The notes under the pieces: generated by a model | What the model saw: only the letters and a program-made list of their open reading frames with translations | Told to the model about the DNA's origin: nothing | Databases searched by the model: none | Origin: a bacterium | GTDB lineage: Bacteria; Planctomycetota; Phycisphaerae; Phycisphaerales; UBA1924 | Assembly (NCBI GenBank): GCA_024743075.1 | Contig: JANSXG010000017.1 | Span: forward strand, 1-33,391 | Direction of reading: 5' to 3' | Length of the DNA stretch: 33,391 nt | Program-made: the position numbers and the translations under genes | In this document: positions 1 to 33,391 of the stretch, piece after piece | How the letters are laid out: the number at the start of each line of letters is the position of its first letter | Position numbering within the stretch: the stretch's first letter is position 1

Positions 1-2
1 CC

Positions 3-1187
3 GATCGCAAGCGGACGCTGCTGCTCGGGCTCTGGATGGCTGCCGGTGTCGCGGCGTTCTGGATCGGCGTCGGCATCCCCGTCGCCGCGACTGCCAACAG
101 CATCGACCCGTCCACGGTCTTCAGTCTGTGGCCGGTAACCCTCGGCATGGGCCTGATCATCGTCCTCATGGGGCTGGGGATCATGGGGCTGTTCACGATC
201 TCGCTGCCCAAGTCGACCTACATGTTTAACCCCAAGGCAGACTCGCCCTCGGGTTCGTTCCTGTTCGGCGTGATGACCGCCGTGCTCGGACTACCGTGCT
301 TCGGGCCGATCGTTGGTGGCCTGCTGGCGGGCGGCACGGCTCTGCCGGCATCGACCGTGATGATCGTCTTCGTCGGGCTGGGCGTTGGCATGGCGGCTCC
401 GTACCTCGTGCTTTCGGCCAACCCGGCGCTCGTGAAGAAGGTGCCCCAGACCGGTCCGGCCGGCGAAATGGTTAAGAAGTCCATGGGCCTGCTGATGCTC
501 GCGGCGGGTGCCTTCTTCGCCACGACCGGGCTCAAGACCCTCCTCAAGAACCGCCCGTACCTCGCGTCGGACATCGAGTGGCTGGTGGCCCTGCTCCTGA
601 TCGTTGTCGCCGGCATCGTCGTGCTGGTGGGGGCCCGGAAGGTTGCCAAGTCCGTCGCCGTGCGTGGCGTCGTCGGGGTGGTCGGTCTGGGAGTCATTGC
701 GCTGGCGGTCCTCGGGATGAACAACCTCGTCGAGACCTCACGCACGGACTACGAGCAGCGACAGAAGCTTCTCGCCGAGGCTTCGGCCGGGGGCGAGGCT
801 GGCGTGGTTTCGGGCGTCTGGCTGGAATTCACCGAGGCCGGCTTGCAGCAGGCCCTTGATCAGGGCAAGGCCGTCTTCGTGGACTTCACCGCCGACTGGT
901 GTGTCACCTGCAAAGCCTTCAAGAAGACGGTCCTTGAGCCCGAGCCCGTGTACTCCCGCCTGCGCGAGGACGATGTGGTGATCTTCGAGGCGGACTTCGA
1001 CCGCCCGGAGGTCAAGCGGTTCCTGAAGGAGCAGGTCGGCAAGACCGGCATCCCCGCGTGGGTGGTGTACGGCCCGGACTTCGAGCAGCCGCGAACCGTG
1101 GACAGCTTCACGCCCGGCGAACTCCAGCGCCTGCTGGACGAGGCAGGTGGCACGGCCCCGGCGGACGACTCCGTCGCCGCCCGGTAA
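3..1187 (+). CDS. DsbD-like thiol:disulfide interchange protein, 5' partial
   Basis: The gene enters from the left edge; the frame is already open at base 3, so the first visible ATG (36) is internal. The visible N-terminal two thirds are hydrophobic, with several membrane segments and a PCFGP motif like the conserved Cys-Pro of DsbD/CcdA transporters. The last ~110 residues form a thioredoxin domain with the active-site motif WCVTCK (bases 897-914) and a cis-Pro region (GIPAW). By family knowledge such proteins pass electrons from cytoplasmic thioredoxin across the membrane to envelope thiols. The exported methionine sulfoxide reductase downstream is a plausible consumer of that reducing power, although a tRNA with its own promoter and terminator separates them. 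Whether an N-terminal DsbD alpha domain exists cannot be seen. Alternative: a cytochrome c biogenesis CcdA-thioredoxin fusion. Confidence 0.85.
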   Translation, partial: DRKRTLLLGLWMAAGVAAFWIGVGIPVAATANSIDPSTVFSLWPVTLGMGLIIVLMGLGIMGLFTISLPKSTYMFNPKADSPSGSFLFGVMTAVLGLPCFGPIVGGLLAGGTALPASTVMIVFVGLGVGMAAPYLVLSANPALVKKVPQTGPAGEMVKKSMGLLMLAAGAFFATTGLKTLLKNRPYLASDIEWLVALLLIVVAGIVVLVGARKVAKSVAVRGVVGVVGLGVIALAVLGMNNLVETSRTDYEQRQKLLAEASAGGEAGVVSGVWLEFTEAGLQQALDQGKAVFVDFTADWCVTCKAFKKTVLEPEPVYSRLREDDVVIFEADFDRPEVKRFLKEQVGKTGIPAWVVYGPDFEQPRTVDSFTPGELQRLLDEAGGTAPADDSVAAR

Positions 1188-1239
1188 CCCGCCGACCCGC
1201 CGATTCTTGTCCACAGGGCGGTCGGCAAGGGCGATTCAG

Positions 1240-1268
1240 TTGACACGCCTGCCGGCCGACAATATGTT
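1240..1268 (+). promoter_or_regulatory. Sigma-70-type promoter for tRNA-Gly
   Basis: A perfect -35 hexamer TTGACA (1240-1245), a 17-base spacer and a -10 TATGTT (1263-1268) lie 42 bases upstream of the tRNA. This is the best housekeeping promoter match in the window. Its position fits tRNA transcription with a short leader. Confidence 0.7.
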
Positions 1269-1310
1269 TTCCGGCCCGGCCGAATGGTTGATCCACCGGC
1301 CGGTACACCC

Positions 1311-1382
1311 GCGGGTGTAGCTCAGTGGTAGAGCGTCACGTTGCCAACGTGAATGTCGTCGGTTCGAATCCGATCACCCGCT
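1311..1382 (+). tRNA. tRNA-Gly (anticodon GCC)
   Basis: Cloverleaf read by eye: acceptor GCGGGTG pairs with CACCCGC, D stem GCTC/GAGC, anticodon stem TCACG/CGTGA around loop TTGCCAA (anticodon GCC at 1343-1345), and a T arm with TTCGAAT. The discriminator base is T, as expected for bacterial tRNA-Gly. The 3' CCA is not encoded (CTTT follows) and must be added after transcription. Confidence 0.97.
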
Positions 1383-1386
1383 TTCG

Positions 1387-1420
1387 AGGCCCGGTCCAGT
1401 GGATCGGGCCTTGTTCGTTT
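1387..1420 (+). terminator. Intrinsic terminator after tRNA-Gly
   Basis: Five bases after the tRNA there is a hairpin of about ten base pairs (GGCCCGGTCC with GGATCGGGCC, one G-T pair) with a three-base loop. A T-rich stretch (TTGTTCGTTTT) follows. This separates the tRNA unit from the msr gene downstream. Confidence 0.65.
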
Positions 1421-1574
1421 TGGGTCACGGGGCGCTCACTTGTGCCCTGCGCCTGGAAATCCGTCTCGACCCCCGAAATAGTCTGGTACCTCGGAATCTT
1501 GATCCGGGGACAGGCGAACTCGTCTGTGAGGGCTGTGGCATCCCCCAAGGCCCGATTCTTCCGGAAGGGCTCAG

Positions 1575-2675
1575 ATGATCGTTCGAATCGTATTGTTTTC
1601 AGTAGGGTTTCTCGCCGCCGTCTTTGCTGCCGCGGCGATGGCTCCGAACGGCGCTGATGGCGCCCAGAAGGGACGCACCGTGTCCGCGAGTTTTCCGCAG
1701 TACAGCAAGTCGGGCTACGACATCACGCCGCTTACCGACGAGCAGAAGAAGCCGCTGGTCGAGAAGCTCGATGAAGAGACCTATCGCATCACCCAGAAGT
1801 CTGGCACAGAGCCTGCGTTCTGTGGCACACTCCTCGACAACAAGAAGCAGGGCTTCTATGCCTGCGTCGTGTGCGGGCTGCCGCTGTTCTCCAGCGAGCA
1901 CAAGTTCGATTCCGGCTCCGGCTGGCCGAGTTTCTTCCAGCCGTACGACGTCGCCCACGTCACAGAGCGCCCCGACAACTCGTACGGCATGCGCCGGACC
2001 GAGATTAACTGCGCCCGTTGCGACTCGCACCTGGGCCACGTCTTCAACGACGGCCCGCCCCCGACGGGTGAGCGTCACTGCCTGAACTCGGCGTCGCTCA
2101 CGTTCATCGAGAAGGGCGAGGAAGTCCCCGAGGCCAGCCGCCCTGTCCAGACCGAGACCGCGTACTTTGCGGCGGGCTGCTTCTGGGGTGTGGAGCACTA
2201 CTTCCAAATGGGCCCGGGCGTGCTGGACGCGATTAGCGGTTACCAGCAGGGCACGACGGAGAACCCGACCTACGAGCAGGTGTTGAGCAAGCGCACCGGG
2301 CACGCCGAGAGCGTAAAGGTGGTGTTCGACCCGAACCGGATCTCGTACGACCGCCTGCTCGACGCGTTCTTCACCATGCACGACCCGACCCAGCTCAACC
2401 GCCAGGGCCCGGACATCGGCGAGCAGTACCGTTCGGGCATCTACTACACCAGCGAGGCCCAGAAGCGGGCGGCGGAGGCGAAAATCGAAGAGCTCAACGC
2501 CTCCGATCGCTTCTCCAAGCCCATCGTCACCGAGGTGGAAGAGGCCAAGGAATTTTACGACGCCGAGGGCTACCACCAGGACTACATCATCAAAACCGGC
2601 CGGGCCTGCTTCGTGACCAATCCGTGGACCAAGGAGGAACTCGGTCTCACGGATCAGCCCGTCGAAGCACGCTGA
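1575..2675 (+). CDS. msrBA: Exported MsrB-MsrA fusion, peptide methionine sulfoxide reductase
   Basis: 366 residues. Residues 1-22 are a hydrophobic signal peptide or anchor, so the enzyme probably works in the envelope. The MsrB domain (about 45-180) has the structural zinc cysteines C97/C100 and C146/C149, the SGWPSF motif and catalytic C169 in RHCLNS. It reduces methionine-R-sulfoxide. The MsrA domain (about 193-355) has the GCFWG active site with C202 and the C-terminal GYHQDYI. It reduces the S-epimer. The domain order is B then A, the reverse of Neisseria-type MsrA-MsrB fusions. Start ATG at 1575 is preceded by GGAAGG at a good distance. Thioredoxin-like reducing power could come from the DsbD-like protein upstream; that link is inference. 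Confidence 0.95.
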   Translation: MIVRIVLFSVGFLAAVFAAAAMAPNGADGAQKGRTVSASFPQYSKSGYDITPLTDEQKKPLVEKLDEETYRITQKSGTEPAFCGTLLDNKKQGFYACVVCGLPLFSSEHKFDSGSGWPSFFQPYDVAHVTERPDNSYGMRRTEINCARCDSHLGHVFNDGPPPTGERHCLNSASLTFIEKGEEVPEASRPVQTETAYFAAGCFWGVEHYFQMGPGVLDAISGYQQGTTENPTYEQVLSKRTGHAESVKVVFDPNRISYDRLLDAFFTMHDPTQLNRQGPDIGEQYRSGIYYTSEAQKRAAEAKIEELNASDRFSKPIVTEVEEAKEFYDAEGYHQDYIIKTGRACFVTNPWTKEELGLTDQPVEAR

Positions 2676-2687
2676 AAATCGGTTCGA

Positions 2688-5075
2688 TTAGTTGGTGATC
2701 GATCCGCTCGGCACCGTGGTGTCGTAGCGAACGCCGTCGGGCACGGGGACCGGGACAGGGACTGTCACGCCGTGGCTGCCCTCGGTGATCGTGAGTGAGT
2801 CCACCGCGACGAACGCCGTGTACGCGCTCATCAGGTTGTGCGCGAGTGCGACCCGTTCGATCTCGCCGGCGAGTCCGAGCTGCGTGTCCTGATCGCGAGT
2901 CCAGGTCATCTGTTCGGACAAGTCGGCGATCTTGGTACGCGCCCAGAGTGCGGCGAGGGCGTCGAAGCGTTCACCCTCGTCCGCTGCGTTCCGCACCGGG
3001 ATCAGCAGGCTGCGCTCTTCGCCGCCGAGGCGACCGTGCACGGCGATCTCGCGGGGGAGCGAGCCCTGGTATCGGCCGGTGATGATGACCGGGCGACCGG
3101 CGTAAAGGTCGGCCGGACGGCGCGGGTAGACACCGTCCACCTCCGCGCCCGCGAAGTCGATGGCGAGGTCGGTCATGGCGGGATGGCTGATCCGCTCGAA
3201 GAAGTCGTCCATGATGTCCACGGCTGGGTCGTTCAATCCGAGGAACGCGGCGCAGCCGTTGCCTAGCTTGGCCATGCGCTCGAGAAGGTAGCGGTTGGGC
3301 GAGCTGCCGACGCCGAAGGAGAAGATCCGCGCCGGTCCCAGCTTGTCGTGCACCGCGCCGAGGATCTGCGACTCGTTGCCGATGTACCCGTCGGTCAGGA
3401 AGACGACGTAGCGAAGGCGCTTGGGGTCGTGGGGGAAGTCGAGCGAGGCCTTTATGCCCTCGATCATCATCGTGCCGCCGCCGCCTCTGAGGCTCTCGAT
3501 GTAGTCCAGGCCGCGCTCGATGTTCCGCTGTGTCGCTTCGACGGGTTCGCTGCCCAGTTGCGAGGCGTTCGAGCTGAAACGGATGATCTGGAAGGTGTCG
3601 CCTGGTTGCATGGAGCGGAGGGCGCGGCGCATGGCGTTCTTGGACTGCTCCATCGGCTTGCCGCTCATCGAGCCCGAGCAGTCGAGCACGAAGACGAGCT
3701 CGACGGGCTGGCGCTCGAGGTAGCTGGCTTCTGCGGGCGGGACGAGCATCAGGCTGAAGATGCCGGTGCCGTCGCCGTTGTCGTGGGTGATGACGCCGCT
3801 TCGGATATCGCTGGAGGCGACCTCGTAGCGGAGCACGAAGTCCTTGTTGGGAATCGTGTCGGTGGACGCGAGGCGGACGGTCGCGCGGGTGGAGTCCGCG
3901 CGATCGACCTCGATCACGTGCGAGCGAGACGAGATGCGACCGATGGGCATGCCCGCGTCGATCTCAACGGTCAGGCCGATGTCGTGGCCGCTGCGCTCCT
4001 CGGGCGCGAGATAGCTGATCTGCGTGGTCTGGCCGGTCGCGCCCGGGTTGCTGCCGCGCGGCGCGGCTCCGATGCCGTCGGTCGATCCGGGAGGGTTGAA
4101 GCGGGGGCCGACGACCATCGGGAACACGAACTCCCACGCGTCGTTGTCGTAGCGGAGCGTCTGGAAGTAGGTGATGTCGATGTCGATGGTCTTGCCGGGC
4201 TCGATGTTGGCGACCTTCTGCGTGAAGATGTTCGGACGCTCTTGCGTCATGAGTGAGGCGACGTGACCACGGGCGCGGGCGTTCGCGTAGATCTCCTCGG
4301 CTTCCTCGCGTTCGCGGATGATGCCGCGGATGGTGCGGTCGCCGACGGTCATGAGGAACTCGTTGATCGCGCTGTTCTGGGGGAGCGGGAAGACGTAGAC
4401 CGCTTCGATCTTCGTGTCGAAGGGGTTGTGGAAGCGTTGCTGCACACCGACCGCGCTGATGTAGCCGCGGATGTCCGCGCCGACCTCGGTGTGTTCGAGC
4501 GGGATCGGGACCTGCTCGGTCTGACCGGGCACGATTCCGACGAGGCAGCCGGAGCCGGGGTCGTCGGGCGAGAGGGTGCGCGGGCGGGCCTGGCCGGTCT
4601 CGGGCGTGCGCGAGATGATCCAGAGTTCTTCGCCGGGAGCGTTTACGAATGAGGGAGAAACAGATTGGCCGTTGGGATGAGATCCGTCGCCGCCTCGGCC
4701 GGCTTGGTTCAGACCAGCACCCACGGAACGCTCAGACGCGCGGAGCGAGGCTCGGGCGTCGGCTGCAGGCGGCGGCGGGGGTGGGGTCCCCGGTGACAGG
4801 CTAAGGACACTGCCGAAACTGTCTCGTTCGCGCCGGAGGTGCTCGGGCCGCGGTGCAAGTTCGTAAAGGTATTGGCCTTCCTCGGGGGCGGCGTCCGCCA
4901 GTTCACCATCGGTTCCAGAAGCAACCGAGTGCTTGCGGACCGTCCCGACCTGCGAACTGCACGCGGCGATCACGCCGCCGATGGCTACGGCGGAGAGCAG
5001 CACCGAGGTGATGATGATCCTGCGTCGGCGGCTCGGCGCGGTGGGCGGGGTCGGTTTGTCGGGTGGCGTGGTCAT
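2688..5075 (-). CDS. VIT and VWA domain lipoprotein
   Basis: 795 residues. An Arg-rich start precedes a membrane segment and the lipobox IAAC (C39), so it is probably a lipid-anchored envelope protein. A low-complexity Pro/Ala/Ser linker (about 90-140) leads to a VIT domain (about 192-325). A VWA domain (about 457-630) follows, with an intact MIDAS: D465-x-S467-x-S469, T535 in GGT and D562 in LTDG. A C-terminal beta region follows. The order matches inter-alpha-trypsin-inhibitor heavy-chain-like bacterial proteins and the proteobacterial sortase-target VIT/VWA family, but no sortase or LPxTG tail is present. It is the last gene of the sigma-led operon, 48 bases after the small lipoprotein, with AAAGGAG before ATG. 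Role inferred: metal-dependent adhesion or complex assembly at the cell surface. Confidence 0.9.
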   Translation of the reverse strand: MTTPPDKPTPPTAPSRRRRIIITSVLLSAVAIGGVIAACSSQVGTVRKHSVASGTDGELADAAPEEGQYLYELAPRPEHLRRERDSFGSVLSLSPGTPPPPPPAADARASLRASERSVGAGLNQAGRGGDGSHPNGQSVSPSFVNAPGEELWIISRTPETGQARPRTLSPDDPGSGCLVGIVPGQTEQVPIPLEHTEVGADIRGYISAVGVQQRFHNPFDTKIEAVYVFPLPQNSAINEFLMTVGDRTIRGIIREREEAEEIYANARARGHVASLMTQERPNIFTQKVANIEPGKTIDIDITYFQTLRYDNDAWEFVFPMVVGPRFNPPGSTDGIGAAPRGSNPGATGQTTQISYLAPEERSGHDIGLTVEIDAGMPIGRISSRSHVIEVDRADSTRATVRLASTDTIPNKDFVLRYEVASSDIRSGVITHDNGDGTGIFSLMLVPPAEASYLERQPVELVFVLDCSGSMSGKPMEQSKNAMRRALRSMQPGDTFQIIRFSSNASQLGSEPVEATQRNIERGLDYIESLRGGGGTMMIEGIKASLDFPHDPKRLRYVVFLTDGYIGNESQILGAVHDKLGPARIFSFGVGSSPNRYLLERMAKLGNGCAAFLGLNDPAVDIMDDFFERISHPAMTDLAIDFAGAEVDGVYPRRPADLYAGRPVIITGRYQGSLPREIAVHGRLGGEERSLLIPVRNAADEGERFDALAALWARTKIADLSEQMTWTRDQDTQLGLAGEIERVALAHNLMSAYTAFVAVDSLTITEGSHGVTVPVPVPVPDGVRYDTTVPSGSITN

Positions 5076-5123
5076 GGTCGGGCTCCTTTGCTCGGGAGAA
5101 CTGGGGTGCAGCGTGCGCGGCGA

Positions 5124-5306
5124 TTACTTGTGCTTCGGGCCTTCGGTGCCGAAGGGGGTCTGAAAGTCTTTGGGGCCTTCGGAAGTCTCCACCGTCACAG
5201 TCCGGGCGGACGCGGCTTCGACCTGCTTGGGCTCGGCATCGCACGCGACAAGTGTGCAGGCGATAGAGAGCGTGGCGATCAGAACAAGGGGGCGGGTGCG
5301 AGTCAT
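5124..5306 (-). CDS. Small lipoprotein, unknown function
   Basis: 60 residues. The N-terminus MTRTRP, a hydrophobic stretch and the lipobox LVAC give a clear lipoprotein signal; the mature part is only about 38 polar residues rich in Glu, Lys and Thr. Its ATG overlaps the TGA of the preceding gene (ATGA), which implies translational coupling. GGGAG lies just upstream. It has no domain that I recognise. Its constant position between a cohesin-like protein and a VIT/VWA lipoprotein suggests an accessory part of the same envelope module. Confidence 0.75.
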   Translation of the reverse strand: MTRTRPLVLIATLSIACTLVACDAEPKQVEAASARTVTVETSEGPKDFQTPFGTEGPKHK

Positions 5307-5797
5307 GGCTGGACTCCCGGGCTGGAGGAGAGGAGGAAGGGGACACCGAACGCGTTGCCGTCGCGGTCAGTCGCGAGCGCTTCACGGACGATGATCAGTT
5401 GGACCGGCGCGGGCAGGTCACCCTCGCCGGTGATCTCGTAGTGGACTCTGGCGATACGCGAGCGACCGGTCGGCAGTTCCGGCGCGGTCGAGTACGCCGC
5501 GAGGATGACGCGTTCGTTGCCGATTGCCTGCGGGTCGTAGAACGGGGGCGTCTTGAACGCTTCGTGCTCGCCGCCCTCGATGCCGACCACGCGGACGCGT
5601 GTGGGCAGGTCGGGCAGGGGGGTGAGGTCGATCTGGTACGCGCCGAGTTCCGCGCCGTCCGGAATCTGCACGGCGATATCGAGCACGCCGAAGCGGACCT
5701 TTTCGGCGTCCTGTGTCGCGACGGCGTGCGCTCGGAAGCCGAACGCGCCGCACGAGAGCGCGATGAGTGCTATTGCGATGAGGCTGTGACGAAGCAT
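5303..5797 (-). CDS. Exported cohesin-like beta-sandwich protein
   Basis: 164 residues from the ATG at 5797, chosen because GGAAGGAG lies nine bases upstream and a signal peptide (LRHSLIAIALIALSCGAFGF) follows at once. An upstream in-frame extension overlaps the previous gene and looks non-coding. The mature part alternates short beta-like stretches: an opening strand (GAYQIDLTPL), a central VVGIEGGEHEAF, and a late RIARVHYEITG. This pattern resembles cohesin-type domains, which bind dockerins. The preceding gene, whose stop lies one base upstream, encodes a dockerin-like tail, which strengthens the reading. Similarity was judged by eye; a plain Ig-like or other beta-sandwich export remains possible. 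Confidence 0.65.
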   Translation of the reverse strand: MLRHSLIAIALIALSCGAFGFRAHAVATQDAEKVRFGVLDIAVQIPDGAELGAYQIDLTPLPDLPTRVRVVGIEGGEHEAFKTPPFYDPQAIGNERVILAAYSTAPELPTGRSRIARVHYEITGEGDLPAPVQLIIVREALATDRDGNAFGVPFLLSSSPGVQP

Positions 5798-5798
5798 T

Positions 5799-6590
5799 TC
5801 AGGATGCTCCTTCCGTATTGGGTTTGTCGGTGGTCGGTGGCGTGAGACGCACCGCCAGGCGGGCGATCGCGTCGGCATCGGCGCGGTCGAGGCGTCCGTC
5901 GGCGACAAGATCAAGCCCGGCGACGGCCGGCGTATCGCCGCGTTCGAGCGCTCGGGCGAGTAGCAGAGCATCAGCGATGGTGATCCTGCCGTCTGCGTCG
6001 AGGTCGCCGGGGAGTTCAGCGACTTTGAGCTGCAGGGGGGGCGCGTCCATCAGGATGGAGTCGGCGGACTCGACCTCGGCCAGATCGTTTCTGGCTCCGG
6101 AGCGCCTTGCGAGGGCAGACCGCTCGGGCATCGCCGGAGCTTCCATCGAACCGGCGGTTTCCGACGCGAGGTCAGCGCCAAGCGACGCAGCGGAAGGCGC
6201 CGCAGCGTCTTCGCTCGGCGGTGCTTGATCCATCGCGACCGATCGGCCGGCGGAAGGACCGGTTGAATTCGGGACACCGACGATCAAGGCGATCGCGAGC
6301 GACGCGGCGAGCAGAGCGCCGCCGATGCCGGCGCTGGTCAGCGGGCGACCGGTGATCCACGCGAGCACACCGGGCTTGAGTTCCCGGTGTGGCTGATCTG
6401 ATTGGTCCTTCGCACCGAACGAGGCAAAGTGTTCCGCCGAGGCACTGAGCACCCGTTCATCGACGCGGCTGGGCAGATCGACCTCATCCGGACGCAGGGC
6501 CTGACGCAGATCCGCCTCAAGCGGGCCGGGGAGGCTCTCCTCGGAGTTGGCCGGTCGTTTCGGATCGGGTTGTTCGGGAGGGGGGGTCAT
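5799..6590 (-). CDS. Single-pass membrane protein with dockerin-like tail, putative anti-sigma factor
   Basis: 263 residues in three parts. Residues 1-85 are polar and presumably cytoplasmic, with DLRQALRPDEVDLPSRVDER as the most structured piece. Residues 86-106 form one membrane segment. The rest is a flexible Ala/Ser region followed by a dockerin-like module: loop one (196-207, DLDADGRITIAD) has all EF-hand positions, and loop two (227-238) keeps D1, D5 and D12 but has Val at position 3. The gene follows the ECF sigma gene by 94 bases and precedes the cohesin-like gene by one. Position and topology are those of a transmembrane anti-sigma factor, as in clostridial RsgI proteins whose outer domains sense substrate. 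No ZAS zinc motif is visible, so the anti-sigma role is inference. Confidence 0.7.
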   Translation of the reverse strand: MTPPPEQPDPKRPANSEESLPGPLEADLRQALRPDEVDLPSRVDERVLSASAEHFASFGAKDQSDQPHRELKPGVLAWITGRPLTSAGIGGALLAASLAIALIVGVPNSTGPSAGRSVAMDQAPPSEDAAAPSAASLGADLASETAGSMEAPAMPERSALARRSGARNDLAEVESADSILMDAPPLQLKVAELPGDLDADGRITIADALLLARALERGDTPAVAGLDLVADGRLDRADADAIARLAVRLTPPTTDKPNTEGAS

Positions 6591-6684
6591 CGTCTGCTCT
6601 TTCGTGAAGGCATCTCGGGCAGCGGGAAGTTCGCGCCCGTCAAGAAAATCTTTGAATCGCGACCTATTGGTCTGAAATCAGGGC

Positions 6685-7239
6685 TTATGGGTCAATATCG
6701 AAGTACGCGCGACAGGCCGGCTCCTCCCGGAGTGCCCCGATCGCGTGGTGCAGCCGGGACTTGACCGTCCCGAGCGGGATGCCCAGAGCCAGAGCGATCT
6801 CGTTGAGCGACATGTCATCGAGAAATCGCATAAAGACGACCTCTCGCTGGTGCTCCGGCAAGGTGCCAAGAATCGATCGAAGGCCGTCGAGCCTGTCGGG
6901 TTCCGGCTCTGAGTCGGTCTCATCCGCGGAATCGGTCTGCGGACCGCTCGGCGTCTTGCGTCGGCGTTTGCGGTCGGCGCTTTGGGCGTTGTGCTTGACG
7001 ACGGGGTAGAGGAAGGTCGTCAGTTTGGCCTGCAGTTCGAAGCCGGGGAACTTTTTGAGCAGGTAAAGAAACGAGTCCTGCACGGCGTCGGCCGCGAGGC
7101 CCTCGTCGCGACCGGTCTCACGCAGGGCGAGCCGGAAGGCCCAGTCCTTGTAGCGCTGGTAGAGGGTATCGAACGCCGCGGCTTCGCCGGCGTTGGCCCG
7201 GTCGACGAGCTGCTGGTCTGTCAGGTCGGTCAGTTGCAC
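6685..7239 (-). CDS. ECF-family RNA polymerase sigma factor
   Basis: 184 residues. Sigma region 2 lies at about 22-90 (AFDTLYQRYKDWAF; AVQDSFLYLLKK). A charged linker (about 95-118) leads to sigma region 4 (about 120-172), with LPEHQREVVFMRFLDD and the helix-turn-helix MSLNEIALALGIPLGTVKSR. Length and the absence of regions 1 and 3 fit extracytoplasmic-function sigma factors. The start is GTG at 7239 with GGGAG five bases upstream. It heads the operon that ends with the VIT/VWA gene and probably drives it. The 48-base gap to the deacetylase gene upstream shows no clear promoter, so read-through from there is possible. Confidence 0.93.
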   Translation of the reverse strand: MQLTDLTDQQLVDRANAGEAAAFDTLYQRYKDWAFRLALRETGRDEGLAADAVQDSFLYLLKKFPGFELQAKLTTFLYPVVKHNAQSADRKRRRKTPSGPQTDSADETDSEPEPDRLDGLRSILGTLPEHQREVVFMRFLDDMSLNEIALALGIPLGTVKSRLHHAIGALREEPACRAYFDIDP

Positions 7240-7287
7240 ACGCGCTCCCGTCGAGGGCCACGCGGGTGTTCTACCCGATCGGGCGGC

Positions 7288-8217
7288 TCAGGACGCGGGC
7301 TGTGGGGACGAGATCAGTCCGAGCGAGGCGGCAGCCCGGTGCATTTCCGCGTGCAGGTCAGCGGTCAGCTCGGGCGTGGCGGCGTACCCGCCCCCGAGCA
7401 ACAACACAAGCGGAATGCCGCGTTCGGCCACGGACCGGATCACCCGCTCGTCTCGTGCCCGCAGGCACCCGCGGCTCACGTTCAGGCGACCGAACTTGTC
7501 GCCTTTCACGATGTCCACGCCTTGCACATAGAACACGATGTCCGGCTCGGATTCGTTCAGGGCCGACGGTAAGTGCGTGTCGATAGCCCTGAGATAGTCC
7601 GCATCTTCCATGTGGTCGGGGAGCGGGACATCGCGGGTCGAGCGCTCCTTGCGGAGAGGGAAGTTCTTCTCACCGTGAACGGAGAAGGTGTAGACGCTCT
7701 GGTCGTGCTCGAAGATCTTCGCGGTGCCGTTGCCCTGATGGACGTCAAGGTCGATGACCAATGCTCGCCGGATCAGGCCGGATTCCTGCAGGAACCGGAT
7801 CGCAATGGCGGTGTCGTTGAGGACGCAGAAGCCCTGGGCGTGGTCGGGCATGGCGTGGTGCGTGCCGCCTGCGAGATTGCCGGACACGCCGTCTTCGAGA
7901 GCCATCCGCGCCGCGTTGACCGTGCCCTGAACCGCGAGCCGGGAGCGTCGGACCAATGCCTGGGTCCAGGGAAAGCCCATCCGGCGGATGGCGGACATGG
8001 CCATCGAGCCGCAGCGGAGCGACTCCAGATAGCTCCGGGTGTGAACGAGCCCGAGCAGGTCCCAGTCGGCCTCCTCTGGCGCGACGATGTTGTCGGGGCT
8101 GACGATCGCTTCCTCCACGAGCAGGTCCCGCAGCGCCGAAAACTTCGGCATCGGGAACGAGTGCCGGGGGGGCAGTGGGATCACATAGTCTTCGTGGTAA
8201 CTGACGCGCACGGGCAA
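7288..8217 (-). CDS. Histone-deacetylase-family Zn-dependent deacetylase (AcuC/HdaH type)
   Basis: About 309 residues, the usual length for bacterial class I/II HDAC-like amidohydrolases. Conserved blocks are present: GGTHHA (active-site His pair H120/H121), GFCVLND, DLDVHQGNGT with Zn ligands D158 and H160, then GVDIVKGDKFGRL with the third Zn Asp, and a C-terminal LLGGGYA. The family removes acetyl groups from lysines or acetylpolyamines; the substrate cannot be told here. Start is uncertain: TTG at 8217, or GTG at 8211 if the TACACT at 8217-8222 is a -10 element, which would make the mRNA leaderless. No Shine-Dalgarno is near either. Confidence 0.92.
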   Translation of the reverse strand: MPVRVSYHEDYVIPLPPRHSFPMPKFSALRDLLVEEAIVSPDNIVAPEEADWDLLGLVHTRSYLESLRCGSMAMSAIRRMGFPWTQALVRRSRLAVQGTVNAARMALEDGVSGNLAGGTHHAMPDHAQGFCVLNDTAIAIRFLQESGLIRRALVIDLDVHQGNGTAKIFEHDQSVYTFSVHGEKNFPLRKERSTRDVPLPDHMEDADYLRAIDTHLPSALNESEPDIVFYVQGVDIVKGDKFGRLNVSRGCLRARDERVIRSVAERGIPLVLLLGGGYAATPELTADLHAEMHRAAASLGLISSPQPAS

Positions 8218-8222
8218 GTGTA
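8217..8222 (-). promoter_or_regulatory. Possible -10 element for the deacetylase gene
   Basis: On the minus strand TACACT sits five bases before an in-frame GTG (8211). If used, transcription would begin at about the start codon. The matching -35 region (GGCGAC) is poor, so this is tentative. Confidence 0.22.
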
Positions 8223-8288
8223 GCCGCGGCGGAGCAGCGGTCGCCTCCAGTGGGCATCAATCAGGGACACCGGGTAGGATCCCGCCCT

Positions 8289-8310
8289 GCGGGTGTGTCG
8301 CTGCACCCGC
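8289..8310 (+). promoter_or_regulatory. Hairpin in the thrS leader
   Basis: A 7-bp perfect stem GCGGGTG/CACCCGC with an eight-base loop lies about 87 bases before the thrS start. It may be a leader structure or the end of an upstream transcript; no T-box elements (specifier loop, TGGNACC bulge) are visible around it. Confidence 0.25.
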
Positions 8311-8397
8311 CTTCCAACCAATCGCGGCCGCGGGCAAAAACGCGGTCGCCGTCCGTCGCCGGCAGCGTCACGTGAGCCGGTGAGGAAAGGAACCGCG

Positions 8398-10254
8398 ATG
8401 CCGGTCATCGAGCGCACCGTCGACAAGAACTCGGACCTCTACAAGCTCCGTCACTCCCTGGCGCATGTCCTGGCGCAGGCGGTACAGGAGCTGTACCCCG
8501 GCGTGAAGCTGGGCTTCGGCCCGCCGATCGACGACGGGTTCTACTACGATTTTCTGTTCCCCGAGGGCGTCGTTCTGACCGACGAGGATCTCAAGGGTAT
8601 CCAGAAGCGGATGCAGAAGATCTGCCGCGAAGACCAGCCGTTCGTGCAAGAGGATCTGCCGTTTGAGCAGGCGATCGCACGCTTGACCGAGATGGGCGAG
8701 CCCCACAAGGTCGAGTACTGCAAGGAACTGCACGACAAAAAGGGATTCGACACGATCGGGTTCTACACGAACGGCCCGTTCGTGGACATGTGCGAAGGGC
8801 CGCACGTGGAGAACACCAAGAACCTGCGTCCGGACTGTTTCAAGCTGCACTCGCTCGCCGGCGCATACTGGCGTGGCGACGAAAAGAACGTGCAGATGAC
8901 GCGTATCTACGCTTATGCCTTTGAGTCGAAGGACGAGTTGAAAGCCCACGCGCAGGCGGTCGAGGAAGCAAAGAAGAACGATCACCGCATCCTCGGACAG
9001 AAACTCGGCATCTACTCGATCGCCGATGAGGTCGGCAAGGGGCTGCCGCTGTGGCTGCCCAACGGCGCGGCGATCCGGCACGAGCTTGAGAAGCTGGCGT
9101 ACGAAATGGAGTTCGCGGCGGGGTACCACAAGGTGTCCACGCCGGAGATCACGCGCGAGGGGCTGTACTACACCTCCGGCCACCTGCCGCTGTACAAGCA
9201 CTCGATGTTCCCGCCGATGGAACTGTACGAGGAGGGCCCGGGCGGCGGTGGTGAGGGCGACGAGAACCCAACCGAGCGGTACTACCTGAAGCCGATGAAC
9301 TGCCCGCACCACCACATGATCTTCAAGGCGCAGAAGCACTCGTACCGCGACCTGCCGCTGCGCATCAGTGAGTACGGGCGGTGCTACCGCTTCGAGCGGG
9401 CGGGTGCGCTGCAGGGCCTGACCCGCGTGCGCGGCATGTGCATGAACGATGCGCACATCTACGTGACGCCCGAGCAACTCAAGGACGAGTTCAAGGCGGT
9501 CATGGACCTGCACAAGACCTACTACGACCTCTTCGGCTTCGAGGACTACTACCTGCGTCTGAGCCAGTGGGACCCCGACGACCCGAAGAAGGGCGACAAG
9601 TATGTGGACGACCCGGAGGGCTGGGCGTTCACCGAGAAAGTGGTTCAGGAGGCGCTCGAGGAACTCGGTCTCTCATACACCATGGAGCGCGGCGAGGCGG
9701 CCTTCTACGGGCCGAAGGTGGACTACGAGTTCCGCACCGTCACCGGGCGCGAATTTACCGCGACGACCAACCAGCTCGACTTCGCGGTGCCAAAGCGGTT
9801 CGGCCTCGTGTACACCGACAGCGACGGCGAGGAGAAAACGCCGTACTGCATCCACCGCGCCCCGCTGGGCACGCACGAGCGGTTCATCGCGATCCTGATC
9901 GAGCACTACGCCGGAGCGTTCCCCACCTGGCTCGCACCGGTGCAGGTGAACATTATCCCGGTGAGCGAAAAGGTCATCGACTACGCCAAGAAGCTCGAGG
10001 CGATGTTGCGCAAGGACCTTGTGCGCACCGAGCTCGACGACTCAAACGCGACCATGGGCAAGAAGATCCGCTCCGGCACGACCCGCAAGATCCCGATCAA
10101 CCTGATCGTGGGCGAGCAGGAAGCCGAGCAGAACACCGTGACCATGCGCCGCTACGGCATCGAGGATCAGCCCGTCTTGGCATTGGACACGTTCGTGTCC
10201 GAACTCAGGGACGAGATTCGCGACCGGGTCGATGTGCGCCGGGACATGCGCTGA
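8398..10254 (+). CDS. thrS: Threonyl-tRNA synthetase lacking the N-terminal TGS domain
   Basis: 618 residues from ATG 8398 (AGGAAAGGAACC upstream). It charges tRNA-Thr with threonine. The protein begins almost at once with the editing domain (RHSLAHVLAQA from about residue 17, with the HxxxH zinc motif; SLAGAYWRGDE). The class II catalytic core follows, with MNCPHHH (catalytic zinc Cys near residue 302), the motif 2 region RYCRFERAGALQGLTRVRG, and HRAPLGTHERF. The anticodon-binding domain is at about 515-618. E. coli ThrRS has a ~60-residue TGS domain before this point; no TGS sequence is present here or in the upstream in-frame extension. A Gly-rich insertion (EEGPGGGGEGDE) sits before the zinc Cys. 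Confidence 0.97.
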   Translation: MPVIERTVDKNSDLYKLRHSLAHVLAQAVQELYPGVKLGFGPPIDDGFYYDFLFPEGVVLTDEDLKGIQKRMQKICREDQPFVQEDLPFEQAIARLTEMGEPHKVEYCKELHDKKGFDTIGFYTNGPFVDMCEGPHVENTKNLRPDCFKLHSLAGAYWRGDEKNVQMTRIYAYAFESKDELKAHAQAVEEAKKNDHRILGQKLGIYSIADEVGKGLPLWLPNGAAIRHELEKLAYEMEFAAGYHKVSTPEITREGLYYTSGHLPLYKHSMFPPMELYEEGPGGGGEGDENPTERYYLKPMNCPHHHMIFKAQKHSYRDLPLRISEYGRCYRFERAGALQGLTRVRGMCMNDAHIYVTPEQLKDEFKAVMDLHKTYYDLFGFEDYYLRLSQWDPDDPKKGDKYVDDPEGWAFTEKVVQEALEELGLSYTMERGEAAFYGPKVDYEFRTVTGREFTATTNQLDFAVPKRFGLVYTDSDGEEKTPYCIHRAPLGTHERFIAILIEHYAGAFPTWLAPVQVNIIPVSEKVIDYAKKLEAMLRKDLVRTELDDSNATMGKKIRSGTTRKIPINLIVGEQEAEQNTVTMRRYGIEDQPVLALDTFVSELRDEIRDRVDVRRDMR

Positions 10255-10274
10255 TCGAGTCCGAAAGGGCCATG

Positions 10275-10304
10275 AAAGACGCCTCCGAATTCGGAGGCGT
10301 CTTT
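10275..10304. terminator. Bidirectional terminator between thrS and fumC
   Basis: A perfect 30-base palindrome with arms starting AAAGACGCCTCC and ending in GTCTTT. It lies 20 bases after thrS and 25 bases before the stop of the convergent fumC. The terminal A and T runs of the stem make it work as an intrinsic terminator for both strands. Confidence 0.85.
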
Positions 10305-10329
10305 CGTTGGTGTCTTGCCGGCAACAAGA

Positions 10330-11775
10330 TCAGTGCGCCCGCGTCATGCTCTCTGGATCCAGCAGATCGTTGAGTTGCTCCGCGCTCAGCACGCCGTCCT
10401 CGATCGCCACCTGACGAACCGTCTTGCCCTCGGCGTACGCCTTCTTGGCGATCGCCGCGGACTTGTCGTAGCCGATGACCGGCACCAGCGAGGTGCACAT
10501 CGCCAGCGAGCCCTCGATGAGCTCCTCGCAGCGCTTCGCGTCGGGCTCGAGACCCTCAATGCACTTGTCCGTGAACACATCGCAAGCCCGCGCGAGCAGG
10601 TGGATCGATTCGATCAGGTTGTCCGCCATCATCGGCATGGCGACGTTCAAGTCGAGGATCGAGCCAACACCCCCGAACGCACCGAAGTTGATCGCCGCGT
10701 CGTTGCCCATGACCTGACAGGCGACCTGCACCGCCATCTCGCACATGACCGGGTTGACTTTGCCGGGCATGATCGATGAGCCGGGCTGGGTCGCCTGAAG
10801 CTTCAGTTCGCCGATGCCGCAGCGTGGGCCGGAACCGAGCCAACGGACGTCGTTGGCGATCTTGCTGAGTGAGATGGCGATGGTCTTGAGATGCCCGGAG
10901 GCCTCGACCACGGCGTCCTTGGCGTGCTGAGCCTCGAAGTGGTTGTGGGCCTCTTCGAACGGGATATCCAGTCGTTCGGCGAGCGCGTCCGCGACTCGGC
11001 GGCCGAACTCCGGGTGCGTGTTGATACCGGTGCCGACCGCTGTGCCGCCGATGGGCAGTTCGCACAGCGCTTCGAGCGCCTGGTGCGCCCGGCGCTCGGC
11101 GTGTCGCATCTGCTGTGCGTAGCCGCTGAACTCCTGCCCCAGCCGGATCGGTGTCGCGTCCTGCAGGTGGGTGCGACCGATCTTGACGATCCCGTCCCAG
11201 GCCTTCGCTTTCGTCTCGAGCGCCTGAGCGAGTTTCTCGAGCGCCGGCTCAAGGTGGTTCTTGATGTCGTACGCCGCCGCGATGTGGATCGCGGTCGGGA
11301 ACGTGTCGTTCGAGGACTGCCCCATGTTGACGTGATCGTTCGGGTGTACGCCTCGTCCGGTTTCGGCGTCACCGATGTAGTCGGCGTTCTTCGACGAGCC
11401 GATCGGCGCGCCGTTGGCCACGCAGATGAGGTTGGCGATGACCTCGTTCGCGTTCATGTTCGTCGAGGTGCCGGAGCCGGTCTGGAAGATATCGACGGGG
11501 AAGTGCTCATGATGCTTGCCCTGGCCAATCTCCCCGGCGGCCTGAACGATTGCGTCCGCTCGCGCATCATTTAGGCGTCCCAGATCGCGGTTGACCGCGG
11601 CGCAGCAGGCCTTGAGGTGGCCGAACGCGTAGAAAATCGCGTTTGGCACCGTCCGTCCGGAGATCGGGAAGTTTTCGACCGCCCGCTGCGTCGACGCTCC
11701 GTACAGAGCGTTGGCGGGGACGGTCATCTCGCCCATGGTGTCTTTCTCGATCCGTGTAGTGGTCTCGCCGGTCAT
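10330..11775 (-). CDS. fumC: Class II fumarate hydratase
   Basis: 481 residues from the ATG at 11775, preferred over an upstream extension because GGAGAG lies nine bases before it and the homologous sequence begins just after (EKDTMGEMTVP). It interconverts fumarate and malate in the TCA cycle without an iron-sulfur cluster. Visible family blocks are QTGSGTSTNMNANEVIAN, the HPNDHVNMGQSSND active-site stretch, TAVGTGIN, and the superfamily signature GSSIMPGKVNP. Length is close to the 467 residues of E. coli FumC. Aspartase and argininosuccinate lyase share the fold, but the overall sequence is FumC-like. Confidence 0.95.
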   Translation of the reverse strand: MTGETTTRIEKDTMGEMTVPANALYGASTQRAVENFPISGRTVPNAIFYAFGHLKACCAAVNRDLGRLNDARADAIVQAAGEIGQGKHHEHFPVDIFQTGSGTSTNMNANEVIANLICVANGAPIGSSKNADYIGDAETGRGVHPNDHVNMGQSSNDTFPTAIHIAAAYDIKNHLEPALEKLAQALETKAKAWDGIVKIGRTHLQDATPIRLGQEFSGYAQQMRHAERRAHQALEALCELPIGGTAVGTGINTHPEFGRRVADALAERLDIPFEEAHNHFEAQHAKDAVVEASGHLKTIAISLSKIANDVRWLGSGPRCGIGELKLQATQPGSSIMPGKVNPVMCEMAVQVACQVMGNDAAINFGAFGGVGSILDLNVAMPMMADNLIESIHLLARACDVFTDKCIEGLEPDAKRCEELIEGSLAMCTSLVPVIGYDKSAAIAKKAYAEGKTVRQVAIEDGVLSAEQLNDLLDPESMTRAH

Positions 11776-11832
11776 CTGTTCGGTCTCTCCGTGATCGGTG
11801 CGTGGAGCGTTCTTGGGCGGGTGAATGTACCA

Positions 11833-11860
11833 CGCCGTCGATGACGGCGCGGCGTAGAAT
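11833..11860 (+). promoter_or_regulatory. Promoter with overlapping inverted repeat, start of the signalling cluster
   Basis: A perfect 7+3+7 inverted repeat (CGCCGTC GAT GACGGCG, 11833-11849) is followed by a -10 hexamer TAGAAT (11855-11860). The ATG of the next gene is at 11867, so transcription from this -10 would begin at about the start codon and give a leaderless mRNA; no Shine-Dalgarno is present. The repeat lies where a repressor would block the promoter. The XRE-type regulator encoded in this cluster is an obvious candidate ligand, by inference only. Confidence 0.4.
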
Positions 11861-11866
11861 GCGGGC

Positions 11867-12493
11867 ATGGCGGAGCAACTCGCGCCCATCGAAGAAGACC
11901 TCTGGGAGCTCGCGCTCGCCTGCACGAATCGCGCTTCCGGGGCGGCGCGCGTGGTCGCCTCCATTGCGCGCGATCACCCCGATCTTGGCCGCGTTTCCGA
12001 GGCTCGACTGCGAAGGGAAGCGCTGGTCCGAGCGAAACTCTGGGGTGTCCGGCCGGAGTCCGGCGCGGAGGCGCCGGTGTGCCCGACACTCGAGCCGCTC
12101 GGCCTGATCCAGCGTGCGTGCCTGTGGCTCGAAGGCGGTGCCGGCCTGAGCGTCGCCGAGATCGGGTGGATCTGTGAAAGCGATGCGGCCGCGGCCCGAA
12201 GGACGCTCGATGAGGGGCGGTCCCGCCTCGGTGGTGAGTCGCGAGCGATCGCTGATGATCTCCGAGTCTGTTTTGATGCGCTCGATCGCGCCGAACTTTT
12301 GAATCGGCTTCACACCGCCCGCGACGCGGCACGGCGCAGAGAGAAGCGAAGCGGCATGCTGCTCGCAGGCGCGCTGGCGGTGTTCGTCGTGCTGATGACG
12401 GTTGTCCTGTTCGACCTCCTCAGCTGGCAGGATGCCAGCCAGACCCTTCCGAGCGGGGACAATCCGCCGGCAACCGCGGACCCGTTGCCGTGA
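11867..12493 (+). CDS. Membrane-anchored protein with sigma region 4-like helix-turn-helix
   Basis: 208 residues. Residues 78-121 (QRACLWLEGGAGLSVAEIG, then ARRTLDEGRSRL) match the spacing of a sigma region 4 / LuxR-like helix-turn-helix: the 'L.YVEGLS.AEIA.IL...AV...L..GR..L' pattern of ECF factors. No region 2 is seen; the N-terminal 70 residues (DLWELALACTNRASG) could be a degenerate remnant. One membrane segment lies at 163-185, followed by a short polar tail. A DNA-binding-like domain tethered to the membrane suggests a regulator held at, or sensing, the membrane. Its TGA overlaps the GTG of the kinase gene (GTGA), so the two are translationally coupled. Assignment is by pattern only. 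Confidence 0.7.
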   Translation: MAEQLAPIEEDLWELALACTNRASGAARVVASIARDHPDLGRVSEARLRREALVRAKLWGVRPESGAEAPVCPTLEPLGLIQRACLWLEGGAGLSVAEIGWICESDAAAARRTLDEGRSRLGGESRAIADDLRVCFDALDRAELLNRLHTARDAARRREKRSGMLLAGALAVFVVLMTVVLFDLLSWQDASQTLPSGDNPPATADPLP

Positions 12494-13383
12494 AGCGTTC
12501 GCGTCCGACCCAGGCGACCGCGAGGATCCGGCGCAAGCTGATCGTGCTCCACACGGTGTTCTCGCTCGCGCTCACGGTGATCATCATTCTGTCCGTGCGC
12601 GTGTCGATGCTCGAGCTTGTCACGCGCTCGGAGCAGCAGGAGTGCCGACTCGCGCTCGGTCTGCTGCTCGCCGATGCGGATCGCGCGCGAGAGCAGGCGG
12701 GTGGAATCGACTTTGCGGTCTACTCGTCCTCGCCTTCGATCATCCCCCTGGATCTGCTCGAACAGGTCCAGCGCGAGGCGGGCGAGATTATCGATGGACG
12801 CGACGTCCGAGGACGCCCGATCGCCGCGGTGCAGCGCCCATCCGACAACCAACTGGTCGTCGCCACCCTGCGTGAGAGCGCGGGTCAGGAAGCCATCACT
12901 CGCATGTACATCCTGCTCGGTGCCGCTCTACTCGGCGTATACGGCGTGATCGCGCTGACGCTCGAAGTGTTCGTACTCCCATCGCAGGTGTACCTGCCGA
13001 TCGAGCGTCTCCGGCGCGCCGACCTCGCGGTGCAGGAGGGGCGACAGGAATCCGAACTGATCCCGGAGAGCGAGATTCCGAACGACGAACTGGGCGAGAT
13101 CATGCGCAGCCGCAACCGGTCCATCCTCAAACTCCGCAGTCAGGAACGCGACCTCAACGACGCGCTGGAAGAGCTCGAATCGGTCGCGACGGAGCTGAAG
13201 CGCAAGAACCACATGCTCGAAACCGCGCGGCGCAACCTCGCCGACCAGGACCGCCTCGCGAGCCTCGGCATGATGAGCGCGGGCATCGCCCACGAGCTGA
13301 ACACACCCCTCGCGGTGCTGAAGGGGAGCGTGCAGCAGTTCGACGAGCACGCTGTTACCGAGTCCCATCGACCGCGACTCTAA
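12490..13383 (+). CDS. Histidine kinase N-terminal part (sensor, HAMP, first HisKA helix)
   Basis: 297 residues from the GTG that overlaps the previous stop. An Arg/Lys-rich start and TM1 (about 17-37) lead to a ~100-residue outer domain, TM2 (about 139-163), HAMP (about 165-215), and a coiled coil with heptad Leu (about 216-255). The H-box LASLGMMSAGIAHELNTPLA follows, with H268. The chain ends 29 residues after the His, inside the loop between the two dimerisation helices, so this polypeptide alone could not form the usual four-helix bundle or bind ATP. Confidence 0.6.
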   Translation: MKRSRPTQATARIRRKLIVLHTVFSLALTVIIILSVRVSMLELVTRSEQQECRLALGLLLADADRAREQAGGIDFAVYSSSPSIIPLDLLEQVQREAGEIIDGRDVRGRPIAAVQRPSDNQLVVATLRESAGQEAITRMYILLGAALLGVYGVIALTLEVFVLPSQVYLPIERLRRADLAVQEGRQESELIPESEIPNDELGEIMRSRNRSILKLRSQERDLNDALEELESVATELKRKNHMLETARRNLADQDRLASLGMMSAGIAHELNTPLAVLKGSVQQFDEHAVTESHRPRL

Positions 13384-13395
13384 ATAATAAAGCGA

Positions 13396-13983
13396 GTGGT
13401 CGGCAGCCTGGAACTACTCTGTGAATCGCTGATCTATATCTCGCGGGCACGGGAGCCTTCCCGTACGCCGCTTCACCTCCGAGAAATCGTCGAGGAGTCG
13501 TGGACGCTTGTCTCGCTCGACCGCGATGCCAGGGCCATCGGGTTCACCAACTCGCTGAACGATGCGACGGAGGAGCAGGTGCTCGGAGACCCGGATCGGC
13601 TGACTCAGGTCTTCGTGAATCTGCTTCGCAACGCGGTCGACGCGCTCGACACGGGTACCGGCCCTCGCGGCAGCATCCGGGTGTCTCACGAGATCATCGA
13701 GCGGGAAGGGGCACGCTGGATCAGCGTTCGCATCACCGATGACGGACCGGGCATCGATCCGGCGGTGCTCCCGCGTCTGTTCGAACCCTTCGCATCGACC
13801 CGCCTCGACAGCCACGGCACCGGCCTCGGCCTCGCCGTTGCCGAGGGCATCATCAAGGAGCACGGCGGCGTGCTCATCGCCGGCAATCGGCCGGGACCGG
13901 ATACCGGTGCGATCTTCGAGGTCGTGCTCCCGGTGAAGGACTGTCCGCTGTTTGAACCATCGGAATCGTGTCCGAGCCCCTGA
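13396..13983 (+). CDS. Histidine kinase C-terminal part (second HisKA helix, ATPase domain)
   Basis: Same frame as the upstream half, starting after TAA ATA ATA AAG CGA at a possible GTG. No Shine-Dalgarno precedes that GTG, so independent translation looks weak. The sequence holds the second dimerisation helix (VVGSLELLCESLIYISRA), the N box (QVFVNLLRNAVDAL), the G1 box (DDGPGID), the F box (LFEPFAST) and the G2 box (GTGLGLAVAEGI). The HATPase domain is intact, so if joined to the upstream half the kinase should be active. It is followed 60 bases later by the receiver-XRE gene. Confidence 0.6.
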   Translation: MVGSLELLCESLIYISRAREPSRTPLHLREIVEESWTLVSLDRDARAIGFTNSLNDATEEQVLGDPDRLTQVFVNLLRNAVDALDTGTGPRGSIRVSHEIIEREGARWISVRITDDGPGIDPAVLPRLFEPFASTRLDSHGTGLGLAVAEGIIKEHGGVLIAGNRPGPDTGAIFEVVLPVKDCPLFEPSESCPSP

Positions 13984-14043
13984 ATACGGTAGAAGCCGTG
14001 GTATGCTGCGTGGACCGGCGCTCACGCCCGTACGGAGACCTGG

Positions 14044-14685
14044 ATGAACGAAGCGCTCCAAAGCAGCGAGACCCCAGAATCGGTCCACCCGCTCTCGATC
14101 GTCGCGCTCGACGACGACGCTGACTTCCGGGAGTACATCACCGACCTGCTGGCTACCGACGGGCACTCTGTCCGAGCAGTCGGAACTCCCAAGGCGTTCT
14201 TCGACGCGTGCGAAGACGATCTACCGGATGCCGTGCTGCTCGACATGAACATGGGAAAGGCATCCGGTCAGGAGGTTCTCGAGGAGATCCGGCGTCGGTG
14301 GCAGAAACTCTGTGTCATCGTGATCACCGGTTTCCCATCGCTCGAGAGCATGCGCACGACGTTCAAGCGTGATGTGTTCGATTACCTCGCCAAGCCCTTC
14401 GGCATCGACGACCTGCGAACGGTGCTGGCCAACGCGGCCAGCGAGTTCGGCTTGGGCGGACTGCCCCAGGACCGGCTGCGGCAGGCGCTCGGGCGCCAGA
14501 TCCGGCTTGCCCGCACCGAGCGAAGCTGGACCCTCAAGGAAATGTCCGAGGCGTCAGGTGTCAGTGTGTCGCAGCTTTCCAGCATCGAGCGCGGTGCGCA
14601 CCTGCCAAGTCTGGAGAGTCTGCTGAGCGTCGCGAACGCTCTCGACGCGGTCCCGAGCGAGTGGCTCCGCGAAGCCGGGTTTTGA
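14044..14685 (+). CDS. Response regulator with receiver and XRE-type DNA-binding domain
   Basis: 213 residues. The receiver domain (about 17-130) has the acidic cluster D23-D25, phospho-acceptor D67 in VLLDMNMG, T95 and K117 in AKPFG; all key residues are present. The output domain (about 147-207) is a Cro/C1 helix-turn-helix (LGRQIRLARTERSWTLKEMS; SVSQLSSIERG; PSLESLLSVANALD) rather than the common OmpR, NarL or NtrC types. Start ATG follows GGAG. It lies directly after the kinase and is presumably its partner. With the kinase broken, another kinase or a small phosphodonor might drive it. XRE proteins commonly bind short palindromes, such as the one at 11833-11849. Confidence 0.9.
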   Translation: MNEALQSSETPESVHPLSIVALDDDADFREYITDLLATDGHSVRAVGTPKAFFDACEDDLPDAVLLDMNMGKASGQEVLEEIRRRWQKLCVIVITGFPSLESMRTTFKRDVFDYLAKPFGIDDLRTVLANAASEFGLGGLPQDRLRQALGRQIRLARTERSWTLKEMSEASGVSVSQLSSIERGAHLPSLESLLSVANALDAVPSEWLREAGF

Positions 14686-14715
14686 AGCCGACTCCCAGAC
14701 GGCAACCGGGAATTT

Positions 14716-16869
14716 GTGGAATTCGTCCGGATTTTGTTTCGCCAAAGTGTTGCTACGGCGTACTTTGGAAGCATGGCCAGTGCACGAATGCTCGCAAAGC
14801 TCGTGGCCACTGCCGGATCTGTTAGTGCCGGAGCAGTGACCACGCTCGAAGGCAAGACAAAGTCGACGACCGTCGGCTTGGGGATCGTCCCGAAATTGAT
14901 TCATCTCGTCGCTGACACGATCGTCGTTCACTCGGGGGTTTCCGATGGTGACCGCGAGCGCGCCGCCGCGTATCTCTCCCGCTTGGTCCGTCGGTACGGC
15001 ACACTCCGGCGCGCCCTCGATGCTTTGGCCAGAGGACGCCGCCGCCACGAACTGATCTCGTCGGAGAAGGCAAATTCGTGGCACCAGGCCATGACCGTCA
15101 CTTCCAGCGCGATCGAACCAACACTCCGGCGCCACGCCTCCCTGCTGGTCAGCGTGACCAAGTGGATGCACGATGCCGGCCCCGGCATCGCCGACGAACT
15201 CGACGCCTACGACGACTGGCTCGACGGCCCGCTCACGGATTTCGCCGACCAGGGCCTTGCCCCCGGCCGCGAGCAGTCGCCTGCGCCGGCGGCACCGGAT
15301 CCCGAGGAACTGGATACCGAGTACGCCGGCGGACGCGAGCACTCGTCAGCCGACCTTGCGCTCATCTGGCACACCGTATTCGAGGACAAGCGGCCCGCAG
15401 AGTTCCCCAGCGACAGAGAGTTCACCGGCGAGCAGGACGAGGCGATCTCGCGCCTGCGTCAGGACAGCGATCCGTACGCGAGGGTCGTGGCGGCAATCGC
15501 CACACGCGACTTCGGTCTCGCCGACAGTTTCCTCCCGCACCTCGAGGGAAACATCGACGACTCGCTGCTCGCGATGCTCCGCGGCCACCGCTACGAACTC
15601 GAAGGACGCTACGACGAGGCGCTCGAACAGTACCGCGCCGCATCGCCCTCGGACGACGACCCGGCCGGCCAGCGCGCGCTGGCGATGGCGATGCTCAAGT
15701 CCAAGCGAGGATCGGCGAAGGCCCGCTTCGGCGACTCCACACGCCTGCTGCGCCAGATGCTGACCAAAATCCCGAAGACGCACGTCGAAGCGGCGCGGAC
15801 CGCCGGCCTTCTCGGCTACGCGCTCCTGCACGCTCCCATCGGCGACCGCCTCGACAATCTCACGGAAGCCGTGGAACTGCTCGAAGGCGCGCTGCGAGTG
15901 CTCACGAAGGAGAAGTACCCCGGCTGGTGGGCCGAACTGAAACAGTTCCTGGCGTCCGCGCTGCTCGAACTTCCGGCATCCAGCCGCGATGCGCGCGAAG
16001 ATAATTTCGAGAAGGCGATCGAGTGCCTGACCGACGCGCTGAGTGTCTGGACGCGTGGTTCTTCTCCGGGCCACTGGGCCGCGGCGCAGTCGAGCCTCGG
16101 TCTCGCCTATGAGCGGCGCGCCGCCGGGGATCGGACCGAGAATCTCGAGCACGCCGTCAGTTGCTACTCTTCCGCGCTGATCGTGCGGCGACGCGAGACC
16201 CATCCGATCGGCTGGGCACGCCTGCAGATGCATCTGGGCCACGTCTGGCTCCAGTTCCCCAGCGGAGAACCTCGTCAGAACGCGGACCGGGCCATCGCCT
16301 GCTACGCCGCGGCACTGGAGATCTGGTCCCGCGAGTCCCGAAGGAGCGAATGGGCGACTGCGCAGAGCCACCTTGGCAGCGCGTGGGCCATGCTCCCGAC
16401 CGACGACCCCGAAGAGCGCACCGCCAACCTGCGACGCGCCATCGAAGCGTTCGAACGGGCGTTGGAGGTGCGGACGCCCCAGCGGGCTCCGAACGATTGG
16501 GCGGCGACCCGCTGCAACATGGGATCGGTGTACCTGCAACTCGCGGCGTCCGGGGATGCCGAAGCAGCCCGCCACGCCGCGTCTTGTTTCCTCGATGCGC
16601 TCAAGGTTCGAACCCGCGACCGGCAGCCCGTCGAGTGGGCCAAAACGCAGGCGAACCTCGGCCAGGCGTTCACCGGCATCGCAGAACTCAAGGCCAGTGA
16701 AAACATCTCACAGCAGTTGTGCCGTGCGGTGGAGTGCTTTGAGCACGCGCTCAAGGTGTTCGACGAGAACCGGTTCCCGAGCCAGCACGCCCATGTGCGA
16801 GCCCGTCTCGAAGCCGCGAGCAGCATGATGAACGGTCGCGGCGGCAATCTGAAACTCGCCGACGACTGA
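14716..16869 (+). CDS. TPR repeat protein with regularly spaced tryptophans
   Basis: 717 residues from GTG 14716 (GGGA upstream); ATG 14773 is an alternative. Residues 1-230 are Ala-rich and mixed helical with no domain I recognise. From about 280 on the protein is helical repeats. From about 400 to 690 six repeats carry the same core: Trp-Ala at the start, LG.A... in helix A, N...AI.CY..AL.V in helix B, then R.P before the next Trp. The Trp codons at 15928, 16075, 16213, 16351, 16498 and 16636 are 49, 46, 46, 49 and 46 codons apart. TPR arrays bind other proteins; no effector domain is attached. The gene starts 30 bases after the regulator, so co-transcription is likely. The partner is unknown. 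Confidence 0.85.
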   Translation: MEFVRILFRQSVATAYFGSMASARMLAKLVATAGSVSAGAVTTLEGKTKSTTVGLGIVPKLIHLVADTIVVHSGVSDGDRERAAAYLSRLVRRYGTLRRALDALARGRRRHELISSEKANSWHQAMTVTSSAIEPTLRRHASLLVSVTKWMHDAGPGIADELDAYDDWLDGPLTDFADQGLAPGREQSPAPAAPDPEELDTEYAGGREHSSADLALIWHTVFEDKRPAEFPSDREFTGEQDEAISRLRQDSDPYARVVAAIATRDFGLADSFLPHLEGNIDDSLLAMLRGHRYELEGRYDEALEQYRAASPSDDDPAGQRALAMAMLKSKRGSAKARFGDSTRLLRQMLTKIPKTHVEAARTAGLLGYALLHAPIGDRLDNLTEAVELLEGALRVLTKEKYPGWWAELKQFLASALLELPASSRDAREDNFEKAIECLTDALSVWTRGSSPGHWAAAQSSLGLAYERRAAGDRTENLEHAVSCYSSALIVRRRETHPIGWARLQMHLGHVWLQFPSGEPRQNADRAIACYAAALEIWSRESRRSEWATAQSHLGSAWAMLPTDDPEERTANLRRAIEAFERALEVRTPQRAPNDWAATRCNMGSVYLQLAASGDAEAARHAASCFLDALKVRTRDRQPVEWAKTQANLGQAFTGIAELKASENISQQLCRAVECFEHALKVFDENRFPSQHAHVRARLEAASSMMNGRGGNLKLADD

Positions 16870-16884
16870 GCGCCAGAGTTTCGA

Positions 16885-18608
<1,724 letters not shown>

Positions 18609-18624
18609 GACGGGTCCACCAGAT

Positions 18625-19134
18625 TCAGAGTTTGGGCTCGTCGTCGTCTTCCAGATCCGAAAGATCGAGATCGAAGAGGCTCGAACCGTCGTTGTCGTCG
18701 AGCAGCGAGCCCTTCATCGCCGGCGGACCGGAGTCTTCCATCATCGAACTGCCGCTGGCGCCCGGAGACCTGATGCCGGTCGACATGGTCGATCCGCCCG
18801 CGGCGTCGAGCGGCGGCTCGGGCTTCTCGACCTGCTTGGGAGCACCGTCGATCTGCACCGTGAGCAGGCAGCCGCCGATCCCGAGGACATCGCCGGGTGC
18901 GAGGGTGGCTTCTTCGATCTGCTGATAATTCTGATAGGTGCCGTTCGACGAACCGAGATCGCGTACCCGCAGCGTCGAGTTCTCTACGATCAGTTCGCAG
19001 TGGCGACGCGACACCGACGGGAGCGGGATTCGTACGCCAGCGTCGGAGGTCCGACCGACGACGTGGGTGCCGGGCTTGAGCGGCACGTCCCGACGTGAAC
19101 CATCTTCGGTAAACACAACGAGGTTAACGGTCAC
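18625..19134 (-). CDS. FHA-domain protein with acidic tail
   Basis: 169 residues. The FHA domain (about 8-95) has GRTSDAGVRIPLPSVSRRHC with the conserved GR and SRRH, then DLGSSNGTY. These residues bind phosphothreonine peptides. The remaining ~70 residues are low-complexity Gly/Ser/Met and end in a strongly acidic stretch (LFDLDLSDLEDDDEP). Probably a phospho-dependent scaffold; no kinase gene is nearby. GTG start with AAGGAT upstream. It is divergent from hemW across a 96-base gap. Confidence 0.92.
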   Translation of the reverse strand: MTVNLVVFTEDGSRRDVPLKPGTHVVGRTSDAGVRIPLPSVSRRHCELIVENSTLRVRDLGSSNGTYQNYQQIEEATLAPGDVLGIGGCLLTVQIDGAPKQVEKPEPPLDAAGGSTMSTGIRSPGASGSSMMEDSGPPAMKGSLLDDNDGSSLFDLDLSDLEDDDEPKL

Positions 19135-19230
19135 TGGGCGGGTATCCTTCGAAAGAATGCTGGCCGAGGCTGTCCACGGTCACTCTTCGGACGATCGGGC
19201 TGGACGGTTCGGAAAGGTGCTTGCGTTTTC

Positions 19231-20475
19231 GTGAATCAGACTACTGGCATCACGGTAGGGGGGCAACGAGCCGACGCGAGGATCGCCCTGACGAGCCCGG
19301 ACGTCGACGCCCGCTCGCTCTACGTTCATGTCCCATTCTGCTTCCACAAGTGCCATTACTGCGATTTCTACAGTTTCGTGGACTCTCGTGACCGACAGGC
19401 CGAATTCGTCCAGGCACTGGAGGTCGAACTGAAAGCCATGTCACCGGCCGCCGGGCGACTGCAGACGATTTTTGTCGGAGGCGGCACGCCGAGTCTGCTC
19501 CGCCCCGAACTCTGGCGCCGGCTGCTCCAAACGCTCGGCGACCGGTTCGATCTGTCGCAACTGGCGGAGTTCACGGTCGAGTGCAATCCGGAAACCGTCA
19601 CCCGCGAACTCGCCGAGGTGCTCCGCGAGGGAGGTGTTACCCGAGCGTCGGTGGGGGCCCAGAGCTTCGACGCCCGCCATCTGAAGACGCTCGAGCGATG
19701 GCACGACCCGGCCAACGTCGAGCGCTCGCTCGAGTTTCTGCGCGATGCCGGCATCGCGCGACGCTCGGTAGACCTCATCTTCGGAATCCCCGGCCAGACC
19801 CTCGCCGAGTGGGAAGCCGATCTTGACACCGCGCTCGGGCTTCTCGACGGTGAAGGTATCGAGCACGTTTCCGCGTACGCTCTGACCTATGAGCAGGGCA
19901 CCGCAATGACCAAGAAGCTCGAACTCGGCCGCCTCGACGCGATCGATGAAGACACCGAGGTCGGGATGCAACTGTTGACATGGTCGAAGCTCGCGGAGCG
20001 CGGCTTCGGGCGCTACGAGGTGTCCAACTTCGCGCGCGCCGGCGCGGAATGCCTGCACAACCTCGCGTACTGGCGACAGGAGCAGTGGCTCGCCGCCGGG
20101 CCGTCCGCATCGGGACACGCCAGAGGCTTTCGATGGAAGAATGTCCCTCGACTCACGGATTGGATGGAATCCGTCCGCACCTCAGACGGCTGGTCGAGCG
20201 TCGTGGATCTGGAGACGCCAAACGCCCCGCGCGCGCTGGCGGAGCGCATCATGACCGGGCTGCGACTGCGCGAAGGGCTTGATCTGAACGCGCTGCAGGA
20301 ACAGGCTGGCACATTCGGCGCCGGCGATCCGCTTCGCCGTGAGATTGACCGGTTCGTTCAGAGCGGCGATCTGGAAATCGCCGCGGACGCGCGCCTGAGA
20401 CTCGCTGAGCGGGGCTGGCTCTTCGCCGACGGCATCGCTGCGGCGCTTATGGGCTCGCTGTCGCCTCGTCCGTAA
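19231..20475 (+). CDS. hemW: HemW-type radical SAM heme chaperone
   Basis: 414 residues, GTG start. Radical SAM cysteines C37-x3-C41-x2-C44 in PFCFHKCHYCDF bind the [4Fe-4S] cluster. FVGGGTPSLL, TVECNPE, GAQSFD and DLIFGIPGQT are the conserved SAM-binding and barrel blocks. The C-terminal part holds the HemW region (YEVSNFARAGAECLHN, then a winged-helix-like tail). The Cys pattern and overall order fit HemW, which inserts heme into respiratory proteins, rather than true HemN coproporphyrinogen dehydrogenase, which has an extra N-terminal segment and a different Cys context. The ~25-residue lead before the core may be longer than real. The 3' end overlaps the convergent hydrolase gene by 29 bases. 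Confidence 0.93.
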   Translation: MNQTTGITVGGQRADARIALTSPDVDARSLYVHVPFCFHKCHYCDFYSFVDSRDRQAEFVQALEVELKAMSPAAGRLQTIFVGGGTPSLLRPELWRRLLQTLGDRFDLSQLAEFTVECNPETVTRELAEVLREGGVTRASVGAQSFDARHLKTLERWHDPANVERSLEFLRDAGIARRSVDLIFGIPGQTLAEWEADLDTALGLLDGEGIEHVSAYALTYEQGTAMTKKLELGRLDAIDEDTEVGMQLLTWSKLAERGFGRYEVSNFARAGAECLHNLAYWRQEQWLAAGPSASGHARGFRWKNVPRLTDWMESVRTSDGWSSVVDLETPNAPRALAERIMTGLRLREGLDLNALQEQAGTFGAGDPLRREIDRFVQSGDLEIAADARLRLAERGWLFADGIAAALMGSLSPRP

Positions 20476-21919
20476 CGGACGCGGTCGGGAGTTCGCCTTC
20501 CGCCAAGAGCGCAAAGATGCCCAACGCAATGTGGATCATCCGGTCATCATCGACCATCGCATCGGAGTTGTTCCAACCCAGCGACACCAACCATTGGTTG
20601 CCGGCGGCATCTTCAGCGAGATACGTCAGGTTCAACACGCCGGGCTCGGAACCGCCCTTGAAGGCGACTTTCGGCCAGACCCTGTCGTCGAGATTGATAC
20701 CGTCGTTGATTCGCAAGGCGTGCGAGAGCGGCTTCATGCCCGGTCGCTGCTCCAGCCGGCGCAACTCGAGCATGGTCCGCCCGAGTTCGCGAGCGCTGGC
20801 GAACCATTCGACGGCGTCGATCGCGATCGGGCCGTCCTGTTGCCATCTCATCGCGAGTGGGATGCTGATGACGGCGTTCTGGAACGCGTCGGAATCGAGG
20901 ACCGCCTGACGCTCTTCCGGCGTCTGGGCAGCGATGTACGCTCGGAGCACTTCGTCCGGTGCGCCGCGCTTGAGCTTGAAGAACTGGCCGGTCGAGAGGA
21001 AAGGCTGGTTCTGCGAGGGCTCATCGTGAACGCGCGACATAAACTCGATGATCCGGTCGCGCCCGACCCGCTCGATCAGGTGGTCCGTCGCCGGGTTGTC
21101 GCTGACAGAAATCATCACATCCGCGAACCGGCTGAGCGGGAACTCCGGATCCGCTCCCATGCCCTCCCTGTTGGCCTGCATTCGGAGTTCGCCGATCGGC
21201 ATGGTCTTGATGGCAAAGTCCAACGCGAGCGGCTCTTCCCAACTGGCCCCACCGTCATGGACGAGTTCCGCGAGGGCACCGAGGACCCAGAGCTTGAATG
21301 CCGAGCCGATGCCGAGGCGGTGGTCGGGATTGATGGCGTAGACGGGCGCGGGTGCGGCTCCATCCGCCGAGGCGACGAGGACCGACAGGTCGCCGGGCAA
21401 CTTCTTCAACGCCGCGTCGACCTCCGCCCACGACTGCGGGATATCCCCGCTGTTCGGCGCAGGCGTGATCAGAAGTCCGTCGATGAGGCCGGTTCCCGGA
21501 TCGATCGAGAGTTGAAGCAGAAACAGCTTCCCGGTCGCCTCCGCCTTGAGGATCGCACGGAGGGCGTGATCCGACGCCCCTTCCTCGATTGAAACCAGCG
21601 TCGCCTCGCCGGAACCGAAGATCGCCGAGTGTCCGGAGCGAAGAGCGGCGGTGGACTTCGGGTCCGGCATCGAACCCGGCAGTTGCTTCACAAACTCGGG
21701 AGCAAAGCGTTCGGTCTCAGGCTCCCCGATCCGTCCGCTAAGCGCCTCGAGTAGCCAGCCGAGCGTTTTGCCTGCCGCGGTGTCCGGGGTAAGCACCGGC
21801 TCCGGCGGGCCGGTTTGGTCCGTCGCTTTGATACCTACGCACACCGACGGCACAGTCAGTCCGACCAGAACAGACGCGAGCGCCCAGCACCACCACCGAC
21901 CCGTTCGACGACTCATCAC
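20447..21919 (-). CDS. Exported serine hydrolase, class A beta-lactamase-like
   Basis: 490 residues. A signal peptide (about 5-30) sends it to the envelope. Residues 45-160 form a small alpha/beta domain (KTLGWLLEALSGR, then GKLFLLQLSID) resembling the N-terminal domain of LpqF/ORF12-type proteins. From about 165 the beta-lactamase fold shows S206-x-x-K209 (SAFK), S273-D-N275 and a K421-G-G triad. All three catalytic motifs are present, with KGG where beta-lactamases usually have KTG. No clear Glu166 omega-loop motif is seen, so penicillin-binding, esterase or peptidase activity is as likely as antibiotic hydrolysis. Its stop lies inside the end of hemW on the other strand. Confidence 0.85.
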   Translation of the reverse strand: MMSRRTGRWWCWALASVLVGLTVPSVCVGIKATDQTGPPEPVLTPDTAAGKTLGWLLEALSGRIGEPETERFAPEFVKQLPGSMPDPKSTAALRSGHSAIFGSGEATLVSIEEGASDHALRAILKAEATGKLFLLQLSIDPGTGLIDGLLITPAPNSGDIPQSWAEVDAALKKLPGDLSVLVASADGAAPAPVYAINPDHRLGIGSAFKLWVLGALAELVHDGGASWEEPLALDFAIKTMPIGELRMQANREGMGADPEFPLSRFADVMISVSDNPATDHLIERVGRDRIIEFMSRVHDEPSQNQPFLSTGQFFKLKRGAPDEVLRAYIAAQTPEERQAVLDSDAFQNAVISIPLAMRWQQDGPIAIDAVEWFASARELGRTMLELRRLEQRPGMKPLSHALRINDGINLDDRVWPKVAFKGGSEPGVLNLTYLAEDAAGNQWLVSLGWNNSDAMVDDDRMIHIALGIFALLAEGELPTASVTDEATASP

Positions 21920-21952
21920 GATTCCTCCTCTGCACGGTGGGCGCGAGCCATG

Positions 21953-21976
21953 AAAAAACCCGACGAGCGCCGGGTT
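21953..21976 (-). terminator. Intrinsic terminator of rpmA
   Basis: On the minus strand AACCCG and CGGGTT form a stem around an eight-base loop, directly followed by six T. It lies about 40 bases after the rpmA stop codon. Confidence 0.85.
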
Positions 21977-22014
21977 GATCGTACAGTCAAATGTTTCGAA
22001 CGCTGCGACAGGGT

Positions 22015-22314
22015 TCAGGCGCTCGCGGCCTTGCCCTCGGGCAACTTCACGTAGAAGGGCACCGGGACGGACTCGTCAGACGGGAAAACGTGCACCTTGC
22101 GTCCGTTCCAAACGACCGTTCCGGCGATCTTGGCGAACAGGGTGTCGTCGTTGCCGCGACCGACCATATAGCCGGGGTTCCAGTGCGTGCCGCACTGGCG
22201 GGCGATGATCGAACCGGCCTTCGCGGTTTCGCCGCCGTAGAGCTTCACACCGCGGTACTGCGGGTTGGAGTCACGACCGTTCTTGGATGAACCTTGGCCT
22301 TTCTTGTGAGCCAT
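22015..22314 (-). CDS. rpmA: 50S ribosomal protein L27
   Basis: 99 residues, a little longer than the usual ~85. The conserved N-terminus [17 protein letters not shown], the RGVKLYGGE and QCGTHWNPG blocks, and the [11 protein letters not shown] region identify L27, whose N-terminal tail reaches the peptidyl-transferase centre. GAGGGA precedes the ATG. In most bacteria rplU (L21) lies directly upstream and obg nearby; neither is present here, so rpmA is a single-gene unit with its own promoter and terminator. Confidence 0.98.
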
Positions 22315-22377
22315 GGCGATTCCCTCTAATCAGAAAGGTGATGCGGTGTCCGCCCGATGTCGTCGGGAGGGCCGAAC

Positions 22378-22406
22378 AGAGTAGCGAGCAGGACGTCGCC
22401 TGTAAA
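22378..22406 (-). promoter_or_regulatory. Promoter of rpmA
   Basis: Minus strand: TTTACA (22406-22401), a 17-base spacer, TACTCT (22383-22378), about 64 bases before the rpmA start. Spacing is ideal and both boxes are close to the sigma-70 consensus. It fits a stand-alone ribosomal protein gene. Confidence 0.55.
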
Positions 22407-22436
22407 GCGGCTAACCGGTCGATCTGGACGACCTGA

Positions 22437-23084
22437 TCAGCGCATGATCCAACGATCGACGGTTCGGCGGAACGGCTGGTCCGATGTCGCGTCGATGTTG
22501 CCCGGGGTGGCGTGACGCAGCATCCGCGTTTTGCGAAGGACGACCACTTCGCCGTTGTCCGGGCGGACGAACTGCTTGGTCTCGCCGGAGAAGCCCGAGG
22601 CGTAAACGGTGACTTCATCGACCTTGAGGTCGGTCGCGGGCCAAATGATGACGCCCTCGCGGGCGTTCTCAGGGCCCTGCAGGATCGGCCCAAGCATCGA
22701 GATCTCGTCCTCGAGCAGCTCGTTCTGGAAGCGGGCGATGATGGTCCGCGTGACTTCGCGAGGCACGTTCGAGCCGCCGGAGCGGATCACTTCCCCCTCT
22801 TCGGTCGCGAGTTCGAAACGCGGCGCGAGGAATCGGTCTTCCCCACTGTTGTTCTCCACATAGTACGGCATGTAAAAGAACGCCCGCGGGCCGACGCCTT
22901 CGACATCGACCGTGGTCACACGCAGCGGGCCCGGACGCAGGTCGAATTCCCAGCGGCTGGGGATGGCGTCGGGTTGGGGAGCGGCGATCGCCGGGCTGAG
23001 GGCAAGGCCACCGAAGACAACGGTCAGGACCGCCAGAACTGTGGCGCGAAGGGTGTTCTGCATCTTCATCTGGGCTCGGTTCAA
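22437..23084 (-). CDS. Exported protein of unknown function
   Basis: 215 residues. Start is TTG at 23084 with GGGAG six bases upstream; an ATG at 23069 is the alternative. The signal peptide ends near SPAIA|AP. The mature part reads as a beta-rich domain: RWEFDLRPGPLRV, AFFYMPYYVENNSGEDRFLAPRFEL, VPREVTRTIIARFQ and EGVIIWPATDL, then FVRPDNGEVVVLRKTRMLRH. The phrase about non-lipid 'ENNSGEDRFLAPRFEL' resembles planctomycete exported proteins that describe unmodified surface or filament components, but I do not recognise a named family. It lies upstream of rpmA on the same strand but is separated by the rpmA promoter. Confidence 0.7.
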   Translation of the reverse strand: MNRAQMKMQNTLRATVLAVLTVVFGGLALSPAIAAPQPDAIPSRWEFDLRPGPLRVTTVDVEGVGPRAFFYMPYYVENNSGEDRFLAPRFELATEEGEVIRSGGSNVPREVTRTIIARFQNELLEDEISMLGPILQGPENAREGVIIWPATDLKVDEVTVYASGFSGETKQFVRPDNGEVVVLRKTRMLRHATPGNIDATSDQPFRRTVDRWIMR

Positions 23085-23327
23085 AGCGATCTCCCGGTTG
23101 GTGCGGATGAACGGCCAGTGTAGACCGGAACCCGATGGCTCGCGAGTCGGGACTGGATCCCGGCCGGGCCAAGTTTCGGACTCCTACCGCATTTCGTGCT
23201 TCTCATACGCCGGAATCCGATCTACTGTTGCATCAGCCCGGGACTCTTTCGAAGAGTCAACCCCGCATCAGTCTGGGAATTATCGGGCGTCGAACCCGTT
23301 GAACTGCCTTTGGAGACCCGAGCGAAC

Positions 23328-24356
23328 ATGAGCCAGGCCGCCGCCAAACCGCCGGGTGCTGTGGAAGGGCCCGACGGGTACGAGATCCGCAAGGTGGACG
23401 CGCCCGCCCGCCTCGCGGCCGCGCAGCGCCTTGCCGAGGCTTCGGCCCAGGGCGACAGGGATGCCGGGAAGCGGTTTCTCGGGGCCGCGAGAACCCACGG
23501 AATCGATCTAGAGCACTTCTGGTCCAGCTGCGATCCGGAAACGGGGCGTGTCCGAGAGGTGGCGCTCGGCGTCCGAGGATCCGGGCGAACCGCGATGTGC
23601 TTCACGTCGCAGCCCGCGACCCGAGCCGCCGAAGAGGAGCTTGGCCGAGTCATCGACGCCGCCTGCGAGGATTTTGGCTCCAGGGGCCGCGAAGCGGACG
23701 TTCGTCTGGCTCAGACGCTGCTCAATCCGGGCGAACGCTCGGCGGCGAGAGCGTTCGCCCATGGCGGTTTCCACGAGTTGGCGCGACTCGCGTACATGGC
23801 ACGCCCCGTTCCGACGCCGAGTGAGTTCGAAGACTTCGAGCCATGGCAGTTGCCGGAGGGGATCTCCGCACGATCGCTTGCAACGCTCGGCCCGGACCTT
23901 CCCGAGACGAGCGAGCGCCTGGTGCTCGCCCTGAGTCGGAGTTACGAGCAGACGATGGATTGCCCTGAACTCTGCACTCTTCGGACACCGGAAGATGTCC
24001 TGGACAGCCACAAATCGGTTCGCAAGTTCGATCCGCGCTGGTGGTGGCTCATCGAGTTGGACGGAGAACCGGAAGGCGCGATGCTGTTCACCGCTTGCCC
24101 CGATTCAGGCGGCGTGGAACTTGTTTATCTGGGCATTTCTCCGCGCCTTCGTGGTCGGAGCCTGGGACGGACGCTTATGCGCAGCGGGATGCGAGATCTG
24201 TCCTTCGGTCTGCCGCGCGGCCGCGCCCGCGAGCGCGCGCGGCTGACCTGCGCCGTCGACTTGAACAACGAGCCGGCGCGTCGCCTGTATCGGGGGCTTG
24301 GCTTTCAAATGACTGCCGAACGGGTCGCGATGGTGCGCGCCATCGGAGCGCGCTGA
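23328..24356 (+). CDS. GNAT-family N-acetyltransferase, two-part
   Basis: 342 residues from ATG 23328; an upstream in-frame extension is discounted because GGAG sits before this ATG and the extension is unlike the rest. The C-terminal half (about 185-340) is a GNAT domain with the acetyl-CoA motif VELVYLGISPRLRGRSLGRT and the late block NNEPARRLYRGLGF. The N-terminal half has traces of a second, degenerate GNAT fold (LLNPGERSAARAFAHGGFHE, then ARLAYMAR), a layout like mycothiol synthase MshD, though the substrate here is unknown. It is transcribed toward dnaA. Confidence 0.85.
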   Translation: MSQAAAKPPGAVEGPDGYEIRKVDAPARLAAAQRLAEASAQGDRDAGKRFLGAARTHGIDLEHFWSSCDPETGRVREVALGVRGSGRTAMCFTSQPATRAAEEELGRVIDAACEDFGSRGREADVRLAQTLLNPGERSAARAFAHGGFHELARLAYMARPVPTPSEFEDFEPWQLPEGISARSLATLGPDLPETSERLVLALSRSYEQTMDCPELCTLRTPEDVLDSHKSVRKFDPRWWWLIELDGEPEGAMLFTACPDSGGVELVYLGISPRLRGRSLGRTLMRSGMRDLSFGLPRGRARERARLTCAVDLNNEPARRLYRGLGFQMTAERVAMVRAIGAR

Positions 24357-24831
24357 AGGTCGTTTGGAGTTTGAGCGGATCACAAAAATACACTGCATTT
24401 CTCGATGTTTTTGGTGTGTTCCGGAAACTATCCACCGATTGTGCAGCATTCCACGGTCCGGTGTGCGTAACCCGATGGCGATAATTTCTGCTTTGATTTC
24501 CTACGGTTTTCGCGGCGCGCACAAAAAGTCGAAACATTCCCCCTTGTGCTGCCTCGCGCCTTCGGTACTTTGTGCGGACCGGCCACTGACGGCCGACAGA
24601 CCGGAACGCTGATCGACGCATGTGTGCTCGCGTCGGAGAGCAGCGGCCCGGCCGACCTGTGCCCCTCCTCGAACATGCCGTAACAGGCAGTGTCAGGGAT
24701 CGTGCATCGATCTCGCGCGGTGGGTGTGCTCATGGTTCGGCAGGTCTGATCGGGAACGGATTCGCGTCAACTCGACCGACCCTTTGCGCGGAAGATCGGC
24801 CTTCGCCGGTTCCGCAACGCGAGGTGGAACC
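24357..24831 (+). other. dnaA upstream region, weak replication-origin candidate
   Basis: 475 bases without a supported gene. The first ~190 (to about 24545) are clearly richer in A+T than the surroundings, with runs such as CACAAAAATACA and GATAATTTC. Two degenerate DnaA-box-like 9-mers are visible: CTATCCACC (24428-24436, two mismatches to TTATCCACA) and, on the minus strand, TTACGCACA (24462-24470). No perfect box or clustered array is seen. The region certainly holds the dnaA promoter and leader; an origin is only a possibility. Confidence 0.3.
24544..24571 (+). promoter_or_regulatory. Possible dnaA promoter
   Basis: TTGTGC, a 16-base spacer and TACTTT, about 260 bases before the dnaA start. 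Spacing is slightly short and the leader long, so this is one of several possible promoters. Confidence 0.22.
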
Positions 24832-26286
24832 GTGACCATCGACCGTGTGCCCGTTTCGAATCCTCAACCCGGCTCTCACGCGACGAAGCTGGTGAACCGC
24901 CTGATTGGGCAGATCGGCGAGGATCGGTACGCGAGGTTCTTCGATGGGTCGGTCGTTTTCGAGTCGACCTCGGACGCGGTTATCCTCAAGGTCGGGAGTT
25001 CGTTCCAGTCCGAACTGCTCCAACGCCGCTTCGCATCCGAAGTCGAACGAGCGGCGGCCGCGGTCCGGGGTGACGCCGCCAGGGTGCACTGGAAGGTCAG
25101 TCGTCCGAACCGAGCCGCCGGCCAGTCGGCGGATTCACGAGTGGGGCAGAATCCCGCGGTCGCGCCCTCGCCCGCTCCGACGCGAGGGGCTCCCGGCCGG
25201 CGGCACGCCCAGTCGCGCTACTCTCTGGACACGCTCGTGGTCGGGCGCACGAACCGCATGGCGGTGAACGCCGCGCTCGAACTCGCCGCGCAGAAGCAGA
25301 TCGCCGGGATCTCAGCCCTCTTCGTTCACGGCCCGTGCGGTGTCGGCAAGACCCACCTCCTCCAGGGTGTCGCCGACCGTTTTCGTCGCGAGTGTCCGGG
25401 CGCGAGAGTCCGGTACGTGACCGGCGAGTCGTTCGCCAACGAGTTCATCGCGGCCGTCCAGTCCCGCTCGCTCGAAGCGTTCCGCAAACGCTACCGAGGC
25501 GTCGACCTGCTCTGCATCGACGACGTCCATTTCGTCGCGGGCAAGAAAGCGACCGAGTCGGAACTCCTGCACACCATCGATACTCTCGACCTCGACGGCG
25601 CCCGAGTGATGCTCGCGTCCGATGAGCACCCGAAGAAGATCGCACGCCTCAGCCACCGTCTGGTCTCGCGCTGCGTCTCAGGCATGGTCGTCCATATCGA
25701 GCCGCCGGACCAGGAATTGCGGGCTCTGCTCGCCGCCCGGATCGCCGCGAAACGCGGACTGCAGCTGGAGCCGGGCGCCGCCGACGCGATCGCCGGCGCG
25801 TGCCACGCCTCGGCCCGCGAGGTTGAGGGTGCGGTGCTGCGCGTGGAGGCGTACCAGAAACTTCTCGGCGGACCAGCTTCTGGTGCCCCGGTTAACGCGG
25901 CCATGGTCCGCCGGGTGCTCGGTGACGGGAACTCGACGCCGGGGCGGCGGCCGCTTCGGGTCAACCTGATCGTGGATGTGGTCTGTGAGAAGCTCGGCGT
26001 CGAACCCAACGATGTGCTCGGCTCGGGTCGTCACCGGCTCGTGGTGTTCGCCCGCTCGCTCTGCGCCCTTCTGGCGCGGAATCTGACAACCCGGTCGTTT
26101 CCGGAGATCGCGCGGGACCTCAACCGGCGGAACCATTCGACGATCGTCACCGCGGCCCAGCGGACACAGAAGATGATCGATGCGGGTGAGTCGCGCGATG
26201 CTGGCGGTATCCTTGGAGAACTGCGCGTGGCCGAGCTGCACGCCATGCTCAAAGACGAGATCCTCCGCCGAGCCAGCGCCGCCTGA
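24832..26286 (+). CDS. dnaA: Chromosomal replication initiator protein DnaA
   Basis: 484 residues from GTG 24832, chosen because GAGG lies seven bases upstream and domain I follows directly; an upstream in-frame extension is rich in Arg/Cys and unlike DnaA. Domain I (about 20-75, NRLIGQIGEDRYARFF) is short. A Pro/Ala linker leads to the AAA+ domain (about 125-350) with Walker A GPCGVGKTH, Walker B LLCIDDVHF and sensor blocks. Domain IV (about 370-470) ends with FPEIARDLNRRNHSTIVTA, the DnaA-box-reading helix-turn-helix. It opens the origin in an ATP-dependent way. dnaN, recF and gyrB do not follow; an aminotransferase does. Confidence 0.95.
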   Translation: MTIDRVPVSNPQPGSHATKLVNRLIGQIGEDRYARFFDGSVVFESTSDAVILKVGSSFQSELLQRRFASEVERAAAAVRGDAARVHWKVSRPNRAAGQSADSRVGQNPAVAPSPAPTRGAPGRRHAQSRYSLDTLVVGRTNRMAVNAALELAAQKQIAGISALFVHGPCGVGKTHLLQGVADRFRRECPGARVRYVTGESFANEFIAAVQSRSLEAFRKRYRGVDLLCIDDVHFVAGKKATESELLHTIDTLDLDGARVMLASDEHPKKIARLSHRLVSRCVSGMVVHIEPPDQELRALLAARIAAKRGLQLEPGAADAIAGACHASAREVEGAVLRVEAYQKLLGGPASGAPVNAAMVRRVLGDGNSTPGRRPLRVNLIVDVVCEKLGVEPNDVLGSGRHRLVVFARSLCALLARNLTTRSFPEIARDLNRRNHSTIVTAAQRTQKMIDAGESRDAGGILGELRVAELHAMLKDEILRRASAA

Positions 26287-26372
26287 CCCGAATCCGGCCA
26301 GTGCGGGTATCCTGCAGCGGTGTGGCCGCGTCGGACGGTCGCTCCCGAAGAACGATTCGACGGATGCCCGCC

Positions 26373-27527
26373 ATGGATGATGTCCCGCTGTCCAAACCCG
26401 ATATCACTGATCGCGAGATCGAACTGGTCACGCAGGTGCTCCGTTCGGACCGGCTCTCGATCGGACCGATGGTCGAGCGGTTCGAGCACCTGCTCGCTTC
26501 GCGATGCAATCGTGGTCACGGTGTGGCCTGTTCGAGCGGCACCGCGGGTCTGCACATGGCCCTGATCGCTGCGGGCGTCGGTCCCGGGGACGAGGTCATC
26601 ACGACGCCGTTCAGTTTCATCGCGCCGGCGAACGCGGTCCTTTATGTCGGTGCGAAGCCGATCTTTGCCGAGATCTGTCCGAAGTCGCTGAACATGGACC
26701 CGGTCAAAGTCGAAGCCGCGATCACGCCGAAGACCAAGGCGATCATCGCGGTCGAGAACTTCGGCAATCCACAGCACATGGACGAGTACCGCAAGATCGC
26801 CGATCGCAACGAGATCAAACTGATCGAAGACTGCTGCGAAGCGATCGGCGGTCGCTACCAGGGGCGGGCGGTGGGGGACTTCGGTCACTATGCCGTCTTC
26901 GGTTTCTACCCGAACAAGCAGATCACGACGGGCGAGGGAGGCATGGTCCTCACCAACGACGATCGCGGCGCAGAGGTGCTGCGGTCGCTGCGCAACCAGG
27001 GGCGTGCCACGCCGGGCACCTCCGGTCTCGGGAACTGGATGCAGTTTGAACGCCTTGGCTACAACTACCGGATGAGCGAGATTCAGGCGGCACTGGGCGT
27101 CGCGCAGCTTGAGCGCCTCGACGAGATCCTCGAAGCTCGCCGGACGGTCGCGAACCGGTACATCGAGCGGTTCATGGGCCTCTCGGAAGTCGTGCTCCCG
27201 AACATCAGCGACGAAACGACGATGAGCTGGTTCGTGTTCGTGCTTCGGCTGAACGACCAGTACACCGGCGTGGAGCGTGACCGGATCGTTCAGGGCCTGC
27301 ATCGTCACGACGTCGGCTCCGCGGCGTACTTTCCGGCGATTCACATCCAGCCGCACTTCCAGGCGCTCGGCTTCCGGCAGGGCGACTTCCCGATCACCGA
27401 GAGCGTTTCTGAGCGGACGCTGGCCTTGCCGTTTTACACAAGCCTCTCGGCTCGGGACGCCGACTTCGCTGCATCGACATTCGAACTGATGATCGCTCGC
27501 GAGAACCTGAGCCGTCGCGACGGCTGA
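26373..27527 (+). CDS. DegT/DnrJ/EryC1-family PLP aminotransferase
   Basis: About 384 residues; ATG 26373 and ATG 26364 are both possible and neither has a strong ribosome site. Family blocks: ACSSGTAGLHMALIAAG, GDEVITTPFSF, IEDCCEAIGG, then GFYPNKQITTGEGG, in which the Lys forms the Schiff base with PLP, and later GYNYRMSEIQAALG. These enzymes transfer an amino group to keto-sugars for surface polysaccharide or glycan synthesis. No other sugar gene is nearby, so the substrate is unknown. It follows dnaA by 86 bases. Confidence 0.93.
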   Translation: MDDVPLSKPDITDREIELVTQVLRSDRLSIGPMVERFEHLLASRCNRGHGVACSSGTAGLHMALIAAGVGPGDEVITTPFSFIAPANAVLYVGAKPIFAEICPKSLNMDPVKVEAAITPKTKAIIAVENFGNPQHMDEYRKIADRNEIKLIEDCCEAIGGRYQGRAVGDFGHYAVFGFYPNKQITTGEGGMVLTNDDRGAEVLRSLRNQGRATPGTSGLGNWMQFERLGYNYRMSEIQAALGVAQLERLDEILEARRTVANRYIERFMGLSEVVLPNISDETTMSWFVFVLRLNDQYTGVERDRIVQGLHRHDVGSAAYFPAIHIQPHFQALGFRQGDFPITESVSERTLALPFYTSLSARDADFAASTFELMIARENLSRRDG

Positions 27528-27542
27528 CCAAAACGCAGACCG

Positions 27543-27562
27543 GCGACCCGCGCGTGGGTCGC
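27543..27562 (+). terminator. Hairpin after the aminotransferase gene
   Basis: A perfect 7-bp stem GCGACCC/GGGTCGC with a six-base loop, 15 bases after the stop codon. No T run follows, so it is at best a weak or factor-assisted terminator. Confidence 0.3.
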
Positions 27563-27669
27563 TGGCGCGTGCCTCGTTGTCCGGATGGTGGCATCGCGTC
27601 TGAGGGGGCAACGCCGAACGATTCGATGGGTGGGTCGAACCGCTGCTCGCATCCGGGCAGGCCGGAGGA

Positions 27670-27960
27670 TCAGTCGGTTTCGGGCCCTTCACCGAGCGGG
27701 CCGCTCTCGCCGCCGTCGACGAGCCCGCGCAGGTACTCGTTTTCGCGCCGCGTCGCTTCGAGATCGAACACGAGATATTTCACGGAAAGTCGCAGGTGAT
27801 CCAGCGAGTCCTGCAGGCCTCGGATGGTCTGCTTGATTCTCTCACGGCGGTCGCGGGTTTCTTCGGCCAGTTGGAGGAGCTCGTCGCGCTTCTCGCTCGG
27901 GAGATCCTCGATCTGGGCGATAAGGTCGCCGAGCTTGTCCTGGAATTCGTGATCGTTCAT
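27670..27960 (-). CDS. Small coiled-coil protein
   Basis: 96 residues from ATG 27960 (AAGGAG nine bases upstream). Almost entirely charged helix with heptad-like Leu/Ile spacing: FQDKLGDLIAQIEDLPSEKR, LLQLAEETRDRRERIKQTIR, LQDSLDHLRLSVKYLVFDLE, ATRRENEYLRGLV. A short Gly/Glu tail follows. The pattern suggests a dimeric coiled coil. No enzyme motif, membrane segment or signal peptide. Similar small proteins occur widely in planctomycetes without known function; I cannot name the family. Confidence 0.75.
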   Translation of the reverse strand: MNDHEFQDKLGDLIAQIEDLPSEKRDELLQLAEETRDRRERIKQTIRGLQDSLDHLRLSVKYLVFDLEATRRENEYLRGLVDGGESGPLGEGPETD

Positions 27961-28205
27961 CGCGCGTCGCTCCTTCAATTCTTAGGCGTTGTTCGGCGCC
28001 CCGGTAGCCGAGGCGACGCCTTGAAGGATGCAAAGCGGGGGCGCGATTCCGGCACGGCGCGCGTGCCGAAGTCTTGCGAGGGCTGGGGGCCGAGAAAAAC
28101 GGGGCTTCCGCGGCCAGAACGGGGAACGCCGTCATACCGAGAGTTCGCCGGGCAGAAGATCGGAGATCGCCTTGGGCGGCAGTCTGTGCGTCGTGTTGCG
28201 TGGAA

Positions 28206-28841
28206 TCAACGCTTCACGAGACAGCCACGCAACATGTCAACGCCCTTGGGCGGTGCGTTCTTCGCCGCTTCACGGAGGCAGCCAGGGTCCTTCTTGAGGG
28301 CCTCGGCGGCAAGACGGCGCAGGTGGGCGTCCCTGTTGGTCTGGAATCGTGCGAAGAACTGCTCGAGTTCGTGGCGGTTGAACCGCGAGAGCGGGTCCTT
28401 CATGCCGGTCTGAGCCGCGGCCCAGTCGAGAAGGGACCCGCCAGAATCGGAGAATCTGAAAAGGCCGAGGGTGGCTTTGATCCGATTGCCGATCGACTGA
28501 AACGGATCGGTACAGGACTGGGGAAGGCGAGCCATGACCTCGGCTGGGTCGCCCGCCTCAAGTTCCTGCAGCCAGGAGCCATTGGACTCGGTCGTGGTGG
28601 CCCCCTCAGATTCAGAACGGATCTGTCGCGCCGGGGCGTCCGCCTGATCCGCGGGGCGGATGTCGGCGACGGCGGTCGAGAGGGTCTTCAGCCCTGCACG
28701 CTCGAAACGGATCGTCAGTCGCTGGCAGGCTTTGCCGTCCTGACTGAGGTTCTGGGCGCTGGAAACGACCCCGATGCCCCATTCGGGTTTGCCGGCGTGC
28801 ACCACGCGGTCTCCAAAACCGAACACATCCTGTGCGATCAA
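28206..28841 (-). CDS. DUF3553-domain protein
   Basis: About 211 residues from the TTG at 28841, preferred over a GTG at 28859 because AAGGAG lies seven bases before the TTG. Residues ~5-60 (FGFGDRVVHAGKPEWGIGVV, then QRLTIRFERAGLKTLSTA) match the DUF3553 pattern, a small SH3-like domain also found at the end of some UvrD-type helicases. The rest is an acidic linker and a helical C-terminal domain (DPLSRFNRHELEQFFARFQT) of unknown role. It is divergent from rpoZ. A nucleic-acid or polymerase-related role is possible but unsupported. Confidence 0.75.
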   Translation of the reverse strand: MIAQDVFGFGDRVVHAGKPEWGIGVVSSAQNLSQDGKACQRLTIRFERAGLKTLSTAVADIRPADQADAPARQIRSESEGATTTESNGSWLQELEAGDPAEVMARLPQSCTDPFQSIGNRIKATLGLFRFSDSGGSLLDWAAAQTGMKDPLSRFNRHELEQFFARFQTNRDAHLRRLAAEALKKDPGCLREAAKNAPPKGVDMLRGCLVKR

Positions 28842-28948
28842 AATCACGCTCCTTAGCACGGGACCCGATGGATGGGCCTCTCAGGGGGGCGAAACCGAGG
28901 ATTCCGGGGCTTGAGTCCCGGAACTGGACGCGTAGGCCAGCGCCGGAT

Positions 28949-28978
28949 TTGCCCGGTGATATGGGTTTCGGCTACACT
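28949..28978 (+). promoter_or_regulatory. Possible promoter of rpoZ-coaC
   Basis: TTGCCC, an 18-base spacer and TACACT, 114 bases before the rpoZ start. The -35 is only partly consensus. A hairpin with 8-bp arms lies just upstream (28902-28923). Confidence 0.35.
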
Positions 28979-29092
28979 TCTCTGTTCGCAGCAGATCGGA
29001 GGCAACTCGCCGCCCGTCACAGTCCCAACGGGCAGTCGCGCTCGGCGACCAGCCGTCTGCTCAGACAGAGTATACCCGGAGAACCCAGCCCC

Positions 29093-29344
29093 ATGATCGA
29101 AGCTCTCAAAAGCGAGGAAATCGTGAACAAGGTCGGCGGACGCTTCAAGCTCTGCGCCCTGATCCAGAAGCGCCTCGTTGAGATTCTCGATGGCGCCCGC
29201 CCGCTTGTGGAGCGTAACGGCCGGTCGGATCTTGAAGTCGTGGTTGCCGAGATCATGGAAGATAAGATCACGATCGACTTCGAGACCACCGAGGGTATCG
29301 AACTCTCGCCCGCTGCGGCGGCGCTGGTGAACACCGGCGAATAA
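29093..29344 (+). CDS. rpoZ: RNA polymerase omega subunit (divergent)
   Basis: 83 residues. SEEIVNKVGGRFKLCALIQK then RLVEILDGARPLV keeps the omega spacing '..D.V..RF.LV.L..KRA..L..GA.PLV' seen in E. coli RpoZ, although the central Ala-Arg pairs are altered. The C-terminal part (VVVAEIMEDKITIDFE) follows the usual length. GGAGAA precedes the ATG. Omega helps the beta-prime subunit fold and assemble. The next gene is coaC after 20 bases; rpoZ followed by coaBC is a common bacterial order and supports the call. Confidence 0.85.
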   Translation: MIEALKSEEIVNKVGGRFKLCALIQKRLVEILDGARPLVERNGRSDLEVVVAEIMEDKITIDFETTEGIELSPAAAALVNTGE

Positions 29345-29364
29345 TTCCCGGACGGGACTCCCAA

Positions 29365-29928
29365 GTGGCTTCTGAACTGGACGGACGGCGCATCTTTGTC
29401 GGGGTGACCGGCGGGGTGGCGGCGTACAAGTCCGTGGCACTGGTCAGTCGGCTGGTTCAGTCCGGTGCGTCTGTAACCGTGGCGATGACCAACGCGGCGA
29501 CGAAGTTCGTCACGCCGTTGAGTTTTCAGGCGATCTCGGGCCGCCCGGTCTACTCGAATATGTGGGAACACATCGAGTCGCAGGATCCGCAGCACATTTC
29601 GCTGGCGTCCTCGCTCGACCTCGCCATCGTCGCGCCGTGCACGATGGACTGCATGGCGAAGCTTGTCGCCGGTTTGACCGGCGACATGGTCACGCTGGTG
29701 CTCTCAGCGATCGATCGCTCGAAGACGCCTGTGTTGCTCGCGCCCAGCATGAACGAGGTGATGTGGTCGCAGCCGTCCACGCGACGGAATCGGGCGCAAC
29801 TCGAAGCCGACGGCTTCTTTTTCACCGGCCCGACCGAGGGCTGGCAGGCCTGCCGCGCGGTCGGACCCGGGCGGATGCAGGAGCCCGAAGCCATCTTCGA
29901 TGAGGCGACTCGGCTTGTCGGGCGCTGA
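29365..29928 (+). CDS. coaC: Stand-alone phosphopantothenoylcysteine decarboxylase (CoaC)
   Basis: 187 residues, GTG start. A flavoprotein of the HFCD family: GVTGGVAAYKSVALVSRLVQ (FMN region), the active-site His in QHISLA, the PxMNxxMW signature as APSMNEVMW, and ACRAVGPGRM with the substrate-clamp Cys. It makes phosphopantetheine in coenzyme A synthesis. Most bacteria have a CoaC-CoaB fusion of about 400 residues; here the chain ends after the decarboxylase, and the next gene is not CoaB, so the ligase must be elsewhere. Probably co-transcribed with rpoZ. Confidence 0.92.
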   Translation: MASELDGRRIFVGVTGGVAAYKSVALVSRLVQSGASVTVAMTNAATKFVTPLSFQAISGRPVYSNMWEHIESQDPQHISLASSLDLAIVAPCTMDCMAKLVAGLTGDMVTLVLSAIDRSKTPVLLAPSMNEVMWSQPSTRRNRAQLEADGFFFTGPTEGWQACRAVGPGRMQEPEAIFDEATRLVGR

Positions 29929-29970
29929 GCCCTCGACAGCCCGCCCGCGTTTTGGGACGATCCAAACCCG

Positions 29971-31023
29971 ATGAACACTCCACCCACGAGCCCCGTTTCG
30001 GAGATTGATGGCGACGCGGGGCTGGTCGCTCGCATCTCAAACGAACTGCACCTGCCGTTGCTCGCCCGGGGCGTTCTCCAGAGTTTTCGGCCCGGACACC
30101 TGCTGCTCGGCTGCGTCGCGGCGTTGCTCGTCCTCGGTGGGGCCTGGGTGCTCGATCGGGCCTTGGTCACCATGTTCGATTCCGACGGGTCGCCGTTTGG
30201 TGTTCTCGGCGCGTTCTGGCCGACCGGCGGGCCGGAGATGCTTCAGTCGCGTCTGTCGCGATTCCAGCGTTTCGCGGAGTTCCACGAGGTCGGCGCGAGC
30301 ATCGTGGTCGCCTTCGCCATCGTCCTCACGGGCCCTTTCCTCGGTGCGATCGCCCGCAGCACGGCCTTCGATGTTTGCCTGAATCGGCATATCGGGCTGC
30401 GCGCGTCGGCGAAGTTCTCGGTACGCCGGCTCTCTGCGCTGATCGGCGCACCCGCCATCCCGCTGCTCGCGCTCGGGGTGGGTTCGGCCCTGATCGCGTT
30501 GTTCGGGCTTGTGCTGTTCTCCGCCGGATTCACCCAGCCGATCGGTGGCATCCTGTTCGTCGTGCCACTGCTCATCGGTCTTGTGCTGGGCGCGATCGGA
30601 ATTGCCTTCGTCGCATCGCACTGCATGCTCGCACCCGCGTCGGCCATCGACGGGGCCGACGCGATAGATTCGATCCAGCGCAGCGTCGGGTACCTGCTCG
30701 CTCGCCCCATCCGGTTTGTGCTCTACGTGCTGGTGCTGTTGGTGTTGCTGAACTACGCCTACGCTCTGGTGCAGACCGTGTTCCGCGTGGCGATCAACGC
30801 TGCCCTCGCCGCCCTTCCGGAGTCCGGTCTGGAAGACGCGGATGCGGAGTTCACCGCCAGCGCGGTGAACTTCTGGGTGCAGCTCCTCTGGCTCGTGTTC
30901 ATCGGCTGGGTGATCAGTTTCTATGCAACGGCCTCGACCGCGGTCTATCTGATCATGCGTGAAGCGTGCGATGGACAGGATATAGCAGTCGTCGCGACCG
31001 ATGAGGTTCGATCAACCGGGTGA
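29971..31023 (+). CDS. Polytopic inner-membrane protein, unknown function
   Basis: 350 residues, about six membrane segments (starting near 45, 108, 158, 188, 247 and 305). The first ~40 residues are polar with a probable cytoplasmic N-terminus. No transporter motif or charged residue pattern is recognisable. It follows coaC by 42 bases, so it may be in the rpoZ operon, but no functional link is evident. The last 12 bases overlap the end of the convergent gene. Confidence 0.8.
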   Translation: MNTPPTSPVSEIDGDAGLVARISNELHLPLLARGVLQSFRPGHLLLGCVAALLVLGGAWVLDRALVTMFDSDGSPFGVLGAFWPTGGPEMLQSRLSRFQRFAEFHEVGASIVVAFAIVLTGPFLGAIARSTAFDVCLNRHIGLRASAKFSVRRLSALIGAPAIPLLALGVGSALIALFGLVLFSAGFTQPIGGILFVVPLLIGLVLGAIGIAFVASHCMLAPASAIDGADAIDSIQRSVGYLLARPIRFVLYVLVLLVLLNYAYALVQTVFRVAINAALAALPESGLEDADAEFTASAVNFWVQLLWLVFIGWVISFYATASTAVYLIMREACDGQDIAVVATDEVRSTG

Positions 31024-31428
31024 CGACCTTGTCGAGCGACGGGCGTCGATGCTCTCCCCGCTCGGGACGACGCCAAGTTCCTCGTCAAACTCGGCCGGAA
31101 ACCGCACGGTGACGATGCGCTCTTCCACGAACCACGCCAGCTCCAGGAATACTTCCGGGACGGGCTCGCCCGATCGGCGGAGCCTGTCGATGAGTGCGGC
31201 GCGTTCTGCGTGGAAGTCCTCGTCCGGGTAGAACTCGGTGCGCGTGGTTGGCTCGCCGAGACGGGCGATGATCTCGGACACCGTGAGTCCCACGAGTTCG
31301 GATGCACCCCCGGCAACCGGCGTCGGCGATGGGAATCCGCTTCGCAGCAGCGCGGCCACAACCGCCAGGCTTACAAAGAGGATGCCGAGATACAGTTGTC
31401 GCTTGGAGCGGGGCCGGCGCTTTTCCAT
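31012..31428 (-). CDS. Membrane-anchored small protein, BamE/SmpA-like fold possible
   Basis: 138 residues from ATG 31428; GTG 31434 is an alternative. A basic N-terminus precedes one membrane segment (LYLGILFVSLAVVAALL). The outer part has GLTVSEIIARLGEPT, the 'helix then LG.P' turn typical of SmpA/BamE-type small envelope domains, followed by ELAWFVEERIVTVRF as beta strands. The tail is polar. It lies immediately after mfd on the same strand (3-base gap) and may be read with it. Confidence 0.7.
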   Translation of the reverse strand: MEKRRPRSKRQLYLGILFVSLAVVAALLRSGFPSPTPVAGGASELVGLTVSEIIARLGEPTTRTEFYPDEDFHAERAALIDRLRRSGEPVPEVFLELAWFVEERIVTVRFPAEFDEELGVVPSGESIDARRSTRSSPG

Positions 31429-31437
31429 TGTCACATG

Positions 31438-33390
31438 CTACGCTGTTTGTGCCGCGCGCTTCTCGCCACTGAACCGTCGTCGCAGCATCACGAGCAGCGT
31501 GGAGGGCTCGAGAAACTGTGCGGGCGGGCGGTAGTAGACGTCGTGGACCGTGCCGTCTCGATTCGGCGCGCTGTCGCTGGCCTTCGACTTCGCCGCTGCG
31601 CGCTGCGCGGCGGACACCAGCCGCAGGGTGCCCGGTGCGTCGCCGAGGTGCTGCTCAAGCAGATCCGGGCGACTGGTCCGGAAGATCACGTCCTGCTCGT
31701 GCACGTTGATCGAGCGGATTCCCAGTGACGAGGCTGCGGCCCGGAGTCGGGCGAGCTCAACGAGGCGTTCGGCCTGCTTCGGGAGCGCGCCGTACGCCTG
31801 CCGGAGGTCTTCCTCGACCGCGTCGGCGGCTTCGGGCGACTCGGCCAGCGCGAGACGCCGGTAGGCCTCCAGTCGACGAGCGTCGGACGGGATGTAGTTC
31901 TTCGGCAGGTTCCCGGTGACACCGATGCTCACGGTCGTCTCCGACACCGCTCCGGTCGGCTCGCCCTGCAGTTCCTTCGCGGCCTGATCGAGCAGCTTGC
32001 AGTACATATCGTAGCCAACCGCCGAGATGTGCCCGGATTGTTCGGCGCCGAGCAGGTTTCCGGCCCCGCGGATCTCGAGATCGCGCATCGCGATCTTGAA
32101 GCCCGCACCGAGCATCGAGTACTCCTCGATCGCGCGCAGTCGCTTTTTCGCGATGTCCGGCACGGGCTTGTCCGGCGGGAGGAGAAGATAGCAGTAGGCC
32201 CGATGCTTGTAGCGGCCCACCCGACCTCGAAGCTGGTGCAGGTCGGCAAGGCCGAACATATGGGCGTCGTTGATCAGCATCGTGTTGGCGGTGGGGATGT
32301 CGATGCCGGATTCGATGATGGTGGTCGAAACAAGGATGTCCGCGCGACGGTCCATGAAGGTGCGCATGACCTCTTCGAGCTCGCGTTCGGGCATCTGGCC
32401 GTGTCCGATCACGATCCGGGCGTCCGGGACGAGACGGCGGATGTCATCGGCGACCGACTTGATGTTGTGCACGCGGTTGTGCACGAAGTAGACCTGCCCC
32501 TCGCGAGCGAGTTCGCGCTCGATCGCGTGGCGGATGCGCTTCGTGTTGTGGGGGATCACCTCGGTGACGACCGCCCGCCGGTCCATAGGCGGCGTCGACA
32601 GCGACGAGATATCGCGCAGACCGAGCATGGACATGTGGAGCGTGCGGGGGATGGGCGTGGCGCTAAGCGTGAGCACATCCACCGTGAGCTTGAGCTGCAG
32701 GAGTTTGTTCTTGTCCTCAACGCCGAACTTCTGCTCCTCGTCGACGATGACGAGCCCAAGATCGGAGAACTTCACATCGCTGCTGAGGATGCGGTGCGTG
32801 CCGATGAGCACATCAACCTGGCCGGTGCGAACGCGCTTGAGGATCTCGTTCTGCTGCTGACGCGTCTTGAAGCGGTTGAGCGTTTCGACGCGGAATGGAT
32901 AGTCAGCGAATCGCTGGCTGAACGTGCGTCCGTGTTGCTCGGCCAGGATTGTGGTTGGCACGAGCACCGCGACCTGTTTGCCGAACTCGGCGGCCTTGAA
33001 CGCGGCGCGGATCGCCACTTCGGTCTTGCCGTAGCCCACATCGCCGCAGAGCAGGCGGTCCATGGGCTGCGTCCGCCCCATATCGCGCTTGATCGCCCCG
33101 AGCGCGCTGAGCTGGTCTTCGGTCTCGTCGTACGGGAACTCTTCCTCGAACTCGGTCTGCCACGGGGTATCCGCGGGGAAGCGGATACCGGGCATCGACT
33201 CGCGAGCGGCCTGCACGCGCAGCATTTCCGCCGCGAGGTCCTTGACGGATTCTTTGACGTGGTCCTTCTGAGCCTGCCACTTCTTCCCGCCGAGTACGGA
33301 AAGCGGCGGGCGGGGGGGACCGCCCCCCCCCCCCGACAGCAGCACCGAGGCGAGAGGAGTCACCGGGCCAAGGAGAGTTGGTGGGGTGGC
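31438..33390 (-). CDS. mfd: Transcription-repair coupling factor, C-terminal half (partial)
   Basis: The 5' end is off the right edge. From SVLGGKKWQAQKDHV (about 33300) the sequence is clear Mfd: the relay and helicase core with Walker A GDVGYGKTEVA, the DEEQ box VIVDEEQKFG, SATPIPRTLH, TTIIESGIDIP, and LRGRVGR, then the TRCF C-terminal domain. It displaces RNA polymerase stalled at DNA lesions and recruits UvrA. Before ~33320 the reading becomes SGGGGGPPRPP across a G12 tract and then does not look like the expected polymerase-interaction region (LVQKYIG type) in any frame, so the edge sequence is suspect. The extreme C-terminus (RRRFSGEKRAAQTA) is intact. Confidence 0.93.
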   Translation of the reverse strand, partial: ATPPTLLGPVTPLASVLLSGGGGGPPRPPLSVLGGKKWQAQKDHVKESVKDLAAEMLRVQAARESMPGIRFPADTPWQTEFEEEFPYDETEDQLSALGAIKRDMGRTQPMDRLLCGDVGYGKTEVAIRAAFKAAEFGKQVAVLVPTTILAEQHGRTFSQRFADYPFRVETLNRFKTRQQQNEILKRVRTGQVDVLIGTHRILSSDVKFSDLGLVIVDEEQKFGVEDKNKLLQLKLTVDVLTLSATPIPRTLHMSMLGLRDISSLSTPPMDRRAVVTEVIPHNTKRIRHAIERELAREGQVYFVHNRVHNIKSVADDIRRLVPDARIVIGHGQMPERELEEVMRTFMDRRADILVSTTIIESGIDIPTANTMLINDAHMFGLADLHQLRGRVGRYKHRAYCYLLLPPDKPVPDIAKKRLRAIEEYSMLGAGFKIAMRDLEIRGAGNLLGAEQSGHISAVGYDMYCKLLDQAAKELQGEPTGAVSETTVSIGVTGNLPKNYIPSDARRLEAYRRLALAESPEAADAVEEDLRQAYGALPKQAERLVELARLRAAASSLGIRSINVHEQDVIFRTSRPDLLEQHLGDAPGTLRLVSAAQRAAAKSKASDSAPNRDGTVHDVYYRPPAQFLEPSTLLVMLRRRFSGEKRAAQTA

Positions 33391-33391
33391 G

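Follow-up and report, generated by a model that had tools for sequence, protein, structure and literature searches.

The locus described here lies in a window of 33,391 nucleotides, the whole stretch of DNA analysed, and raises the question of why an ECF sigma factor should be encoded together with a dockerin-bearing membrane protein, an exported cohesin-fold protein and a VIT/VWA lipoprotein. Five open reading frames, all on the minus strand, are transcribed in the order SIG, TMD, COH, LIP and VWA, at the positions given in the initial annotation. The first, SIG (6685..7239, 184 amino acids, GTG start), contains only the sigma-70 regions 2 and 4 (Pfam Sigma70_r2, E = 5e-9; Sigma70_r4_2, E = 6e-15), identifying it as an ECF sigma factor. 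It is followed by TMD (5799..6590, 263 amino acids), a protein with one transmembrane helix and a probable anti-sigma factor, and then by COH (5303..5797, 164 amino acids), which carries a signal peptide at approximately residues 1-30. LIP (5124..5306), a small lipoprotein of 60 amino acids, and VWA (2688..5075), a VIT/VWA lipoprotein of 795 amino acids, complete the set. The tight junctions had also been read correctly, with a single spacer base at 5798 between TMD and COH and an ATGA overlap at 5306-5303 between COH and LIP.

To find how far this arrangement extends we searched 301 genomes of the order for COH, which was present in 51 of them and in 39 of 148 genera. HMMs for SIG, TMD, COH and VWA were then run over all six frames of forty neighbourhoods from this search, 44 loci from a separate collection and the window itself. 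This gave 85 COH loci including the window, 11 of which had been fetched twice, leaving 74 distinct. TMD sits directly upstream of COH on the same strand in 84 of the 85 loci, the exception being a locus (L098) for which just 845 bases upstream were available. All four genes were found in order at 71 loci, 61 of them co-directional and 10 with the sigma gene divergent; nine of these ten are of the Planctomycetia type and the tenth (L052) comes from the window's own family. Carriers include Phycisphaerae, Planctomycetaceae, Fuerstiella, Verrucomicrobiota, Candidatus Fermentibacteria and Candidatus Krumholzibacteriota, every named locus coming from a metagenome assembly. The sigma-linked set is conserved as a unit far beyond close relatives, and this unit consists of four genes rather than the five initially grouped together. 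LIP has a lipobox, visible in the translation, but no homologue was detectable in the 84 related loci, making it a local addition outside the conserved module.

The sigma factors of module loci score 179-260 bits with the module HMM, compared with approximately 20-103 bits for non-module ECF sigma factors. In a reciprocal search from VWA, all four homologues at 50% identity or above (G005, G355, G482 and G488) had SIG-TMD-COH beside them, and none of four homologues at approximately 40% identity was accompanied by the other module genes. The linkage and the reciprocal search together indicate that the four genes are a true module, defined by subfamilies of its own, and not neighbours by chance. 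At the level of sequence distances, the correlations for all pairs of the four proteins (r 0.36-0.48) show co-inheritance and not a specific coevolution of dockerin and cohesin.

Sequence-only searches of Pfam, NCBIfam and the PDB with COH returned nothing significant, the cohesin family PF00963 matched none of 35 COH members, and no conserved stretch emerged when the full COH alignment was used to search the loci. As these searches were empty, the identity of COH was settled only by its fold and by profile-profile comparison. An AlphaFold2 model calculated with 43 homologues has a mean pLDDT of 84.3 (88-98 over most of the mature domain), and its best 11 matches in the PDB using Foldseek were all cohesins. 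Using VIA-align, cohesins filled ranks 1-45 (Z 9.8-6.9, 110-124 residues aligned), with the first non-cohesin at Z 6.3. Comparison with 30 planctomycete PF00963 domains using hhalign also produced a collinear alignment (prob 95.6), and a distant second COH (L088) was likewise modelled as a cohesin. One residue of COH, Q55, is invariant. On the evidence of these models COH is a cohesin fold, and the earlier description of the protein as cohesin-like is upheld. A family without any Pfam model thereby gains a fold and a candidate role.

The dockerin of TMD occupies residues 194-243 (6011-5862) and is recognised by Pfam Dockerin_1 (PF00404) with E = 1e-5 and 26.1 bits, against a gathering score of 22.9. 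The same family matches 24 of 27 TMD members (E ≤ 1; best 2e-10), and the PDB entries matched by the TMD dockerin profile are dockerins. What had been described as a dockerin-like calcium module is therefore a dockerin, with the reservation that the second calcium loop in the window has a valine at position 3 and so lacks the ligand there. Across the alignment the loop-2 ligands are nearly invariant aspartates (67/67, 66/67 and 67/67), while in the first repeat the helix DA-F-x-L-A-R is more widely conserved than the loop ligands, which have been lost at five loci (L041, L050, L065, L067 and L068). Docking through this domain may depend on calcium. The source genome as a whole contains 18 dockerin matches; seven of its other dockerins do not have the DAxxLAR helix, and most of these have a helix of the DLNxVL type.

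The genes for TMD and COH mostly overlap at their stop and start codons, as ATGA or TGATG, and natural in-frame fusions of the two occur at L059 (g38), L065 (g13), L068 (g121), L190 (g13) and L191/L200 (g86). At least three genera thus have dockerin and cohesin in one natural polypeptide, in an arrangement that places COH on the dockerin's side of the membrane. The fusions at L065, L068 and L190 have lost the dockerin calcium loops and kept the helix, and in the L191/L200 fusion the dockerin is no longer recognisable. We also modelled the L088 pair as one chain with AlphaFold2, reading the TGA between the dockerin and COH genes as tryptophan. Both domains were predicted confidently (pLDDT 86-96 for the dockerin and 90-98 for COH, with the linker below 50), and the pTM was 0.69, an indirect measure from which the placement of the two domains was judged without PAE. 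Since the ordered residues make up approximately 65% of the chain, this value is close to that expected of two mutually placed domains; were the domains unplaced, the larger one alone would give a pTM below approximately 0.5. The co-folding foreseen in the initial annotation has yielded two confident domains and an interface that, coming from the L088 pair and an artificial linker, is suggestive only. From the linkage, the fusions and the pTM we predict that exported COH binds the dockerin of TMD. It could be argued from the five loci without loop-1 ligands that dockerin and cohesin have both diverged to new partners, with the dockerin now a mere folded spacer and COH acting alone. The strict linkage and natural fusions speak against this, as do the conserved helix 1, the nearly invariant loop-2 ligands and the pTM of the joined model, and we consider it highly improbable.

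What, then, is the dockerin attached to? All 73 TMD sequences share a constant layout of approximately 65 residues, a basic stretch, one transmembrane helix, a linker and the C-terminal dockerin, and the first part contains a conserved segment, LPxxL...VPxxVDxxIL...AR. The 15 residues preceding the membrane segment carry a net charge of +4.1, compared with +0.1 after it, which predicts that the amino-terminus faces the cytoplasm. In the window the predicted cytoplasmic segment comprises residues 1-87 (6590-6330) and the predicted transmembrane segment residues 88-106 (6329-6273). A single membrane span, a predicted cytoplasmic N-terminus and a neighbouring ECF sigma gene together make up the layout of an anti-sigma factor. 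The window TMD matched no anti-sigma model, and the anti-sigma model NF052375 gave weak matches to 10 of 27 TMDs, the best (2.4e-4) being below the curated cut-off. To learn what kind of protein this N-terminal half represents, we built a profile from the cytoplasmic and transmembrane segments alone and ran it against 121 whole genomes. TMDs and TMD-COH fusions apart, it matched 12 proteins that do not belong to the module (E from 2.5e-6 to 8e-4). In 11 cases the gene immediately follows an ECF sigma gene on the same strand; the twelfth has two stop codons within the match. Adjacency to a sigma gene would be expected by chance in approximately 1% of cases, given just 24 sigma-70 region-2 matches in the 3.36 Mb of the source genome. 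The outer parts of the 11 proteins differ from one another. Among them are a zf-HC2 anti-sigma protein (L194), which is one of six (with L188, L189, L193, L196 and L198) that match NCBIfam 'anti-sigma factor', the model also matched weakly by the ten TMDs, and a protein in G037 (L197/L199) in which the segment is fused straight to VIT-VWA. It is chiefly because proteins with this N-terminal segment accompany ECF sigma genes that we call TMD an anti-sigma factor, an assignment that is probable and made by association.

The last gene of the module encodes a protein with clear VIT (residues 193-303, E = 4e-34) and VWA (residues 459-611, VWA_3, E = 3e-18) domains, and many members of the family, that of the window included, have a lipobox. 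The MIDAS, already recognised as intact, consists of D465-x-S-x-S, T535 and D562 and is invariant in 65 of 65 homologues. The protein shares the VIT plus VWA architecture of TIGR03788, the marine proteobacterial sortase-target protein, scoring 488 bits. It differs in remaining below the family cut-off of 551.65 and in belonging to a genome without a sortase; the absence of this enzyme, first reported for the window, extends to the whole source genome, which is 91.5% complete. The VIT/VWA gene is missing at L047, L059 and L065, its subfamily is absent genome-wide from G164, G086 and G110, and in G059 and G057 only relatives of 25-31% identity remain; some of the lineages concerned have TMD-COH fusions. 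Because it can be absent while the other genes are kept, the protein is not essential to the core of the module, and it is therefore an accessory, probably a metal-dependent one, acting either as an upstream sensor or as an output.

These observations bear on the purpose originally proposed for the operon, that of a surface adhesion or assembly complex. Here TMD would be an anchor, its dockerin would hold the cohesin, the VIT/VWA protein would be adhesive and the sigma factor would merely switch the operon on. The dockerin, the cohesin fold, the invariant MIDAS and the similarity to sortase-target proteins all fit such a complex. The conserved cytoplasmic half of TMD, which is of the anti-sigma type, does not; nor do the construction of COH as one small domain, lacking any additional binding module, and the loss of VIT/VWA from lineages that keep sigma factor, TMD and COH. 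We consider adhesion or assembly unlikely as the main purpose and, because the cytoplasmic and transmembrane half of TMD is of the anti-sigma type, a transmembrane regulatory role likelier than that of a scaffold.

Regulation by the module's own sigma factor might be expected to leave a mark upstream of SIG. The sequence GAACYTT occurs there in 9 of 65 loci against 1.2 expected, and GAAACTT in 6 loci against 0.3 expected; most of these loci belong to Verrucomicrobiota (TGAACCTTTT...CACTTAA) or Planctomycetia. As judged from sequence alone, these boxes resemble an ECF -35 box. At two Verrucomicrobiota loci, L073 and L074, the candidate promoter reads GAACCTTTT. A motif scan upstream of the sigma genes found no ECF promoter motif common to all lineages, and in the window there is only a weak GAAC...CGAC and no clear sigma-dependent promoter. 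This last result weighs against a further reading that combines the two roles: TMD would act as an anti-sigma factor, the regulated product would be the complex of cohesin and VWA, and the state of assembly of that complex would feed back on its expression. Such a checkpoint would agree with the shared operon, with the anti-sigma-like N-terminus fused to VIT-VWA in G037 and with the 10 divergent loci in which TMD-COH-VWA forms one unit opposite the sigma gene, yet we rate it slightly lower even than adhesion.

The explanation that we favour, and hold to be reasonably probable, is a dedicated ECF sigma/anti-sigma module comprising a dockerin-bearing anti-sigma factor and an exported cohesin, with the VIT/VWA lipoprotein attached. 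The N-terminal cytoplasmic segment of TMD would hold the sigma factor at the inner membrane and so inhibit it, and the dockerin, on the opposite face of the membrane, would form the sensor end of the anti-sigma factor. Exported COH would dock on this dockerin, and the VIT/VWA lipoprotein in the same compartment would probably supply or receive the signal, possibly through a ligand at its MIDAS. A change in the occupancy of the dockerin by cohesin could then make the anti-sigma factor more or less stable, or alter its conformation, and so release the sigma factor, the signal presumably running inwards. To the more general proposition, that cohesin-dockerin docking acts as a transmembrane signalling gate, with the dockerin as receiver and the cohesin as periplasmic co-regulator, in several phyla unrelated to cellulosome producers, we would give an even chance.

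A similar layout is found in the RpoE-RseA-RseB system of E. coli, encoded by the operon rpoE-rseA-rseB, where the periplasmic part of the one-helix anti-sigma factor RseA is bound by RseB. The module resembles it in the order of sigma factor, one-helix anti-sigma factor and exported partner predicted to bind the outer domain, and in the GGAACTT-like boxes of some lineages. It differs in that the interacting pair is a dockerin and a cohesin and the fourth gene encodes a VIT/VWA protein, and Pfam searches with TMD (27) and COH (35) members showed no similarity to RseA or RseB. Cohesin-dockerin pairing is known from cellulosomes, which the module recalls in having a dockerin with F-hand repeats and a cohesin fold. 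Unlike those pairs, it has a single cohesin-fold gene per conserved operon, no scaffoldin and no enzyme in the operon, and COH escapes PF00963. We rejected a cellulosome as an interpretation of the locus, as there is no scaffoldin and PF00963 finds no cohesin in the whole source genome. The module points to gene control as a use for the 'glue' of cellulose-degrading machines. Non-cellulosomal cohesins and dockerins are known from many genomes and are, to our knowledge, mostly without a known function. With one gene for each partner, a sigma link and natural fusions, the function of one such pair is now directly testable.

Non-cellulosomal cohesin and dockerin modules also feature in the 'planctosome' proposed for the Nemodlikiaceae of the Phycisphaerae, in which multidomain proteins and peptidases are placed on the outer surface (PMC6461901). 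The cohesin and dockerin proteins concerned are different ones, and the available text of that paper does not describe a sigma-TMD-COH-VWA operon. The nearest published case is SigI-RsgI biomass sensing in Clostridium thermocellum and Acetivibrio, likewise a sigma factor with a one-helix anti-sigma factor bearing an outer sensor module. The RsgI sensors reported in the available text are CBMs, PA14, GH or unknown domains, with no dockerin sensor that has its own cohesin (PMC3413522, PMC6056542). We found no description of the four-gene module in the open-access literature. If our reading is correct, a protein-protein docking module joins the list of anti-sigma sensor domains. The four genes occur together in many marine and freshwater bacteria; two carrier records are labelled Acidobacteria and Kuenenia, labels that may be wrong.

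At loci L065, L068 and L190 the membrane-dockerin protein TMD, a probable anti-sigma factor, is fused to the exported cohesin-fold protein COH. The dockerin of these fused proteins retains helix 1 and is devoid of the calcium loops, as if tethering had relaxed the need for tight binding. A different fusion was observed at L197 and L199 (G037:C4), where an ECF sigma gene is followed by one large protein, in which an anti-sigma-like amino-terminus and transmembrane segment are joined directly to VIT-VWA.

Comparison by eye also revealed a sequence resembling COH, RIILAGFHTAPEM...VAVVKF, in a cohesin of the Pfam family PF00963 from the window's phylum (L138, G307:C362). Judging from this sequence, the L138 protein may represent an evolutionary bridge.

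Upstream of the sigma gene, six Verrucomicrobiota loci (L073, L074, L079, L085, L087 and L093) have in common a TGAACCTTTT...CACTTAA-type sequence, which is likely to be a promoter.

Within the window, the minus strand, which carries the sigma gene, also encodes a histone-deacetylase family protein just upstream of it (7288-8211); this gene does not belong to the conserved module. Further along the window, two plus-strand ORFs (12490-13983) share what appears to be one split histidine kinase; HisKA is cut off at the end of the first (12490-13383) and HATPase_c lies in the next (13396-13983). The break may be genuine, or it may come from a frameshift or from faulty assembly.
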